In this document: positions 1 through 64,000 of the stretch, piece by piece
Numbering within the stretch: position 1 is the stretch's first letter
How the letters are laid out: the number at the start of each line of letters is the position of its first letter
DNA from: Candidatus Chromulinivoraceae bacterium
GTDB lineage: Bacteria; Patescibacteriota; Saccharimonadia; Saccharimonadales; Saccharimonadaceae
NCBI GenBank assembly: GCA_035478595.1
Contig: DATIJL010000011.1
Span: forward strand, 39,594-103,593
DNA: 64,000 nucleotides
Reading direction: 5' to 3'
The notes under the pieces: model-generated
What the model saw: the letters and a program-made list of their open reading frames with translations, nothing else
Databases searched by the model: none
Told to the model about the DNA's origin: nothing
Position numbers and translations under genes: made by a program

Positions 1-564
1 ACCAAATGTCGCCTTCGATATTTCTGCAGTAAGTATGGCGTAGTCTTGTTGCAAATCCACACCACGCCTATCCCACTTATCGGTCAATTCCTGACGGATT
101 GCTATACACGTACGCGTCTTTCAATCCATGCATCATCATAACCTTTAGCTCGATACAATGCTTTCATACGTTTCTGAGCTAACTCTGGGTCTTCGATTTC
201 TTGAACACGTTCATATCCCGTTCGGGCTAGCCAGCGTTTAAAAGGTTCTGCTTTCTTACTCGAAATGGATTGGACTAAACGAAAACCCCCTCTGTACTCC
301 AAGATAATAGCTTCTGCCTTCCACCAGGGGATCAAACGGCAACGCAAGGGGGGGTTCAATTTGAACTACCCCTTTTTCCACAGGTTCAAACAACTTTGAT
401 GATTCTTCGTCTCGATTGCGCATATTGCGAAGATACTGAGCGGGATCTGCTGAATCCGTAAGTACCGCCACAACATCGTTAATTACAAACCACCATTGGC
501 CATCGTGCAGTTGTTTACGGATTTCTTTCTTTTGAAAAATTGCTAGCTTTAATTCTTCGCTCAT
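1..564 (-). pseudogene. BRO-family (Bro-N) antirepressor-like gene, frameshifted, runs off left edge
   Basis: Read on the minus strand from an ATG at 564, the protein opens with a Bro-N-like domain (FVINDVVAVLTDSADPAQYL) and continues with conserved BRO blocks (SKKAEPFKRWLARTGYERV, RAKGYDDAWIERRVR, IRQELTDKWDRRG, YAILTAEISKATFG). These blocks are spread over all three frames. Three single-base deletions restore the family pattern: near 327-330, near 281, and near 105-111, each at a short homopolymer or doubled base. BRO proteins are DNA-binding proteins common in phages and mobile elements. The gene continues beyond position 1. Either it is a decayed gene or the base calls in homopolymers are wrong. 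The family call is firm; functional status is uncertain. Confidence 0.8.
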
Positions 565-658
565 ATCCTAATCATACCAAGAATGCCACTAGTAACAACA
601 TAGAGAGGAATTAGTTACATTTCGACCGATCATTCCTTATCCTTTTCGGGATTATACA

Positions 659-710
659 AAACAAAAAGAACTTCTTGATGAAGTTCTTTAAGTATAATGA
701 TTTTGGCTCC
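659..710. repeat. Left copy of 52-bp direct repeat (tRNA 3' end plus terminator)
   Basis: This segment aligns without gaps to 6773-6824 at a constant offset of 6114 bp, with about 45 of 52 positions identical by eye. It spans an inverted repeat and the end of a tRNA-like sequence. The right copy overlaps the intact tRNA-Asn. It may be an att-like duplication from an integrative element, or a shared tRNA-terminator cassette. Confidence 0.7.
663..689 (-). terminator. Intrinsic terminator after tRNA-like remnant
   Basis: A perfect 10-bp inverted repeat (AAAGAACTTC at 665-674, GAAGTTCTTT at 680-689) has a 5-nt loop. On the minus strand it is followed by a T-rich run. It lies just downstream of the tRNA-like sequence. 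Confidence 0.7.
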
Positions 711-780
711 CTAAAACTGGATTCGAACCAAACACTTCTACCGCCTAAATATTAGGCTCGCTTCACTTTAGCGTACCCCT
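704..780 (-). pseudogene. Degenerate tRNA-like sequence (3' half recognisable)
   Basis: On the minus strand the sequence contains a T-arm with GGTTCGAATCC, then TTAGGGA-G-CCA, which looks like an acceptor 3' strand with encoded CCA, followed by the terminator at 663-689. Upstream, a 6-bp hairpin (GCCTAA-TAT-TTAGGC) and a CGCT/AGCG hairpin resemble reduced anticodon and D arms. I could not find a 5' acceptor strand pairing with TTAGGGA at the right distance, and no normal 7-nt anticodon loop. I therefore read it as a broken tRNA or an integration scar rather than a working tRNA. Confidence 0.45.
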
Positions 781-824
781 GTAATTTGTCAAATTTTTGC
801 ATATATTTTATGTATGAAATGTGA

Positions 825-830
825 TACAAT
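825..830 (+). promoter_or_regulatory. Extended -10 promoter (TGATACAAT) of toxin-antitoxin operon
   Basis: TACAAT preceded by TGA lies 7 nt before the ATG at 838, and no Shine-Dalgarno sequence is visible. Transcription would begin at or next to the start codon, giving a leaderless mRNA. Confidence 0.55.
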
Positions 831-837
831 AAAAAGT

Positions 838-1005
838 ATGAGTAATAGCAAAGTTATTAGTGTAAATGAAAACAGCCCAGAGTTCCTGCTTGAATTGGAA
901 CGACGCATTAAACTTGCTAAAAATCCTAAAAATCGTATACCACTAAGCATAGCCAAGAAAGATATTCTAAAAAAATATCAGGAGCTTGCTGGTGCAAAAG
1001 TATAG
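838..1005 (+). CDS. Putative antitoxin of type II toxin-antitoxin pair
   Basis: A 55-residue protein that overlaps the start of the downstream ParE/RelE-like toxin. I chose ATG 838 rather than the in-frame ATG at 814 because a TACAAT box ends 7 nt before it, and 814 would lie upstream of the likely transcription start. The sequence is charged, with a basic middle (ERRIKLAKNPKNR) and a helical C-terminus (KKDILKKYQELAG), as expected for a small antitoxin that wraps its toxin. I recognise no specific family. The antitoxin role rests on size, gene order and the tight overlap, not on a motif. In known systems the antitoxin or the complex represses the shared promoter. Confidence 0.6.
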   Translation: MSNSKVISVNENSPEFLLELERRIKLAKNPKNRIPLSIAKKDILKKYQELAGAKV

Positions 1006-1339
1006 CGTCAATCTTACAGAAGATGCTGAGAACGATATTGCCGAGCTGATGGCATTTTATGAAGAGCTGGTGGATGCTAAATCGGCGGTGAAGTTTTTTG
1101 AAGAAGCGATGGAAACCGTAACGAACTTGGAAAACTTGCCACGAGCCAATGCCTTATTCAAAGACGATCCGGATGTGCGCAAAGTTCAGATGGAAAACCA
1201 CAAAGTAGCGATTGTGTATCTTGTGGATGACGATCGCTTTGAGGTTATTGCTGTTCGTGCATATCACCAGATGCAAAACCCTACCAAGTACCAAGAATCG
1301 GTACGTGAACGTATACGCAAATTGCATGAGCAGTCGTAA
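992..1339 (+). CDS. RelE/ParE-family toxin
   Basis: The chosen start is GTG 992, because AGGAG at 980-984 sits 7 nt upstream; the upstream TTG at 986 has no such spacing. The 115-residue product has the ParE/RelE layout: an N-terminal helix pair (LTEDAENDIAELMAFYEEL), a beta-rich middle (VRKVQMENHKVAIVYLVDD) and a C-terminal strand and helix (FEVIAVRAYHQ). Family members either cut mRNA in the ribosome (RelE) or poison gyrase (ParE); the sequence alone does not decide which. It overlaps the antitoxin gene by 14 nt, consistent with translational coupling. It lies in the accessory island beside phage-like and conflict-type genes. Confidence 0.8.
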   Translation: MQKYSVNLTEDAENDIAELMAFYEELVDAKSAVKFFEEAMETVTNLENLPRANALFKDDPDVRKVQMENHKVAIVYLVDDDRFEVIAVRAYHQMQNPTKYQESVRERIRKLHEQS

Positions 1340-1355
1340 CTAGTGATCTACAGGA

Positions 1356-1361
1356 TATACT
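1356..1361 (+). promoter_or_regulatory. -10 box (TATACT) of metallophosphoesterase gene
   Basis: TATACT ends 6 nt before the ATG at 1368 and no ribosome binding site is present, so the transcript is probably leaderless. Confidence 0.5.
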
Positions 1362-1367
1362 TTAGGC

Positions 1368-2009
1368 ATGGGGAAAATACTGGCAATTGGCGACATCCAC
1401 ACGAAGATCTGGATTATTGAGAAAGTCGCTAAAGTCATTAACGATTACGATAAGGTTATTTTCTGCGGTGATTACGCAGATGACTTTAGCGCTAGTCCGC
1501 AAGATACCCTAAACACCTGGAGAACTTTAAAAGATCTGCAGACTAAAAACCAAGACAAGGTCGAGCTAGTTACAGGCAATCACGACTACATATATGTCAA
1601 AGATACGCCTTCATTGCAATCAGGCTACAATCCTATCACACAAGTTTTAATCAATGCCCCAGAAAATAAAAATCTGAAAGTGTGGCTTGCTGCCCTGCCT
1701 GTTATTATCGAAATTGATGGCGTTACCTATTCTCACGCCGGCATAGCCAATGAGTGGTCTGGCCTAAAAGATGCGACTGGCCTATGGAATGACATGAGCC
1801 CTATTTGGGCAAGACCCGGGGGCAGTATTACGTACAAGGATACGCCTCAAGTTTTTGGGCATACTCCTACCGATACTTGTTATGAGGTTAAAAGTGGAGT
1901 GTGGTGTATAGATACGTTCTCTACAATGCCAGACGGTACCCCGTTTGGTGATGGATCAGTGCTGCAAATTATTGATGGCAAAAAATTCTCTAAGATATAC
2001 CTGAAATAA
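1368..2009 (+). CDS. Calcineurin-like metallophosphoesterase
   Basis: A 213-residue phosphoesterase of the calcineurin-like superfamily, with all metal-binding motifs in order: GDIH (D9, H11), GDYAD (D35), GNHD (N71, H72), SHAG, and GHTP near the C-terminus. Such enzymes use two metal ions to hydrolyse phosphomonoesters or diesters; the short form resembles protein phosphatases and nucleotide phosphoesterases, and the substrate cannot be told. It has its own -10 box and sits between the toxin gene and the primase-helicase unit on the same strand. No signal peptide is visible, so it should be cytoplasmic. It could act within the neighbouring conflict system, but that is inference from position. 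Confidence 0.85.
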   Translation: MGKILAIGDIHTKIWIIEKVAKVINDYDKVIFCGDYADDFSASPQDTLNTWRTLKDLQTKNQDKVELVTGNHDYIYVKDTPSLQSGYNPITQVLINAPENKNLKVWLAALPVIIEIDGVTYSHAGIANEWSGLKDATGLWNDMSPIWARPGGSITYKDTPQVFGHTPTDTCYEVKSGVWCIDTFSTMPDGTPFGDGSVLQIIDGKKFSKIYLK

Positions 2010-2025
2010 CATGGAGGATTCGTTG

Positions 2026-2139
2026 ATGAATACCAAAGCAATCAACGTCGCAATTCCAGGTATCCAGCTTGAAAGCATATTGACGGCTGAGGATTTGGAA
2101 GAAGTACACGTTACAGAAAGTTGCAACCATGCAGCCTAG
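2026..2139 (+). CDS. Small ORF (37 aa) coupled to primase-helicase
   Basis: ATG 2026 has a strong Shine-Dalgarno sequence (GGAGG at 2013-2017, 8 nt upstream) and encodes a 37-residue acidic peptide beginning MNTKAINVAIPGIQLES. Its last 11 nt overlap the start of the primase-helicase gene in another frame, and that gene has no good ribosome binding site of its own. This suggests translational coupling, with the peptide acting as a leader or as a small partner. I recognise no family. An in-frame ATG at 2011 is less likely because it lies upstream of the ribosome binding site. Confidence 0.5.
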   Translation: MNTKAINVAIPGIQLESILTAEDLEEVHVTESCNHAA

Positions 2140-4246
2140 CGATAAGATCAGACTTTATCGATCACTGTTCAGGGGACGTGACGACGTATTTGCGAAACGT
2201 AGCCCAACAACTGGTGCGTATTTTCCTGAGCATACGCTTAACTGGGATGAGTTCAATGCTCACAAAGCCAATGGTGGCAGAATGGCAACATTCAAAAACA
2301 AGAAACCCACGCCATTAACCGATGAAATTATCCTGAAACATCTCACCGGCCAGATTACAGTCGGTATCTATCCCATTCTTCAAGACAACACTTCATATTT
2401 TCTGGCAGCTGATTTTGATAAAGAGAATTGGCTCAAAGACTGCCAGAATTATCGGGTGGAGATAGCCAAGCTTGGTTTGTCGGCATACATAGAACGGTCA
2501 AGGTCGGGTAATGGCGGTCACGTCTGGGTTTTCTTTGAAGATGCCTATCCCTGCCACAAAGCCAGAGCTATCGGACTCGAGGTAGTGCGTAAAATCTTAA
2601 AGCTGTCGGCCTTCGATAAAGAAGCCAGCTTTGATCGACTATTCCCCAATCAGGACGCCATTGTTAAGGATGGATTTGGTAATCTGATCGCGTTACCCTT
2701 TCAGGGTGAATCAGCCCGCGGCGGCAACACGGTGTTCATTAATCCCAGCACGGGCATTCCTTACGAAGACCAGTTTGAAATCCTAAAAACTGCCCAACGC
2801 TACTCAATCAAGGAGCTTGATGCAGCCTATGATAAAGCGATTGGCGCAACGATTGATGATGTGACTGCACCTATCAAAAACAAAAGATTAAAGATTTCCG
2901 TTGGTCAAAATATCACGTTTAATAAAGCGCAGCTCAGCGGAGCACTGGTCGGTTACCTCAAAGAAGAACTTAATTTCCTAAACAGTGAATACCTCACCAA
3001 AAAGCGGTTTGGTGTATCACTGTATCAGGTGCAAAAATACTTCCGTTTGATCGATGAGTCTGATAAAACGGTGTCATTGCCTCGCGGTTTTCTCTCAAGG
3101 TTGCTCAAGTTTTTGTATGAAAATAATATTGAGTACAGCATTAGTTTTATCACGCCAAAGTTTGATAATCTCAAATTCAAAAGTCAAATCAAGCTGAACG
3201 AACAACAAGAACAGATAGTATCAGCTGCGATGATCGAAAAACAAGGCGTTATCGTCGCGCCTCCAGGCAGCGGCAAGACGATGATGGGTATGGAATTAAT
3301 TGCTCGACACAAAAAACCATCACTCGTACTTGTCCATCGTAAACAGATCCTTGATCAGTGGGTGGACCGGATCCAGCAATATCTAAATATTCCAAAGGCC
3401 CAAATCGGTCGTTACTCGAGTGCGAAAAAGTCTGCTGGCAAGGAAATTACTGTTGGACTGCTGCAAAGCTTTGCTCGCAGTAAAGATCTGAGCGAGCTAC
3501 GTGACAAATTCGGCACGATTATTGTCGATGAGTGTCATCATATTCCTGCCAAAACGTTCAGGGATGTTATCGCCAGCCTTAACCCCGAATTTCTGTATGG
3601 CTTAACAGCTACACCTAAAAGAAAGCACAATGACGAGCAGCTTATCTATGTTTATATTGGCGATATTATCGCGAATATGGCTGACTTTAAGGATATCAAT
3701 CAACCCGCAACTAGCAAGAAGTTTGACGTTGTCATTCGAGAAACAGGCCTAGCTATCCCCTTTAACTGGAAAACTGATGCTTTTGATCTGGTGGCCAAGG
3801 TTATTAGCTACGACACGAAGCGAAATGAGCTCGTAATCAAAGACGCGCTTAAACAAGTTGCCCTAAAGCGTAAGGTGTTGGTGCTCAGCGAGCGCAAAGA
3901 ACACCTGAAGATTTTAGAGCTATACCTCAAAGGTCAATGCGAAACGATGATCTTTACTGGTGACGACTCGGCAGCCAGTCGTACATCTAAGTTGGCGCAA
4001 ATTGAGGCTGGACATTATCAAGTGTTATTGGCTACGGGCCAGATAATTGGTGAAGGTATGCATGTACCTAATATCCAGGCATTGATCTTCGCTTTCCCGT
4101 TCGCCCTTGAGGCCAAAACCACCCAATACGTCGGTCGGCTCATGCACAGTGATAGCCCAAAAGTATTAATCGACTACCACGACAAGCAGATTCCCTTTTT
4201 AGATCGGCAATTCAAACAGCGTAAACGGGTATATAACAAGCTTTAG
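2129..4246 (+). CDS. Archaeo-eukaryotic primase - SF2 helicase fusion (TOTE conflict-type)
   Basis: A 705-residue two-part enzyme. The N-terminal ~230 residues match the archaeo-eukaryotic primase (AEP) domain of TOTE conflict systems: the catalytic hhhDhD motif (AADFD, D95/D97), the sxH motif (SGNGGHVW, H131), and LIALPFQ near residue 190. After a helical linker comes a superfamily 2 helicase: Walker A APPGSGKT (377-384), DECH (467-470), TAT (493-495), and a C-terminal RecA domain with QYVGRLMHS as motif VI. Primases make short nucleic acids and SF2 helicases remodel duplexes; in TOTE systems the pair is thought to act against invading DNA. No nuclease domain is fused. A pRiA4b ORF-3-like gene follows 18 nt downstream. 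Confidence 0.85.
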   Translation: MQPSDKIRLYRSLFRGRDDVFAKRSPTTGAYFPEHTLNWDEFNAHKANGGRMATFKNKKPTPLTDEIILKHLTGQITVGIYPILQDNTSYFLAADFDKENWLKDCQNYRVEIAKLGLSAYIERSRSGNGGHVWVFFEDAYPCHKARAIGLEVVRKILKLSAFDKEASFDRLFPNQDAIVKDGFGNLIALPFQGESARGGNTVFINPSTGIPYEDQFEILKTAQRYSIKELDAAYDKAIGATIDDVTAPIKNKRLKISVGQNITFNKAQLSGALVGYLKEELNFLNSEYLTKKRFGVSLYQVQKYFRLIDESDKTVSLPRGFLSRLLKFLYENNIEYSISFITPKFDNLKFKSQIKLNEQQEQIVSAAMIEKQGVIVAPPGSGKTMMGMELIARHKKPSLVLVHRKQILDQWVDRIQQYLNIPKAQIGRYSSAKKSAGKEITVGLLQSFARSKDLSELRDKFGTIIVDECHHIPAKTFRDVIASLNPEFLYGLTATPKRKHNDEQLIYVYIGDIIANMADFKDINQPATSKKFDVVIRETGLAIPFNWKTDAFDLVAKVISYDTKRNELVIKDALKQVALKRKVLVLSERKEHLKILELYLKGQCETMIFTGDDSAASRTSKLAQIEAGHYQVLLATGQIIGEGMHVPNIQALIFAFPFALEAKTTQYVGRLMHSDSPKVLIDYHDKQIPFLDRQFKQRKRVYNKL

Positions 4247-4264
4247 ATTCAAAGGAGTTAATAT

Positions 4265-4987
4265 ATGACCACACAAACTAACGGTTACCCCATAGAATTA
4301 CTGCAACTTAAGATTTCTCTACGCGATTCACGCCCACCTATCTGGCGGCGAATACACGTTCGAGCCGACTGCTCGTTTTGGGACTTGCATAGCATCATTC
4401 AGGATCTATTCGGGTGGGAAGATTGTCACCTGCATGGTTTTGCCACAGCCTCAAAAATTAACGAGGATAGGTACATACTGGAAGTATTAGATATTGACCC
4501 CAGCTCGGAGATTGAGCATGCTGGCGCACCGTTGCCTCAAAAATTCCCATATCCACACAATTACTACTGTGATGAGCGTGCTGAGAAGTTAGGAGTATGG
4601 ATAACGCCGGAACGCAAAAAAATGTACTATACCTATGACTTTGGTGATAGCTGGGTGCATGAAATAGTGCTGGAAAAGACGATAACCGTCGAAAGTATGG
4701 GGCTAGCCTTCTGCAAATATCTCGGCGGTAAACGTCAAGGTGTCGAAGAGGATAGCCGAGGTGAGTCTATCCTCGATTGTACTGCAATTATCAAGGCTGC
4801 TACTAGTCCAAGGGGCGAACATTGGAAGGCGATCGTTGGCTACTTTGGTAGCGAACCAAAGGCTAGGCAATATCTGGCCAAAGCAGAAAGACTCTCAAAA
4901 TTGTCCGCTCCTGATGAAATTATCTTTTCTGATTCACTGAAGCGCTACAAGGACGATGATGCAACTGGTATGTTCGATCATTCATAG
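4265..4987 (+). CDS. Plasmid pRiA4b ORF-3-like protein
   Basis: 240 residues. The N-terminal ~185 match the pRiA4b ORF-3-like family (PF07929): LKISLRDSRPPIWRRIHV at the start, LFGWEDCHLHGF, and the hallmark YDFGDSWVHEI in the middle. The biochemical role of the family is unknown; members occur on plasmids and beside mobile genes. AAAGGAG lies 8 nt before the ATG, and the gene follows the primase-helicase by 18 nt on the same strand, so the two are very likely one operon. The C-terminal ~50 residues are helical and unassigned. Its pairing with the AEP-helicase is the main reason to suspect a conflict role. Confidence 0.85.
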   Translation: MTTQTNGYPIELLQLKISLRDSRPPIWRRIHVRADCSFWDLHSIIQDLFGWEDCHLHGFATASKINEDRYILEVLDIDPSSEIEHAGAPLPQKFPYPHNYYCDERAEKLGVWITPERKKMYYTYDFGDSWVHEIVLEKTITVESMGLAFCKYLGGKRQGVEEDSRGESILDCTAIIKAATSPRGEHWKAIVGYFGSEPKARQYLAKAERLSKLSAPDEIIFSDSLKRYKDDDATGMFDHS

Positions 4988-4992
4988 GTCCT

Positions 4993-5127
4993 CTACTCTT
5001 CGTTATGTAAAACCGGCCCATATTCTTTCTGTAAAAGCCCACCGTACGGTACCAGTTCGGGACTGTTTCTTTGCATTAACATCTTAGCATGAGTGTTTTT
5101 TATTGCCTCAAATGAGGGACTGGTCAT
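4993..5127 (-). CDS. Small hypothetical protein (44 aa)
   Basis: A 44-residue minus-strand ORF starting MTSPSFEAIKNTHAKMLMQ and ending with GLLQKEYGPVLHNEE. The composition looks protein-like rather than random, and it is the last reading frame of the leftward unknown operon. The ribosome binding site is weak (AGG 4-5 nt upstream). It ends 5 nt from the convergent pRiA4b-like gene. No family is recognised. It could be a real small protein or the tail of a decayed gene. Confidence 0.4.
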   Translation of the reverse strand: MTSPSFEAIKNTHAKMLMQRNSPELVPYGGLLQKEYGPVLHNEE

Positions 5128-5190
5128 GGAACCTGGTCACCTAATCTAGCTGCTTGGTCTGACTCTCACTAGTGGACATACTTCGCAACT

Positions 5191-5931
5191 CTAACGACGC
5201 TTCTTCGACTCCTGAATTGAATCCTTATATGCCTGATCCTGCAAAGCGACTAGTTTTTTAGCGCTCATAAATAATCCCTTCTTAACACGTTGTGCAGCAA
5301 GATTAGCTTCACCTTCAGTACGGTATGCCTCATCTTCTGCGTGAATAAACTCAGCCTTTTCTTGTCGGGCTATACTCTTGCTAATATCACCAAGGCCGAC
5401 CGCAACACCAGGTATGGAGTTTGGCTCCACGTCATACGGCGACGAAACATCCATTGCTACTACTCGCGTAAGCTTTGGTCCAAATTTATCAACCAGCAGC
5501 TTCATATCTTCAGGGAGGTTATCCACATCTACGTCAGTGACGTCATAGATAGCGTCCTCTGGTGCGTCGTCGGACCTGAACTTAAGCGTGCGGCGCTGCC
5601 ATTCAGGAGGTATTGTTATATCTACGATCTTATCGTCAAATAAAATTCGACACGTTTTGTCTACCTTAGGTTCTTCCCACCAGCTTGGCGTATCACCTTT
5701 CTTGCGTGCGATCATAATAAGTTCACCACCAGCTTCTATGTACGATCGGGCCTTTGAAAAACCTTGCTCCTCGCCATCGGCATTAACAACGTCGGCTAGC
5801 TCTTGTAGCTCATCAAGAGAGTGTGGCGTTTCGCCACTCCTAAAGCGATCGCTCAGGGAATTGAGCAGTTCAGTTGAGGTAGGAGATTTTTCTTGCGTAT
5901 TGTGTTGGGGGGATGTATGTTCGTGTTGCAT
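5191..5931 (-). CDS. Hypothetical protein, second gene of unknown operon
   Basis: The chosen start is ATG 5931, one nt after the stop of the upstream gene and preceded by AAAGG; a longer in-frame start at 6027 would overlap that gene by about 95 nt. The 246-residue product is soluble and acidic, with a low-complexity N-terminus (HTSPQHNTQEKSPTSTE), a mixed alpha/beta middle (YIEAGGELIMIARKKG, VDITIPPEWQRRTLKF) and a basic coiled C-terminus. It has no signal peptide or membrane segment. The motif DAIYDVTDVDV loosely echoes DMLYDVTHFYGV in the upstream protein, so the two may share a domain. No function can be assigned. Confidence 0.6.
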   Translation of the reverse strand: MQHEHTSPQHNTQEKSPTSTELLNSLSDRFRSGETPHSLDELQELADVVNADGEEQGFSKARSYIEAGGELIMIARKKGDTPSWWEEPKVDKTCRILFDDKIVDITIPPEWQRRTLKFRSDDAPEDAIYDVTDVDVDNLPEDMKLLVDKFGPKLTRVVAMDVSSPYDVEPNSIPGVAVGLGDISKSIARQEKAEFIHAEDEAYRTEGEANLAAQRVKKGLFMSAKKLVALQDQAYKDSIQESKKRR

Positions 5932-5932
5932 A

Positions 5933-6661
5933 CTATGCCTTTCTTCGCCTAATGCCGATCTTTCCAAGAGCACGCTTAACGAACGTGTCTTCGGGATCTC
6001 CCTTGAACTCTTTACGGGTAATGTCACCCTCTAATCTAGCATCTTCAAGTGTTATTGGATCTCCGGAAAGCTTTTCGGGGGTAACTAGCAGATTTGTTAA
6101 AGATTCTGGAATGTTAGGATTAAATTCCCCACTTTCCGTATGAATAATTGCAGGAACACCAGTCTCGTGCTGAACGTAGCTAAGAGTCCTCTCGCTTTTT
6201 CTCAGATTACCATCAGCCTTATCCGTCAGGCTAGATACAACCAAGATACCCTTTGCACCCTGGGTTCGTAGAAATTCCTCATGGCTATCTGACGGAAGGC
6301 CAAGTCTATCCCTAGTGCCAATAATCCTAACACGATCCTCATCGCTAAAGGTGCGTTCCCAGGCTCGGACTGTGTAACGTGCAGTTCCTTGGGGCAGTTC
6401 CGTCTCAACACCGTAGAAGTGCGTCACGTCATACAACATGTCATCGTCAAAAGGAGATTCAATAATCTGCGTCCCAGGCTCGACAGTTGCGCCACGTTCG
6501 AGTAATAATTGCATGATATTAACCACTTCTGGATTGCTCTCTACGCCGTCCTCTGTTTCGAGAGAATGCAGTTTCGCTCGCTCAAGCTCATGCGAGGGAA
6601 CTCGATCTGAGCCAGGATTATGATTTGGCTGTTCGGTTGTAGGCAGGAAGTCTCGTTTCAT
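5933..6661 (-). CDS. Hypothetical protein, first gene of unknown operon
   Basis: A 242-residue soluble protein (MKRDFLPTTEQPNHN...). It has a polar, probably disordered N-terminus, a middle with strands and helices (TARYTVRAWERTFSDEDRV; GAKGILVVSSLTDKADG) and a basic C-terminus (KRALGKIGIRRRKA). I recognise no family or catalytic motif. It is followed by the 246-residue gene with a 1-nt gap and then by a 44-residue ORF, all leftward. The unit lies just inside the direct-repeat boundary next to tRNA-Asn, so it probably belongs to the mobile or accessory segment. No clear Shine-Dalgarno sequence precedes the ATG. Confidence 0.6.
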   Translation of the reverse strand: MKRDFLPTTEQPNHNPGSDRVPSHELERAKLHSLETEDGVESNPEVVNIMQLLLERGATVEPGTQIIESPFDDDMLYDVTHFYGVETELPQGTARYTVRAWERTFSDEDRVRIIGTRDRLGLPSDSHEEFLRTQGAKGILVVSSLTDKADGNLRKSERTLSYVQHETGVPAIIHTESGEFNPNIPESLTNLLVTPEKLSGDPITLEDARLEGDITRKEFKGDPEDTFVKRALGKIGIRRRKA

Positions 6662-6772
6662 TGGTGTTTGTTCTTTATTTTTTTAACTTTCTACGTAAAA
6701 CATTAGCATAATATTGTAGATAAGTCAATTAAATTATACCGGCTCATCCATTCCATCCTCAATATAATTCGG

Positions 6773-6824
6773 AAACAAAAAGAACTTCTTGATGAAGCTC
6801 TTTAAGCATAAGTTCTATGGCTCC
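6773..6824. repeat. Right copy of 52-bp direct repeat
   Basis: Partner of 659-710, ungapped, at a constant offset of 6114 bp. It spans the terminator and the 3' end of the intact tRNA-Asn. Together the copies bracket about 6.1 kb of accessory genes. Confidence 0.7.
6777..6803 (-). terminator. Intrinsic terminator of tRNA-Asn
   Basis: A 10-bp stem with one G-U wobble (6779-6788 with 6794-6803) and a 5-nt loop, followed on the minus strand by a T-rich run. It lies 14 nt downstream of the tRNA's CCA. Confidence 0.7.
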
Positions 6825-6892
6825 GGCAGCTGGGCTCGAACCAGCGACCTAATCGTTAACAGCGATCCGCTCTACCACTGAGCTATGCCGGA
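6818..6892 (-). tRNA. tRNA-Asn (anticodon GUU)
   Basis: A complete cloverleaf on the minus strand: acceptor TCCGGCA paired with TGCCGGA; D stem GCTC/GAGC with loop AGTGGTA; anticodon stem GATCG/CGATT with loop CTGTTAA (anticodon GTT); T arm GCTGG-TTCGAGC-CCAGC; discriminator G and encoded CCA. A terminator follows. tRNA 3' ends are common integration targets, and this one carries the right-hand direct repeat of the island. Confidence 0.97.
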
Positions 6893-7009
6893 ATACAACG
6901 GTTATTATACCTTCTACGTAACTGATTGGTCAAGGGGTTTTGAATAATGCCTCATTGTAAAACATTTTGGGGATACTTTAAGGATTTGTTCAGTACAATA
7001 AGGATACAT

Positions 7010-7336
7010 ATGGAAAAAATAGTTACTTTTTTAGAAGCACGCCAGACAGGTTACCTGCGACTCCCCCGTTTTGCACAGATTAGTATTACTATCCTCTCCC
7101 TTGTTATGGGGGTGGTCGGGCTTGTCGTCACTTTTTCACCGGTTTCCGACCTTGGCATATTACTTCTTCTTGCTTCACTCAGCGTGTTGTCATTGGAATT
7201 TATGTGGGCTAAGCGAACACTACATTACATGCTCAAAAGAATAAGTGACAAAAAGTTCCTTAAGAAGTTTTCGCTCATTGTCGTTCCTATAAGCTTGATT
7301 ATTTTAGCTGTGGTGTGGTTTTTGACTCATCGCTAG
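7010..7336 (+). CDS. PGPGW-like small membrane protein
   Basis: ATG 7010 was chosen over 6947 because AAGGA lies 6 nt before it and because the family starts with a short cytoplasmic helix. The 108-residue product has a basic N-terminus, a paired hydrophobic segment (about 25-65), a charged LEFMWAKRTLHYMLKR stretch, and a last membrane helix before the C-terminus. The layout matches the PGPGW/TIGR02611 family of actinobacterial-type membrane proteins, but the PGPGW turn reads SPVSD here. Function is unknown. Its 3' end overlaps the convergent LexA-like gene by 38 bp. Confidence 0.6.
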   Translation: MEKIVTFLEARQTGYLRLPRFAQISITILSLVMGVVGLVVTFSPVSDLGILLLLASLSVLSLEFMWAKRTLHYMLKRISDKKFLKKFSLIVVPISLIILAVVWFLTHR

Positions 7337-7688
7337 GATGTAATATTTTTAGTGCATTTTGTAGCACTATCGCTTCGCGCTTTGCCCGTTCAGTGCCTTT
7401 TTCCAGACGCTTCTTCAGCTCACGTTCTAGCCACATAATGTGTTCGATGTCAGTCGACTTCTCTATACCTTCCGAGACAACTTCAAGTGAACGGGCAGAG
7501 TTATCTTCTTTGCGAAGCTTACCACAGGCAATGAGACCATCTACGTGCACAGCAACCGTAGAGACAGATTTATAGTCGAGCGCTCGCATGATCTCGCGGT
7601 AACTAGGGCCGTAGCCGTTGCCCTTTATGAAGCCGCTAATATACTCGAATAGCTCTTGCTGCTTTTTACTTGGACGACTTTCGAGCAT
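7299..7688 (-). CDS. LexA-type winged-helix regulator lacking the peptidase domain
   Basis: 129 residues. Residues ~6-70 match the LexA DNA-binding domain (SKKQQELFEYISGFIKGNGYGPSYREI, the recognition helix around SVSTVAVHVDGL, then GKLRKEDNSARSLEV, quoted here in pieces). Full LexA has a C-terminal S24 peptidase that allows RecA-triggered self-cleavage; here it is replaced by a short predicted coiled coil (~80-115). It should therefore bind DNA as a dimer but cannot respond to DNA damage by autocleavage. It overlaps the upstream polymerase-like gene by 23 bp, which implies co-transcription with it. Confidence 0.75.
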   Translation of the reverse strand: MLESRPSKKQQELFEYISGFIKGNGYGPSYREIMRALDYKSVSTVAVHVDGLIACGKLRKEDNSARSLEVVSEGIEKSTDIEHIMWLERELKKRLEKGTERAKREAIVLQNALKILHPSDESKTTPQLK

Positions 7689-8967
7689 ATTCTCCTCCTA
7701 TTGCAACTGCCGCTAATCCCCACCAAATAATAGATACCGTGTCATCTACCCATACAGGTAGGAGTAGCCCGATAAACAGCATACCGATACCGCTTGCAAA
7801 CACTCCAAGCGCCAGCCAATCCGCACGACGTCGCCAAGACTTTATAAGTACTAAAGCCGAGATACTACTAAATAGTACGAGTCCGAACCAACCAGCTTCG
7901 TGTGCAACAAATAAATATTGGTTTTCAATAATTTCAGGACTGCCACTAAAGAGAGACGCCGAACCAGTACTGCCCACACCTTGACCAAGTGGCTGATGAA
8001 CCAACTGCGTGACACCGTTTGCAAGTGAGCTGGCGTGTCCTGCATTAGAGCTGATTGAACTACCACCATTCGGGTTTTCGTGGAGAATAACATTAGAGAC
8101 AAAAGATGTTCCCTTAGCAGCGAATACGCCACCGGCTATAGCAAAAACAATTGCAAAAGTAAGCACCCAAGCCTTTGGTGGTACTTTGCGCATAACCGAA
8201 ACAAACAAAACTATTGCGACCATAATAATAGCCGCAATGAGTGCACTGCGCGAGTAACTCACCCACACAGAAATAGCGGCACATATTGCCAAAACAACCA
8301 CACCAATCCGAATTTTAGTAGATGTAAACCTTTCTCGTTTTCGCACCCATGCGGCCGTCACAAATGCCAACACCATAGCACCATACGCCCCTAACGGGTT
8401 TGGCCCGCGTAGTGTGCTGTTTTCACGAATATAATTTGGATTTTTATCTACTGTAAGGTATGGTTCGATAGTGTTTTTGCCATAGCCGATATGAGAGAGG
8501 ATATCTGCCGGCAGAAATAGTTGTAAAGCGGCAAAACCTACTACTATGGATGCGCCGGCAATACCAATTTGTACAAACAGCTTTCGGTACTGTGGATATG
8601 CCCGAATGGCAACATAGACCAAGCAAAAGAAGAGCAAATAGCGCAGATCGATGGCAAGACCTGCCGCTGTCGCAGCTGCACCTTGGTAGAAAATGGCAAT
8701 CAGAATGAAGTGGAGCGCGGCAAACGCAGCAATGAGTCGAGATAACCAATCACTCCATAGCTCTTTCCATAAACGTCGACGATGGATAACAACTACTGCA
8801 AGAGGAACCGCTATAACCATGAGGATCTCTTTCCATGACTTTATAAACAGTTCAAAATGAGAGAATATCACCCCAAGACTAACGCTTAAAGGTGCGTGCA
8901 GCACAATGCCACCAAAGATTACCATCAGTAGTCCAAGATACGTTTTTTCAAGACGTGTGGGTTTCAT
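7666..8967 (-). CDS. O-antigen ligase / polymerase-like (Wzy_C) membrane protein
   Basis: 433 residues with about eleven hydrophobic segments and one large extracytoplasmic loop (~290-350, GTSFVSNVILHENPNGGSS onward), the layout of the O-antigen ligase/polymerase (Wzy, WaaL) family. The SYSRSA motif before a membrane helix is typical of the family. Such proteins join lipid-linked glycan units outside the membrane. It sits divergently from the polyprenyl-phosphate sugar transferase at 9010, fitting a role in surface polysaccharide assembly. The start is ATG 8967 with a TACACT box 7 nt upstream and no Shine-Dalgarno sequence. Ligase and polymerase cannot be told apart here. Confidence 0.75.
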   Translation of the reverse strand: MKPTRLEKTYLGLLMVIFGGIVLHAPLSVSLGVIFSHFELFIKSWKEILMVIAVPLAVVVIHRRRLWKELWSDWLSRLIAAFAALHFILIAIFYQGAAATAAGLAIDLRYLLFFCLVYVAIRAYPQYRKLFVQIGIAGASIVVGFAALQLFLPADILSHIGYGKNTIEPYLTVDKNPNYIRENSTLRGPNPLGAYGAMVLAFVTAAWVRKRERFTSTKIRIGVVVLAICAAISVWVSYSRSALIAAIIMVAIVLFVSVMRKVPPKAWVLTFAIVFAIAGGVFAAKGTSFVSNVILHENPNGGSSISSNAGHASSLANGVTQLVHQPLGQGVGSTGSASLFSGSPEIIENQYLFVAHEAGWFGLVLFSSISALVLIKSWRRRADWLALGVFASGIGMLFIGLLLPVWVDDTVSIIWWGLAAVAIGGEYARKSSK

Positions 8968-8974
8968 TAACTCT

Positions 8975-8980
8975 AGTGTA
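8975..8980 (-). promoter_or_regulatory. -10 box (TACACT) for the O-antigen ligase-like gene
   Basis: On the minus strand TACACT ends 7 nt before the ATG at 8967. The extended -10 TGGTATAAT of the divergent gene at 9010 lies next to it (8990-8998), making a compact divergent promoter. Confidence 0.45.
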
Positions 8981-9009
8981 GCGGAAAAATGGTATAATAA
9001 CAGCCATAG

Positions 9010-10446
9010 ATGCCGTCTAAAAACACTAAATTCTATAGCCTTATACTTATGATCGCCGATTTTCTGGTGCTTATTATAGCGTTTGGCCTTGCCTATATTG
9101 TACGTGTGCAGTACGATCCCCGCCCCCTCGTAGCCCCTATCTACGCTATAGAGTACTTTACTAGTTTTCTATTTATTGCACCGTTCTGGATATTAGTTTT
9201 CACTTCGCTTGGCCTTTACCAAGCAAACGTATATAACCGTCGCCTGGTTGAATGGGGCAAGATTGCTATTGGCGCGTTTATTGGCATTCTTCTTATCATT
9301 GGCTGGGAATACGTAACCGGCAAGCATATCTTTCCTGCACGTCTCGTTGCCGCGTATGGATTTGGCATCTCTTTTGTAATGGTTCTTTTAGAGCGTGAAT
9401 TCTTGCGGGTGGTTCGAAGTTGGCTGTTTTATCGCAACCGAGGCACCAGTCGTGTACTAATTATCGGTAATTCTCCAGCTACTCGTGATATTGCCGACAA
9501 CCTTTCAGACACCTATCATAGCGGTTATAAAATCGTCGCCATTGCAGGCCCAAAAAAAGCGATACCGCCGGGACTTGAAGTACGCCACTTCACTTCCGCT
9601 GAGCAGGCTCTCGATCATATTAAAGAGCTGAGAATCAGTACTATTATCCAGACGGACTTGTCGGATTCTAGCGAGCGTAATCAAAAGATCTTAAGTGCGG
9701 CCCTTATTAATCATATTAGTTACAGTTTTATTCCTGGCGAGCCAGAATTTTACGCTGGCAAAAATACTGTTGATGTTTTTCTAGGATACCCAATGATCTC
9801 TGTTAGTCAGACGCCGCTTATCGGCTGGGGTGCTATTGCCAAGCAGGTGTTTGACGCTATCGTGTCATTTCTTCTTGTCTTTATCCTCTCACCCGTTTTT
9901 CTTATTCTTATCATTCTACAGAGTATTTTTAACCCAGGACCAATTTTCTACGTAAGTAAACGCCTCAGTAAGTTCTCTGAGCCTGTCGATCTTATTAAAT
10001 TCCGAAGTATGAGTGCAAAATACGGTGGTCGCGATGCTGCAGTTGAATTCCGCGAAATGGGACGAGAAGACTTAGCAAAGGAATATGAAAAAAATCGTAA
10101 GGTTGAAAATGATCCCCGCATTACTAAATTTGGTCGGTTCCTTCGCGCCTCATCGCTCGATGAACTGCCACAGTTATTTAACGTACTGCGTGGCGATTTA
10201 AGCCTTGTCGGCCCACGCCCTATTTTGCCGCAAGAAACTAACTTCTCGCCTACCCGCACCGCCCTGCTGCATAGTGTAAAATCCGGCGTAACAGGCCTAT
10301 GGCAAGTATCAGGCCGCAGCAACTTAAGCTTTGATGAGCGTATTGAACTTGAGTTATTTTATGCACAAAACTGGAGCTTTTGGCTCGATATTAAAATCCT
10401 CTTTAAAACCGTCGCTGTGGTTTTTCGTAAACGCGGAGCAAAATAA
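9010..10446 (+). CDS. Polyprenyl-phosphate sugar-1-phosphate transferase (WbaP/CpsE type)
   Basis: 478 residues. Four N-terminal membrane helices and a nucleotide-binding-like domain (VLIIGNSPATRDIADN, ~150-240) precede a fifth membrane segment and the bacterial sugar transferase domain. The catalytic region is clear: KFRSMSAKYGG, LRASSLDELPQLFNVLRG, SLVGPRP, SGVTGLWQVSGRS. Family enzymes transfer a sugar-1-phosphate from an NDP-sugar to undecaprenyl phosphate, the first committed step of surface glycan synthesis. The stop codon is directly followed by the ATG of a glycosyltransferase, so they form one operon. The promoter has an extended -10 at 8990-8998. Confidence 0.9.
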   Translation: MPSKNTKFYSLILMIADFLVLIIAFGLAYIVRVQYDPRPLVAPIYAIEYFTSFLFIAPFWILVFTSLGLYQANVYNRRLVEWGKIAIGAFIGILLIIGWEYVTGKHIFPARLVAAYGFGISFVMVLLEREFLRVVRSWLFYRNRGTSRVLIIGNSPATRDIADNLSDTYHSGYKIVAIAGPKKAIPPGLEVRHFTSAEQALDHIKELRISTIIQTDLSDSSERNQKILSAALINHISYSFIPGEPEFYAGKNTVDVFLGYPMISVSQTPLIGWGAIAKQVFDAIVSFLLVFILSPVFLILIILQSIFNPGPIFYVSKRLSKFSEPVDLIKFRSMSAKYGGRDAAVEFREMGREDLAKEYEKNRKVENDPRITKFGRFLRASSLDELPQLFNVLRGDLSLVGPRPILPQETNFSPTRTALLHSVKSGVTGLWQVSGRSNLSFDERIELELFYAQNWSFWLDIKILFKTVAVVFRKRGAK

Positions 10447-11577
10447 ATGAAACAGCCAAAAATCGCCATTGTTTGTGAATTTTTGACTGTCATGGGTGGC
10501 GCCGAGCGTGTTGTGTACGAGCTTCACCAGGCATTTCCAGATGCACCAATTTACACGGCTATTTATGATGAAGATCAGGTACTGCCAGAATTTAAAAAGC
10601 TTGATGTGCGAACAACTTGGCTGCAAAAGTTCCCTAAAAAAATCCGCAAAATGTACAAGCTCTTCCCGACTCTTCAAGTAAAGGCGTTTCGCGATCTCGA
10701 CTTAAGCGAGTTCGACATTATCATCACGAGCTCCTACCTTAACGCCAACCAGGTTCGCAAGACCCGCCCAGGCCAGGTACTTATATCGTACTGCCACACG
10801 CCAGCGCGCTACTATTGGAGTCACTACGATGAATATCGTAAACACCCAGGCTACGGCAAACTGGACCCACTCGTTCGTCTGCTTATCCCCTTATTTGTGC
10901 CTCATCAACGCAAGCTCGATTACGAAGCCGCGCAAAATGTCGATGTGTTTATAGCAAACTCTACCGAAACCCAAAAACGCATTAAAAAATATTACGGTAA
11001 ACCATCGACTGTTATTCACCCGCCTGTTGATGTAGATCGTTTTGAACCTGCACGCACACGTGGCAACTATTACATGACCATGGGACGCCAATTGCCCTAT
11101 AAACGATACGACTTAGTGGTTGCTGCTTGCACCAAGCTTGGCGCGCCACTAAAGGTGTTCGGTAATGGACCAGCCCACGATGATCTTACAAAGATTGCCG
11201 GACCAACCGTATCTTTTTATACCGATCGCTTTGGCGATGCCTCTGACGCTGAGCTTGGGAAGGCACTTAACCACGCCAAAGGTTGGATTTACGCAGCAGA
11301 GGAAGATTTTGGCATTGTGCAGGTAGAGGCACTTGCCGCCGGCGCACCCGTTATAACCTATGGTAAGGCTGGCGCATTAGATATTGTGCAAGACGGCGAA
11401 AGCGGAGTATTGTTTTACGAACAATCGGTTAATGCTATTGTAGACGCCATCAAAAAAGCCGAGCAGATTGACTTTCTACCCGGCACGTTGCGCCGTAAGG
11501 CCAAGCGGTTTGATAAGGGAATGTTCCTTACCAAAATCCGCAAGGTTGTTTACGACGCTATTCCACCTACCAAATAA
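10447..11577 (+). CDS. Glycosyltransferase family 4
   Basis: 376 residues with the GT-B fold. N-terminal acceptor domain: IAIVCEFLTVMGGAERVVYEL, with the GGAE motif. C-terminal GT4 motifs: MGRQLPYKRYDLVVAA and the E-x7-E region AAEEDFGIVQVEALAAGAPVI, given in part. It resembles WbaZ-type mannosyl- or rhamnosyltransferases, which add a sugar to a lipid-linked intermediate on the cytoplasmic face. It begins immediately after the stop of the priming transferase, so it probably adds the second sugar. Its stop codon abuts the stop of the convergent gene with no gap. The donor sugar cannot be deduced. Confidence 0.88.
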   Translation: MKQPKIAIVCEFLTVMGGAERVVYELHQAFPDAPIYTAIYDEDQVLPEFKKLDVRTTWLQKFPKKIRKMYKLFPTLQVKAFRDLDLSEFDIIITSSYLNANQVRKTRPGQVLISYCHTPARYYWSHYDEYRKHPGYGKLDPLVRLLIPLFVPHQRKLDYEAAQNVDVFIANSTETQKRIKKYYGKPSTVIHPPVDVDRFEPARTRGNYYMTMGRQLPYKRYDLVVAACTKLGAPLKVFGNGPAHDDLTKIAGPTVSFYTDRFGDASDAELGKALNHAKGWIYAAEEDFGIVQVEALAAGAPVITYGKAGALDIVQDGESGVLFYEQSVNAIVDAIKKAEQIDFLPGTLRRKAKRFDKGMFLTKIRKVVYDAIPPTK

Positions 11578-13404
11578 CTACATCGCTCCGTAGCTAGAGC
11601 CGTATCCACCTGGATAGTTATAGCCCGGCTTGTAGTAGTTCGTGACTTTTAGCAGCTGGTTTGTAGCCGACAATGGACTGTGTGCTGATGCAATATAAAG
11701 TTCGCTTCCACCTTTAGATAGCAAGATGTAGTCATTGCTGAACCATCCGTACGCAGTATAGTCAGATAGCGAGGCAATGGTTTGTGGGTTACTTGCATTT
11801 TTATCACCTACAAGCAGAGTATTCTTGCCATCTCTGTAGTCCGACCAGAATGTATGAGTGCCATCAGGGGATAAGAGATATGTATTTGATTGGCTATAAA
11901 ATTGCGCCTGAGATATATTCAAATCTGCAACCGTTCCATTATACGAATAATACTTAGCATCTCCACCATCGATAGAAACTTTATAGTAAAGAGTTTGCGG
12001 CAACTGTAAGCGTGGTTGTATATCTCCATAACGCTGCATATCAAAATCTTTTATACGCTGTTTGCTACTACCGTCAGGATTTACGCTCATAATCGCAATT
12101 TTATTTTCTGAAGCTTGGTTACTGTAGTAATAGGAGCCGTTAGCAGACCATGAAATTGTGTAGATAACCTTGTCATTTACAATGTAGGGTGTGTTTATCG
12201 AAGCAACGAGGTTATTGTATTGATCACCTATCGAAGCGTTCTGATCTATTGTTGTTAGTGTTCCAGTTTCTGCATCGTAGCTCTTCAAAGCTTGTCGATT
12301 AGCTTGCCAATATTGAACATTGTTACGGTACACATTGTAAATAAAGTGGTGCCCGGACCATCCTACAAGACCCATGCTTACATCACCTTGATCAATAACC
12401 TTAACAGCGCCCGTTTGCGTATCTACAAGATAGAGCTGACCCGCCTGGTCGTTTGTACGGTGTGAAAGAAAGGCAAGATATTTCCAGTCGCGCGATGCAA
12501 GAAGGGAGGTATTGTTCGAATCTTCATTGCCAGTTGCTTTTACAACTACTGCACTATTTGTGCCATCCAGATTTGACTTCATAACATTCAGTACGCCTGT
12601 TTGATTACTTAGATAGTACACACTGCCAGCTGGCGTTAAAGTGAAGTTGTTTTTATCTGGCTGGTCCGTCACTGTAACGGCAACTGAACTTTGGTTGTAG
12701 CCATCTAGGTTTACTGTTCCACTTAGTATTGACTTGTCTGTCGGCAGTACGATGCTTACCATACCCTGATCATCTGTTAAGGCAGACGTATTGCCAACTG
12801 TAATATTTGCCTTGGCAAGCGCTGCCTTTGTAATAACATTGGTAACTTTTATAGATACTTGGCGCCCCGTTGCCGTAGAGCTAATAGCAAGCGATTTTGG
12901 CGCACTTAAAATAGGAACCGTATACGACTGCTCGGTATCTTTATAGTAATTTTTAGCTACCTTCAGCGTGTATTGTCCCACCGGAACATTCGCAACATCG
13001 GCTTCACCTGTTGCAGATGTTTTTGCGGTTTTTCCGGCAATCGAGATATCTGCCTGGCTAACAGGTTTCTTCGTTTCGGCATCGGTAACCACCACATGTA
13101 CGCTCTTTTTTACAAAATTACCTAAAATACCGTAGCGGGTAGTCGGGACAGCACAAAGCACTCCGGCAATGACAAGCAGCGCTAGAAAAATAACGAATGC
13201 CTTACCCTTTTTTGTAGACCACAGTCTTTTAAACCAGTTCTGCTTGCCTACATGCAAATGTTCGCTTGCATGTGAAGTTTCTTCTTCATTAGACTTAGAT
13301 GATTCTGAATCAAGTTCTGTCGAAGGCTCCTGTTCATGCTCAACTTCTATTGGCGTTTCTTTTTCTGCCTCTTCTGCTATTTCTTCGTCTTTATTTTTTG
13401 CCAT
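11578..13404 (-). CDS. Membrane-anchored protein with carboxypeptidase-regulatory-like domains and beta-propeller
   Basis: 608 residues. A very acidic cytoplasmic N-terminus (~1-55) is followed by one membrane helix (~70-90). Outside are two beta-sandwich repeats of the carboxypeptidase-regulatory/PEGA type (KKSVHVVVTDAETKKPVSQA; VSIKVTNVITKAALAKA), and then a TolB/WD40-like propeller from about residue 265, with repeated blades such as GSVYYLSNQTG and GQLYLVDTQTG. It ends in a Gly/Tyr-rich tail. The role is probably binding at the cell surface; no enzyme motif is seen. AAGGGG lies upstream of the ATG. It is transcribed with glmS, 54 nt downstream of it. Confidence 0.65.
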   Translation of the reverse strand: MAKNKDEEIAEEAEKETPIEVEHEQEPSTELDSESSKSNEEETSHASEHLHVGKQNWFKRLWSTKKGKAFVIFLALLVIAGVLCAVPTTRYGILGNFVKKSVHVVVTDAETKKPVSQADISIAGKTAKTSATGEADVANVPVGQYTLKVAKNYYKDTEQSYTVPILSAPKSLAISSTATGRQVSIKVTNVITKAALAKANITVGNTSALTDDQGMVSIVLPTDKSILSGTVNLDGYNQSSVAVTVTDQPDKNNFTLTPAGSVYYLSNQTGVLNVMKSNLDGTNSAVVVKATGNEDSNNTSLLASRDWKYLAFLSHRTNDQAGQLYLVDTQTGAVKVIDQGDVSMGLVGWSGHHFIYNVYRNNVQYWQANRQALKSYDAETGTLTTIDQNASIGDQYNNLVASINTPYIVNDKVIYTISWSANGSYYYSNQASENKIAIMSVNPDGSSKQRIKDFDMQRYGDIQPRLQLPQTLYYKVSIDGGDAKYYSYNGTVADLNISQAQFYSQSNTYLLSPDGTHTFWSDYRDGKNTLLVGDKNASNPQTIASLSDYTAYGWFSNDYILLSKGGSELYIASAHSPLSATNQLLKVTNYYKPGYNYPGGYGSSYGAM

Positions 13405-13458
13405 GGAATCCCCTTGCTTTATGCTGTGATTGTAGGGGTTTTTGCTGGCAAAAACAAG

Positions 13459-15279
13459 CTATTCTACAGTCACACTTTTGGCAAGATTTCGCGGCTGGTC
13501 AACATCGTTTCCACGAGACACCGCAATATAATAGGCAAAGAGCTGCTGAACGACATTCATGGCAATGGGAGCTAGGACATCGAGCTGGGTTTTGACTTGT
13601 ATAGTTACGTCAGCATCTAGCGGCTTTTTGCTATTAGTGATAGCCACAACATGACCGCCGCGGGCGTTAATTTCAGCAAGTCCGCTGACTGACTTGTCAA
13701 ACAACCAACCCTCGGCAAGTAACACAACTTCAAAAAACCTATCGTCAATCAGCGCGATTGGACCGTGTTTTAATTCGCCCGCCGCGTAACCCTCAGCTTG
13801 TATGTACGATATCTCTTTTAGTTTTAACGCGCCTTCAAGCGCCACCGGAAAGAGCGTATCACGACCAAGATAAAGGGCATGTTCGTATTTTGCATACTTC
13901 TTAGCGATCTTAGCAATCTCATCTTTATGAGTTTTTAACACCGATTCGATTTCATTTGGCAACATAGCCAGTTCTTCAATGTATTTGCTGGTTGTCTGCA
14001 GGCCGACACCTTGCGCCTGCGCCACTTGCAAGGCAAACATAGTCATGGCAGCTACCTGCGACGTAAAGGCCTTAGTACTGGCCACTGAGATCTCCGGACC
14101 GGCATGTACATATACACCACCGTCAACTTCGCGGGCAATTGTAGAGCCTACGGCGTTAACAATGCCAAGCGTTTTCACGCCGCGACGTTTAATTTCACGG
14201 AGGCAGGCAAGTGTATCAGCCGTCTCACCCGACTGCGACACAACAAGCGCGACACTATTTTTAGGTAGATGAAACGATCTATAGCGAAGCTCCGATGCCA
14301 CGGCAACCTCTACCATAACGTCGTCTAACAGTTGTTCAATATAATACGACGCCAAAAGGCCAGCATAATACGCCGTGCCGCAACCTATAATCACCACATG
14401 CTCGACCATTCGCAACTCTTCAGTCGTCATATTAAGACCACCGAGCTGAACCCGCTTTTCGTCCGGAATTACCCGCCCGTTTAAAGTTGAGCGCAGAGTA
14501 GTGGGCTGCTCCATAATTTCTTTAAGCAAAAAATGATCATACCCCTGCTTTTGAATCGCCTGTATGTCCACCTCAATCGTCTCAACTTTTGGCGAAATGT
14601 GAACGGCATCTAAATCTTGCAGCTCTACACCGTCTTTAGTGCAGACTGCCATTTCGCCATCGTTAAGATAAATCGCCTGTGACGTGTGGCCAACTAGCGC
14701 AGAGGCATCACTTGCGATAAATATCTCTTCCTTGCCTATACCAATAATTAAGGGGCTTCCCGCCCTCGCAACGACGATTTTTTCCGGCTCGCGAACAGAC
14801 AAAACGGCAATGCCATACGTCCCTGCTACAAGTTTTAACGCCTGCGCCACGGCGTCTTCTAGTTTTGTATCTTTACCATAAAGAGAATCAATTAAAGCCG
14901 TCAGCACCTCGCTATCCGTTTGGCTTGCAAATGTGTGCTTATTTAACTCAGCCCGCAAATCTTTATAGTTTTCAATAATACCGTTATGGACCAGGTAAAT
15001 ATCGCCAGCCTTATGCGGATGCGCATTTATCTCGGACGGTTCGCCATGTGTTGCCCAACGAGTGTGACCAATACCAATAGCGTCCTTTGCTTCGTGAGCC
15101 GCTACTAACTTGCCAAGCTCACTTACTTTACCCTTAGCACGTAAAAGTGTGGCATGCTTTTTAGTATCGAGCGTTACAATGCCGGCAGAGTCATATCCCC
15201 GATATTCCAGCCGCCTCAATCCACTCGTTAGCATGTCCTGCGCTTCACGTTTTCCGATATAACCGACTATTCCGCACAT
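13459..15279 (-). CDS. glmS: Glutamine-fructose-6-phosphate aminotransferase (isomerizing)
   Basis: 606 residues, the full family length. The N-terminal class II glutaminase domain begins MCGIVGYIG, with catalytic Cys2, and has RWATHGEPS and a later HNGIIEN. Two SIS sugar-isomerase domains follow (VVIIGCGTAYYAG; SQSGETADTLA), ending in the typical LAKSVTVE. It makes glucosamine-6-phosphate from fructose-6-phosphate and glutamine, the entry to peptidoglycan and amino-sugar synthesis. AGGGGG precedes the ATG. A sugar nucleotidyltransferase-like gene lies just upstream on the same strand. No glmS ribozyme-like leader is evident in the 54-nt gap. Confidence 0.97.
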   Translation of the reverse strand: MCGIVGYIGKREAQDMLTSGLRRLEYRGYDSAGIVTLDTKKHATLLRAKGKVSELGKLVAAHEAKDAIGIGHTRWATHGEPSEINAHPHKAGDIYLVHNGIIENYKDLRAELNKHTFASQTDSEVLTALIDSLYGKDTKLEDAVAQALKLVAGTYGIAVLSVREPEKIVVARAGSPLIIGIGKEEIFIASDASALVGHTSQAIYLNDGEMAVCTKDGVELQDLDAVHISPKVETIEVDIQAIQKQGYDHFLLKEIMEQPTTLRSTLNGRVIPDEKRVQLGGLNMTTEELRMVEHVVIIGCGTAYYAGLLASYYIEQLLDDVMVEVAVASELRYRSFHLPKNSVALVVSQSGETADTLACLREIKRRGVKTLGIVNAVGSTIAREVDGGVYVHAGPEISVASTKAFTSQVAAMTMFALQVAQAQGVGLQTTSKYIEELAMLPNEIESVLKTHKDEIAKIAKKYAKYEHALYLGRDTLFPVALEGALKLKEISYIQAEGYAAGELKHGPIALIDDRFFEVVLLAEGWLFDKSVSGLAEINARGGHVVAITNSKKPLDADVTIQVKTQLDVLAPIAMNVVQQLFAYYIAVSRGNDVDQPRNLAKSVTVE

Positions 15280-15333
15280 ATGTCCCCCTTATAAAAAGTC
15301 TAATGCACCGGCATGTACGTAGCTGTTCGAACT

Positions 15334-16188
15334 CTAAATATGACCACCTTCTTCTAGCGTCTTAATAAACAACTTGTAGCTTTTAAGGTCATTGACCGCA
15401 ATCCATAGACCCTCCGTAAGCCCTGCAGACCAAAGTGTATTTTCATTCGCGAGGAGAGGAAAGAGCACACTTTCAAAGTCCGTTTTTTCCTCTAGGCTAA
15501 ATAGCTCTCTAAATCGTGGAAAGACCTCAGGCGAAAATACTGTCATACCGGCGTGGGCGGGTATAGGAATAAATGGATACATCTGCGTATCTATGACAGC
15601 ATTATCTTTCACCATCATCCCCGTTGCCGGAGATGCCTGACCCGTACCAAGTACTGCCGTTGCCAGCTTCCCTTGCTTTAAGCCCTCTATATGCGCTTCA
15701 CACATATAGCGCGGGAACGAACCAGGGAAGTTAAGGACAACATCGTCCGGGTTAACGACAATAAGGTTATGATCCTCGGGAATTGATCCATTTTCTAGAG
15801 CGTGTCGAACAGCACCGCCCTTTCCTACTGGATGCTCAGGATCATGGCTATAGGTGATCTCTACGCCAAATGACGAACCATCTCCTATTCGTGCTTCAAT
15901 ACTCCGAGCGTTATGTGAAACGGCCGCGACAAACTTCTTAATACCGGCGTCTCGATACATACGAAGCGTCATTTCTATCATGGTGTCGCCGTTCGGAAGT
16001 TCAAACGCTGTTTTATGAGCCTCGGTACCATCCAGTACAGCACTAAAACGGCTACTTTCACCACCGGCCATTAGTACTACAACAGTTTTATCCGCAAACG
16101 CTTGCCACTCCTCGTTGGTAATAGGTTGTGGTTTATGAAAACTGGCGATTCTTTTCCCTAATTCATCAAGTTCAGACTGTAGCGACAT
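15334..16188 (-). CDS. Sugar nucleotidyltransferase-like protein
   Basis: 284 residues from ATG 16188, which is preceded by GAGAGGG; an upstream in-frame start at 16236 lacks a ribosome binding site. The nucleotide-binding signature VVLMAGGESSRF and a later VVNPDDVVLNFPGS mark a GT-A type nucleotidyltransferase of the GlmU/RmlA kind. It has an extra N-terminal helix of ~35 residues and no left-handed beta-helix acetyltransferase domain. Such enzymes form NDP-sugars from NTP and sugar-1-phosphate. Being next to glmS suggests an amino-sugar substrate, but that is inference. It is divergent from the NUDIX gene at 16315. Confidence 0.75.
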   Translation of the reverse strand: MSLQSELDELGKRIASFHKPQPITNEEWQAFADKTVVVLMAGGESSRFSAVLDGTEAHKTAFELPNGDTMIEMTLRMYRDAGIKKFVAAVSHNARSIEARIGDGSSFGVEITYSHDPEHPVGKGGAVRHALENGSIPEDHNLIVVNPDDVVLNFPGSFPRYMCEAHIEGLKQGKLATAVLGTGQASPATGMMVKDNAVIDTQMYPFIPIPAHAGMTVFSPEVFPRFRELFSLEEKTDFESVLFPLLANENTLWSAGLTEGLWIAVNDLKSYKLFIKTLEEGGHI

Positions 16189-16301
16189 ATATCCCTCTCT
16201 TTTACGAGTTACGTCTTTTAGATTATACCAGTCCATTCTTACGCTACGCCAGCCTACCTCTGTTCTTTATTTTTACAACACCATATTCTAGTGGAGAAGG
16301 C

Positions 16302-16307
16302 TACAAT
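16302..16307 (+). promoter_or_regulatory. -10 box (TACAAT) of NUDIX gene
   Basis: TACAAT ends 7 nt before ATG 16315, with no Shine-Dalgarno sequence between, so a leaderless transcript is likely. Confidence 0.5.
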
Positions 16308-16314
16308 AGACACT

Positions 16315-16854
16315 ATGGAAATGAACTTTTGTCGTCGCTGCGGCACACCCCTCACTCACGTAAAAGACCACGTATATACATGCAAAAACGGCCACACACT
16401 TTTTGCTAACGCCTCGCCTGCTGCTGGCATTTGGCTACTTAATGATAAGAACGAGGTTCTAGTAGCTACGCGCGCGCAAGAACCTGGTAAAGGCGCGCTC
16501 GATTCACCCGGCGGATTTTGCGACGGCGCCGAGACAGCTACAGATTGTGCCGTTCGTGAAATGGAAGAAGAGCTTGGCCTAAAACCAACCGACTACACGA
16601 CGCCCGAATTTCTTTTAAATGGTCTTGATCGTTACGAGTATCAAGGCGAAATGCTCGATGTCCACACTACCATTTTTGTCGCTCGCACAAAGGGCAATCC
16701 TGTTATAGCACCAGAAGATGACGTCGCAAAAGCAGAGTTTGCATCGGTTGATTTGATCGACCCGAATGATATTTTTCTACCCACACCGCGTGCTGCGTTC
16801 CTTAAACTGCGAGATATGATTCACGAAAATAGCGTTGTTGTAAAAAATAACTAA
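16315..16854 (+). CDS. NUDIX hydrolase with N-terminal zinc ribbon
   Basis: 179 residues from ATG 16315. The N-terminus has a four-cysteine/histidine ribbon (CRRCGTPLTHVKDHVYTCKNGH), given here in full at 22 residues only by position: Cys5, Cys8, Cys22 and His26 are approximate ligands. A complete Nudix box follows (GFCDGAETATDCAVREMEEE). The combination resembles NudC-type and related zinc-containing Nudix proteins that hydrolyse nucleoside diphosphate derivatives such as NADH or NDP-sugars. The substrate is unknown. It stands alone with its own -10 box, upstream of the rhamnose genes. Confidence 0.85.
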   Translation: MEMNFCRRCGTPLTHVKDHVYTCKNGHTLFANASPAAGIWLLNDKNEVLVATRAQEPGKGALDSPGGFCDGAETATDCAVREMEEELGLKPTDYTTPEFLLNGLDRYEYQGEMLDVHTTIFVARTKGNPVIAPEDDVAKAEFASVDLIDPNDIFLPTPRAAFLKLRDMIHENSVVVKNN

Positions 16855-16868
16855 CTATTTGCCTCTGA

Positions 16869-17918
<1,050 letters not shown>

Positions 17919-17922
17919 CCCT

Positions 17923-18462
17923 ATGGGATCCTGGCAAACAAAAAGTTCCAAAATTGTTTACGAGAATCCCTGGTTAAAAGTCCGCGAAGATCAAATCATC
18001 CGTCCTAATGGGCAAGACGGTCTATACGGCGTCGTCGAATCTAAAAGCGATGCCGTTTTTGTGGTGCCCGTTGATGATGAAGGCAACGTGTATATCGTTC
18101 AGCAAGAACATTACACAACCCGCGAACTAGCCTGGCAGTGCGTTGCAGGTAGAACGGATGGCGAACCACCTGAGGTGGCTGCAAAACGAGAATTACTTGA
18201 AGAAGCTGGATTAGACGCTGGTGAAATTATAACTCTTTCCCGTGCTCGTACTGCGGCTGGTATGACGACGTTCAAAACATCAATCTGTCTTGCACGGCAG
18301 CTTACAGCAAACACCAATCATATCGATGAAGAAGAGGACATCGCAGCCATACGCAAATTCCCTATCACCACCATTAAAAAAATGATCTTTAGTGAAGAGA
18401 TCGCTAACACCGAAAGTATTGCCGCACTTCTTTTAGCATTTACATATTTAGATAGGCAATAG
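17923..18462 (+). CDS. NUDIX hydrolase (ADP-ribose pyrophosphatase-like)
   Basis: 179 residues. The Nudix helix is clear (GEPPEVAAKRELLEEAGL), and the VAGRTDGE segment before it resembles the PAG-x-x-x-GE pattern of ADP-sugar pyrophosphatases, except that the first glycine of the canonical box is alanine. Family members cleave ADP-ribose or NDP-sugars to sugar phosphate and nucleotide. It sits 4 nt after rfbB and 17 nt before the RmlC-RmlD fusion, so a role in controlling sugar-nucleotide pools is plausible but not shown. Confidence 0.85.
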   Translation: MGSWQTKSSKIVYENPWLKVREDQIIRPNGQDGLYGVVESKSDAVFVVPVDDEGNVYIVQQEHYTTRELAWQCVAGRTDGEPPEVAAKRELLEEAGLDAGEIITLSRARTAAGMTTFKTSICLARQLTANTNHIDEEEDIAAIRKFPITTIKKMIFSEEIANTESIAALLLAFTYLDRQ

Positions 18463-18467
18463 ATTGG

Positions 18468-18473
18468 TATAAT
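18468..18473 (+). promoter_or_regulatory. Extended -10 promoter (TGGTATAAT) of RmlC-RmlD fusion
   Basis: TATAAT with an upstream TGG ends 6 nt before ATG 18480. No -35 match was seen at 17 nt. Probably leaderless. Confidence 0.55.
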
Positions 18474-18479
18474 AGAAAT

Positions 18480-19892
18480 ATGTCTGAAAAAGCTCCCCTT
18501 GAATTTAGTAAAGAACTTAAAAAAATCGATACCCCCATTCCCGGGCTTATAATCTTTGATTTAGCTATTTTTGGTGATAATCGTGGTTGGTTTAAGGAAA
18601 ACTGGCAACGTCAAAAGATGACCACTCTCGGTCTGCCCGATTTTGGTCCTGTTCAAAATAACTTTTCGTTCAACAACAAAAAGGGTGTTTTGCGTGGTAT
18701 CCATGCCGAGCCATGGGATAAGTTTATTTCAGTTGGTAATGGTAGTTTTTTTGGTGCGTGGGTTGATATTCGCGAAGATAGCCCCACTTATGGCACAACC
18801 TTCACTACAGAGATTGATGCAAGTAAAGCGATCTTTGTACCCGCAGGTGTTGCAAACTCCTACCTCACACTAGAGGACAACACTGTTTATTCCTACCTTG
18901 TAAACGACCACTGGTACCCAGATGCAAGCTATACCTACATCAACGCTGCGGATCCTGAGCTTGGCATTACATGGCCAATTCCGCTTGATCAATGCGAACT
19001 ATCCGAAAAAGATAAAAACCACCCGATGTTTAAGGATATTACGCCTATACCTGCTAAGAAAATTCTTATCACTGGTAGTAATGGTCAGCTTGGTAAAGCA
19101 CTCCAAAAGGTCTTTCCACATGCCGAGTTTGCTGATCGTGATGAGCTAGATATCACCTCAGACCTACAAGGCGCCCGTCACTGGCGCAATTACAGCACCA
19201 TCATCAATGCCGCTGCGTACACGGCTGTCGATACTGCAGAAACGCCCGAAGGCAAAAAAGCAGCCTGGCAAGTTAACGGCGTTGGCGTGGAACAACTCGC
19301 GAAAGTCGCTACCGAGTACGGTATTACATTTGTGAACGTTTCATCTGACTACGTTTTTGACGGCACAGTCGCCATACACGACGAAGATGAACAGCTTAGC
19401 CCGCTCGGCGTCTATGCGCAAAGCAAGGCGGCCGGCGAACTTATTACAAAAACCGTACCAAAGCACTACCTTGTTCGTACTAGTTGGGTCGTTGGCGAAG
19501 GTAATAACTTTGTACTTACCATGAAATCCCTCGCGGAGCGCGATATTAAGCCTAGCGTCGTAGACGATCAGATAGGCCGCCTTACGTTTGCCGACGATCT
19601 TGCTCGGGCTATCGTGCATCTTATTACTTCGAAATCTCCATACGGTACCTACAACGTATCTAACGAAGGTGAGTCTGTAAGCTGGGCAGAAATTGCCAAA
19701 CATGTTTTTGAAATCGTTGGTAAAAACACAACAGATATCACTTCTGTTACAACAGCAAAATACTACGAAGGCAAGGAAGGTATCGCACCTCGTCCCTTAC
19801 AAAGTACTCTTAATCTTGCTAAAATAAAGACTACAGGTTTCACTCCAAGGGATTGGACAGAGGCACTGCATCACTACTTAGATCAACAATAA
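18480..19892 (+). CDS. Fused dTDP-4-dehydrorhamnose 3,5-epimerase / reductase
   Basis: 470 residues made of two complete enzymes. Residues ~1-190 are RmlC ([25 protein letters not shown] with the catalytic His, [14 protein letters not shown]). Residues ~192-470 are RmlD ([34 protein letters not shown], and YAQSKAAGE with catalytic Tyr and Lys). Together they turn dTDP-4-keto-6-deoxyglucose into dTDP-L-rhamnose. In most bacteria these are separate proteins; fusions are known in some actinobacteria such as bifidobacteria. RmlA follows at 19912. A second, separate RmlD-like gene lies at 23667-24536. Confidence 0.93.
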
Positions 19893-19911
19893 TCTTTTGC
19901 GAGGAGATTTT

Positions 19912-20772
19912 ATGAAGGGTATTATTTTAGCCGGTGGGTCAGGCTCACGTTTGTGGCCCATTACAAAAGGTATTTCTAAACAGCTCATGCCGATTTACGA
20001 CAAGCCGATGGTATATTATCCGCTTACCACACTCATGCTTGCCGGTATTCGTGATATTCTTATCATCACTACACCCGAAGACCAGTCGCAATTTCAACGG
20101 CTTCTTGGCAATGGATCACAATGGGGTCTCCAGCTTCAATATGCCGTACAACCAACCCCCGATGGCCTCGCTCAAGCCTTTATTATCGGTGAGGAATTTA
20201 TTGGCAACGACAAGGTTGCGCTTGTTCTTGGCGATAATATTTTCCATGGCTCAGACCTCGGCCAGTCGCTTAAGGGCTGCGTGAATCCAGACGGCGGCAC
20301 CGTATTTGCCTATCGTGTATCAGACCCAGAGCGCTATGGTGTCGTAGAATTCAATGACGATAATGTGGCAATTTCTATCGAGGAGAAACCAAAAGAGCCA
20401 AAGTCAGATTTTGCCGTTGTTGGCCTCTACTTTTACGATAACGACGTCATTGAAATTGCTAAAGACGTAAAACCAAGTGATCGCGGTGAACTTGAAATTA
20501 CTTCTGTTAACGAAGAGTACCTGAAACGTGGTAAATTAACCGTTAAAACATTGGATCGTGGCGATGCGTGGCTTGATACAGGCACTATCGACTCTATGAC
20601 CGATGCAGCAGACTACATTCGCGCCATTCAACGCCGTACAGGCATGATTATCGGCAGCCCAGAAGAGGTTGCATTCCGAGAGGGATATATCTCTAACGAA
20701 CAACTCCTAGAACACGCTGATGCTCTCAAAAAATCTGGCTATGGCGAATATCTTGCCAGTCTCCTTAAGTAG
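19912..20772 (+). CDS. rfbA: Glucose-1-phosphate thymidylyltransferase
   Basis: 286 residues from ATG 19912, preceded by GAGGAG. The signature [41 protein letters not shown] and GDAWLDTGT are typical of RmlA. It makes dTDP-glucose from dTTP and glucose-1-phosphate, the first step of dTDP-L-rhamnose synthesis, and is feedback-inhibited by dTDP-rhamnose in characterised homologues. It closes the rhamnose gene run begun by rfbB. An alternative start 15 nt upstream is less likely because it would cover the ribosome binding site. Confidence 0.96.
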
Positions 20773-20796
20773 ATCCTCATATATCTGCTTTTTTGA

Positions 20797-20802
20797 TATA
20801 AT
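20797..20802 (+). promoter_or_regulatory. Extended -10 promoter (TGATATAAT)
   Basis: TATAAT with an upstream TGA ends 8 nt before ATG 20811, with no Shine-Dalgarno sequence. It drives the three-gene glycosyltransferase run to 22682. Confidence 0.5.
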
Positions 20803-20810
20803 AAAACACA

Positions 20811-21536
20811 ATGAAGAAAAAATCGCCAGTACGAGTGTGCATAATCCTACCCGCATGGAACGAAGGTGAAGTAATTGGGCAGCTTGTCACAGAGGCAATG
20901 AAAACTCTCGGTTCCTCACTCTATACCGGCGAAGTTGTTGTTGTTAACGATGGATCAAAAGACAATACAAGTAGTATTGCAAAAAAACATGGCGCTAAAG
21001 TGATTGACCATGTTCTTAATACCGGCCAAGGTGGCGCGGTCGCAACCGGCCTAAGTTATGCCGAACAGAACGGTTTTGATATTGCCGTTACTATGGATGC
21101 GGACGGCCAGCATGACGTTAAGGATGCATTCCGCGGCATTGACGAGCTCATTAAGCAAGATGCCGACCTGCTCATTGGCAGTCGTCTTATAGATAAAAAA
21201 GGTATGTCACGCGTAAAAGTTCTGGGTAATAAAGGCCTCAGCTTCATTACCTATCTACTTTTCGGCGTCAATTCTACCGATTCGCAGTCCGGTCTTCGCA
21301 TTTTTTCTAGGCGAGCGCTTGAAAAACTTCGCTGGAAAACCAGCGGCTACGAGTTCTGTTCCGAGATGCTCTGGCGCGCCAAACAAATTGGCCTCAATAT
21401 GGGCGAGTATCCTATTAAAGCTATTTATACAGACTACTCAACCTCTGTACACCGCGTAAGTGGCCAGAATAACTGGAACGGCATAAATATTCTAAAGGCA
21501 CTTATTAGACGCCGAATAACCGAGATTTTTGAATGA
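20811..21536 (+). CDS. Family 2 glycosyltransferase (polyprenyl-phosphate sugar synthase-like)
   Basis: 241 residues of GT-A fold resembling dolichyl-phosphate mannose synthases: ILPAWNEGEVIGQLV, VVVNDGSKDNTS, GQGGAVATGLSYA, and the DXD-like TMDADGQHD. It lacks C-terminal membrane helices. The next gene, overlapping by 4 nt, is a DUF2304 membrane protein, a frequent partner that may anchor or present the lipid product. It probably loads a sugar on a polyprenyl phosphate carrier for use outside the membrane. The sugar is unknown. Confidence 0.85.
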   Translation: MKKKSPVRVCIILPAWNEGEVIGQLVTEAMKTLGSSLYTGEVVVVNDGSKDNTSSIAKKHGAKVIDHVLNTGQGGAVATGLSYAEQNGFDIAVTMDADGQHDVKDAFRGIDELIKQDADLLIGSRLIDKKGMSRVKVLGNKGLSFITYLLFGVNSTDSQSGLRIFSRRALEKLRWKTSGYEFCSEMLWRAKQIGLNMGEYPIKAIYTDYSTSVHRVSGQNNWNGINILKALIRRRITEIFE

Positions 21537-21889
21537 GATATATCATTTTAGTCCTACTTAACCTTCCTATTATCATTCTTGCCCTCGTTAATATCATTAC
21601 CCAATATAAGATGAAAAGGGTCGAACCCAAGCGATTTCGTTTTCAAATTATTTGGTGGATAGCTATCCTAATCGTTCTTATCGGATCTTTTCCCGCCTAC
21701 AACTTATGGTCAGGGCACACTCTTCTTGATTCGCGCGAACTAAGTTTGTTCGACATCGTCCAGACAACAGCAATCCTCTATCTTATTTACATCATCAACG
21801 ATCATCGGCGCAAAATCGAACGCAGTGAGCGCCTTATCCGTGATCTTCACCAAGAGATTTCCATAAGGTTATCAAATGGCAAAAGCTGA
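21533..21889 (+). CDS. DUF2304 membrane protein
   Basis: 118 residues with three hydrophobic segments (about 3-22, 40-58, 72-90) and a charged, probably coiled C-terminus (NDHRRKIERSERLIRDLHQE). This is the layout of the DUF2304 family, usually found beside polyprenyl-phosphate glycosyltransferases, as here. It overlaps the upstream glycosyltransferase by 4 nt and the downstream one by 14 nt, so it is tightly coupled to both. Its function is not established. Confidence 0.75.
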   Translation: MRYIILVLLNLPIIILALVNIITQYKMKRVEPKRFRFQIIWWIAILIVLIGSFPAYNLWSGHTLLDSRELSLFDIVQTTAILYLIYIINDHRRKIERSERLIRDLHQEISIRLSNGKS

Positions 21890-22682
21890 TATTCTTCTTA
21901 CCTTTTGGGGTGATGTTGAACTACTTAAAAAAGCGGTGGAATCCGTGGTAGCTCAGACAGAAAAAGATTGGCATCTGTTTGTTCTTGACGATTGCTACCC
22001 ATCAGATGAACCCGCCAAGTATTTTGCCAACCTAAAGGACAAGCGCATTACCTACTACCGCCATCCTAAAAACATTGGCATTACCAAAAATTTCAACTAC
22101 GCTGTTAAAAAGGCTAAAGCACCCTACTGCATCCTGTTGGGATGTGACGATATTATGCTGCCAAACTATCTAGAGACAGCGCTTAAAAATATTGGTGAAG
22201 CCGATTTTTATCAACCTTCTGTCGATGTGATGGATGGCGACGGTACTGTCTATCTGCCTCTTGGCGATAGAATTAAGCGCTTTCTTCAACCTAAAAAATC
22301 GGGCATATATCAAGGAGAAAAACTCGCGGCCTCGTTAAGTCATGGTAACTGGCTTTATTTCCCTTCTATACTTTGGAAAACAGCCACCATTAAAAAATAT
22401 GGTTTTAATGATCGCTATAAAATCGCCGAGGATGTCGTGTTAGAAATGGACATTATTAAAGACGGCGGCAGACTCTATTTTGATACAGCAACCACTTTTC
22501 AGTATCGTCGTTTTGCCAAGTCGCTATCTAGCGTTGAAAAGTCTAAAGGTGGCGTACGATTTGACGAAGAAGACGAGGTCTACGATCATCTTGCCAGCGA
22601 GTTCAAAAAACTCGGTTGGAACAAAGCCGCTCGCGCAGCTGCTTGGCGCGTCACTTCACGGCTCCATCGAGCACTAAACTAG
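21876..22682 (+). CDS. Family 2 glycosyltransferase
   Basis: 268 residues with a GT-A N-terminus (ILLTFWGDVELLKKAVESV, LDDCYPSD, and the substrate-binding region YCILLGCDDIMLPNYLE). The DDCYPSD and GCDD segments supply the acidic nucleotide and metal ligands. It overlaps the DUF2304 gene and ends the run; its stop lies 2 nt from the stop of the convergent GT8 gene. It probably adds one residue to the surface glycan; donor and acceptor are unknown. Confidence 0.82.
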   Translation: MAKADILLTFWGDVELLKKAVESVVAQTEKDWHLFVLDDCYPSDEPAKYFANLKDKRITYYRHPKNIGITKNFNYAVKKAKAPYCILLGCDDIMLPNYLETALKNIGEADFYQPSVDVMDGDGTVYLPLGDRIKRFLQPKKSGIYQGEKLAASLSHGNWLYFPSILWKTATIKKYGFNDRYKIAEDVVLEMDIIKDGGRLYFDTATTFQYRRFAKSLSSVEKSKGGVRFDEEDEVYDHLASEFKKLGWNKAARAAAWRVTSRLHRALN

Positions 22683-22684
22683 TA

Positions 22685-23665
22685 TTATTTAGCAAACTTC
22701 TTTGCGACTGCTATCTTATAAAGCTGCATAAACAGCACATTCGGTAACAAATTGTAGAGGCGCCAGTTAGTCGTAACGACTGCCTCAGGACGCTTGGCAT
22801 TTTTCCATGGAGTTAGCTTAAGATATTTATTCCATAAATATCGCTGCGGATGGTCATTGCCTTCCTCCCATGGCTTGCCTTTAATACCAAACAGGGAATG
22901 AACCATTTTAGGACTATAGTACTCTTCCATAATCTGCTCGTAGCTATAAAAATAAGAAGGTTCAAGGTTATTGATTTTTAGTAGCCTTTTTAAATCATAG
23001 GCATAGTACGCACTTGAAAAATTATAAGTAACGCCAAGCAGTTTAATTTTGCCTTTAAACATGGTGTTGCAAAGATCTTGATCGGCAATAACATAGTCGC
23101 TCTTCTCTTGTAGGTGCTGTTTAATCTTGGCATCAATCGAGTCCTTAAGCCATTTCTTCTGGTTAATTAGCATGATACCGCAGTTATAGTAACCGTCATT
23201 CTCTTGCAGACCAATGGTTTTTTTATGGTCATTCAGTAGACAATCGTAACTAAGAGCCATAATATTATCTTCAAAATCAAGCTCAATAAGCTCATCCAGT
23301 GCGCCATTTATGATAGTGTGTCCGTTAATAAACAATATGCGGTCGGTTTTTAGCCTAACATCACCAAACGCCAAAAGCTTTAACCACGTAATATAAAATC
23401 CATGCCATGGTTTAACATTAAGCTCTTTAAATGTATCGTGGTATGGCTTGGAATCAATAAACTCTAGGGTTGCATTTTTATACGCGCTCACGAGTTTTGC
23501 TAGTTTATTACGGTTTACTTTGCTTATCTCGTAGTCACAGTAAAAAACATTAACCTCATCTAGATGTTTATTGTTTTCTAAAAGCGAAACAATAGAGATT
23601 CCGCTCACCATCGCATAAGCATCGTTACTCTGATAGAGGACGTTTAGGATTTTCTTACGCGTCAT
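22685..23665 (-). CDS. Family 8 glycosyltransferase, DXD motif replaced
   Basis: The start chosen is ATG 23665, 1 nt after the stop of the upstream RmlD-like gene; the longer frame to 23788 would overlap that gene. The 326-residue product has GT8 features: NVLYQSNDAYAMVSGISIVSL at the start (given in part), YYNCGIMLINQKKW, ADQDLCNTMF, and KMVHSLFGIKGKPW near the end. The metal-binding DXD site, normally LDxD in the strand RILY-LDSDT, reads RILFINGHTII here, so both aspartates are lost (Asn114, His116). It may use another metal site, be metal independent, or be inactive. Confidence 0.82.
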   Translation of the reverse strand: MTRKKILNVLYQSNDAYAMVSGISIVSLLENNKHLDEVNVFYCDYEISKVNRNKLAKLVSAYKNATLEFIDSKPYHDTFKELNVKPWHGFYITWLKLLAFGDVRLKTDRILFINGHTIINGALDELIELDFEDNIMALSYDCLLNDHKKTIGLQENDGYYNCGIMLINQKKWLKDSIDAKIKQHLQEKSDYVIADQDLCNTMFKGKIKLLGVTYNFSSAYYAYDLKRLLKINNLEPSYFYSYEQIMEEYYSPKMVHSLFGIKGKPWEEGNDHPQRYLWNKYLKLTPWKNAKRPEAVVTTNWRLYNLLPNVLFMQLYKIAVAKKFAK

Positions 23666-23666
23666 A

Positions 23667-24536
23667 CTACTCAGCGATACCCAAGTTTTGTATGTATGTT
23701 TCAAGCAGCGGCGCATAGTCTTGGCTTTCAAAACCAGTCGCTTGTATCTTAGAAAGATCCATATCACTAAATTGAGGTCGGGGAGCAAATGGGTCTTTAT
23801 CAGCTTTATATTCGTCCGTAGATATGTGTTTTACGCGTTTTGGATCGTGACCGGCATGCTTAAACGTATCGGCCGCTATTTCTGCCCAAGATTTTATATC
23901 ACCGCTATTTGATAGGTTGTACGTGCCGCTTGGAACATCATTAGATAGAACATGGTCCGTCGCCCTTACAAGCTCCGAAACAAATGTTAAGCGACCATAC
24001 TGGTCATTCACAACCCGCGGATCAACGCGCATATCCGCGAGACGCTTCATAGTGCGTACAAAATTATGGCCGTCGCCTACAACCCACGAGGTGCGAAAAA
24101 TATGATGGTTTGGAACTAAACTTACAGCCAAATCCCCAGCCGCTTTTGCTTGTCCGTAGACAGAAAGCGGTGTAAATGGTTCGTCTTCTTTATGATCTTG
24201 TTTAGCTCCATCAAAAACATATTCAGATGAGAAGTGTATAAGATGGAGTCCGTGTTTTAAAGCGGCCTTTGCTAGATGGCGCGGACCAATAGCGTTTGCC
24301 TTCCACGTAAGCTCACGCCCTTCTTCTGTTTCAGCGTTGTCGGCATTAACATACGCCGCAGCGTTAATGATCGTGTCGTACTGCGACCAGTCGACTCCTA
24401 ACACTTGTTCTTCATCCGAAATGTCTAAATCTTCTCGGCTAGCTGCCGTAGCATCTGGATACTTCTCTCTTAAAGCTTTTCCAAGTTGTCCATTACTGCC
24501 TGTAATAAATATTCGTTCACCGCTCCGCTTGTTCAT
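23667..24536 (-). CDS. RmlD-like dTDP-4-dehydrorhamnose reductase (second copy)
   Basis: 289 residues with the RmlD pattern: [45 protein letters not shown], the catalytic YGQAKAAGD, and RTSWVVGDGHNFVRT. It is closely parallel to the RmlD half of the fusion at 18480 but stands alone. It reduces a 4-keto-6-deoxy-sugar nucleotide, either the same dTDP-L-rhamnose product or a related 6-deoxysugar. It is followed by the GT8 gene after 1 nt. A TATAAT box lies 6 nt upstream of the ATG. Confidence 0.88.
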   Translation of the reverse strand: MNKRSGERIFITGSNGQLGKALREKYPDATAASREDLDISDEEQVLGVDWSQYDTIINAAAYVNADNAETEEGRELTWKANAIGPRHLAKAALKHGLHLIHFSSEYVFDGAKQDHKEDEPFTPLSVYGQAKAAGDLAVSLVPNHHIFRTSWVVGDGHNFVRTMKRLADMRVDPRVVNDQYGRLTFVSELVRATDHVLSNDVPSGTYNLSNSGDIKSWAEIAADTFKHAGHDPKRVKHISTDEYKADKDPFAPRPQFSDMDLSKIQATGFESQDYAPLLETYIQNLGIAE

Positions 24537-24542
24537 ATTGTG

Positions 24543-24548
24543 ATTATA
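24543..24548 (-). promoter_or_regulatory. Extended -10 promoter (TGCTATAAT) of second RmlD gene
   Basis: Minus-strand TATAAT with an upstream TGC ends 6 nt before ATG 24536, with no ribosome binding site. Probably leaderless. Confidence 0.55.
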
Positions 24549-24553
24549 GCAGA

Positions 24554-25804
24554 TTAGGCTATTGGTGTGTTTTTTATACGTTTACGAAAGATCATTTCAT
24601 AAGAGAGGATCATCAATATCAATTGCACAACATTCGTTCCTGTAAATAACAATACACCGCCGGTAAGTCCATACGATCGTACAAGTACTGCCGATAAGAT
24701 ACCAAGTGTAATATTTGTTAAAAGTAGTATGTAAAACTGCTGTTTAAATTTTCTAATAATAGTAAAGATATTTATAAATATCGAAACAATTGCATTTAAA
24801 ATGCCGCCCACAACAATAATCATGAGAGCCTCCAAATAGGGGGAGAAATTAACACCAAAGAACAAACTCAGAGCTGGAACGCCGAATACGTACGCTCCAA
24901 CAAGAATAACGAGTCCTATCAATACAGTTATATACATAAGTTTTTTAACAGTCTTTCTAAACCGAACGTACTCTTTCTGTTCGTAAGCTTTAGACAAATA
25001 TACAACCTGTGGCTGGAGAATAAAGACCATAACCATACCAATAAGTGTGATCGGCATTGCCAAGATACCAAAATAGCCTATCTCTTCTCCATGGTACAAA
25101 TCAATAAAGTATCGCGGAATATTGAGCGAAAACATAGACAGAAATATCACAATAAAAACAGGCCATGTGCGGCGCATGATGATGATGGCACTTCTGATCA
25201 CCGATCCCATTTGAGAAAATGGAATATCAATGGTCTCTAGTCGCTTTGCCTTTGAGAGATCATAAAATAATACGATAACCACGTTCACTGCCACTATTCC
25301 TAAAGCTCCAAGTAAAATGTTATGCGTAAGAAAATCGATAACAACAAAGGCCACAAAACCAGCAATTGCTTTATAAGTAAGTGACCTACCAACAACATAG
25401 AGCCGATCATTGATTTGTAGAACTCCATGGATTGCATCCGCTACTGATTCGACCGTTTTAAATAGTACAAGTGCAAGGATAAGACTCGTTTTCGTTTGGT
25501 CGTAATGATTAACTACTGAAAATAAAACCGCGCCAACAACAGCCGCTATCGTGAGAACTAGCCGCACCATGATATAACTTCGATGTGAAAATTCTTTATT
25601 TACATCAGACACCTGGTATGTACGACCGCCCCACATACTTATTACCCAAAAAATGATAGCTACCGCAAATGCAAAAGAAAACATCCCAGAATCAGCGACG
25701 CCGTTTAGTCGTGTTACGATGATTAACAGTAGTGGTGATATAGCATTTTGTGCCAGTACGCCAATAGTGTTCCATGTATAGTCTTTTTTTATTGAAGCTG
25801 TCAT
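24554..25804 (-). CDS. Polysaccharide flippase (Wzx/MATE-like)
   Basis: 416 residues from ATG 25804, which overlaps the stop of the upstream gene as ATGA; a longer frame to 25882 runs deep into that gene. It has about twelve to fourteen hydrophobic segments with short loops, beginning KKDYTWNTIGVLAQNAISPL, the typical start of RfbX/Wzx polysaccharide flippases of the MOP superfamily. Such proteins move undecaprenyl-linked glycan units across the membrane. The location among glycosyltransferases and the coupling to a DUF2142 protein support this role. Confidence 0.85.
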   Translation of the reverse strand: MTASIKKDYTWNTIGVLAQNAISPLLLIIVTRLNGVADSGMFSFAFAVAIIFWVISMWGGRTYQVSDVNKEFSHRSYIMVRLVLTIAAVVGAVLFSVVNHYDQTKTSLILALVLFKTVESVADAIHGVLQINDRLYVVGRSLTYKAIAGFVAFVVIDFLTHNILLGALGIVAVNVVIVLFYDLSKAKRLETIDIPFSQMGSVIRSAIIIMRRTWPVFIVIFLSMFSLNIPRYFIDLYHGEEIGYFGILAMPITLIGMVMVFILQPQVVYLSKAYEQKEYVRFRKTVKKLMYITVLIGLVILVGAYVFGVPALSLFFGVNFSPYLEALMIIVVGGILNAIVSIFINIFTIIRKFKQQFYILLLTNITLGILSAVLVRSYGLTGGVLLFTGTNVVQLILMILSYEMIFRKRIKNTPIA

Positions 25805-27213
25805 GGAGTATAGAGATAATATCGCTGATAGGTTATAAATAGGGCCAAGAACACCAATATAGCCATCCATATGACAACCCACTGACGAAGCTGAGTAGCA
25901 TCAGATGACCGAATGCGAACACCGCGCGAACCCAGTGCTATTAGCGCAACAATAAGAATTGGCAAGAAATATCTTCCCTGTACTCCATATACAATATCAA
26001 AATTGACAGGAGTATATCCCAAATAGAGTGCGAGGTTTGTTGCAATAAAATACCCTACACATAGTACGGCAACAAGGAGCTTCCATATACCCGGTGTGGC
26101 TTTTATCTTTTTGTCTTCAATATCAGTTGCGCATAGCACACCAAGCACAATAATATAGCCAGCAGCCATCCATAAGGGGTAGTAGACATCCGCTGCACCA
26201 AAAATCCCAATCACGCCCCTTTCTTGATCATCACCATAAGATGTCATGTATGTGTTCCATCCTACTCTAAAGATTCGAGTTGGATGTGACAGTAGCATAT
26301 CGAGCTGCTGATGGCTATTTGCGCCATTTGGAAGACTAGAGACCGTTGTAACATCCACTTTTGGGTTCGTCATCATCAGCCAGCCAGCTAGCACTACCGC
26401 GCAAAGAGCAAATATCGCTATAACCTTTTTGATATCTGGTTTTCTTGCAAGCAGTAAAATACACGGCAAAAACAAAAATACAAGAGGTTTAGCCAGTACA
26501 ATACCCACTGACATTATAGATAGGATAAACCATTGATTTCTGACTAAGGTCCCTGCCTGCCGAAGGTACAATATATACGCAATAAACAGGACAAGCAGCG
26601 CATAAGACACCCCATCAGCCGTAACGACTGCCTGCTGAAACAGCAGCATAGGGGTAAGACCAATCGCGACCAGTAAGTATTTTTTATGCGGTATCAGTTT
26701 AATCGCATAAAAGGTGATGACAACAGACGTAATAGCTAGTAATAATCGTGCGATATATAAAGAAACGAGAGGATTGGCATTTAGTAAATTAGCAAAGAAG
26801 ACCCCGATGGCCGCAGGAAGATATGGGAGGGGACTATAAGAGACCATCACGGGCTGATATGTCTTACCGTTATCAAGAGGCTCTTTTAGTGCATCTTTCG
26901 TTCGATCGATTTCGTATTTATCCGCTGTTTTACCACGTAGATCATCGCGATAAAACGTTTTTTTGGCCACCACCATAATAGAATCTGGCAAAGCAGCCGA
27001 AGTGCCGTTAACATCTAGCGGTATAAGGTAACCATGCGCAATATATTGAGTTCTAACATAGTGAGCTTCTTCGTCAGGCCCTTGAAATGGAGGTGTAATA
27101 AGCGCAAATCCAATGACACCTACTAGTGCAATAATAAGATATACCTTCTCAGGTTTAATGATCCAGCGAGACAGAGCGGATCTAATACGACGTATCATTT
27201 GCTTTGCGTCCAT
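25801..27213 (-). CDS. DUF2142-family membrane protein
   Basis: 470 residues with about eleven hydrophobic segments. The N-terminal extracytoplasmic loop holds TPPFQGPDEEAHYVRTQYI, the acidic P-DE-H signature seen in DUF2142 proteins and related GT-C glycosyltransferases. GT-C enzymes use polyprenyl-phosphate sugars on the outer face, which would suit the polyprenyl-phosphate sugar synthases nearby. Catalytic activity has not been established for DUF2142 to my knowledge. It overlaps the flippase gene by 4 nt (ATGA). A TATACT box lies 11 nt upstream of the ATG. Confidence 0.8.
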   Translation of the reverse strand: MDAKQMIRRIRSALSRWIIKPEKVYLIIALVGVIGFALITPPFQGPDEEAHYVRTQYIAHGYLIPLDVNGTSAALPDSIMVVAKKTFYRDDLRGKTADKYEIDRTKDALKEPLDNGKTYQPVMVSYSPLPYLPAAIGVFFANLLNANPLVSLYIARLLLAITSVVITFYAIKLIPHKKYLLVAIGLTPMLLFQQAVVTADGVSYALLVLFIAYILYLRQAGTLVRNQWFILSIMSVGIVLAKPLVFLFLPCILLLARKPDIKKVIAIFALCAVVLAGWLMMTNPKVDVTTVSSLPNGANSHQQLDMLLSHPTRIFRVGWNTYMTSYGDDQERGVIGIFGAADVYYPLWMAAGYIIVLGVLCATDIEDKKIKATPGIWKLLVAVLCVGYFIATNLALYLGYTPVNFDIVYGVQGRYFLPILIVALIALGSRGVRIRSSDATQLRQWVVIWMAILVFLALFITYQRYYLYTP

Positions 27214-27332
27214 AAACTATATGTAGTATATACCATGTACCATACTGACGACACTTCTTTTGTCATTACCGCTCTCTTTCGGTATAATCCATAGAGTATC
27301 CTGTGAGTTACTAGAGAATAAGGCGGATAAAC

Positions 27333-29321
27333 ATGAGAGTCTTCATCACTCAATTTCAAGATAACATTAAGAATAATTTGATAGTAGGCGGAGCGCTTTT
27401 AGGTGTTGTTCTACTTGGTTTTTATCTGCCTATAGTTGCACTTATCGTATCCATTGCTGTTTCCTATAGGTTACTTGCCCTAATTCTACACCGAGCGGTA
27501 TTTGACAGTAAGTTCTTTATTTTTGCCACTTCCATTTTCTTTTATGTCCTCGTACTTCAGGCTGTCATTTTAATATCGTGGATTTTTTCAAGTAACTTTC
27601 CCCTTACACTTTGCGGCCCATTAACAACAGTCGTATTGCTCATTTTATATTTTTTAATAAAACCAACGATCCATAACCAGACCGTCGACAAAAAAATCAG
27701 TTTCTCACTCAGCCTTAAAGACACAATCTCGCTAGGAGTTTGCCTATTGGCGTTTATTGGATTCGTTCTACTCCCTATTCATTATTCTGGCGGCAAAGAA
27801 CCCAGTACGATCATAGTCCTAATCAACCGCGTTATAGATGATCCAAACCACTTAGGAATGCTAAATGATCGACTTCAGTTTAATAGAGGAGTTATTTTAC
27901 ATAGTAGCGCTGATGGACACACAACGTCTAAAGGCGTTTCATTCTACCCAGCTGGCTGGCATTCTGCCAATGCCGTAATTATTAAATCTTTCTCTCCATC
28001 CATACAGACTGGTGCGGAGTCTCTTGTGGCATATGCCATATCAAAAACCTTTTGGTTTCTGTTTCTAATTTTTATTTTCACAAGATCTATCTTTAGCCTT
28101 TACAGCATATTTACTAAAGATAAACTGTCTCCCAATATATACGCGTGGGTAGGGATAGCCTCGTTATTATTTACTGGTTGGTTTTTAGTAGATCCGTATC
28201 TTGATGGTTTCTATAGTTTTATACCGCAACTCATAATTGTCCCCTTGTTCGTGCTTTCTCTTGTGCAAATATCATTCTTAAAAAAGAAAGAAAGCAGCTT
28301 ACTACTTAACTCGCTCATCCTGCCCGCACTCCTTTGCATGGGGTCAGCTTTGTCATGGCTACTATTATTCCCTGTCTTTGCAGGGGCAACCATAATCTAT
28401 TTACTAGATATCCTAAATAAGTGGGGAGCTATTAAAACACTCAAAGGTTTAACTACCCAACTTCCGCGATATCTATTCGTACTCGTCTTAGCACTAGCAC
28501 CTATACTTGTACAAATCGTCAGTTCTAAAGGCACCGACCAATCCGTATCTCTCATAAAGGGGCTATTACTACCCGGTCCTATCCAAACATACCCTCCTAG
28601 TTTTTATAATTTTATCATTGCTGGTTTAGTGGTATTTGTCATCTTCGTCCTACAGCGTTCAAAGGCCGACAAGCTACAGCCTATTCTTGTTTATATTCTT
28701 GTTATTTTAGGTTTTACAGCATTATTATATTTACTTCAACTATTTTCAGCTCAAGCTAACTTTTATTACTACTTCAAATCGCTCAATGCGTTTTCGATTG
28801 CAGCGTCTATGCTTTGTATCGTTGGTATAGCATTTTTCCTTAATTGGGTCCAATCTCGATCATCACCATCACTCACCTTTTTAGTTGTAATTGTCATAGC
28901 CTCGCTTGCCGTGCAGTTCGTTTATACAAAACCGCTTCTGTTCACCTACATTAAAGGTGGCCGCGCAACAACTTCACAAATTAACGAGCAGATCTTTCAC
29001 ATACTCTCAACCGACTATTCACAAAGTAATTACAACAAAAAAGACATTGTAATTTTTTACCCAAAAAATAATCCCAACTTAAATGAGGTTGCGTCAAGAT
29101 TGCTTAGCTCAAACAAGCCTTATGGCGAATGTTATGATGCCGTTAAAGGTGCTTCATTTTCCGTTGCACCAAAAGATTTCTCCGTTGCACCTATTGTGGA
29201 CAGCTGTGATCCAACCACAAGAATTACCTATTATGTAGATCCGGACATGGTTTCATCTATTCAGGAGAAGATCACCGGAAGCAATCTACAAAATCGCATA
29301 ACTCTCAAGACTATAGATTAG
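27333..29321 (+). CDS. Large membrane protein, DUF6541/GT-C-like
   Basis: 662 residues with about fourteen hydrophobic segments and a soluble C-terminal domain of ~130 residues. After the fourth or fifth helix comes an outside loop with DDPNHLGMLNDRL and later GVSFYPAGWHSANAV, a D-H plus YP-G-H arrangement seen in DUF6541 proteins and GT-C-type transferases. It probably adds sugars outside the membrane using lipid-linked donors, which is inference. GGCGG precedes the ATG; a TATAAT at about 27282-27287 implies a leader of ~45 nt, unlike its leaderless neighbours. It is convergent with the muramidase-like gene. Confidence 0.6.
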   Translation: MRVFITQFQDNIKNNLIVGGALLGVVLLGFYLPIVALIVSIAVSYRLLALILHRAVFDSKFFIFATSIFFYVLVLQAVILISWIFSSNFPLTLCGPLTTVVLLILYFLIKPTIHNQTVDKKISFSLSLKDTISLGVCLLAFIGFVLLPIHYSGGKEPSTIIVLINRVIDDPNHLGMLNDRLQFNRGVILHSSADGHTTSKGVSFYPAGWHSANAVIIKSFSPSIQTGAESLVAYAISKTFWFLFLIFIFTRSIFSLYSIFTKDKLSPNIYAWVGIASLLFTGWFLVDPYLDGFYSFIPQLIIVPLFVLSLVQISFLKKKESSLLLNSLILPALLCMGSALSWLLLFPVFAGATIIYLLDILNKWGAIKTLKGLTTQLPRYLFVLVLALAPILVQIVSSKGTDQSVSLIKGLLLPGPIQTYPPSFYNFIIAGLVVFVIFVLQRSKADKLQPILVYILVILGFTALLYLLQLFSAQANFYYYFKSLNAFSIAASMLCIVGIAFFLNWVQSRSSPSLTFLVVIVIASLAVQFVYTKPLLFTYIKGGRATTSQINEQIFHILSTDYSQSNYNKKDIVIFYPKNNPNLNEVASRLLSSNKPYGECYDAVKGASFSVAPKDFSVAPIVDSCDPTTRITYYVDPDMVSSIQEKITGSNLQNRITLKTID

Positions 29322-29328
29322 CTGTTAT

Positions 29329-31686
29329 CTACTGCAGTGTCGATCCGACAGGAAAAAACGAGGCCGTCGAACGCGTAATATTGACCGTACTACCGGCTCC
29401 AGAGCTTAACGATGCGTACTTCGTCCAACTACCAATTGGATATAGCGTACCTTGATTGAGCTGATATATTGTACCATCCGGCGTGCGGACAAAGGCTGGA
29501 GGCGTCGCACTCTTACTTAGCACATTACACGTTTGCGCCCTCAACACTCGAGGTGTAATACCGCTTAGCGTCATCTGATAAAGTACATCACCCATTCCAA
29601 CATAATTAGTTGCTCCGCAGGTTATATAAGAACCCAGAACGCTCGGATCCACAGTATATTTAGCAAGAATAGAATTACTTATTGTTCGAATTGACATATT
29701 TATGCCTAGATCCTCTGATGGGTCAAAGCTGCTCATAGGTACTAAATTATTGTAGCCATCTGTCATGTAAACCGTAGCATCCGAGGGCGTTTTTACCAAT
29801 CTACCCGCACCAACAATAATATTTCCGGTAGGTATCGAGTTGATCAAATCGTTTGTAACCCATCCAATATATGGTTGACTATCGCCGGTAATAGACGTCA
29901 AGTCTTCCATTGCCACAAGGGGTCGTTTCTCGCCGCCCACGATAGCGAATACGGTAGCATCGTCATATGATTTTAACAGCGATACCGTCGATAAAGAGCC
30001 CGAACCAGACAGTTTTGCAGTTGTTGTAGACGGCAGTTGTACCGGAGATATTCCAAAAGATGTAGGATCGGGTACGGTTTTTTTGCCATCTCGTGTCAGT
30101 ACATACTCATTACCAGATTCATCAATCAGGCTACTATTAACCGTCTTAGGGGCGATTGATGTTTGGTCTATACTTTGATTGTCCAACTGGCCTGAAGTAA
30201 AGGTAGAGAACGCTGTATCGACAGCTCCCGACACAGCTAGTGGATATAACGTCGTTCCATTACTAAATAACTTTCGGGTCGGGTCTTGTCGGCTCTGAAC
30301 TACAACATCTTTTCTGATGAACGGTTTGCCATATGGCAAATAATTAAATGCTGAATCACTCAAAAGGTTATACCCCGCAGATATACTCGCATCGGAAAGC
30401 GATTGATCGTCAAACACTTCTTGCTTCGCACCTGCATTGATATAGTAGGTATGCCCCGACTTGGTCTTCATGCCTTGTGTCACTGCAGGACCTGTTGAAA
30501 ATTGATTTATTTCTGACTCGGTCAAGCTTGCAATCGATGAACAATCACCGCCATAGGCGCTAACCATCGCACACGAAGTAAATGGCAATTTTATATTGGC
30601 ATCATAAAAGTATATCGTTCCGTCGGTACCTTTTATAAATCTACCTAAGAGAGGGCCCGTGGGAATGTTATCGAGATATGCCTGCGATACAAACCCTATA
30701 CCACCAAGCCCAGGTGCTGCCCCAATAAGACTCGTATCTGAAATTGGGTATTTAACCTTATCGCCCACTAAATACACCGTCGAATCATTTGCGCTTCTTA
30801 CAAAGTTACCATTCGTAAGTGTTGACCCAAACCATTCTTGCCAATAAAACCAGAAGTTACGATTACCATACGAACCGCAAGAAGCCGTACCGGGATATGC
30901 GTTTAGGGAAGCATCGTTAGGCGTATAAGGTGTATAAATATATAGGCTTGCGGTTGCATAGTTTTGTATGTACACATCTTTCGTACCGCAGCTTGGATCC
31001 GGACTGTATTGAATAGTGTTCCATTGTCCAGGAGCATAGTTATATGTGCCCATGTGGTCGTAGTAGTACCGTAGCTGCCACGCAGAGTACATTACCTGCT
31101 TATAAAATCCTGCTTTATCCGACTGACAAGCAGCAGAATAATTTGGGCCGCTATCTGGACATGCATAGCCCATCGCGTATTTATATTGTGATTTCATTGG
31201 CCAAGAGTCACTAAACAAGTTGAGTGACTCTTTACGAAGCATTACAAGAAGCACTTTTGGATTGATATTATACGCCTTAGAAGCGTCATAAATTATTTGC
31301 GCCGCACTAACACCCCCACTGAAAGCTCCGCCACCTTTTTCAAAGGAGGTTTCACCAGTTGTGGGGTTTTCATAATAGTTGTTAAGACAAACGTATGGAG
31401 GTCCGGGCCATCCTTTTATTTGCTGAGCATATTGTGCATTCGTTAAATTGCCATAACCCGACGGTTGCGTGCCCCACGTGTCACAGGCTGGTACGTGCGA
31501 ATTGAGAAAGTTTTGTATATTGCTTGGTCCGCCCATACTATCTGGATCATAAAAAATTGCATCGTCAATAATACGGCTGGGGTCAAACCCTGTTACGCTA
31601 ACAGCGTGAGCTGTGTTAGTCCATAAAAAGAGACTGCCAAAAAAAGCAGAAGTAATAATTCCAAGAATTATTACTTTGCGGCTCAT
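29329..31686 (-). CDS. Secreted muramidase-like protein with nine-fold surface repeats
   Basis: 785 residues. A signal peptide (1-28, ending NTAHA) is followed by a lysozyme-like/SLT-type domain (~120-287) with AAQIIYDASKAYNINPKVLL and a candidate catalytic Glu153 in LRKESLN. The rest (~295-785) is a chain of about nine degenerate modules with the pattern D-x-T-V/I-Y-x(6-8)-K-x-P, for example DSTVYLVGDKVKYPI, DGTIYFYDANIKLPF and DGTIYQLNQGTLYPI. These probably bind wall or glycan. Several cysteine pairs suggest disulfides. It starts inside the stop of the anchored gene next in the operon (ATGA). It likely acts on peptidoglycan of self or host. Confidence 0.7.
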   Translation of the reverse strand: MSRKVIILGIITSAFFGSLFLWTNTAHAVSVTGFDPSRIIDDAIFYDPDSMGGPSNIQNFLNSHVPACDTWGTQPSGYGNLTNAQYAQQIKGWPGPPYVCLNNYYENPTTGETSFEKGGGAFSGGVSAAQIIYDASKAYNINPKVLLVMLRKESLNLFSDSWPMKSQYKYAMGYACPDSGPNYSAACQSDKAGFYKQVMYSAWQLRYYYDHMGTYNYAPGQWNTIQYSPDPSCGTKDVYIQNYATASLYIYTPYTPNDASLNAYPGTASCGSYGNRNFWFYWQEWFGSTLTNGNFVRSANDSTVYLVGDKVKYPISDTSLIGAAPGLGGIGFVSQAYLDNIPTGPLLGRFIKGTDGTIYFYDANIKLPFTSCAMVSAYGGDCSSIASLTESEINQFSTGPAVTQGMKTKSGHTYYINAGAKQEVFDDQSLSDASISAGYNLLSDSAFNYLPYGKPFIRKDVVVQSRQDPTRKLFSNGTTLYPLAVSGAVDTAFSTFTSGQLDNQSIDQTSIAPKTVNSSLIDESGNEYVLTRDGKKTVPDPTSFGISPVQLPSTTTAKLSGSGSLSTVSLLKSYDDATVFAIVGGEKRPLVAMEDLTSITGDSQPYIGWVTNDLINSIPTGNIIVGAGRLVKTPSDATVYMTDGYNNLVPMSSFDPSEDLGINMSIRTISNSILAKYTVDPSVLGSYITCGATNYVGMGDVLYQMTLSGITPRVLRAQTCNVLSKSATPPAFVRTPDGTIYQLNQGTLYPIGSWTKYASLSSGAGSTVNITRSTASFFPVGSTLQ

Positions 31687-32261
31687 TTAGTAAATTCCTT
31701 TGTATTTGACACACCTTCAGCGCTTGAAGAAGCGTACTTTAGTACCACCTTCCAAGCTCCGCCCGCCGTCAGCTCGTCGGCACTAAAACTAACAGATTCG
31801 CATGTTGTTGATGTAGGGTTTGTAAGAGTGTTAGACGTTTTAGTAATAACAGTACTGCCATTCGTAAACGTATATGTACAGGAGCCGCCTTCTTGAACTA
31901 AATTAGTCACAAGGCCACTCGCCTTCACTGTGTTATTTGTCACACTTGCGTTTGTTAATAAGACATTAACCGATTGCTTGCCAGATGATGTCGCACTCGG
32001 TGGGGTAGGCACATCCGTTTGATCATTTTGTGTTTTTGCTTGTGGATTGTCCACTAGTTCTTGAGATTTTTGCTTTTCAGCATCACTTCGTTCTAAGTTA
32101 ACATACTGCCCTGCTGGGTTATTACCTTTTGCTTGCACAAACGGAGGGTAATGGTATTTTAATGCCACGCCAAGATAGGAGATTACAACAACAGCAAGAG
32201 CGCCACCGGCAATCGCTATAATTTTGTTTTTACCATGTTTCTTCTTATGTATTTTTATCAT
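31683..32261 (-). CDS. Membrane-anchored protein with C-terminal Ig-like domain
   Basis: 192 residues: a basic cytoplasmic start (IHKKKHGKNK), one membrane helix (~13-32), a polar linker (~45-90), and a beta-rich domain (~95-192) with two cysteines in GGSCTYTF and TTCESVSF that could form a disulfide. No family is recognised with certainty. It lies first in a two-gene unit, overlapping the muramidase-like gene by 4 nt, so it may help place that protein at the surface. Confidence 0.6.
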   Translation of the reverse strand: MIKIHKKKHGKNKIIAIAGGALAVVVISYLGVALKYHYPPFVQAKGNNPAGQYVNLERSDAEKQKSQELVDNPQAKTQNDQTDVPTPPSATSSGKQSVNVLLTNASVTNNTVKASGLVTNLVQEGGSCTYTFTNGSTVITKTSNTLTNPTSTTCESVSFSADELTAGGAWKVVLKYASSSAEGVSNTKEFTK

Positions 32262-32321
32262 ATATGATCCAGCATAAAACTTACGCTTATCCTATGTTTA
32301 TTTTAACATAAAAATGCTGAA

Positions 32322-33320
32322 TTACTTGCTTATTTTGGCACGCATTTCTTCTAGAGAGTGTTTACCAAACATAGCATCGTCAGAAAGTTCAACTTTAACA
32401 GCGAGTCGTACACCGCGCCATTTCTCGATATGGTATAACGGGTTTACAAGCAACCAGTATATTTTTCGTTTAAGTGAATACTCGCCATCGTATATCGTGC
32501 GTACAGCGTCCTTTATGACACCGAGTATCGTCACTTTGATGATGTGTTTGATGGATGGTTTGGTAACTTTTGTGCCAATTTTACGCAGACCTATGATTTC
32601 ATCAAACATACGGTGTTTATACTCTCTCAGCGTAAGGTCGTTAGAGTGAAGAACACTTGCTCTTGCGGCGTAAACTTTATAGAGACCCGCTTCGATCACA
32701 TCTCTTCCAAACAGCTGGTCCTCGGAGTATGGCACATCTCGATATGGTAACTCATCAACAAGATACGATCGTCGCGCTGCGGAGTTTACATCCGAATAAA
32801 AAGTCACAGAATCCTTGTAAATTGGGTTTTTCATAAAGTTGTCTTTATAGAAAATAGTTGTTCCAAAATCTGGGCCAAGATTGCGAAACGCAGTCCGGAT
32901 CTCATATTTTTGCAATGGAACACACTTCGGACGAGGAATTTGCTTACCTGTTACACCCACAATTTTAGGATTAATTGCGAATGGCGCAATCATCTCGTGC
33001 AGCCAGGAGTCGTGCGATGGAATTGCGTCATGGCTGAGATAGACAACAAACTCACCTTTAGCCTCATGCGCGGCTTCGTTTCGAGTCTTGCCATGACCAA
33101 ACTCTGCTTTGGTGATTGTTTTTGTACGAAGATTCTTATGTTTCTTTTTGTATTTTTCGATGATTTGAGGAGTTTTATCTGTTGATGAGGTATCAAAAAT
33201 AAGCACCTCGTATTCAAAATCCACCTTTTGACGAAACACACTCCGTAGAAGATCGTTCAAATACGGCTCTGCTTGCCAGGTAGGAATAAATATTGTTGCT
33301 TTTATCTTAGTATCTTTCAC
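32322..33320 (-). CDS. Family 2 glycosyltransferase, rhamnosyltransferase-like
   Basis: 332 residues of GT-A fold: IFIPTWQAEPYLNDLLRSVF, LIFDTSSTDKTPQII, EFGHGKTRNEAA, and YLSHDAIPSHDSWL, a pattern common among rhamnosyltransferases of O-antigen clusters. The C-terminal ~80 residues are basic and probably membrane associated. It begins 1 nt after the stop of the epimerase gene and ends the operon that starts with the GT4 gene at 35506. It probably uses the dTDP-rhamnose made at 16.9-20.8 kb; that pairing is inference. Confidence 0.85.
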   Translation of the reverse strand: MKDTKIKATIFIPTWQAEPYLNDLLRSVFRQKVDFEYEVLIFDTSSTDKTPQIIEKYKKKHKNLRTKTITKAEFGHGKTRNEAAHEAKGEFVVYLSHDAIPSHDSWLHEMIAPFAINPKIVGVTGKQIPRPKCVPLQKYEIRTAFRNLGPDFGTTIFYKDNFMKNPIYKDSVTFYSDVNSAARRSYLVDELPYRDVPYSEDQLFGRDVIEAGLYKVYAARASVLHSNDLTLREYKHRMFDEIIGLRKIGTKVTKPSIKHIIKVTILGVIKDAVRTIYDGEYSLKRKIYWLLVNPLYHIEKWRGVRLAVKVELSDDAMFGKHSLEEMRAKISK

Positions 33321-33321
33321 G

Positions 33322-34260
33322 TTATTCCTTGCTAATTTCTTGAGTTATATAGTCATAAGTCTTACGCATTCCATCCTCAAGCGATGTTGCAGCTACGGGT
33401 TGGCCAAATTCTTCTTTAAATCTAGTTGTGTCTAAAACAACTTTTCTAACAAATGTACTTGGCGTCTCTTTACGGTCAATTTTGGGAAATTTTCCTGACA
33501 CTCGGCATGCCACATCTACTAACTGATTCACATCTGTACCAACGCCAGATCCCATATTGTATGTATCATGCATTGTTTTTTTCTGAAAAATCGCAGCAAT
33601 CGTGTCGGTAAGATCTCGTACATAAATATAGTCCCTTACCATACTACCATCTCCAAAAACAGTAATAGGCTGATTACGAGCCATACACTCTAAAAATATC
33701 GGTATGACACCCTGCTTACGATGAAATGGCTGCCGTTCTCCATAAGGATTCGAGATACGCAAACATATCGAGTCAAGCTGGTGTTTAACTCGAAAATATC
33801 GTAAATAATGTTCAATCGTCAGCTTACCAATGGCATACGGTGAGACTGGGTAGGGCACTTCTGTTTCCTTATAGGACGTCGCTCCGGTATCACCATAAAT
33901 TGAACCGCCCGTGGAGGCAAAGATAACTTTTTTAATATTCGCCGCTGCACACAACTTAAAAAGCTCAACGCTCATACGTATATTCGTGTTGATATCAATT
34001 GATGGGTCATTCTCGGCTGATACGGGTGTTGTTGTCGAAATAAAATGAAAGACATATTCGATATCATCGAGCGATTTTTTTATATCATCGAGGTTAAGGT
34101 AGTCGCCCGCAACAACCTCAATTTGGTCCGATGACTTAAACTGCGGCTTACGTGAGCTAAATCTATCGAATGCACGAACGGTATGTCCACCAGCAACAAG
34201 AGAGTCGACAAGATGACTCCCAATAAAGCCATTTGCACCAAGAACTAAAACATTAGCCAC
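33322..34260 (-). CDS. NAD-dependent sugar-nucleotide epimerase/dehydratase
   Basis: 312 residues of the extended SDR family: VLVLGANGFIGSHLVDSLVA, FASTGGSIYGDTG, and the catalytic YAIGKLTIE, with RDYIYVRDLTDTI near residue 210. It resembles UDP-glucose 4-epimerase-like enzymes, with GS-IYG in the place of the Ser/Thr of the triad. The substrate cannot be decided. It overlaps the upstream glycosyltransferase by 8 nt and precedes the rhamnosyltransferase-like gene by 1 nt. Confidence 0.88.
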   Translation of the reverse strand: MANVLVLGANGFIGSHLVDSLVAGGHTVRAFDRFSSRKPQFKSSDQIEVVAGDYLNLDDIKKSLDDIEYVFHFISTTTPVSAENDPSIDINTNIRMSVELFKLCAAANIKKVIFASTGGSIYGDTGATSYKETEVPYPVSPYAIGKLTIEHYLRYFRVKHQLDSICLRISNPYGERQPFHRKQGVIPIFLECMARNQPITVFGDGSMVRDYIYVRDLTDTIAAIFQKKTMHDTYNMGSGVGTDVNQLVDVACRVSGKFPKIDRKETPSTFVRKVVLDTTRFKEEFGQPVAATSLEDGMRKTYDYITQEISKE

Positions 34261-35506
34261 GAGAAAGTTCTCTATCTAATACGCCGAGGAATCGCTCACC
34301 TGCAACATCCCAACCATCCACAGGTACACTGGCAGCAGCTTTTTTGGCGTATGCAGAAAGATCGGCTCTTTTTACGGTCTCGATAAGCGCGTTAGCAAGT
34401 GCTTGCGGAGAAGGCTCCGTGTAGGCAATGTATGGATTATCACTTACGAGCCGGTTATTAGGAGCATCGTTAACGATAGGAATTGTTCCGCAGGCAAGCA
34501 ACTCTAAGGGTAATAAAGACATATTTGTTAGTGACATAACGAGTGCTGCAGCCGACTTGTTGTAGAGCTCTGGTAGTTCACTTATCTGAAGAGCTGTGTG
34601 GTTGACGTAGGGAAATGGCACATCCCACTCCGAGACATCCCACCCTGCAAGATTAATCGTATACTCTGGCATTGCCTTATGAAAAATCTCTAGCGCCATA
34701 ACGCCAAGGTCAAAGCCACGACGCTCGGTTACTGGGCGGGCATAGAAGAATATTTCTTTTCGTTTTTTAGTATTCGTAAGTTGATAAAGATCCTTGTTCG
34801 CACCAAAATCATAGTGGTCACATACCATCCCATAATCTGCACTCAGCTTGCTCGAGAGCCAACCGCCGGCAGTGATTCCGTGAAAACCAAATTTATATGT
34901 ATTTTCTGCCAAGATGTAATCTGTTCCCATGGGATAAAAATATGGTTCAAAATCTTGAACAAAGTACATTTTTTGCGCATTTGTTTTTGCATTAAACACA
35001 GGGTATGCCGTTTCCCACCCCGTTGCAAACACGACATCCGCCTCCGCCATGGTACCGTTATACTTTTCAAAACTAAGGTTTTTAGCGGTTGAATACGAAG
35101 CCACGTTTTCCTTAGCCTGCACGATGGTCATATCATCAAACGTGCTATAGAGATAGATGTTGTTTTTGTGACCCATCTTATCTAGCAGGCTTATGAAACG
35201 AAATATATTCTGATGTCCGCCGCCGCCTCCTGGAGGTGACATAACCCAGTTAATCGTATAAGGAGGTTTGACAGATTTTTTTGCCGTATTTATATCATAT
35301 GGCTGCTCTGACCAATTTGCTTCCATAACATTAGAACGATCTACGAGTGAAGTAAACTTTCGTTTCAATGCAGGATTATTACTATGCTGGATTTGCGTTT
35401 TCCTTAGCTTCTTCAGACCTTTAATACCAAGAGAAACAACGCCTTCATTTTTAAGTACAGTTGCACTTTTTCGTGCATATTTTTTCAAGCTACTTACTTT
35501 TACCAT
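34253..35506 (-). CDS. Glycosyltransferase family 4, WsaF/rhamnan-type
   Basis: 417 residues. A basic helical N-terminus (~1-45) precedes a GT-B fold: WVMSPPGGGGGHQNIFRFIS with the glycine-rich loop, YFVQDFEPYFYPMGTDY, and the donor domain IFFYARPVTERRGFDLGVMA and TNMSLLPLELLACGTIPI. The pattern matches WsaF-like rhamnosyltransferases and rhamnan synthesis enzymes. It heads a three-gene leftward unit and lies downstream of the Wzm/Wzt exporter genes on the same strand. A TATACT box sits 6 nt before the ATG. Confidence 0.85.
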   Translation of the reverse strand: MVKVSSLKKYARKSATVLKNEGVVSLGIKGLKKLRKTQIQHSNNPALKRKFTSLVDRSNVMEANWSEQPYDINTAKKSVKPPYTINWVMSPPGGGGGHQNIFRFISLLDKMGHKNNIYLYSTFDDMTIVQAKENVASYSTAKNLSFEKYNGTMAEADVVFATGWETAYPVFNAKTNAQKMYFVQDFEPYFYPMGTDYILAENTYKFGFHGITAGGWLSSKLSADYGMVCDHYDFGANKDLYQLTNTKKRKEIFFYARPVTERRGFDLGVMALEIFHKAMPEYTINLAGWDVSEWDVPFPYVNHTALQISELPELYNKSAAALVMSLTNMSLLPLELLACGTIPIVNDAPNNRLVSDNPYIAYTEPSPQALANALIETVKRADLSAYAKKAAASVPVDGWDVAGERFLGVLDRELSRG

Positions 35507-35512
35507 AGGTCT

Positions 35513-35518
35513 AGTATA
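35513..35518 (-). promoter_or_regulatory. -10 box (TATACT) of GT4-epimerase-GT2 operon
   Basis: Minus-strand TATACT ends 6 nt before ATG 35506, with no ribosome binding site, so a leaderless transcript is likely. Confidence 0.55.
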
Positions 35519-35588
35519 TGATAAACGACCTATTTTTACCTAGAGCTTCGTTCAGATTACAACACATTGCAGACATCTCTCGCGAATA

Positions 35589-36806
35589 CTACGTAATGTC
35601 GATGGAGTAGTTTATCTTAGGATGAAGAAGCACATTTGGCATGTCCCACCCAATGACATTAAACTCACAACCTTCGTCCATCCTACTGGATACACTCTGG
35701 TCCGACTCATCCGTAACGGTTACCGATACGAGATACTTTCCGTCGTTATATATACCATCTAGCTTCCATTTTATCGTAATTGTTTGTCCCGCTTTTACAG
35801 GTTTGAGTTTTCGTTCCATAAGGTTTGTATCAAGTGCGGATAAGATCATCCCGCCCGGGTTATTGAATGTCAGGAGAATAGATGGCTTTTCTATATTTTC
35901 TTTAAACGTAATAGAACTTTCTACAATGAATGCTTCGGCTGGTTTAAATAGCGCCTTTTCTGTGCCCTCTAAATCAGTTATCTTTAAATCGGTAATCGTA
36001 CTTGATTTTGCTATATTTTTACTTGAGTGCTGACGCCGCCGATTATTCTTTTTAGAAGAGTCATCAGTACTTTCGAAATTCAGACCCCTATACACATCAG
36101 TTGCAGGCTCTGTGTCACCGTCAAAAATGACTTTACCCTTATTTAAAACAATCGCGCGGGTGCAAAAACGCTGCACAGCACTCATATCGTGAGTAACAAG
36201 CACGACTGTTTTGCCTTTTTGCTTAAGTTCGTTAAAGTAGTCATAACATTTTCGTTGGAACGCCTCATCTCCCACTGCTAAGACCTCATCAAGAACAAGA
36301 ATATCTGTATTTGCCTGAATCGCAATTGAAAACGCAAGGCGTACTTGCATGCCCGACGAATAGTTCTTAAGTTTTTGATCCATGAACCGCTCAAGTTCAG
36401 CAAACGCAACAATCTCGTCGTATATCTTTGCAACTTCTGAGCGAGAGAATCCAAGTAGCGCACCATTAAGAAAAACATTGTCTCTACCAGAAAGTTCAGG
36501 GTTAAAACCAACACCAAGCTCAATAAATGGCGTTAGCTTGCCATTAATGTCTACGTGACCTTCATCGGGCGTATAGATACCAGAAAGAACTTTAAGCAGT
36601 GTACTCTTACCACTTCCGTTACGACCTAAGATACCCAAAAACTCACCCTTATGTACGTCAATGTTCAAGCCCTTTAAAACGTGTTGGGTTTCGTAACCTC
36701 GTTTGCCGAAGTTAATGATCATACCCTTAAGCGTATTTTGCTTTTCATGTGGCAGTTTAAACGTTTTATGTATATGAGCGATTTTAATTGCAATATTGTC
36801 ATTCAT
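35589..36806 (-). CDS. wzt: Polysaccharide ABC exporter ATP-binding protein (Wzt-like)
   Basis: 405 residues. ATPase domain ~1-245: Walker A GRNGSGKST (61-69), signature SSGMQVRLAF (151-160), Walker B LVLDEVLAVGDE (171-182), and H-loop VLVTHDMS. A linker of ~25 charged residues leads to a C-terminal beta-sandwich (~270-405) like the Wzt substrate-recognition domain that binds the modified end of O-polysaccharides. With the permease immediately upstream (stop and start adjacent), it exports lipid-linked polysaccharide or teichoic-type polymer. Confidence 0.92.
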   Translation of the reverse strand: MNDNIAIKIAHIHKTFKLPHEKQNTLKGMIINFGKRGYETQHVLKGLNIDVHKGEFLGILGRNGSGKSTLLKVLSGIYTPDEGHVDINGKLTPFIELGVGFNPELSGRDNVFLNGALLGFSRSEVAKIYDEIVAFAELERFMDQKLKNYSSGMQVRLAFSIAIQANTDILVLDEVLAVGDEAFQRKCYDYFNELKQKGKTVVLVTHDMSAVQRFCTRAIVLNKGKVIFDGDTEPATDVYRGLNFESTDDSSKKNNRRRQHSSKNIAKSSTITDLKITDLEGTEKALFKPAEAFIVESSITFKENIEKPSILLTFNNPGGMILSALDTNLMERKLKPVKAGQTITIKWKLDGIYNDGKYLVSVTVTDESDQSVSSRMDEGCEFNVIGWDMPNVLLHPKINYSIDIT

Positions 36807-37607
36807 TTAAATATTCTCCGCAAAGTACTTGGACTCTTTCCTAAAGTACGCAATTCCTCCAACAAGCGTCACTGCAACAACAACCATAGGAAGCACAACA
36901 TAAACGAATGAGTGGTATAAGATACCGGATGTTAAGGCTTGGTGAGTGACTGTGTTATACCGTGCATCCTGCACTGCCTGTGCGATTGGACTTAGAAGTA
37001 ATAGCTTCTGTACAAAAACAGAAGTGATCATGCTGAGAGGATAAATAATTGGCGTTGCATAAAACCCTGCTTGGAGTACCACCTCCCAGATATAACTAAC
37101 GTCTCTAAATTTTACATATGCAGCAGAGAGAAATAGAGAGACTCCTAATGCAAACAAATATATTTCAATAATATTAAACGGAAGCAGAAGAATTGTTGGA
37201 GTTAGCGGCACCTGATTAATTACCATGAATATACCAACCACAATAAGGTTTAGGAATAGATTGATAAGAGCAGAAATGCTACTAGAAAAAACAATTACCC
37301 AGCGAGGTATGCGAATTTTCCGGATAAGATCGCCCCTACCTACAATTGAACCAAGACTTTGCGAAGTTGTTTCGTTAAAAAAGTTCCATAGAACGATACC
37401 GAGTAAAAGGTAGACCGGGTAGTGTGGAACATCTTTACCAATCTTAAGGAAGTAAACGAAGACAATATAAAGAATTACGAAGAGTAATAATGGCTTCAAA
37501 AGAGACCAAGCGTATCCTAGAACTGATCCTTGATACCTTAGTTTAAAGTCTGTACGAACGAGTTCGGCAAGCAGAACTCTATTTTTCTTAGAAAGTATTC
37601 TGTTCAT
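36807..37607 (-). CDS. wzm: Polysaccharide ABC exporter permease (Wzm-like)
   Basis: 266 residues of the ABC-2 family, with six hydrophobic segments and a short basic N-terminus (ELVRTDFKLRYQGSVLGYAW is the typical entry motif before the first helix). It forms the membrane channel for the Wzt-like ATPase, whose gene begins at the next base. A TATAAT box lies 10 nt upstream of its ATG, back to back with the promoter of the rightward GT2 gene at 37631, so this is a compact divergent promoter region of 23 bp. Confidence 0.92.
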   Translation of the reverse strand: MNRILSKKNRVLLAELVRTDFKLRYQGSVLGYAWSLLKPLLLFVILYIVFVYFLKIGKDVPHYPVYLLLGIVLWNFFNETTSQSLGSIVGRGDLIRKIRIPRWVIVFSSSISALINLFLNLIVVGIFMVINQVPLTPTILLLPFNIIEIYLFALGVSLFLSAAYVKFRDVSYIWEVVLQAGFYATPIIYPLSMITSVFVQKLLLLSPIAQAVQDARYNTVTHQALTSGILYHSFVYVVLPMVVVAVTLVGGIAYFRKESKYFAENI

Positions 37608-37630
37608 CTTTTATTGTATTATAGGGAAAG

Positions 37631-38659
37631 ATGAATAATAAGTCGATAGAACGCATTGCCGTCGTAGTATTGAATTACAAAGCACCAAACGATACCGTAG
37701 CGTGTGTTGAATCCTTACTAAAACAATCGTTGTCAAATTTTATGATTGTCCTAGTTGAAAATGGATCTCAAGACAATTCTGCCGATGTCTTAGAGACACT
37801 TAAGAAGAAGCACTCTTCTAGAGTTACTCTCCTACTTAATAAAAAAAATCTTGGGTTTACTGGCGGCGTTAACGCCGGTATTTCATGGTCACGAGACAAT
37901 AATTATGACTATGTGGCGTTACTTAATAATGACGCTCTAGCAGATCCTAAATGGCTCGAGACCCTCTTACTGCGAGCCCGTAGCGATAAAAGTCTCGGCA
38001 TCGTCACTAGTCTCTTACTCCATGCTGATGGTAAAACAATCGACAGCACCGGAGAACAATATAGTATATGGGGCCTCTCATTTCCTCGTGGCCGTGGTAA
38101 AAAAGCAATGACCGCACCGGAGGGTGGGTTAGTATTCGGAGCAACAGGAGGGGCAAGTTTATACCGTACAGCTTTGTTTGATGATATTGGAATATTCGAC
38201 AATGCCTTCTTTGCATATTACGAAGATGTAGACTTAAGTTTTCGTGCACAATTACGCGGTTGGAAAGTATATTATGAGCCTAAAGCTACTGCCTATCATA
38301 AGCAAGGGGCAACGAGCAGCAAAATGCCAGGTTTCACCGTTTACCAAACGTTCAAAAATCTACCTATTGTATATACAAAAAATGTTCCTCGCCCTCTTCT
38401 TATCTCTGTGGGGATTCGCTTTTGGTTTGCGTATATAATCATACTGTTAAATGCTATTAAGAATGGTAACGCTCAACCAGCTCTAAAAGGTTTTTTTAAG
38501 GGAATTGTATTATTTTGGAGCCATGCTATTCCTGCAAGATTTGCAATCCAATCTCGAAAGACAGCAAAGACTACTTACATAAAAGAGTTACTTTGGCCCG
38601 ATTTGCCACCAGACCAAAAAGGACTTCGAGCACTTCGTAAGTTCTTTACAGGTAAATAA
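37631..38659 (+). CDS. Family 2 glycosyltransferase, rhamnosyltransferase-like
   Basis: 342 residues: VVVLNYKAPNDTVACVESL, VENGSQDNSADVL, NLGFTGGVNAGISW, LLNNDALADP, and YEDVDLSFRAQLRGWKVYY (given in part), the signature set of the GT2 subfamily that includes WcaA/RfbN-type rhamnosyltransferases. One or two membrane-associated helices lie near residue 265. AGGG precedes the ATG closely. The succinyl-CoA ligase-like pair follows after 2 nt, so they could share a transcript. Confidence 0.88.
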   Translation: MNNKSIERIAVVVLNYKAPNDTVACVESLLKQSLSNFMIVLVENGSQDNSADVLETLKKKHSSRVTLLLNKKNLGFTGGVNAGISWSRDNNYDYVALLNNDALADPKWLETLLLRARSDKSLGIVTSLLLHADGKTIDSTGEQYSIWGLSFPRGRGKKAMTAPEGGLVFGATGGASLYRTALFDDIGIFDNAFFAYYEDVDLSFRAQLRGWKVYYEPKATAYHKQGATSSKMPGFTVYQTFKNLPIVYTKNVPRPLLISVGIRFWFAYIIILLNAIKNGNAQPALKGFFKGIVLFWSHAIPARFAIQSRKTAKTTYIKELLWPDLPPDQKGLRALRKFFTGK

Positions 38660-38661
38660 AT

Positions 38662-39732
38662 ATGAAACTTCTCGAATACGAAGCAAAAAACATCCTCAAA
38701 ACAGCCAGTTTGCCCATTCCAAAAAGCATCGTCATCTCCTTAGATTCGGATGTCTCTTCTATTTCTACGCCTATCATCTTAAAGTCCCAAGTCCCCGTAG
38801 GCGGAAGAGGCAAAGCAGGCGGTGTGCAGATTGTGCATAATGACGATAGGCTGCAGCAGGTTTTCAACATGTTATTTGACCTTGAAATTAAAGGGTATAA
38901 ACCGTCGAAAATATTAGGCGAAGAAGTGTTAAACATAAAGAACGAACATTACCTTTCGTTGCTGATTGACCGCGAAAATGCTTGCTTGCGGCTCATGGCG
39001 CATACAAACGGCGGTGTTGAAGTTGAATCTCATAACTCAGAGGAATTCTTTTCTCGTGCTATCGATGGCGAAACGATTTCATCCTGTAGTGCAGATCTCG
39101 CCGCGTACCTTGGATATGTGACCGATCTTATTGAACCGTTTATTCGTAAGCTATATAATGCATTCATTAAAAACGATGCAACACTTTTAGAGGTCAATCC
39201 CCTTGTTTATACCGATAAAAATGCTCTCGTCTGCGGCGATTGTAAGATGGAGCTTGACGATGCCGCCGCATTTCGTCACCCGGAGTGGGACTTTACAGAT
39301 AAGCCTCACGATGCCAACTTTGTCGTTCTCGATCCTAATGGAACAGTCGCAACTATTGCAAACGGCGCCGGGCTCGACATGGCAACCGTGGATGCTGTTG
39401 CTGTGCGCGGTCTTACACCCGCAAACTTTTTAGATATTGGCGGTGGCGCAAACACCGAGAGTGTTTTACGTGCATTTCAAAAAATCGTCGAATTTCCTGC
39501 TGTTCAGGCAATCGTCATTAATATTTTTGCCGGCATTACTCGCTGCGACGAAGTGGCAAAGGCAATCATCGCCGCAAAAAAACAAATTCCGAACCTGCCT
39601 CCGCTTTTTATACGTCTTGCGGGTACTAATTTTGAAGAAGCAGTTGCGCTTCTTTCTACTGAAAATATCCCCACCCTCGCCACACTCGAGGACTGTCTTG
39701 AGGCTGCGAGCCAAGAGGTAAATAATGAATAA
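38662..39732 (+). CDS. sucC: Succinyl-CoA ligase beta-like subunit (ADP/GDP-forming acyl-CoA synthetase)
   Basis: 356 residues, somewhat shorter than the usual ~388. An ATP-grasp domain comes first (KLLEYEAKNILKTASLPIPK, KSQVPVGGRGKAGGV, LLEVNPLVY), then the CoA-ligase domain (NFLDIGGGANTESVLRAF, INIFAGITRCDEVAKA, RLAGTNFEEAV). With the alpha subunit it interconverts an acyl-CoA and the free acid with ATP or GTP. The substrate may be succinate, or another acid such as malate or acetate. It overlaps the alpha gene by 8 nt. Its place inside a glycan cluster, with no other TCA gene visible, is unexpected. Confidence 0.88.
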   Translation: MKLLEYEAKNILKTASLPIPKSIVISLDSDVSSISTPIILKSQVPVGGRGKAGGVQIVHNDDRLQQVFNMLFDLEIKGYKPSKILGEEVLNIKNEHYLSLLIDRENACLRLMAHTNGGVEVESHNSEEFFSRAIDGETISSCSADLAAYLGYVTDLIEPFIRKLYNAFIKNDATLLEVNPLVYTDKNALVCGDCKMELDDAAAFRHPEWDFTDKPHDANFVVLDPNGTVATIANGAGLDMATVDAVAVRGLTPANFLDIGGGANTESVLRAFQKIVEFPAVQAIVINIFAGITRCDEVAKAIIAAKKQIPNLPPLFIRLAGTNFEEAVALLSTENIPTLATLEDCLEAASQEVNNE

Positions 39733-40582
39733 TTCCCTACTCACCCCAAAAAACGTTATCGTGCAGGGTATAACTGGTACGCACGGCGCTTTCCATACTG
39801 CTGCAATGCGCGCCGCAGGTACGAATATAATTGCCGGAACATCCCCAAATAAAGCAGGTGAGACTATTGGCGGCATACCAGTCTACGCAACCATCGCCGA
39901 TATTCAAAAAGACATGACGATCGATGCGAGCGTAGTGTTTGTGCCCGCGCCTTTTGCAAAAAGCGCTTTGCTTGAAGCCGTAGAAGCTCATATACCTCTT
40001 ATAGTTTGTATTACCGAGGGCGTTCCCGTTCACGATATGCTTGTCGTTAAAAAGGCGGCCAACAAGGCTGGTGTAAGGATTATCGGACCAAATTGTCCAG
40101 GAATTTTATTACCTGGCACCACAAAACTTGGCATTATCCCCGCCTCTATGGGACTGCCAGGTTCAATCGGCGTTGTTAGTCGTTCCGGTACACTTACCTA
40201 CGAGGCTGCCGCTGGCTTAAGTAAGCGGGGATTGGGTCAAAAATATATTATAGGTATTGGCGGCGACCGCATACGCGGCATGGGTTTTATTGAATGCCTA
40301 GAGCTATTCCAGAGTGATCCCGACGTGACATCTATTGTACTGATTGGTGAAATTGGTGGAACCGACGAACAACGTGCCGCCGAATACATCAAACAACACG
40401 TCACCAAACCCGTTTATGGATACATTGCCGGCCATGAGGCGCCGCTCGGTGTACAACTAGGACATGCTGGCGCCATTTTAGGCGGCGAAAACGAGTCAGC
40501 TGCAGCCAAAACCTTAGCACTTAAAAACGCTGGCGCGACTACATTTACAAGCATTGTCGAACTCATTCAGGCAGTTAAATAA
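39725..40582 (+). CDS. sucD: Succinyl-CoA ligase alpha-like subunit
   Basis: 285 residues: CoA-binding Rossmann domain (VIVQGITGTHGAFHT, PAPFAKSALLEAV) and ligase domain (IIGPNCPGILLPG, VVSRSGTLTYEAA, IGEIGGTDEQRAAEYIKQH). The phosphorylated histidine is present as His247 in GHAGA, so the enzyme is probably active. The usual GGDP-I-G loop reads GGDRIRG. It pairs with the overlapping beta gene. Family: succinyl-CoA synthetase alpha, acyl substrate uncertain. Confidence 0.9.
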   Translation: MNNSLLTPKNVIVQGITGTHGAFHTAAMRAAGTNIIAGTSPNKAGETIGGIPVYATIADIQKDMTIDASVVFVPAPFAKSALLEAVEAHIPLIVCITEGVPVHDMLVVKKAANKAGVRIIGPNCPGILLPGTTKLGIIPASMGLPGSIGVVSRSGTLTYEAAAGLSKRGLGQKYIIGIGGDRIRGMGFIECLELFQSDPDVTSIVLIGEIGGTDEQRAAEYIKQHVTKPVYGYIAGHEAPLGVQLGHAGAILGGENESAAAKTLALKNAGATTFTSIVELIQAVK

Positions 40583-40585
40583 TGG

Positions 40586-40591
40586 TATACT
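40586..40591 (+). promoter_or_regulatory. Extended -10 promoter (TGGTATACT)
   Basis: TATACT with an upstream TGG ends 7 nt before ATG 40599, with no ribosome binding site. It starts just after the sucD stop. Confidence 0.55.
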
Positions 40592-40598
40592 ACTCCTA

Positions 40599-41558
40599 AT
40601 GACTGGACGTAAAAAAATCAGCATCCTTATCCCCGCCTACAACGAACAAGGCGCTTTACGGCATCTTTATGAACGGCTCAATAAGCTTGCGGGCGAAACA
40701 AAAGATTATGACTTTGAATTTTTATTTGTAAACGACGGCAGCCGCGACCGTACGCTTGAAATTATAAAAACCTACGCCGAAACCGACCCGCGAATCGCCT
40801 ATGTAAATTTATCCCGTAACTTTGGAAAAGAGATCGCCATGATCGCCGGCCTCGACCACGTAACGGGTGATGCAACCGTTATTATCGATGCCGACCTGCA
40901 AGACCCGCCAGAGCTCATCCCTACCATGATTAAGTTTTGGGAGGAAGGCTACGATGATGTCTACGCGAGGCGAAATAGCCGTAAAGGGGAGACGTGGCTT
41001 AAAAAATCTACCTCATCCGCTTTTTATAAGGTACTTCAGCGGTCAACGCGCATTCCTATCCAACAAGATACGGGTGACTTTCGTTTGCTTGATCGCCGCT
41101 GCGTAGAGGCTATTAAACAAATCCGTGAGAGTCAGCGCTTTACCAAGGGTATGTTTAGCTGGATTGGTTACAAAAAGAAGGAAATTACGTACGAACGCGA
41201 CCCTCGTATTGCCGGCGAAACCAAGTGGAATTACTTTTCCCTCGTTAACCTCGCCATTGAAGGAATTGTATCTTTTACAACATCACCATTACGAATTTCT
41301 ACCTATGTAGGGCTTATTGTATCGCTATGGGCTTTTCTCTATGTTATCTACCTGGTTATTCGCACCCTCATTTATGGCAGTGACCTTGCCGGTTACCCTT
41401 CTATGATGGCGGTCATCCTCTTTATCGGTGGCGTTCAGTTACTTTCGCTTGGTATTATCGGCGAATACATCGGTCGTATTTTTAACGAGACCAAGCAGCG
41501 TCCTCTTTATTTTGTAGAGGAATATCACACCGGTAAACCTTCACATGATAAAAAATAA
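40599..41558 (+). CDS. Polyprenyl-phosphate glycosyltransferase (GtrB/DPM1-like)
   Basis: 319 residues from ATG 40599; the in-frame start at 40554 lies inside sucD and upstream of the -10 box. GT2 domain: ISILIPAYNEQGALRHLYE, FVNDGSRDRTLEI, LSRNFGKEIAMIAGL, IIDADLQDPPELI, and QDTGDFRLLDRR. Two C-terminal membrane helices (~235-255, 270-290) anchor it. GtrB-type enzymes make polyprenyl-phosphate glucose or a similar donor for sugars added outside the membrane. The next gene, overlapping, is GtrA-like, the usual flippase partner. Confidence 0.92.
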   Translation: MTGRKKISILIPAYNEQGALRHLYERLNKLAGETKDYDFEFLFVNDGSRDRTLEIIKTYAETDPRIAYVNLSRNFGKEIAMIAGLDHVTGDATVIIDADLQDPPELIPTMIKFWEEGYDDVYARRNSRKGETWLKKSTSSAFYKVLQRSTRIPIQQDTGDFRLLDRRCVEAIKQIRESQRFTKGMFSWIGYKKKEITYERDPRIAGETKWNYFSLVNLAIEGIVSFTTSPLRISTYVGLIVSLWAFLYVIYLVIRTLIYGSDLAGYPSMMAVILFIGGVQLLSLGIIGEYIGRIFNETKQRPLYFVEEYHTGKPSHDKK

Positions 41559-41964
41559 AGAAGAAAAAGCTCGGTTTGTTGCTGTTGGCGGCGCCAACAC
41601 GGTTATCGATTTTGGCTTGCTGTTTTTATTGAAAAGCCTTGGCCTGCCTACTATTACCGCAAATATCATCTCTACCACCACAGCGTTTTGTTTTAGTTTT
41701 TTTGCCAACAAAAAATACACCTTTAAAACGACAGACACGAATGTAAAAAGAGAAGTTCTGTTATTTGTTGTTGTAACCTTATTTGGCTTATGGGTACTCC
41801 AAACAATCGTCATTAAAATGGTACTCACCTTTATTGGCACCTATCTATCGGCTGATCTCGCTTTACTGGTAGCTAAGCTTTGCGCAACAGTCGTGTCGCT
41901 TGTATGGAACTACCTCCTTTACTCACGCGTCGTATTCAAGCCTGCCGTTACTAATAATAAATAG
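41545..41964 (+). CDS. GtrA-family membrane protein
   Basis: 139 residues with four membrane helices: RFVAVGGANTVIDFGLLFLL at the start (typical of GtrA), then TTTAFCFSFFANKKYTF, LWVLQTIVIKMVL, and a last helix ending VSLVWNYLLYSRVVF. GtrA proteins are thought to flip polyprenyl-phosphate sugars made by GtrB. It overlaps the GtrB-like gene by 14 nt. Confidence 0.9.
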   Translation: MIKNKEEKARFVAVGGANTVIDFGLLFLLKSLGLPTITANIISTTTAFCFSFFANKKYTFKTTDTNVKREVLLFVVVTLFGLWVLQTIVIKMVLTFIGTYLSADLALLVAKLCATVVSLVWNYLLYSRVVFKPAVTNNK

Positions 41965-41982
41965 CTTATACCAGGAGTTTTT

Positions 41983-43071
41983 ATGCATATCGCCATCGAC
42001 GCCCGAATCATCAATTCCTCTACTGGCCGCTATGTCGAGCGACTCGTTCATTATTTAGAGAAAATCGATACCACTAACAAATATTCTATTTTAGTCCCTA
42101 CAAAAGATAAGGATTTTTATAAACCAAAGAATCCTAATTTCAATGTTCTTACGATTGATTTTCCTAATTACTCGTTTTCTGAGCAGACCGGATTTAAAAA
42201 CTTTTTAGACGAACTCGCGCCCGACCTGGTGCATTTTTGCATGCCACAACAGCCACTAGGTTACAACGGTATACACGTCACAACAGTGCACGACTTAACA
42301 CTTCTGCAAACGTATAATTCCGATAAAAACTGGCTCATATTCCACGCAAAACAGCTTGTTGGCCGGTATGTATTTAAAAAAGTAGGGGAAACAAGCACGC
42401 ATATTATTACGCCAACACAGTATGTAAAAGATGATTACGTAAAGTTCGCCCATATTCCCGAGAGTAAGGTTACCGTTACCTACGAATCGGCAGATGTATT
42501 TGTCGATAAGCTGACGCCCTACAAGCATCCGTTCAAGGAATACATTATGTACGTTGGTCAGCAAAGCGACTACAAAAACATTCGTCGACTTGGCGATGCG
42601 CATCAAAAACTGCTCGAAAAGCACCCTAATCTCGGGTTAATTTTGGTCGGTAAGAAAACGCCTGCCCATATTAAGACTGAGGAGTATTTTACGCAAAAAG
42701 GGTATAAAAATATCCACTACACCGGATTCATCGAAGACGCCCAGCGTGATTGGCTTTTTTCAAATTGTTCAGCCTATGTATTCCCCTCGCTTATGGAAGG
42801 ATTTGGCCTTCCCGCCCTTGAAGCTATGGGTTATGGCGCACCCGTTGCAAGCAGCTCGGCAACCTGTCTACCTGAAGTCTACGGAGATGCCGCTCACTAC
42901 TTCGACCCGCTTAATACCTATGATATAGCTCGTGCTATAGATGACATTCTTACTGACCCGAAACTTCGCAAGCAGTTGATCGAAAAAGGCTATAAGCAAA
43001 TAAAAAAATACTCGTGGAGCCGCATGGCGCAGCAAACCCACGAGATCTATATTAATGCTTTAAAAAAGTAA
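41983..43071 (+). CDS. Glycosyltransferase family 4
   Basis: 362 residues with the GT-B fold: IAIDARIINSSTGRYVERLV, VTTVHDLTLLQTYN, IITPTQYVKDDYV, YVGQQSDYKNIRRLG, and the donor-site FPSLMEGFGLPALEAMGYGA with the E-x7-E pair. Close in pattern to mannosyl- and rhamnosyltransferases of capsule clusters. CAGGAG precedes the ATG. It ends 1 nt from the stop of the convergent jag gene, marking the end of the glycan region. Confidence 0.88.
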   Translation: MHIAIDARIINSSTGRYVERLVHYLEKIDTTNKYSILVPTKDKDFYKPKNPNFNVLTIDFPNYSFSEQTGFKNFLDELAPDLVHFCMPQQPLGYNGIHVTTVHDLTLLQTYNSDKNWLIFHAKQLVGRYVFKKVGETSTHIITPTQYVKDDYVKFAHIPESKVTVTYESADVFVDKLTPYKHPFKEYIMYVGQQSDYKNIRRLGDAHQKLLEKHPNLGLILVGKKTPAHIKTEEYFTQKGYKNIHYTGFIEDAQRDWLFSNCSAYVFPSLMEGFGLPALEAMGYGAPVASSSATCLPEVYGDAAHYFDPLNTYDIARAIDDILTDPKLRKQLIEKGYKQIKKYSWSRMAQQTHEIYINALKK

Positions 43072-43072
43072 T

Positions 43073-43534
43073 TTAAGAAGTTTTTTGCGCAATGATGATC
43101 TTGCGATCACGGCCTTCGCCTTCAGAGAACGTACGAATGTCGTCATACTCATCTGCAACACGATGTACGACGCGACGATCAGCAGCGTTAAGACTAGCAA
43201 CATAAGAATCGCCGCTCGTACGAACCTGCTCGATCCATTCACGAGCTTGTTCGGCGACTTTTTCAGCACGTTGTTTTTTGTAATCAGCAATGTCGAGATT
43301 AACGCGGGTGAGCGCTGCGTCTTTATTGCGAAGTGTCGTAGATAGTGTGTACTGCAAACTACGCAGTGTTTCGGCGTTACGACCAATGAGCAGGCTATTG
43401 CTCTCAGTAGAGGGGACACTTAGCTCAATAATATCGTCTTCTTGCATAGCTTCAACAGAAACATTCACTCCAAAAAATGAAAGGATGTCCTCAAGGTACT
43501 TTTTTGCGAAGTCGATAGATTCTTGAGCGTTCAT
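43073..43534 (-). CDS. jag: RNA-binding protein Jag/KhpB (KH-R3H)
   Basis: 153 residues: a KH-like domain (~1-75, LIGRNAETLRSLQYTLSTTL) and an R3H domain (~85-150, SLNAADRRVVHRVADEYD), without the longer Jag-N domain of many Firmicutes. KhpB proteins bind RNA and help control cell division and wall growth. Its ATG overlaps the yidC stop by one base (TAATG), the conserved rnpA-yidC-jag order. Confidence 0.92.
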   Translation of the reverse strand: MNAQESIDFAKKYLEDILSFFGVNVSVEAMQEDDIIELSVPSTESNSLLIGRNAETLRSLQYTLSTTLRNKDAALTRVNLDIADYKKQRAEKVAEQAREWIEQVRTSGDSYVASLNAADRRVVHRVADEYDDIRTFSEGEGRDRKIIIAQKTS

Positions 43535-44478
43535 TATTTTGTCCCTTTCTTCTTTATGTCCTTAGCTTTAATGCGAGTTACCGTCCCTGTCTTAGCAGCT
43601 TTTTCGCGAGCCTTAGCAGTTGCCTTTTTGACTGGTTTTGGCGAAGGTTCGTCGGCGATCTCTTCCATCTCCACTTCGTCTTTTTTAAGAAGGTACGCTT
43701 GTTGTGCTACCGCAACAAGGTTTGATACAGCGTAGTATAGCGCCAATGCGCCAGGAACGCCAATCATAATAAAGAACATAAAGAATGGAAGCACTTTCGT
43801 CATTTTACCCATAACGATCGCATTCATCTCAGACTGATCGGCCTGCTTGCCATCAGCTGCTTCGGCCATAACGTCACGGAGACGTTTTTTGTTTTCCGTT
43901 TGCGGCATAGTCTGCTTACTCATAAAGTATTGAGTAGCAGCTGCTATGAGAGCTACGATAACTAGAACAACATCAACACCTTGGTTAGAAAAGGCTGTTT
44001 TTGTAAGATCCACAATACCTAGTAGTTTTTCGTTAAAACGATCAGGATGCTGAATAAGCTGTTGAATGGGACCGATGTGCTCCATAAAGCCGTAGGTGTA
44101 CTTGCCAATCTCATCTCGATGAGAGGTAAAGATACGAATCACGCTATATAGCGCAATAAAGATAGGCAACTGAATAAGTAAAATGCCAATTGAACGGAAT
44201 GGGTTAACCCCATGCTTTTTATACAGCTCAAGCATCATCATGCTTTCCATTTGCTTATTGCCCTTCGCCTGCGCCTTAATGCGCTTTAGCTCGGGTTGCA
44301 TCTTTTTCATGGCCTGGGTTTGGTGCAGCTGCTTTTTTACAAGCGGGAACAGCGCGAACCGAACCAACACCGTAAAGATAATGAGGCTAACACCAAAGTC
44401 GCCGCCAGGAATAATACTGTACAGGCCGATCAACAGGTTAAATATTGGCTGCACAATTAAAATGTCAAAAATATTCAC
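43534..44478 (-). CDS. yidC: Membrane protein insertase YidC
   Basis: 314 residues. It lacks the large periplasmic domain of Proteobacteria. Core features: IVQPIFNLLIGLYSIIPGGD, IIFTVLVRFALFPLVKKQ with the conserved arginine of the hydrophilic groove, a cytoplasmic hairpin (KKMQPELKRIKAQAKGNKQ), then four more membrane segments ending GALALYYAVSNLVAVAQQ. The basic C-terminal tail (~265-314) may touch the ribosome. It inserts membrane proteins with or without SecYEG. Confidence 0.96.
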   Translation of the reverse strand: MNIFDILIVQPIFNLLIGLYSIIPGGDFGVSLIIFTVLVRFALFPLVKKQLHQTQAMKKMQPELKRIKAQAKGNKQMESMMMLELYKKHGVNPFRSIGILLIQLPIFIALYSVIRIFTSHRDEIGKYTYGFMEHIGPIQQLIQHPDRFNEKLLGIVDLTKTAFSNQGVDVVLVIVALIAAATQYFMSKQTMPQTENKKRLRDVMAEAADGKQADQSEMNAIVMGKMTKVLPFFMFFIMIGVPGALALYYAVSNLVAVAQQAYLLKKDEVEMEEIADEPSPKPVKKATAKAREKAAKTGTVTRIKAKDIKKKGTK

Positions 44479-44530
44479 TCTTAAAAACTCCAGAAAACTA
44501 TTTGCATTATATTATAGCAGTTTGTAGTAA

Positions 44531-44878
44531 TTATTGATACAGACCAGCTTGGTCAAACAACTGCTGAATCGTTTCTTTTAGCTCGGATGCCGGCATAGCA
44601 ACGAGCTCACTAGAAAATACGATAACAACAATATCGCTCGCAGCTTTCATATGAGGAAGTTCCTCACGAATAACTTCATAGATACGACGACGAATACGGT
44701 TTCGGCCGACGGCGCTTTTTAAAACCTTTTTACTGACAACAATAGCAAACCTAGAATGTTTACGGCGTGGATTATCCGTGTGCTTAACCGTCATGAAATG
44801 AGAACGGACAGCCTGTCCGTTTTTATATACATAGCGCAAACTGCCATGGCCGTGAAATCGATGTATCGCAGATAACAT
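44531..44878 (-). CDS. rnpA: Ribonuclease P protein component
   Basis: 115 residues: MLSAIHRFHGHGSLRYVYKN at the start, SRFAIVVSKKVLKSAVGRNR in the middle (the RNR motif region), and RRRIYEVIREELPHM. It helps the RNase P RNA process tRNA 5' ends. It lies in the conserved order rpmH-rnpA-yidC-jag. It has its own TATAAT box (about 44893-44898) 14 nt upstream, after the terminator that follows rpmH. Confidence 0.95.
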   Translation of the reverse strand: MLSAIHRFHGHGSLRYVYKNGQAVRSHFMTVKHTDNPRRKHSRFAIVVSKKVLKSAVGRNRIRRRIYEVIREELPHMKAASDIVVIVFSSELVAMPASELKETIQQLFDQAGLYQ

Positions 44879-44908
44879 AAATGTTAGTTTTTATTATACC
44901 TTAAAATT

Positions 44909-44940
44909 AAAGCACTCCCTTAGTTAAAGGAGTGCTTTTT
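44909..44940 (-). terminator. Intrinsic terminator between rpmH and rnpA
   Basis: An inverted repeat pairs AAAGCACTCC (44909-44918) with GGAGTGCTTT (44929-44938), with T-rich flanks on both strands. It could stop rpmH transcription leftward; rnpA has a separate -10 box beyond it. Confidence 0.75.
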
Positions 44941-44952
44941 GTTTTTAACTGG

Positions 44953-45090
44953 CTATACAGACAGTTGAGCGCGGCCCTTAGCGCGGCGACGCTTAAGCAC
45001 GGCGCGACCGGCTTTGGTTGCAACACGTGCACGAAAGCCGTGCGTGCGAGCACGGTGGCGTGTGTGTGGTTGGTGAGTACGTTTTGGCAT
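44953..45090 (-). CDS. rpmH: 50S ribosomal protein L34
   Basis: 45 residues, beginning [20 protein letters not shown] and containing [16 protein letters not shown], the typical L34 sequence and size. It was found by reading the minus strand from ATG 45090 to TAG 44953; a longer open frame here in another phase is a shadow. L34 is the standard neighbour of rnpA near the origin. The -10 box TAAAAT lies about 9 nt upstream of the ATG. Confidence 0.97.
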
Positions 45091-45174
45091 ATCTCTGCTA
45101 TTTTACCGGTTTTCTCCCCTTTTGACAAGATGAGACTTGAAAATTATGTCTTTTCGTTTCCTCGTAATATTTAC

Positions 45175-45293
45175 TTGTCCACATTTACACGTCATTTATC
45201 CACATATTTCATAGGGGTGGTACAATATTGTGGAAAACTGCTACCCCTATTCTACCCTCCCATTCTGCTAAACCCACTACCGGTTGTGGAAAA
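45175..45293. promoter_or_regulatory. DnaA-box cluster upstream of dnaA
   Basis: Four near-consensus boxes: TTGTCCACA (45175-45183), TTATCCACA (45196-45204, perfect), and two TGTGGAAAA (45229-45237 and 45285-45293, reverse orientation). They lie between rpmH and dnaA, and the last overlaps the -35 of the dnaA promoter. Confidence 0.85.
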
Positions 45294-45312
45294 CTCTCCG
45301 TCCCTGTATAGT
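45284..45312 (+). promoter_or_regulatory. dnaA promoter overlapping a DnaA box
   Basis: TTGTGG (-35, 45284-45289), a 17-nt spacer, and TATAGT (-10, 45307-45312). The -35 lies inside the DnaA box at 45285-45293, which suggests repression of dnaA by its own product. The leader is about 43 nt. Confidence 0.75.
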
Positions 45313-45360
45313 AGAGGATAACAACTGAGGTAGACTAACACCGGGGAAAGGACAAGCTAT

Positions 45361-46740
45361 ATGCATCATGCTTTGTGGCAAAGCGTATTAGGTGAAATTG
45401 AAGTTTCTATTTCGCATGCTGCATTTACAACCTGGTTTAAAAACACCGAGCTGCTTGAAAACACAGGCGAGACAGTCGTCATTGCAGTGCCCAATATCTT
45501 TGCAAAGCGTCAATTTGAAGTTAAGTTCAATGATCAGATTAAATCGGTTCTAGAAAAAAATGGCGTCGTACCTAAACGAATTACCTATACCGTAAAAACT
45601 AACTCGGCAAAAAAAACCATTACCCGCGAAACAACTGCAACCGCATCAAGTCCTTCCGTAGAGGAGCTCATCTCTTCTCCATCACAACCACGTGTGGGCA
45701 GCCTTACGGCAAACAAGCCAAACGCTAATGGTCTTAATCCGCGATATACCTTTGCAAACTTTATCGTCGGTAGTAGTAATGACCTTGCTTATACTGCATG
45801 CCAAGCCGTCGCACATAATCCTGGTACAAAATACAACCCACTCTTTTTGTATGGTGGTGTAGGTTTAGGTAAGACACACCTTATGCAGGCAGTTGGAAAC
45901 GAGATTGCCAAGATTCAACCTGACGCATGTATTTTATATATCAGCTCTGAAACGTTTGTGCAGGAATTTATGGACACTATCCGTTTTAAGAAAAAAGGAT
46001 TTGCCGATAAATACCGCAACGTCGATGTACTAATTGTAGATGATATGCAATTTATTGCCGGTAAAGAAAAAACTCAAGAAGAATTTTTTCATACGTTTAA
46101 TGCCCTACACCAAAGTAACAAACAGATTATCATCAGTAGCGACAAGCCCCCTAAGAGTATTCCTACACTAACAGAACGACTCCGCAGTCGGTTTGAATGG
46201 GGTATGGCAATCGATATTCAAATGCCTGATTTCGAAACACGCTGCGCTATTGTCGAAACAAAGGCTACTCTTTCAGGCATTCAGCTTGGCCACGAGACGA
46301 TTGAATACCTCGCTAATAACATCAAAACCAACATCCGTGAACTCGAAGGAGCGTTAAACCAATTACTAGCGTACGCCGAGATGCGTGGCATTACGCCGGA
46401 CATTTCAACCGCCGAAGGTTTGATTGGAAATGTGCGACAATCCCGCCCACAACACGTAACGCCTAAGCAGATTATCGATAAGACTGCCCGACATTTCCAG
46501 ATTGATGGTAAGGAAATCTGCAGCGCTAAGCGCGACAAACACATTGTTGTTCCTCGCCAGATCGCCATGTACTTACTACGAAGCGAACTCCACCTGAGCT
46601 TCCCAAAAATTGCTAACGAGCTTGGCCGAAAAGACCACACGACAGCCATCCACTCCGTTGAGAAGATAGAAAAGGCTATTAAACTCGATTTCCTCATCCG
46701 TGAACAGGTAGCGGACATCAGGGAGAAACTTTATGCTTAA
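45361..46740 (+). CDS. dnaA: Chromosomal replication initiator DnaA
   Basis: 459 residues in four domains: an N-terminal interaction domain (~1-80), a polar linker (~85-125), the AAA+ ATPase (Walker A GGVGLGKTHLM at 165-175, Walker B VLIVDDMQFIAG at 223-234), and the C-terminal DNA-binding domain with the signature ELGRKDHTTAIHSVEKI. It binds TTATCCACA boxes and opens the origin. The box clusters lie on both sides of the gene. AAAGGA precedes the ATG. Confidence 0.98.
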   Translation: MHHALWQSVLGEIEVSISHAAFTTWFKNTELLENTGETVVIAVPNIFAKRQFEVKFNDQIKSVLEKNGVVPKRITYTVKTNSAKKTITRETTATASSPSVEELISSPSQPRVGSLTANKPNANGLNPRYTFANFIVGSSNDLAYTACQAVAHNPGTKYNPLFLYGGVGLGKTHLMQAVGNEIAKIQPDACILYISSETFVQEFMDTIRFKKKGFADKYRNVDVLIVDDMQFIAGKEKTQEEFFHTFNALHQSNKQIIISSDKPPKSIPTLTERLRSRFEWGMAIDIQMPDFETRCAIVETKATLSGIQLGHETIEYLANNIKTNIRELEGALNQLLAYAEMRGITPDISTAEGLIGNVRQSRPQHVTPKQIIDKTARHFQIDGKEICSAKRDKHIVVPRQIAMYLLRSELHLSFPKIANELGRKDHTTAIHSVEKIEKAIKLDFLIREQVADIREKLYA

Positions 46741-47007
46741 GGTTAGTGGAAAAATTGTGAATAGAGGATGGATAACACTGAGTAAAACAAGTGGGCGTCT
46801 ATCCACCATAGGAGCCTTCATTTATACACTTACTGCAGGGTCTAGTGCACAAGTCGCTTTACTCCCCAAAGTTATCCCTTTATTTGCACAGTACTTTTCC
46901 CCACAAAAAAGAGCCTTCTCACCTCTGTCTGAACACTATTTTTACCCAGTTTCCACAGCCCCTACTATTAGAACCACTAAAGGAAAAATAAAGAAAGGTA
47001 ATAAGTA
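46741..47007. other. oriC: Probable replication origin (oriC) between dnaA and dnaN
   Basis: A 267-bp gap with several partial DnaA boxes: TGGATAAC near 46769, CTATCCACC near 46799-46807, TTATCCC near 46872, TTCCCCACA (46897-46905) and GTTTCCACA (46949-46957). AT-rich stretches lie between them and before dnaN. The location matches the usual origin in many bacteria. I did not compute GC skew. An open frame across it looks random and I do not call it a gene. Confidence 0.7.
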
Positions 47008-48108
47008 ATGGAACTTTCTGTAACTCAAGAAAATTTGTCCAAAGCACTCAGTAACGTCGGACGAGTAGCAAGTAGTAAAGCTGGGCTACCTATCCTTAGT
47101 AATATCCTCCTAAGAACAGACGGCAACCGATTACTTGTAGCTGCTACGAACCTCGAGATTGCTTCGACTCACTATATTGGAGCAAAGATCATCACACCTG
47201 GAGCAATTACAATTCCCGCTCGTTTAGTGAGTGATTTCGTTTCAAGCCTTCCAAAAGGTACAGTTGACTTAAAGGTAAAGGACAGCCACCTTACTATTTC
47301 TTCTGGTGGATATACATCAGTTATCAATGGTGTCATTGCTGACGAGTTTCCTGAGTTACCAACGATTGATGAAACTTCCTCTATTCAATACAGCGTTAAC
47401 GTCGCCGATTTTAAACAAGCCGTTTCGCAGACTGTTATTACAAGTAGTAATGACAGCACGCGGCCTGTACTCACCGGTGTATACTGGCATTCGTTTGAGG
47501 GCTATCTTTACTTGGCAGCAACAGATGGCTACCGTCTATCTGAGCGTCGGCTTGTAGAGACAAAAAGCGAAGTGGCGGCAATTATTCCAACGTCATCTTT
47601 GCAAGAGGTTTTACGCACGATCAGTGATGATGTCACTGAAATCGATATGCTATTTGACGAAACACAGGTTCGCTTTAGGGTTGGTGAGGCTGAGGTGACG
47701 AGCCGACTTATTGACGGTAACTTCCCTCCTTACCGGACACTCATTCCAGATACATCAGAAACGACATTAGTGATCGATGCGAGTGATTTTGTGCGTATCA
47801 CCAAAATTGCCGGTTTGTTCGCTCGGGATTCCGGTGGCAGTGTCACGCTTACGGCCGACAAAGAGAAGCAGACACTCTCTATCCACTCTATCGCCTCGGA
47901 GCTTGGAGAAAACACCTCAGAAACAGCCGTAGAGGTATCAAGCGACGGCCAAGTAACACTCAACTCACGATATTTAGCTGAGGCGCTAGCGGCAATTGAT
48001 GGTAAGGTCGTAGAATTTCGCTTTAGCGGTAAACTTGCGCCATGTGTTCTCACGTCAAAAAGTGATGATGTGAACTACAAGCATATTATTATGCCGCTTA
48101 AGAGCTAG
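47008..48108 (+). CDS. dnaN: DNA polymerase III beta subunit (sliding clamp)
   Basis: 366 residues in three similar domains: MELSVTQENLSKALSNVGRV at the start, GGYTSVINGVIADEFPELP, the middle-domain GVYWHSFEGYLYLAATDGYRL (given in part), and the C-terminal end YKHIIMPLKS with the typical MP-L tail. The clamp encircles DNA and tethers polymerase. AAAGG lies about 7 nt before the ATG. recF follows after 1 nt. Confidence 0.97.
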   Translation: MELSVTQENLSKALSNVGRVASSKAGLPILSNILLRTDGNRLLVAATNLEIASTHYIGAKIITPGAITIPARLVSDFVSSLPKGTVDLKVKDSHLTISSGGYTSVINGVIADEFPELPTIDETSSIQYSVNVADFKQAVSQTVITSSNDSTRPVLTGVYWHSFEGYLYLAATDGYRLSERRLVETKSEVAAIIPTSSLQEVLRTISDDVTEIDMLFDETQVRFRVGEAEVTSRLIDGNFPPYRTLIPDTSETTLVIDASDFVRITKIAGLFARDSGGSVTLTADKEKQTLSIHSIASELGENTSETAVEVSSDGQVTLNSRYLAEALAAIDGKVVEFRFSGKLAPCVLTSKSDDVNYKHIIMPLKS

Positions 48109-48109
48109 T

Positions 48110-49156
48110 ATGGATCCAATTACGGCCATTAAAGTGCAGCATGTTCGCGTGCACAAAAGTTACTCACTGGACGTCTCGCCTAATGTGACGCTTATTACAG
48201 GTACAAATGGCAGTGGTAAAACTTCGCTTATTGAGGCCTTGTATATTGCGCTTCAAGGATCATCTTTTAAAGGTTCGGATGGTGATGTGTTGCGAAGAGG
48301 TGCTGAATGGTATCGCATAGATATCGGATATCAAAACCAAGCCTCGCGTTCGGTTAAGTTCGACCCTTCTCGCTCGTCAGGTCGTAAACAATTTATTGTT
48401 GATGGCAAAACAAATTATCGACTACCTGATCGTTATAAATATCCTGTTGTTCTGTTTGAACCAGATGATTTGCGACTTTTGAGCGGTTCCCCTACTCGGC
48501 GCCGACAATTTATCGATAGATTCATCGCTCAGCTTGATCCGCAATACAGTATTTCACTGCGTCGGTATGAGCGTGCACTTAAACAACGGAATTCTCTATT
48601 AAAACAAGGTGCCTATAGCGATAGTATGTTTGCGTGGGATGTTTCGCTGAGCGAATATGGTGCTTATATTATAGAACAACGCCTGAAGTTTGTTGGTGAG
48701 CTTAACGGACGTTTAAACGCTGTTTATGGATCGATTTCACATACGGATGATATAGTTACGGTTGCGTACTCTTACGAGCCTCAAGGTAACGTAGCGCAGC
48801 GTCTTTTAGCAGAGTTACATCAGTATGCGGAAAAGGACAGACTACTCGGGTTTACCTCGACCGGGCCGCATCGCCACGATATCTTATTTAATTTCAACAC
48901 CTCGCCTGCCCTTACGGTCGCCTCACGCGGAGAAGTTCGCTCTATCGTACTAGCCCTGAAGTTTCTCGAGGTAGACATCATCGAACTTATTACGGGTAAA
49001 AACCCTGTCATTCTGCTTGACGATGTATTCAGCGAGCTTGATAAAGAGCGTCAGAACTATTTGATTGATCTTACAAAAAAGAATCAAATTATTATTACGT
49101 CAGCAACCAATAACTCAAATCTTCATACGGACTACGTTACTAACCTGGTTATCTAG
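48110..49156 (+). CDS. recF: DNA replication and repair protein RecF
   Basis: 348 residues of the SMC-like ATPase family: Walker A LITGTNGSGKTSLIEAL, RRRQFIDRFIAQLDP, GPHRHDI, and the C-terminal Walker B VILLDDVFSELDKERQ. RecF loads RecA at gaps with RecO and RecR. It completes dnaA-dnaN-recF. Its 3' end overlaps the convergent gene by 4 bp. Confidence 0.97.
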   Translation: MDPITAIKVQHVRVHKSYSLDVSPNVTLITGTNGSGKTSLIEALYIALQGSSFKGSDGDVLRRGAEWYRIDIGYQNQASRSVKFDPSRSSGRKQFIVDGKTNYRLPDRYKYPVVLFEPDDLRLLSGSPTRRRQFIDRFIAQLDPQYSISLRRYERALKQRNSLLKQGAYSDSMFAWDVSLSEYGAYIIEQRLKFVGELNGRLNAVYGSISHTDDIVTVAYSYEPQGNVAQRLLAELHQYAEKDRLLGFTSTGPHRHDILFNFNTSPALTVASRGEVRSIVLALKFLEVDIIELITGKNPVILLDDVFSELDKERQNYLIDLTKKNQIIITSATNNSNLHTDYVTNLVI

Positions 49157-49806
49157 TAACCGCTCTGCTTATTGAGATCGACAAGTATATCGTTCGAAAT
49201 ATCCATATGATCTGGTGCTGTTAATATTAGCACCGGAGTCGCCACGAACTGCCACGTGCCATTTACTTTATGAAGAACCGTACGATATACATCACCTAGT
49301 TGTCCTGGCCCTGGCGATTTTTGCGTAATAGTTGTACCGTACCAGGTGCCATCGAGGTATAATTTACCACTATTAACCGTATATCCGCTCAGGATAGCTG
49401 CGTACTTGGCATCAATGACTGCGGTAATACTTGGAAGTTCGGCTGCCAAGACAGACGCTAAGTAATTAGATGAAAATCCTGGGTTTACGGATACTGACAT
49501 GTCTTTATCAGCCACAGTAAAACTTATCTGTGAGTTATCGTATTTAGCATCGGTTGGAACTGCGTAGTATTTTGCAGGCTGCAAGGATAGTACCTGTGTT
49601 CCCTTAACCGTTCCCACTTTTGTGTCGCTGTCCGATTCGTCTGAATTGGGGTTGCGCTGGTATATATCTGCTGATAGGCCAGTCTGTCGAACCGTAAGAG
49701 TTACTTTGTGAAACGAGCTAAAGTATTTATAGGCAAACCCAGCGCCGATTAAGGCAATGATGATTATGCCGATGATGATGAGTCTAATGGTGTATTTTCT
49801 ATTCAT
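49153..49806 (-). CDS. Membrane-anchored hypothetical protein, end of the secretion operon
   Basis: 217 residues: one N-terminal membrane helix (~8-28), then an extracytoplasmic domain rich in beta strands (KVTLTVRQTGLSADIYQ; ISFTVADKDMSVSVNPG) and a C-terminal half like a ketosteroid-isomerase/NTF2-type fold (YAAILSGYTVNSGKLYL; RTVLHKVNGTWQFVATPVL), though that fold call is weak. It overlaps the upstream PEGA-like gene by 4 nt (ATGA). Confidence 0.6.
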   Translation of the reverse strand: MNRKYTIRLIIIGIIIIALIGAGFAYKYFSSFHKVTLTVRQTGLSADIYQRNPNSDESDSDTKVGTVKGTQVLSLQPAKYYAVPTDAKYDNSQISFTVADKDMSVSVNPGFSSNYLASVLAAELPSITAVIDAKYAAILSGYTVNSGKLYLDGTWYGTTITQKSPGPGQLGDVYRTVLHKVNGTWQFVATPVLILTAPDHMDISNDILVDLNKQSGY

Positions 49807-50441
49807 GATGCAAATGGATTCGTGTAATCGTTAAATTGAATTTTAAACTGTGTTGGGTCGTAACCTAAGTTCCGAATTCCCTCTATGGCACTGTTCCGGT
49901 AGCCTAAAGGCGCTTCTACGGTCAAAATGATAGAGTTACCACTTGGATCACTTGGATCGTTCCTGTAGCCGATGGTATAGATCATATTGTCGAGTGGTAA
50001 GGCAGTAGTAATTGGGTTTTTAGCGGTAAAAGCCTCACCAGTTGCATTCGCCTGTGCACCCGCAAGCCCTTCTACGGACTGATACTTACTCTGATTGTCT
50101 TGCTCCCACTGTTTTGCGGCGTCACTCACAGCGGTCATTTCAACGGTTATTACATGATTTGTGGCATCAATATATTGTGTGGCTGAATAGTCGGCAAATC
50201 CATCCTTAGCGGCTTTAACTGTATAGGTTTGATTTGGTAATAGATAGGTTGTGCCTGCACCCACGCTATTGTTGTTTATCGTTATCTTGGCGTCATCTGG
50301 AATGGCATTTATCGTGACAGTAATCTTGCCTCCCCCAGTTATACCTTGGTAAATCCCGTAGACAATGAGCCCCACGATAACAAGCGCAATTGCAATGATA
50401 GCTATCTTCACGCCAGGTGGCAGTTGTTTCCATATATACAT
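49803..50441 (-). CDS. Membrane-anchored PEGA-like domain protein
   Basis: 212 residues: a membrane helix (~10-30), a PEGA-type beta domain (~37-102, ITVTINAIPDDAKITINNNS, AKDGFADYSATQYID), and a C-terminal domain (~110-212) with YRNDPSDPSGNSIILTVEAP. PEGA domains are thought to bind surface glycan or wall. It overlaps the downstream 217-residue gene. Its ATG is 11 nt from the stop of the hydrolase gene, with GGAG upstream. Role unknown; probably a structural partner of the machine. Confidence 0.7.
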   Translation of the reverse strand: MYIWKQLPPGVKIAIIAIALVIVGLIVYGIYQGITGGGKITVTINAIPDDAKITINNNSVGAGTTYLLPNQTYTVKAAKDGFADYSATQYIDATNHVITVEMTAVSDAAKQWEQDNQSKYQSVEGLAGAQANATGEAFTAKNPITTALPLDNMIYTIGYRNDPSDPSGNSIILTVEAPLGYRNSAIEGIRNLGYDPTQFKIQFNDYTNPFAS

Positions 50442-50451
50442 ATAGTTCTCC

Positions 50452-52413
50452 TTACTTCTTCCTGAACCAGCTGAAACCGGCCATACTTAATCCTTCATGT
50501 CCAGCCATTGGTGCGCGCCAGATCGAGTAAGAGGCAGACGCTACTTTTGTAGGGCTATGGAAGTTTGGAATATCTCCCGCGTATACAAAAGTATGTCCGC
50601 TGGACATAGCAACATCCCCTGGCTGAAGTTTTCCAGTATCGATACTTGTTGCCGAACCGAGGCTCTGCCAATTGGCTTGCAACCAGGCGAGCTGTGCGGG
50701 GGTAGCACCTCCCTTACCACTGCTGTTATATTTCGGTTCAAAGCCGCTATCTACCATGAGTGTCGTTACAAATCCACCACAGTCGACACCGGGGTATTGC
50801 CCACCACCAACGTAACGGCCTTGATCACGTGCTCTTTTTACAGCGGCAGCGTATTCAGGTTTCTCTGTTGTATAGTCTGCGGCGTGATAATCTGGCCATG
50901 CGTAGGCAAAGATTGTCTGTGCTAAGTTACCGCCAGTAAATGCAGTATTGCCGCACTCATCACGGGTATTTAGCGGAACGGATTGCTCCACTCCCTTTAT
51001 AACACCATCAGCGTAGGCTTGTTTGAGCTTCTCGGAAATAGCCGTTCCTTGATCTTGTCCAATTTCGTTGTAAACCCATGGCACATCCGGTGACCAGAGT
51101 TCGACAAGTGGCGTGTTACCCGTCGACTCTATGCCTGGACGGTTAAACGACGCCGTTTCTTGGGTATTTCCAGGATCTGTCGTAACAGGATGACCTTCGC
51201 TTGTGGTTCGAGTCGTTGCAAAGTTATTAGCATATGCCTCGCTCTTTTGAGCAGTTGCCTGGTTGGTGAACGTATCTTTTTTGCTACCATACTGACGATA
51301 GGTACCGACACGCTGTGGCCATGCTTGGTTTACACTGCCTGGTGTTGTATGGAGGCTTATGCCGATACTTGCACCAGCTTGTTTGGCAGCGTTTGCTCTA
51401 TCTCTAAATTTAACCTGTTGATCGTCAGTGGTGCGCGCGAGAACAACTTTATATCCTTCTGTTTCGAGTGCCGTTTTTACTCGATTGGCAACGTCTAAGA
51501 CATCGGTACTCTCAGGCATGTTGTGAGACTCAGAGGTGACCAGGCCGCTTTGTTGATCAGTGTAGGTTGGTATAGCACCACCATGGCCTGGGTCGATAAA
51601 AACCACAGGTGCAGTACTCGTCGAAGCTGATGCACCAGCAGCTGTGTTTTTTCCGCCAAATTCTGCCAAAATAGCTTTTGCAGCACCACCACGATCTTGA
51701 ATGACTTTTTGCGGACTGTCGGATGATACCTCAAAGTTGTTATGCCAAAAGACCGTTGCGTCTTCCACGGTTTTTTGTAGTTTAAGTGTATCCCATTCGT
51801 CTTTTGCGTTTCCAAAACCTGATGCCGTGACAGGTCTCGACATACTTTCGTTATGGAGAAAAGTTAGTTCAAAGTTTAGGAGTGCGTCCAGATCAGAAGC
51901 AGGTATCTTAGACTGGATGGCAGGATCTTTTGCCCAGTCGTATTGGATGTCAGCATATTTAACAAGTTCGGGGTGCTCTGCCTTTAATTTTCCAAGTACA
52001 CCGCTACTTGGTGCACTGTAGCGACGACCACCATCCCATTGAGGCAATCCCCATCCATGCCCCGAGGCGCTATCCCATGGACTAAATGCTTGATCTCCTT
52101 GAAAACGTGTTGGAATGAAAGCGGATTCAGCCTCCATATTACCCATAACTCCAGCCGCTTGTTCATCCGATAAATTCTGTTGTTTAAGGAAATTCCATAT
52201 TTTTTCCTTAATACTGTTACCTACAAGATTACCTGTTGCATTACTATACGAGCACGACTTATCGTAAAAAAGAATATCGTTATTTGCGTAAAATACTTGA
52301 TCGGCCGCGTAGGTTTCGCTTGCGATGGAGAGCGTACAAAACACTATGCCAAAGATTATCAATGCAGTCCGTTTTATATGGTTTAACGAAAAGTAATGTC
52401 GTACTTTTTTCAC
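50452..52413 (-). CDS. Three-domain peptidoglycan hydrolase (lysozyme-like, amidase, CHAP/NlpC-like)
   Basis: 653 residues with a signal sequence or anchor (~14-36). Domain 1 (~68-230) matches phage-tail lysozyme-like domains: IWNFLKQQNLSDEQAAGVMG, with candidate Glu94. Domain 2 (~268-470) is an N-acetylmuramoyl-L-alanine amidase of the Amidase_3 type: VFIDPGHGG with His277, SLHTTPG with His355, and LVELW with Glu438. Domain 3 (~535-640) looks like a CHAP or NlpC/P60 cysteine peptidase: PGVDCGGFVTTL (Cys545) and GHTFVYAG (His607). The GTG start overlaps the upstream stop as GTGA. It probably opens the wall for the secretion machine. Confidence 0.85.
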   Translation of the reverse strand: MKKVRHYFSLNHIKRTALIIFGIVFCTLSIASETYAADQVFYANNDILFYDKSCSYSNATGNLVGNSIKEKIWNFLKQQNLSDEQAAGVMGNMEAESAFIPTRFQGDQAFSPWDSASGHGWGLPQWDGGRRYSAPSSGVLGKLKAEHPELVKYADIQYDWAKDPAIQSKIPASDLDALLNFELTFLHNESMSRPVTASGFGNAKDEWDTLKLQKTVEDATVFWHNNFEVSSDSPQKVIQDRGGAAKAILAEFGGKNTAAGASASTSTAPVVFIDPGHGGAIPTYTDQQSGLVTSESHNMPESTDVLDVANRVKTALETEGYKVVLARTTDDQQVKFRDRANAAKQAGASIGISLHTTPGSVNQAWPQRVGTYRQYGSKKDTFTNQATAQKSEAYANNFATTRTTSEGHPVTTDPGNTQETASFNRPGIESTGNTPLVELWSPDVPWVYNEIGQDQGTAISEKLKQAYADGVIKGVEQSVPLNTRDECGNTAFTGGNLAQTIFAYAWPDYHAADYTTEKPEYAAAVKRARDQGRYVGGGQYPGVDCGGFVTTLMVDSGFEPKYNSSGKGGATPAQLAWLQANWQSLGSATSIDTGKLQPGDVAMSSGHTFVYAGDIPNFHSPTKVASASYSIWRAPMAGHEGLSMAGFSWFRKK

Positions 52414-55400
52414 AATGCGAATCCTCTATTTGAAAGTAGTCGATAGTCAACCTGTGTTAATAAATTACTGAGAGTGAAGCCGATATTTTGTAGACTAGGA
52501 TTCCCCGTTGATGAGATCGGCGTTACAGTAGTGCCTGGATCAACCGCATGAATAGTGACAACTCCTGTTCCTGTTTGGAAACCGAGGAGATTGGCTGTTT
52601 GCCACCACAGGTCAATTGCGCGTTTGTGACCGTTGATATCAGCACCACCTGCGCCAATATCCTCCTTAGTTGCGATAACTTTCTTGCCGTTATAGTCTAT
52701 TTCAATCTTTGTACCATCTGGAATACTTCCAAGGGCTGTGCCATTGGCAAGTTCTGCAAAAGCAGTTACACCAGTCATGTGGTTGCCATGGTCGCCCAGG
52801 TCGTTTCCTCCGTTATCTGCAAGATTCTCTACCCACTGGCCACTTCCACTATCTAAGGAGCCGCCAAAGACGCTCGCACCAACAACCATGCCGGTTGCGG
52901 GAATGTTTCCTACTTGAATGTACGCTGGATTTACGACAGTAGAACCTGTGTTTGTGGAGCTATTTGTTGGTGGGTTGTCCATGCCATCTACCACGCCACT
53001 ATCAATAACATAGAGATGGAACATCTTTGCCTCTTCTGTATTGTTCGCGTTAACATCGTAGCAATGTGAAGGTAGTTGGTTTGCTTCGTCACCAACGTCG
53101 GTAATTTGCTTACTGTCGTCAAGACAGTCAGTTGAGAATTTAGCGAAATCACTACCAACGACGGGATCGCCATTACCATCAATTTGTTGGTTATTGATCA
53201 TCCACTGAGTTACGTCAGTATCTGGATCGGCGCTTTGGAGCATCCCGACATCATTGAAGCCCATTTCGGGATTACAGTACATAGTGAGTGCAAGTTGAGT
53301 ACTTTGTAGGAATGTATCATTGCAATCGCCTGATGTGTTGCCGTCGGCAGCTAGGGCTGTCGAATCGCCTATTAGGTTTCCTATATTAAGACTAGATAGA
53401 ATGGCGGCAGGTGCTGTTAAGAGGCTGCTGTTTTTAATTTTTGAAGCGAATGTGTAAAACGTAGAAGCTAGTGCATTACTTGCAGAGTATGGGTCATTGA
53501 CGTTTAACGGATTGCTTTGCGCGCGCATGTCAGCTACATAGGTGGCAGTTGAGGAATTGTTAAAATCGTTAAAGGCGGCTGCCGAGTCTTTAGATAGCGG
53601 CACCATGCCACGCTGTTGTGCGGTAACTTGGTTTGTCGCATCAAGACCGTTTCCAATTGTATCTGGAGCAACGACACCGTTTATATCGCTATTGATTGTA
53701 CCGGATATAACACGAGCCAAATATGGAATAGCATAACGCTCGGTTAGATACCCGGCAAGGAATATGCCCGCCGCCGATCCTGCCATTTTTAAGAATTCTT
53801 TTGTAGCGACCTTAGCTGCGTTTTTTAAGGCATCTTTCGTAAGAGCATCTGTCGCCTTCTTGACTACGTCTTTTGCCATGCTCTTTACGAGATTGGTAAT
53901 GGTAGTACGAGCGACAGTAGATGCTTCTTTTGAAAGAAGTTTGGTAATAAACCCCGTGAGAGCTCCCTCGCCAGGTATAAAGCTTGATAACGAAAGCACG
54001 CCTTGTACAAATGGATTCGTTACAACACTACAGGCGCCTCGAACTGTTTCTGCGCCGCCCATGTTAGCATTAATCCAGTTAATGACCGCAGCAAATACCT
54101 GTATTACCCCGTTTCCGAGCGCACTAGAGCCTAGCGCGACATCCGTCGGCTTACCGTATTCGGCCCTACTGTAAGTCTGCGAATCTCCGAAGGTGTTGCC
54201 GTACTGGTCAGCTGTCTCTAAGATCTTTGCCGGCTGTTCAACATCGTTTGGTTGTGCATCACCCGCCTTAATTTTATCGGCTGTCGATAGGAACTGCGCG
54301 GCGTAGCGCATAGCTTGCACAAGGACGATTGTCTTCGCTGCAATAAGAATGGTATTAGTGAGCTTATACGTGCCACATATACCGACTAGAAAGTCCGCTG
54401 GATTTAATAGCCCGACTGCTTTTTTTAGGCCGGATGGCGATGATATCGCATCCTCTGTCATAGTTGCAGCAGCCGCTGGATCGGTCGGAATACTTGCTAT
54501 TGGGTCACCCGCAGTCGCTGCTTGTTTAAGCTGGTCAGCTTCGGAATTAACATTGGTTGCTGCATCACCTAGATCAACCTGAGCTGGTTGCTGATTTGGA
54601 GGAAGAGGCTTACCGTTAGCATCGGTCGCAGGGGGTGCTTTCTGGTTGTCTGCGTTGTAACTCTCTCCGCTTTCATTGGCGACGATTTTTTGTTGAGTTG
54701 TCTTCTCGTCCTCTCCCCATTGTGGATTTGTCGTCAGTTTTTTGTCTGCCCTGATCTTTTTGGATACTTTATCATTCCAGGAAAGCCATCTCGGTGCAAA
54801 TACACTACGACTTAAGTCGCGGGCCTCCGCCTTAGTGCTTATAGTTTTCAGGTAGTCCTTTGCTTCAACTTTTGTTCCGTCTGCAAGAACAAGAGTTTTA
54901 CCTCCCGTGTAGCGTCCGAGAGTGTTTTTTGTCAGGGGCTTGCCGTCTTTATCGAGAATTTCGGCACCTTGAATACGAAGACGCTGCACTTGCCTGTCGG
55001 TAAGACCACTAAAACGACAACGAACCTTAATGGTACACGTTGCGTTTGTTGAGAATATACGGCCCTTCATAATCAAATTGGAGCGTGCTTCAACAACAGA
55101 TGACATCTTATCGACCATATTTGTAGTGATTTCTTTTAGGTGTATAAGAAGGCCTGCCGGACCAATAATAGTACCACCCATAATTCCAGTACCACCGAGG
55201 AGTCCAATGATAAGTCCAAGTGGCCCCTTCTTTTTTGCTTGAGCAAAGAAAGTTGTAGGCTTTTTTTTGCCACCTTCACTCGATACGTCTGTTTTCCAAC
55301 CGGCATCGTGTTCATGCTCCTTGGTCTTGTCGATGTTTTTTGTTTTGGCTACATTTGCGTTTTCTTGGTCGGAATTGGTGGTCTGGTCGTAATTAGCCGC

Positions 55401-55523
55401 CATATCTTCAAATTCACGATCGTAAGCACCTTGTTCCTGATTGTGAAGATCGTGCGCGCTATCAGAGGCGGGATAGAACCGCTCGTCTGCCTCGGCATCG
55501 TTTTTATAACTCGCTACCACCAT
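52410..55523 (-). CDS. Giant T4SS-associated membrane protein with C-terminal double-psi beta-barrel
   Basis: 1037 residues. A charged cytoplasmic N-terminus (~1-95) is followed by a glycine-rich membrane segment (GLIIGLLGGTGIMGGTI, ~100-125), long helical regions, further hydrophobic stretches (ICGTYKLTNTILIAAKTIVL; MAGSAAGIFLAGYL), and a cysteine-containing outer region. The last ~130 residues resemble the RlpA/expansin double-psi beta-barrel: GASVFGGSLD, TAFAELANGTALGSIPDGT, VIATKEDIGAGGADING, RAIDLWWQTANLLGF. In RlpA this fold is a lytic transglycosylase. It follows the VirB4 gene by 12 nt and precedes the hydrolase. A TATAAT-like box 11 nt upstream may give an internal start. Confidence 0.7.
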   Translation of the reverse strand: MVVASYKNDAEADERFYPASDSAHDLHNQEQGAYDREFEDMAANYDQTTNSDQENANVAKTKNIDKTKEHEHDAGWKTDVSSEGGKKKPTTFFAQAKKKGPLGLIIGLLGGTGIMGGTIIGPAGLLIHLKEITTNMVDKMSSVVEARSNLIMKGRIFSTNATCTIKVRCRFSGLTDRQVQRLRIQGAEILDKDGKPLTKNTLGRYTGGKTLVLADGTKVEAKDYLKTISTKAEARDLSRSVFAPRWLSWNDKVSKKIRADKKLTTNPQWGEDEKTTQQKIVANESGESYNADNQKAPPATDANGKPLPPNQQPAQVDLGDAATNVNSEADQLKQAATAGDPIASIPTDPAAAATMTEDAISSPSGLKKAVGLLNPADFLVGICGTYKLTNTILIAAKTIVLVQAMRYAAQFLSTADKIKAGDAQPNDVEQPAKILETADQYGNTFGDSQTYSRAEYGKPTDVALGSSALGNGVIQVFAAVINWINANMGGAETVRGACSVVTNPFVQGVLSLSSFIPGEGALTGFITKLLSKEASTVARTTITNLVKSMAKDVVKKATDALTKDALKNAAKVATKEFLKMAGSAAGIFLAGYLTERYAIPYLARVISGTINSDINGVVAPDTIGNGLDATNQVTAQQRGMVPLSKDSAAAFNDFNNSSTATYVADMRAQSNPLNVNDPYSASNALASTFYTFASKIKNSSLLTAPAAILSSLNIGNLIGDSTALAADGNTSGDCNDTFLQSTQLALTMYCNPEMGFNDVGMLQSADPDTDVTQWMINNQQIDGNGDPVVGSDFAKFSTDCLDDSKQITDVGDEANQLPSHCYDVNANNTEEAKMFHLYVIDSGVVDGMDNPPTNSSTNTGSTVVNPAYIQVGNIPATGMVVGASVFGGSLDSGSGQWVENLADNGGNDLGDHGNHMTGVTAFAELANGTALGSIPDGTKIEIDYNGKKVIATKEDIGAGGADINGHKRAIDLWWQTANLLGFQTGTGVVTIHAVDPGTTVTPISSTGNPSLQNIGFTLSNLLTQVDYRLLSNRGFAL

Positions 55524-55535
55524 AAACTGTCACTA

Positions 55536-57437
55536 TTATACGCTATATTCGCCAGGATTCATGTATCCAGTTGTTGGGGGTTGTTGTGGACTTTGTGCTT
55601 GAAGAGGCGTCTGCGCTTGGATGGCTGCAGATGGGTTGGTTGTAATAAGTCCCTGTTCCGTTTGGCTAGCTACAATTTGGATATGAACATGGTTTTGTCC
55701 GGCAAAGAATAGACCTTGTCCGACTGGAAAGTTAGCAAGACGCTTTCGTTCTTCCTCAGTTAACTTAAATACATCCGATAATACGTCAACGGCGCTTGAT
55801 GATTGCTTTAATAAAAGCTGCATAGAAGAGTTGGCGACGATTGCCCGTCCCATCTTGCTACCCATAAAGTCCTCAACATCTTGAGTGATGGTTGTAAGGC
55901 CTAAGTAATACTTACGAGCACGCTTAGCAAGGCTAAAGAGGAAGTTTGCCGAGTCGTCATACTTCATGAGCTGCCAGGCCTCATCCACAATCAACATACG
56001 TTTGCGCTGTTCACTGCGTGTGATGTTCCAAATGTGGCTCAAAACAATATACATGGCAACTGGTCGGAGCTCGTCCTCGAGGTCACGAATATTAAAGACG
56101 ACCATGTGGTTATTGATATCAATGTTTGACTGCTGGGAGAAGATGCCTGCAAATGTCCCAGTGGTGTATTTGCGAAGACGTTGTGCGAGTGCTGGTCCTG
56201 TGCCGCCCATGTGAAGTAGCGTATCGTAGAGATCGGCAATTGTCGGAGGAACGGAGTTATGCGTAAGCGGATCACTGGTGATGCCAGCGCGGGCGTAAGT
56301 ATCAATCAACCCTTGGTCAAGATCAGCTTCTTCGGCTGGTGTGAGCGCAGACATCATTTGGCCGGCTGCGGTTGCCTGGCTACCACCCAACATAAGTCGG
56401 AACAAACCATGGAGTGTTACGAGGTTGGCGCGAAGTGCATCGTCGGCTTCGTCATTATCGATCACTCGAGGCAAGTCGAATGGATTAATTCGTGTATCGG
56501 CGTTAAGGCTCAAACGAATATAGCTACCTCCAACAGCATCGGAAAGTTTTTGATATTCATTTTCAGGGTCGATAATAAGCACGTCGGAGCCGATCATCAT
56601 ACTGCGAAGTGCCTCGAGCTTGACCGTAAACGACTTACCTGCACCAGACTTTGCAAATACAACCATATTGGCATTTTCAAGACTGAACCGGTCAAAGATG
56701 ACGAGACCATTATTGTGCATGTTAATACCGTAAAGAACGCCTTTTTCTTGGGTAAGGTCGGCACTGGTAAATGGAAAACTCGTAGAGATAGCACCAGTGT
56801 TCATATTGCGGCGAATCTGAAGCTGGTCTGACATCTGTGGGATAGTACTGTTGAGACCCTGCTCCTGCTGACTTGAAGCGACCTTACTAAAGATAAGCTG
56901 TTGCCCAAAGAGTGTTTCGATCTTGTGTTGTACAAATCCAAGTTCATCCATGCTATCTGCATACAATGTGACGTAGAGGCCAAAACGGAAAAAACGTTCA
57001 GCGCCAACCTGTAGTTGATCTCGGAGTTCTTCGGCGTCCTGTAAGGCCGCCTCAAGACCAGGGTCTCGCGTACGACCCTTCTCGCTGTTGATTGACATAC
57101 TTGCTTCAAGTTGAGTTACCTTCTTGCGAAGATTGTTAAGCACGACTTGGCTCTCAACTGGGTAGATAAACATACTAATGTCGAGCACTTCATCTATGTT
57201 GATGAGTGAACTTAACCAACCGGTATAGATTTGGCGAGGATATCCATAAATATAAAGCGTACGACCGTATTTAGTACCAAGACGAAAATGACTCGAATGA
57301 ATTTCAAGACTACTTGGTGCAATCAGGTCTCGTAGGGTTGTCATGCCCTTCAAGAAGGCCTGTTCTACCTCGGCTTGTTCACGTGCACGTTGTTGCGCGG
57401 CAATATCAACTGGATCAAGTTTTTTCTTATTAGCCAT
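55536..57437 (-). CDS. VirB4-family type IV secretion ATPase
   Basis: 633 residues. An N-terminal CagE/VirB4-like region (~30-240, with a coiled stretch ~95-145) is followed by a RecA-type motor: Walker A AKSGAGKSF (262-270), Walker B MLIVDEAWQLM (481-491), and TITQDVEDFMGSKMG (516-530). A Pro/Gln-rich tail ends the protein. VirB4 powers pilus assembly and substrate transfer in type IV systems. It starts 2 nt after the stop of the TraC-like gene, and its frame is open upstream of its ATG, so a frameshift could fuse them. Confidence 0.92.
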   Translation of the reverse strand: MANKKKLDPVDIAAQQRAREQAEVEQAFLKGMTTLRDLIAPSSLEIHSSHFRLGTKYGRTLYIYGYPRQIYTGWLSSLINIDEVLDISMFIYPVESQVVLNNLRKKVTQLEASMSINSEKGRTRDPGLEAALQDAEELRDQLQVGAERFFRFGLYVTLYADSMDELGFVQHKIETLFGQQLIFSKVASSQQEQGLNSTIPQMSDQLQIRRNMNTGAISTSFPFTSADLTQEKGVLYGINMHNNGLVIFDRFSLENANMVVFAKSGAGKSFTVKLEALRSMMIGSDVLIIDPENEYQKLSDAVGGSYIRLSLNADTRINPFDLPRVIDNDEADDALRANLVTLHGLFRLMLGGSQATAAGQMMSALTPAEEADLDQGLIDTYARAGITSDPLTHNSVPPTIADLYDTLLHMGGTGPALAQRLRKYTTGTFAGIFSQQSNIDINNHMVVFNIRDLEDELRPVAMYIVLSHIWNITRSEQRKRMLIVDEAWQLMKYDDSANFLFSLAKRARKYYLGLTTITQDVEDFMGSKMGRAIVANSSMQLLLKQSSSAVDVLSDVFKLTEEERKRLANFPVGQGLFFAGQNHVHIQIVASQTEQGLITTNPSAAIQAQTPLQAQSPQQPPTTGYMNPGEYSV

Positions 57438-57439
57438 GG

Positions 57440-58318
57440 CTACATTCCCCCTTCTTGTAGGTGTGGTCGTGGAGCTTCGCCGTGGCCCTTTTGTACATAG
57501 GTGCCTGTAACATCCTCGAAATCACCAAGTGGTTCACGTACGGCGGTGTCTGGATTGTACATATTATAATAAAGTTCGCCTAGCTCCTTGGTGTTAAGCT
57601 GAACACTTTTTACGCCAAGCTGAAATAATCCACTCGTTACCGAATCGACACGGTTTTTAATTTCATCCTTAGATTTATCGTAGGTAACCTTGTCAATTTT
57701 AGTCGCTGTTGTCTGTTGCTTTACAAACAATTTACCAAAGATACCTTTGCTATCTTTAATAACGTTATTAAGATCGCCCGCTGGAAAGTATGGAATGATG
57801 ACGAAAAAGCTTTTATCCATAATGTTAGCTTCTTGGCTAAGAACGTCAATGAAGTTAATGTAGTCATCCATAAGTACGTTAAGGAGCATGTTATCTTGTG
57901 AACGACGAATAGTGGCGAGGCGGTCAATGTATGGACCAATATCAACTCGTTGAGAACGAACAAAAATTTGTACCGGGAAATACAGTGCGTTTAGAAAGTT
58001 TTGGTAACTGAACTCAACACCTTCCCTTTCGCGTGAGCTCATAAGGTCGAAGTTGATTGATTTACAAGCAACTACAGCCCTAAAGCTGCCGTCGCTCATA
58101 ATAACCATGCCATCGCGAATCTCAGAAATAAGGAGGCTGTTCTGTGTCGTATTTTGTTGGACTGGTGGTTTCGGTGTGTCGGCAGAAGAATCAACACCTG
58201 CTGGTTGCGAGCCCATAGGCCCATGTGGAAATCCCTGCGCAGGCATGTTGGATACAGCAGGATTTGGCTGCTGAGGTAGACTTGGCGCATTTTGCGGTTG
58301 TTGGTTAATTGGTGGCAC
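57440..58318 (-). CDS. TraC-like / VirB4 N-terminal domain protein
   Basis: 292 residues from a GTG start. A low-complexity Pro/Gln-rich N-terminus (~1-55) precedes a domain found at the N-terminus of TraC/VirB4 proteins: LISEIRDGMVIMSDGSFRAV, SREREGVEFSYQNFLNAL, FPVQIFVRSQRVDIGPYID. No Walker motifs are present. In many Gram-positive systems this domain and the ATPase are one protein; here they are two adjacent genes. The stop is 4 nt past a G5 tract (57447-57451). Confidence 0.8.
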   Translation of the reverse strand: MPPINQQPQNAPSLPQQPNPAVSNMPAQGFPHGPMGSQPAGVDSSADTPKPPVQQNTTQNSLLISEIRDGMVIMSDGSFRAVVACKSINFDLMSSREREGVEFSYQNFLNALYFPVQIFVRSQRVDIGPYIDRLATIRRSQDNMLLNVLMDDYINFIDVLSQEANIMDKSFFVIIPYFPAGDLNNVIKDSKGIFGKLFVKQQTTATKIDKVTYDKSKDEIKNRVDSVTSGLFQLGVKSVQLNTKELGELYYNMYNPDTAVREPLGDFEDVTGTYVQKGHGEAPRPHLQEGGM

Positions 58319-58351
58319 TTCCCACTCTTTCCTGCCTCTAGTTAATAAGGT

Positions 58352-59338
58352 TTAGCGTAACGATATAACAACTTCCTCCTCGGGGAGTTTCTCTTCCTTT
58401 TGGTGGATGCGGTTTGCCTCGTGCGCAATTGTCTCTATCGACAAATCGGAGTTATTTGCAAGGTTTATTATATCAGGCGACACTATAGTTTCGCTAGTGG
58501 TTGTTTCAATGGGTGGTGCTTGCGGTGCAAGTACTGTAGGAATACTCGGCTGAATAGTCGCCACTACAGGTGCTGGTTGCTCAGGCTGAGGTTTTGTACC
58601 GAGGGGGTTAATAACAGACTGGTGAATTGACGTTGGGTATGGATTATATGTCAAACGGGGTTCGTCTGTGGTTGGAGCTGTAGGAGTAAGATTTGCGTAC
58701 GGATCTACAGTCGGTGCTGCAATGATGGGCACAGTAGGTGTAGGAGCCTGAGTGGTTTGACGCATACGTTCAATCATATCTTGACGCCTCCGTACATCGG
58801 ATTGGTTAATCATTGAATCAAAAGATTGCGCAACGCCACTACTAGCATCAAGTACGTCCTCTTGTTGCTGCGCTTCATAGTACGCGTCATTTTGCATTGC
58901 GCTATTGGTGTCGATGCCTCGGACTGCCCATCCTTCAGTATCAACGATGTTAGCAAGGTAGGACAACCGCTGTTGCGCTTCTGTTTCAGATAAATCTTTT
59001 GCGCGTTTTATCTCAATCACCTTCGGTGCTGTTATCTCAACGAGTGATTGTATACCGTCGGGCTGCCATAAGCGTCTGCGTGGTTTTAAGTAAAATGACA
59101 CCACGGCAGCTAGATAGATTTCCATTGGCTGGTCCTTCTTGAGCGGCAACGCGAGCGCCCCAAACAATACGACAATTGGAAGTGGGATGATCGCGAGCGG
59201 AATGAATAGTCGACTCAACCCCCATCCTATCGCAATAGAGATGGCGACGATGATCAAGTAAATAAACTGACGAAAACTGAATGGTCCAATCAGCTTGTCG
59301 TCAGCTTCAACGTCTTGTGGTACTTTATAGACGGCCAT
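58352..59338 (-). CDS. PrgI-family membrane protein
   Basis: 328 residues. The first ~100 match the PrgI family: VYKVPQDVEADDKLIGPFSF, two membrane helices (~25-70), and FYLKPRRRLWQPDG. The rest is a long Pro/Thr/Gln-rich cytoplasmic tail with low complexity (~190-300). PrgI is a membrane component of Gram-positive type IV systems, comparable to VirB3. It lies between the VirB6-like and TraC-like genes, the usual order. AAGGT precedes the ATG. Confidence 0.85.
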   Translation of the reverse strand: MAVYKVPQDVEADDKLIGPFSFRQFIYLIIVAISIAIGWGLSRLFIPLAIIPLPIVVLFGALALPLKKDQPMEIYLAAVVSFYLKPRRRLWQPDGIQSLVEITAPKVIEIKRAKDLSETEAQQRLSYLANIVDTEGWAVRGIDTNSAMQNDAYYEAQQQEDVLDASSGVAQSFDSMINQSDVRRRQDMIERMRQTTQAPTPTVPIIAAPTVDPYANLTPTAPTTDEPRLTYNPYPTSIHQSVINPLGTKPQPEQPAPVVATIQPSIPTVLAPQAPPIETTTSETIVSPDIINLANNSDLSIETIAHEANRIHQKEEKLPEEEVVISLR

Positions 59339-59387
59339 ATAACCTTAAGTATAACATTTAGATGACGCAAATTTGAATGATACTAGG

Positions 59388-62156
59388 TTAAAGCATACTG
59401 AGGTCTTCGACCTCTGATTTGTTCTTGCTGATCTGACCAGCGTAACGTGAATTTGTGAGTGCTTCGCTGGCGTTTTTACTGAGGTTCGTATTGTCAGTTG
59501 TATGTGCAGGATCAGCGGCAACGCTGGCGATAAATGCAAGCTCATCCTTGTCGCCATTAGCAATTTTATCAACGGAGTAGGCATTTTTATTGATTGCAGT
59601 AACGGCAAGTTCTGTGCTATTTGGTGCCGAGATTTTTACTGTATCGCCGGTTGCTGGATCGATTTGAGGTTTGCCGGTTGCTGGATCGATCTTGTCGTTT
59701 CCGTGCTGACGAATATCATTGAGTGCGCTTTGACTAACGTAGGTTGGTTTCTCCTTAGAGGATGCCAGACTATCAGCAAAAGCAATGCGTGTTTTTTCGT
59801 CCATACCACCGGCTGAATCGAGTAGTTTATTGACACCTTCGGTATCATGGGAGTTAATGACACGCTGCATTGCAGCTATCTTCACCGCAGACTCAGCCCC
59901 ATCTAGACCAGCTGCGGATCCACCTTGTGATAGCTTTCGTGCATCCTCGCGACTAACGTTAAGATTTGTCATGACAACATTTGCTGCTGAAATTTCGTCT
60001 GCTTCAATCTTTGCTTTGATGTTAACGGCACCCGCAAGAGCACGCATTTCCGCACCAGCGCCTCCACCTTGCGCAAGTTTACCGACAAATTTTGGATCAT
60101 TTTGCGCAAGTGTTGCAATGTAGTTAGCATCGGCACGTTTTAATTCGTTTTTGCGATTTTGAAGTACTGCCGCTCGTTGAGAAGATCGTCGTACGGCGAC
60201 GCCTTTTCCTGGGAGACTACGATAACCTGTCATACCTTTAAGCTTGCGATATTCTTGACGGTTCTCACGATATCCAGCGGCGCCTTTACGCATACGGTCG
60301 AAAGGACCCTTATTTGGATTATTGACAAAGCCACCGATCTTACCAAGAACACCAGTCGTAGTTTTCATGAGCACCGGTGTGATAGCTAGCGGAATAACAG
60401 TTACTCCCGCTGCCATAATATGAAGAACCATTACCATAAAACCGCTAGTTGGGTTTGTACTTTGCGTGGTTGATGCCTGCATAAGAACACTGGACGCAAG
60501 AGAGCTCGCTCCGAACACGACAGCTATAATTGGAAACATCATAAGAAGAGAGGTGAAGAGTTCTCTCCATTTTTTAAACCAGCTCTCTGTATTTGGCAAC
60601 AGGTATGCGACAAATGCTAGAGGTGAAATAACTACCAAAAGAATGATGATTGCTTGTCGGGCGGTAAGTACGATAACAACCGTTATAACGGCGAGGAGCG
60701 CCATGAGTAGAATTGGAACTAGAACGGAAAGTCCTGCGTATAGCACCGCAACCGCTACCGTACCCGCAATAACGCTAACAGTAAGTGCATCCCATCCCGG
60801 ACTTCCTGTTTTAGTGAAGTCTTGTCCTGAAACGTACAATTGTTTGCCGGCTCCCTCGAGGAGACCCTTAAGTGAACTACCGAGGATATTGGAAACATCA
60901 ACAGCAATGGCGCATATCCAGTAGGATACGTTTACAAGAATAGCTGCAATAATAATGCGAGGTAATAACTTTTTAATTCCGTAGTTACTTACTCCAAAGC
61001 CGGTAATTTGCGCATATATAATAACGAGAAATGCAATAACAAATGCCACATTTGCAAAGTTACGCATAATTGACCATGCTTGATACATAGCACTACCGGT
61101 GCCTGTGTCGAGGGCGGGTGTAGTAAGCATATCGCTCACGACACCATATGCTTGATCTGTTACCTGTGACATAAAACGCATAACTGGACAAACAATCCAA
61201 CCTATTCCTGAAATAGTACACGTCGGTGGGCTATCATTACCGCCATTATTCGGATTTGTCGTAGGGGTCGATGCTTGTGATTGCGGGTGTGTTTTTACAT
61301 AGGCGGCGTATGCTGATGCATACTGCGTCGAATGTTTAGCTAAGTCTCCACACGATACTTCTAACCAGTTAAAGTTATCAGGGTAGTTCATTAGCATAGC
61401 TTTTTTGCCATGATCTGGAACGTTGTAGTATACCTGTGTTACACCCCCGCTACTATCAACAACATTATAAATACTGTCATGATATTGAGCGGCAACCGAC
61501 GGAGTTGCGAGTGGCCCTCCAACGTTAGCAATCGCACTCCCCTTACAGAAGGTGGTCATCGTCTCCATAACGTCAAGATATCTCTGGGCGTCATTCCAAC
61601 CACCCGTTGGCGGTGCTGAAGCATTCGTTCTGTGCGCATCAAGGTTTGCGTATACCTTATTTTTGTCACCACCAATATTTTTATCTGTAAAATCACTCTG
61701 TTTAGGATCAGTGAGGCAATCTTGGCCATCGGTGCGCACCAATCCCATCGCGCAGGCGAGCTTCACGTTGTCTAAAAGACCAAGTGCTTTTGCTGGATTG
61801 TAGCTAATGAGGTCGTAACAACTAATGTAGTCGTCTGCGTTCCCCCAAACCAAAATTCCAGGACGCACTTCGTTTGTGTCTGCAAACCAGGGGCCTTGAG
61901 CGGCGTGCTTTGCAGTTAGTGTATCTCCGGAACCATCTACCAAATTATTGCCGCCACCCGATGTAAGGCAGAGTGCTAATGAAGTACGAAACTCGCTGGC
62001 GACGGCATCCGCCAGAACTTCAGGAGCTGCATATAATGTCGCTGGGTCTGCGGCTGCATGAGTCTCGGCATAGTTAACAAAAAGATTGGCAAACACAGAA
62101 CAAAGCACTACGGCGAGTAGCAAGTAACCCTTTATGCTTTTACCTAGTCTTTTCAT
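59388..62156 (-). CDS. VirB6/TrbL-like polytopic membrane protein
   Basis: 922 residues from ATG 62156 (an in-frame ATG at 62180 would put eight polar residues before the signal helix). A signal helix (~5-35) precedes an outside domain of ~290 residues with cysteines. Then come seven or eight membrane helices (~340-620), with RQAIIILLVVISPLAFVAYL and NTESWFKKWRELFTSLLMMF, typical of VirB6/TrbL-like channels. The last ~280 residues are charged, helical and cytoplasmic. It is the likely membrane channel of the machine. Confidence 0.8.
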   Translation of the reverse strand: MKRLGKSIKGYLLLAVVLCSVFANLFVNYAETHAAADPATLYAAPEVLADAVASEFRTSLALCLTSGGGNNLVDGSGDTLTAKHAAQGPWFADTNEVRPGILVWGNADDYISCYDLISYNPAKALGLLDNVKLACAMGLVRTDGQDCLTDPKQSDFTDKNIGGDKNKVYANLDAHRTNASAPPTGGWNDAQRYLDVMETMTTFCKGSAIANVGGPLATPSVAAQYHDSIYNVVDSSGGVTQVYYNVPDHGKKAMLMNYPDNFNWLEVSCGDLAKHSTQYASAYAAYVKTHPQSQASTPTTNPNNGGNDSPPTCTISGIGWIVCPVMRFMSQVTDQAYGVVSDMLTTPALDTGTGSAMYQAWSIMRNFANVAFVIAFLVIIYAQITGFGVSNYGIKKLLPRIIIAAILVNVSYWICAIAVDVSNILGSSLKGLLEGAGKQLYVSGQDFTKTGSPGWDALTVSVIAGTVAVAVLYAGLSVLVPILLMALLAVITVVIVLTARQAIIILLVVISPLAFVAYLLPNTESWFKKWRELFTSLLMMFPIIAVVFGASSLASSVLMQASTTQSTNPTSGFMVMVLHIMAAGVTVIPLAITPVLMKTTTGVLGKIGGFVNNPNKGPFDRMRKGAAGYRENRQEYRKLKGMTGYRSLPGKGVAVRRSSQRAAVLQNRKNELKRADANYIATLAQNDPKFVGKLAQGGGAGAEMRALAGAVNIKAKIEADEISAANVVMTNLNVSREDARKLSQGGSAAGLDGAESAVKIAAMQRVINSHDTEGVNKLLDSAGGMDEKTRIAFADSLASSKEKPTYVSQSALNDIRQHGNDKIDPATGKPQIDPATGDTVKISAPNSTELAVTAINKNAYSVDKIANGDKDELAFIASVAADPAHTTDNTNLSKNASEALTNSRYAGQISKNKSEVEDLSML

Positions 62157-62213
62157 ATAAGTTATGTTTACATTAAACACTAGCAGAAACGAAAAAGCTA
62201 GTCGATGAGATAC

Positions 62214-62247
62214 AAAAAACAGGCCCTACTTTAAGGCCTGTTTTTTC
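62214..62247 (-). terminator. Strong intrinsic terminator (works on both strands)
   Basis: A long inverted repeat built on ACAGGCC/GGCCTGT (about 12 bp with the flanking A and T runs) with an 8-10 nt loop, and T runs on either strand. It follows the 286-residue anchored protein gene and separates it, at least in part, from the VirB6-like gene. Confidence 0.85.
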
Positions 62248-62265
62248 GAATGAAAGACTATAGTT

Positions 62266-63126
62266 CTATGACGTTGCTCGTGGTCCCCAGTCCAAAAAGG
62301 TATTAGCCCCATTTTGTGTGTTAATATCAAATCCAACTGGGAAATCTTGACTTGTGTTGTTTCCAGTAGATTTTGAGTAAGTCTCGGTTGCGGTGATTGT
62401 TGCATTAACGTGTGTATCGTCGTTGACTTTCATCCAGTCAAAGAACTTGCCGGTAATCTCCATTTTGTAGTCTTGTTCGTTTTGTGGTTGACTGTGTGTC
62501 CATGCATATCCAGTAAGAGCCTGCGCGTGAAGACTCTTCATGTCTTCACCAAGGGTAGAGTATTGAGCTCCTGTAAGGGCTGTGCTATATGCTTCGTCAT
62601 AGAGAGCAACCACTTGTTGCATGTTATACATACCGTCCTGAGTTACCTCGGATTTATTAAGCCCGGAGTTAACCCACTCGTTTAATAGGTTGGGTACTTT
62701 TTGAGCAGCTTCAAGTCCAGTAGGAGCTTCAAACTCCTTCTGAATAGCTGCGACAAATGCCGTCTCGCCTGTATAAGTATTGCCCTGATCGCGGAATACG
62801 TAACTGTCGGCGGTGATCTCTAGGGTTACTGGAGCTGTTTCAGCTGGAGAAGATGGCGTAGTAGATGCTGTTTCTCCCGGAGTTGCGGAAGCTGTAGCTG
62901 CGGGGCGCTGCCCTTCTTTACTACTATTATGATTACTTGTAGCGCCTACTCCTGCCGCAATACCGGCTGCAAGTGCAGTGGCGGCAGCAACACCACCTAC
63001 TGTTCGCTTAAGCCATGTTGGCCAACCGTGTCCATTGTTTTCAATTGACTGTGGAACGTAGTCAGGAATAACCTCTGGCTGTCCTTCTTGTTGTATTCGT
63101 CGGGTCTGGTAATCTCGTTCTGTCAT
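62266..63126 (-). CDS. Membrane-anchored hypothetical protein at head of secretion cluster
   Basis: 286 residues from ATG 63126, which has GAGGA 10 nt upstream; a GTG at 63147 lies over that site and is less likely. A cytoplasmic N-terminus (~1-38) is followed by one glycine/alanine-rich membrane helix (~40-62), a Ser/Thr/Pro linker, and an outside domain (~95-286; TLEITADSYVFRDQGNTYTG; DYKMEITGKFFDWMKVNDD). No family is recognised. Its promoter is strong and a terminator follows, so it may be expressed at a higher level than the machine genes. Confidence 0.65.
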   Translation of the reverse strand: MTERDYQTRRIQQEGQPEVIPDYVPQSIENNGHGWPTWLKRTVGGVAAATALAAGIAAGVGATSNHNSSKEGQRPAATASATPGETASTTPSSPAETAPVTLEITADSYVFRDQGNTYTGETAFVAAIQKEFEAPTGLEAAQKVPNLLNEWVNSGLNKSEVTQDGMYNMQQVVALYDEAYSTALTGAQYSTLGEDMKSLHAQALTGYAWTHSQPQNEQDYKMEITGKFFDWMKVNDDTHVNATITATETYSKSTGNNTSQDFPVGFDINTQNGANTFLDWGPRATS

Positions 63127-63180
63127 AATGACGGGTTCCTCGCGCACTTATGTGGGCACTTAAAACGATTTGTAATGTTT

Positions 63181-63208
63181 ATTATATACCCAAATTACTA
63201 AAAAGCAA
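63181..63208 (-). promoter_or_regulatory. Sigma-70-type promoter of the secretion cluster
   Basis: On the minus strand: TTGCTT (-35, 63203-63208), a 16-nt spacer, and TATAAT (-10, 63181-63186). The leader to ATG 63126 is about 48 nt and contains GAGGA. Confidence 0.7.
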
Positions 63209-63346
63209 GGTGTCTAATATATTTTACATACACTACATATGGTGTGTGTAGGTTTTACTCAAGATAAGGCAATGTGTGTATATTATGTGTTGACGAGTTC
63301 GCTGGGAGGCTAGAATAATGATTTGGCTATAATCTAAAATAACTTA

Positions 63347-63370
63347 CCCCTCGCCGTTTCCGACGAGGGG
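63347..63370 (-). terminator. Hairpin after frameshifted gene, possible terminator
   Basis: CCCCTCG (63347-63353) pairs with CGAGGGG (63364-63370) across a 10-nt loop. On the minus strand it is followed by TAAGTTATTTT, only weakly T-rich. It lies 29 nt past the stop at 63399. A second GC-rich stem (CCCGA-CTC-TCGGG, about 63375-63387) sits beside it. Confidence 0.45.
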
Positions 63371-63398
63371 GCACCCGACTCTCGGGCGGCTTGTGTAT

Positions 63399-63844
63399 TC
63401 ACTCTTTGTCAACGAATCGCCGCCACTCATCAGGAAGAGTATACCCGGCCTTATGAGCGAAGTTAGGAAGTTGCTGAACGAATTGATAGAGCTGGTTTGC
63501 GTCAAGTCGCTGTTCGTCAACATCTCCAAGCTTATTGATGGGTGCGAGGGTTACGGTTCGGTACGTGTTAGCACGGCGTGCGTGAAGGATGACTTCCACG
63601 CTTGTGGTGACATATACTTTCCATTCACCGTCGTACTCGCTGTTCACTTCCCAGGCAATGATCTGTCGACCATCAATGTTCAGTCGCTCATATTGCTTAG
63701 GGGGGTAACGCGAGCATGGGCTACAACCTGTGGCATGGCCATCCTGGCAGCAGTTGCCCAGCGGTTATACTGCTTGACCAGCTTTGCATCGCGAGCGATA
63801 CGAGCTATTTCCTCTTGGGCTGTGTAATAAGCCTCGAAGTCCAT
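63399..63844 (-). pseudogene. Unknown gene broken by a one-base deletion in a C tract
   Basis: ATG 63844 (AGGA 6 nt upstream) opens MDFEAYYTAQEEIARIARDA; this frame ends soon after VVAHARVTPLSNMSD. The other frame continues without a gap as KQYERLNIDGRQIIAWEV and on to TLPDEWRRFVDKE. Adding one C to the six-C run (G run at 63700-63705 on the plus strand) joins them into a ~148-residue protein. No family is recognised; it looks soluble and mixed alpha/beta. The break may be a true mutation, a phase-variable tract, or a base-call error. It lies next to an IS30 element. Confidence 0.65.
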
Positions 63845-63882
63845 CATCCGTCCTTTGTCCCTAAACTTAACTCTGAAGTGCG

Positions 63883-63899
63883 AAAGTGCGTAGCACTTT
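63883..63899. repeat. Palindrome near IS30 left end
   Basis: AAAGTGC-GTA-GCACTTT, a perfect 7-bp inverted repeat, with a further AAGTGC copy at 63876-63881. It lies between the broken gene and the transposase start and may be part of the element's terminal repeat or a transposase binding site. Confidence 0.45.
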
Positions 63900-63916
63900 T
63901 GCTACTCTGGTGGAGC

Positions 63917-64000
63917 ATGAGCAGCTACAAACACCTCACCAAAGTAGAGCGTGCCGAGATTGGAATATTACTTCGTAAAGGCTACTCCGCTGGGGATATC
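63917..64000 (+). CDS. IS30-family transposase, N-terminal part (runs off right edge)
   Basis: From ATG 63917 the first 28 residues read YKHLTKVERAEIGILLRKGY with flanking residues, the typical N-terminal helix-turn-helix of IS30-family transposases (compare the YKHLT--ER--I---L--G-S motif). The catalytic DDE domain lies beyond the window. GGAG lies just upstream. The element's left end must fall between about 63845 and 63916. Transposition may explain the decay of the neighbouring gene. Confidence 0.85.
   Translation, partial: MSSYKHLTKVERAEIGILLRKGYSAGDI

Follow-up and report, generated by a model that had tools for sequence, protein, structure and literature searches.

Fic genes recur directly upstream of a Patescibacteria primase-helicase family and leave a probable relic before a Fic-less member

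The fused primase-helicase studied here belongs to a family whose recurrent partner is Fic, itself a family known for protein-modifying toxins, and Patescibacteria helicases of this kind repeatedly lie directly behind a Fic gene. The helicase of our window (the whole 64,000-nucleotide stretch of DNA that was analysed, from a tiny Saccharibacteria-like bacterium) has likely lost this usual partner, since codons from a Fic 3' end remain before its start and its relatives sit behind intact Fic genes. It could equally have arrived already carrying the Fic stub.

The locus is compact, with the phosphatase gene, a 37-aa ORF, the helicase and the PRiA4 gene on the same strand throughout (Table 1). 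A preliminary description had reported a small ORF with a strong ribosome binding site whose end overlaps the helicase start, an 18-nt gap from the helicase stop to a pRiA4b ORF-3-like gene, and a metallophosphoesterase and toxin-antitoxin pair upstream. Each of these is present, the antitoxin partner of the ParE-like toxin being assigned from position. The locus was also said to be without a nuclease, and a Pfam scan of nine proteins (256-6661) indeed yielded no such domain.

Table 1. Features of the primase-helicase locus, in window coordinates
Feature	Position	Strand	Evidence
63-aa ORF overlapping ParE-like gene, probable antitoxin	814-1005		Assigned from position; no Pfam match
ParE-like toxin gene	986..1339	+	PF05016, 27.9 bits (cut-off 23)
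Metallophosphoesterase, PPP/ApaH phosphatase fold; present-day upstream neighbour of helicase	1368..2009	+	
Shine-Dalgarno-like GGAGG before 37-aa ORF	2013..2017	+	Sequence, pattern check
37-aa junction ORF; stop overlaps helicase start	2026..2139	+	
Fic gene 3'-end relic, GFGRSTRYRKL in Fic frame	2091..2126	+	
AEP-TOTE primase-polymerase + XPB-like SF2 helicase, 705 aa	2129..4246	+	
Shine-Dalgarno-like AAAGGAG before PRiA4 gene	4251..4257	+	Sequence, pattern check
pRiA4b ORF-3-like gene (PRiA4_ORF3, PF07929)	4265..4987	+	Pfam, 126.8 bits

Pfam and motifs confirm the described fusion of an AEP domain to a complete SF2 helicase. Residues 5-231 match PF22548 (AEP-TOTE) with 243.1 bits against a cut-off of 27, and D95, D97 and H131 are invariant in an alignment of 28 sequences; profile score and the DxD and sxH catalytic motifs together place the domain in AEP-TOTE. 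The SF2 part, approximately residues 354-676, matches ResIII, DEAD and Helicase_C and contains the Walker A, DECH, TAT and QxxGR motifs. The helicase has a dN of 0.12-0.23 with dS saturated, which precludes a dN/dS ratio. The helicase relatives P0002-P0007, at 83-86%, come from metagenome contigs. Primase-helicases of the AEP-TOTE type are abundant, with at least 7,999 relatives (7,999 of 8,000 scored candidates pass E 0.001), and PF22548 occurs in 16 of 379 genomes of the phylum.

The architecture resembles several known systems in part. TOTE conflict systems are described as TPR, OB, TBP and Effector in the accessible text of PMC12458937, with reference to Aravind, Iyer and Burroughs 2022. 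No TPR or OB/cold-shock match was found in the nine proteins of 256-6661, and TBP (PF00352) was absent from the one genome of the window itself, whereas the controls gave matches in 4 genomes out of 14. The relatives also differ in their recurrent partner, which is Fic. The likeness to TOTE drawn in the preliminary description thus holds for the primase domain, which falls in the Pfam family named after TOTE, and with no TBP in the genome the label does not extend beyond it. Among solved structures the AEP domain comes nearest to 7nqd and 7nqf (E about 1e-8), which we take to be CRISPR-associated primase-polymerases and whose PDB entry title reads TPR_REGION domain-containing protein. The PADLOC PrimPol profile likewise scores 205 bits, whereas the NCBIfam PrimPol_Msp score of 74.3 bits lies below the cut-off of 200 and no Cas domain occurs among the nine neighbour proteins scanned. 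For the helicase part the nearest solved structures are 6p4f (XPB) by sequence (E 6.8e-23) and 6p4o by predicted model (E 1.6e-23); XPB and RadD, the nearest solved helicases, are repair proteins. In archaea the XPB/XPBII helicase is accompanied by the Bax1 nuclease. The window helicase differs from XPB/XPBII in its fusion to a primase domain. No Bax1-like nuclease was found beside it, and no hidden nuclease appears among the 50 structural matches listed for its model, though with a pTM of 0.57 this does not speak for the absence of one.

Of 25 helicases, 8 have a Fic gene as their nearest upstream ORF, at a gap of 0-79 nt, compared with 1 of 247 other ORFs from the same loci, counting co-directional Fic genes of >250 aa within 100 nt and comparison ORFs of at least 100 aa. 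The 25 loci include three Fic cases found using the window's own protein (L003, L004 and L009); L010, with a helicase stump of <100 aa, drops out, and the contig-edge loci L048, L055 and L090 are kept. Genome-survey loci alone give 5 of 19 helicases against 0 of 175 other ORFs. These 19 contain L053, which is the same contig sequence as L008 and is excluded from the 25, and both sets exclude L091 (divergent, weak match) as well as L059 and L092, whose helicases are stumps. Among the 14 genomes over the PF22548 survey cut-off, 5 have an adjacent Fic gene, for a chance P of 3.6e-7 if 8 Fic per 700 genes are assumed (the largest Fic count listed, with an assumed gene number).

The eight adjacent Fic genes form six groups of 22-38% identity (best local alignments), and Pfam confirms the Fic domain in 12 of the proteins. 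The relatives' Fic proteins carry the HPFxDGNGR active site, several groups also have the S/TxxxEG self-inhibitory motif, and group A matches solved Fic chains, Sofic among them. In the accessible text of PMC12249575, Sofic is a Fic AMP-transferase with a small antitoxin downstream, and Fic AMP-transferases including Sofic act in phage defence and in toxin-antitoxin pairs. The relatives' Fic genes, in contrast, precede a primase-helicase rather than a small antitoxin. We found no description of a Fic-AEP-helicase pair in the open literature, whose coverage falls short of most subscription journals. The order is Fic, a 124-aa ORF and then helicase in L006 and L007, and Fic followed by a helicase stump in L059 and L092. 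A full-length Fic adjoins a truncated helicase in L058, L059 and L092; if Fic is the predicted toxin, its survival beside broken helicases argues that the helicase is probably not the obligatory antitoxin of a type II pair.

A quite different reading, which we regard as possible but doubtful, is that the AEP-helicase works on its own against invaders or in repair and drifts through defence islands, with no two-gene module at all. Its neighbours do vary: VapBC-like genes lie beside L008 and L010, methyltransferase or nuclease genes beside L049, L086 and L087, and an AbiEii gene is convergent to the helicase in L051 (the VapBC, Vsr, methyltransferase and PIF1 labels of L008, L010, L049 and L086-L088 were read from the sequences by eye). 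Of 17 plasmid loci, 7 have HigB, AbiEii, HipA or NYN upstream; these 17 regions were chosen from 40 listed of 418 records and include three near copies (Arcobacter/Aliarcobacter). Fic is itself widespread (PF02661 in 255 of 379 phylum genomes), and its adjacency changes at least six times on the helicase tree. No Fic is directly upstream in 17 of the 25 helicases, nor adjacent in any of the 17 plasmid loci, and both counts speak against a Fic-helicase module. Mere drift, however, accounts poorly for the enrichment of Fic over other ORFs across six dissimilar groups, and the Fic label is less scattered on the tree than in most shuffles, only 9 of 500 being as low with the window itself labelled Fic. 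Restriction-modification, VapBC, HigBA, AbiE and HipBA neighbours are equally compatible with mere co-residence in defence islands.

In the window, where the co-directional upstream Fic ORF seen in 8 of 25 relatives' loci is missing, a relic of about 12 codons lies in its place. Of the 28 nt directly before the helicase ATG (2101-2128), 26 agree with the 3' end of the L009 Fic gene. The Fic frame is still readable, with CAA replacing the relatives' stop codon. The local DNA score of this pre-helicase stretch is 28 to L009 and 12-17 to the others. The L009 Fic tail scores 54 at the relic, and elsewhere in the six frames of the 64 kb nothing reaches 38. The tblastn E-values are weak (0.035 and 0.055) because the relic is short, and no such relic was found before eight other Fic-less helicases at E 0.1. 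On the helicase tree the window helicase clusters with those of L009 and L003 (SH-aLRT 99 and 99), two loci whose Fic genes belong to group A. No group A Fic was found elsewhere in the genome with the L009 Fic as query, in a search run without a positive control; the genome holds two other PF02661 matches.

The 37-aa frame is open, yet it is a junction of two unrelated sequences and not an ordinary small gene. Codons 1-25 (2026-2100) are common to a 54-aa ORF, P0242, and the remainder is the Fic 3' end in another frame. The protein database offers two candidates in total: P0242, which matches the first 25 residues only, and P0241 (93% identical, 8 contigs), which spans the whole junction ORF. 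The only match in eight close-relative loci (tblastn) is that of the last 14 residues to the L009 Fic 3'-end sequence. A P0242-type ORF probably follows this phosphatase elsewhere. A conserved regulator can be set aside on the database candidates, one being the same junction and the other sharing the first 25 residues, and the regulatory role once proposed for the peptide is not borne out. The helicase is likely to be translationally coupled to its upstream gene, since in relatives only 0-32 nt separate the Fic stop from the helicase start. A co-directional ORF ends -20 to +35 nt from the start in 13 of 25 helicases compared with 70 of 262 other ORFs. Two observations weigh against the coupling argument: absence of a Shine-Dalgarno site is common, with just 20 of the 55 genes in the window carrying one by our own measure, and in the L004 helicase such a site accompanies the second start codon.

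The preliminary description had sought the effector in the pRiA4b-like protein or the phosphoesterase. The PRiA4 gene is a local, non-recurrent neighbour: it is single-copy in the genome, tblastn finds no relative in the eight close-relative loci (downstream side readable in L003-L007 and L010, for 0.5 kb only in L008 and missing in L009), and PF07929, present in 8 of 379 phylum genomes, coincides with PF22548 only in the window's own genome. The tblastn result and the genome counts rule it out as a constant partner. The phosphatase has no relative in the eight loci either (tblastn) and among 151 family genomes is restricted to the window's own; fold and motifs (PPP/ApaH, not nuclease) rule it out as a nuclease-type effector. 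Neither proposal therefore survives, and where recurrence of these two genes or the 37-aa ORF had been expected beside AEP-helicases, it is Fic that recurs. We accordingly consider it improbable that the helicase, a pRiA4b-like or phosphatase effector and a regulatory peptide form a functional operon newly assembled in this strain, half of the supposed peptide being a Fic fossil, although the PRiA4 gene has its own ribosome site close behind the helicase, all genes are co-directional and the junction ORF is retained in other samples (P0241). That the AEP-helicase serves to replicate an integrated plasmid or satellite is highly improbable: relatives of 29-32% identity do reside on plasmids (91 records at a query coverage of at least 80%), one E. 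coli copy near AlpA and a Gp2-like gene, but we saw neither an integrase or relaxase nor an origin next to the window helicase, its nearest solved helicases are repair proteins, and no phage record covers 80% of its length. The last result also argues against a phage gene; a viral-contig scan with the helicase gave a single weak locus (34% identity over residues 78-191).

Our data lean modestly towards a model of an effector-helicase conflict module in which the helicase supplies the DNA-acting half; here, recombination would have cut away the Fic effector. A break approximately 30 nt before the helicase ATG would have removed Fic and placed the helicase behind the ApaH/PPP-type phosphatase gene and the initial 25 codons of what is probably the next ORF after that gene. 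The junction ORF, with its good ribosome site and its end inside the helicase start, may now supply translational coupling, in which case the peptide itself would need no function. In the intact module, the predicted action of Fic is AMPylation of a host protein, which would stop growth, and the primase-helicase, XPB-like with a CRISPR-type Prim-Pol in front, would act on invader DNA as a sensor or a replication block. The Fic-helicase pair is thus a predicted defence module. Of the conflict system first proposed, the role itself remains plausible and an adjacent effector fits the recurrence of Fic; the partners named for it fail. A broader proposal, which we put forward only tentatively, is a two-gene immune module of Patescibacteria in which a swappable effector of growth arrest, in most cases an autoinhibited Fic AMP-transferase, would be translated in series with a constant Prim-Pol/XPB-like helicase that would recognise or block replicating invader DNA. 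Effectors would swap at a hot junction immediately before the helicase start, and the window would represent one such swap caught with the Fic stub retained.

A high density of defence systems has been reported for Patescibacteria in the accessible text of PMC12259885. The recurrence of Fic beside this helicase family, swapped for unrelated Fic groups or other toxins, leads to a testable reading of an effector combined with a DNA-acting helicase. The scar before the window helicase is a caution that adjacent genes in an operon are not necessarily one system, and would allow partner swapping to be seen at base resolution.

The primase-helicase fusion, the PRiA4_ORF3 gene behind it and the metallophosphoesterase and ParE-like toxin genes ahead of it are as the preliminary description had them, since domain matches, motifs and neighbours are all present. 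PF22548 matches residues 5-231 (243.1 bits), the catalytic D95, D97 and H131 are invariant in an alignment with 28 relatives (54-86% identity), and the SF2 helicase motifs are complete in the sequence. Sequence searches place 7nqd/7nqf (E about 1e-8) and XPBII/XPB (E 6.8e-23) as the nearest solved chains for the primase and helicase parts respectively, and the first match of the AlphaFold model (pLDDT 81.1, pTM 0.57) in a structure search is the XPB-Bax1 complex. Judged by this gene, the closest relatives of the genome (1.14 Mb, 19 contigs) are Saccharibacteria MAGs. The protein belongs to the AEP-TOTE domain family; TOTE stands for TPR, OB, TBP and Effector (PMC12458937). The locus lacks those features of a TOTE conflict system that were tested: the genome has no TBP, and the helicase neighbourhood holds no TPR or OB gene. 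Elsewhere in the window, a Bro-N-like gene apparently split over two overlapping frames looks like a pseudogene; one frame (102-359) looks by eye like the C-terminal end of an intact Bro-like ORF that lies 640 nt ahead of a different AEP-helicase. The sole tRNA of the window, about 1.8 kb beyond the PRiA4 gene, could be where the island integrated.

Features of the window and of related loci, with the groups of Fic genes found near the helicases
Feature	Position or loci	Detail
AEP-TOTE primase-polymerase domain + SF2 helicase fusion	window 2129-4246	705 aa; PF22548
37-aa ORF	window 2026-2139	
PRiA4_ORF3 gene		18 nt downstream of helicase gene
Metallophosphoesterase and ParE-like toxin genes		upstream of helicase
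Bro-N-like gene	window 102-564, - strand	frames 256-564, 102-359
tRNA-Asn	window 6818-6892, - strand	
Intact Bro-like ORF	L051 4974-5651	
124-aa ORF	L006 2820-3194; L007 1260-1634	
Short Fic/Doc-like gene with small partner, and 96-aa nucleotidyltransferase-like ORF	L003 2229-5154; L009 1775-3128	HPFxDGNKR
Look-alike ~110-aa ORF pair	L003 10252-10922; L046 22-587	
Fic group A	L003, L009, L006, L007, L010, L092	gap to helicase 5 nt (L003), 2 nt (L009)
Fic group B	L004, L059	gap 32 nt (L004)
Fic group C	L047, L058	gap 27 nt (each)
Fic group D	L050	gap 0 nt
Fic group E	L054	gap 6 nt
Fic group F	L057	gap 79 nt
Seventh Fic group	L052/L056	

The recurrent partner of the helicase is a Fic gene. With ORFs called in 8 relative loci, a further 14 stretches (among them the G004 stump and a duplicate of the L008 sequence) and another 7, a co-directional Fic gene is the nearest upstream ORF, less than 100 nt away, for 8 of 25 helicases versus 1 of 247 other ORFs; in the survey loci alone Fic is directly upstream of 5/19 helicases versus 0/175 other ORFs. 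Fic is common, occurring in 255 of the 379 genomes of the phylum, yet chance is an improbable source of adjacency in 5 of 14 genomes (P 3.6e-7, taking 8 Fic genes per 700 genes and assuming independence). A conserved 124-aa ORF, the L006 copy of which has no Pfam match, separates Fic from helicase in L006 and L007; Fic lies 887 nt upstream in L056 and is convergent with the helicase, 1 nt apart, in L052. Best local alignments give 22-38% identity between groups A-F, whose active-site motif is HPFxDGNGR in A-D, HPYLDGNGR in E and HPFTNGNKR in F. Close to the N-terminus, groups A, C, D and E further carry S/TxxxEG, a motif with a self-inhibitory role in Fic proteins. The surroundings of the L003 and L009 pairs are rich in toxin-antitoxin genes; upstream, both loci share a 96-aa nucleotidyltransferase-like ORF and a short Fic/Doc-like gene accompanied by a small partner. 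The distant loci L003 and L046 each have, close to the AEP-helicase, a pair of look-alike ~110-aa ORFs, and the side of the helicase on which the pair lies differs between them.

In L009 the Fic gene stops two nt ahead of the helicase ATG, and 26 of the 28 bases before the window helicase ATG are the same. In the Fic frame this scar reads GFGRSTRYRKL followed by CAA, where L009 has TAA; the group A C-terminal end is G[LQ]G[RS][ATS]TRYRK[LIN]. When Fic tails were scanned against six frames of the 64 kb with BLOSUM62, that of L009 scored 54 at the scar and never 38 elsewhere, and that of L003 scored 49 there and 38 at two further places. The relic was matched by tblastn at E 0.035-0.055, and the same scan found none upstream of eight other Fic-less helicases. 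In a tree of 30 helicases that of the window groups with L009, then L003 (SH-aLRT 99 and 99), two loci whose Fic belongs to group A; L004 (group B) joins next (SH-aLRT 92). Fic adjacency requires at least 6 changes on this tree versus a shuffle mean of 8.6 (9 of 500 shuffles as low), with the window labelled Fic because of its scar. Given the scar match and this grouping, the simplest reading is that a group A Fic was lost in the window lineage; the same picture would result if the helicase had arrived already carrying a Fic stub.

For the 37-aa ORF the preliminary description proposed the role of a regulator. The 42-aa form of this ORF (2011-2139), queried against 5.8 billion proteins, matched two candidates. 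One, P0241, repeats the junction ORF at 93% identity, and its presence on 8 contigs rules out an assembly error at the join. The other, P0242 (54 aa), has 25 residues in common with the window ORF (2026-2100) and diverges afterwards. Because P0242 has only these first residues and P0241 the whole ORF, the window ORF reads as a junction between the start of a phosphatase-linked ORF and an out-of-frame Fic 3' end, joined within 2091-2100. P0242 probably follows the gene of P0124, a phosphatase 87% identical to that of the window, since their longest contigs agree in size (both 1,992) and source. The junction ORF may couple helicase translation to upstream reading: for 13/25 helicases versus 70/262 other ORFs, a co-directional ORF (70 aa or longer) ends at -20 to +35 nt, and a Shine-Dalgarno-like site precedes 2/29 helicase starts. 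Two points speak against coupling: by our own measure such a site precedes no more than 20 of the 55 window genes, and longest-ORF starts may be wrong at some loci (in L004, GAGG precedes the second ATG).

Seventeen of the 25 helicases are without Fic directly upstream. Read by eye, what lies upstream is VapBC-like in L008, methyltransferase or restriction genes in L049, L086 and L087, and a PIF1-like helicase in L088; L051, L052 and L089 have unknown proteins there, and L005 and L046 show nothing clear. In L051 a Pfam-confirmed AbiEii is convergent with the helicase. Relatives of 29-32% identity occur widely on plasmids (91 records with coverage of at least 80%), and in the 17 plasmid regions inspected no Fic adjoins the helicase. 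By annotation, a toxin-type gene lies directly upstream in 7 of these: HigB with regulator (n=1, 25 nt), NYN (n=1, 74 nt), HipA (n=2, 460 and 289 nt) and AbiEii (n=3, near copies, 6 nt each). The AbiEii cases are the Arcobacter/Aliarcobacter plasmids L064, L094 and L101; the L094 helicase is annotated as two separate ORFs. Given these varied upstream genes, the helicase may partner with various effectors, or may simply reside in defence islands. Helicase decay is frequent, by truncation, end stump or internal deletion (L058, L059, L092, L010, L090), and a full-length Fic adjoins three of the five. The L058 helicase ends after about 111 residues; L059 and L092 each have a helicase stump behind an intact Fic. 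As Fic stays intact beside these three broken helicases, it probably does not depend on the helicase as an obligatory antitoxin.

The preliminary reading of the locus as a conflict system is thus supported in part, with a different partner: Fic, and not the pRiA4b-like protein or phosphoesterase proposed as effector. An open-literature search found no published account of a Fic-helicase association or of the scar; both are apparently new, and the functional claims made from them are predictions. Fic proteins of this type transfer AMP to proteins (AMPylation). According to PMC12249575, Sofic AMPylation arrests infected cells and is restrained by a small downstream antitoxin, whereas downstream of Fic in the relatives' loci lies a primase-helicase. 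We favour a predicted division of labour in which the helicase would encounter replication intermediates of invader DNA and the Fic protein would arrest the cell.
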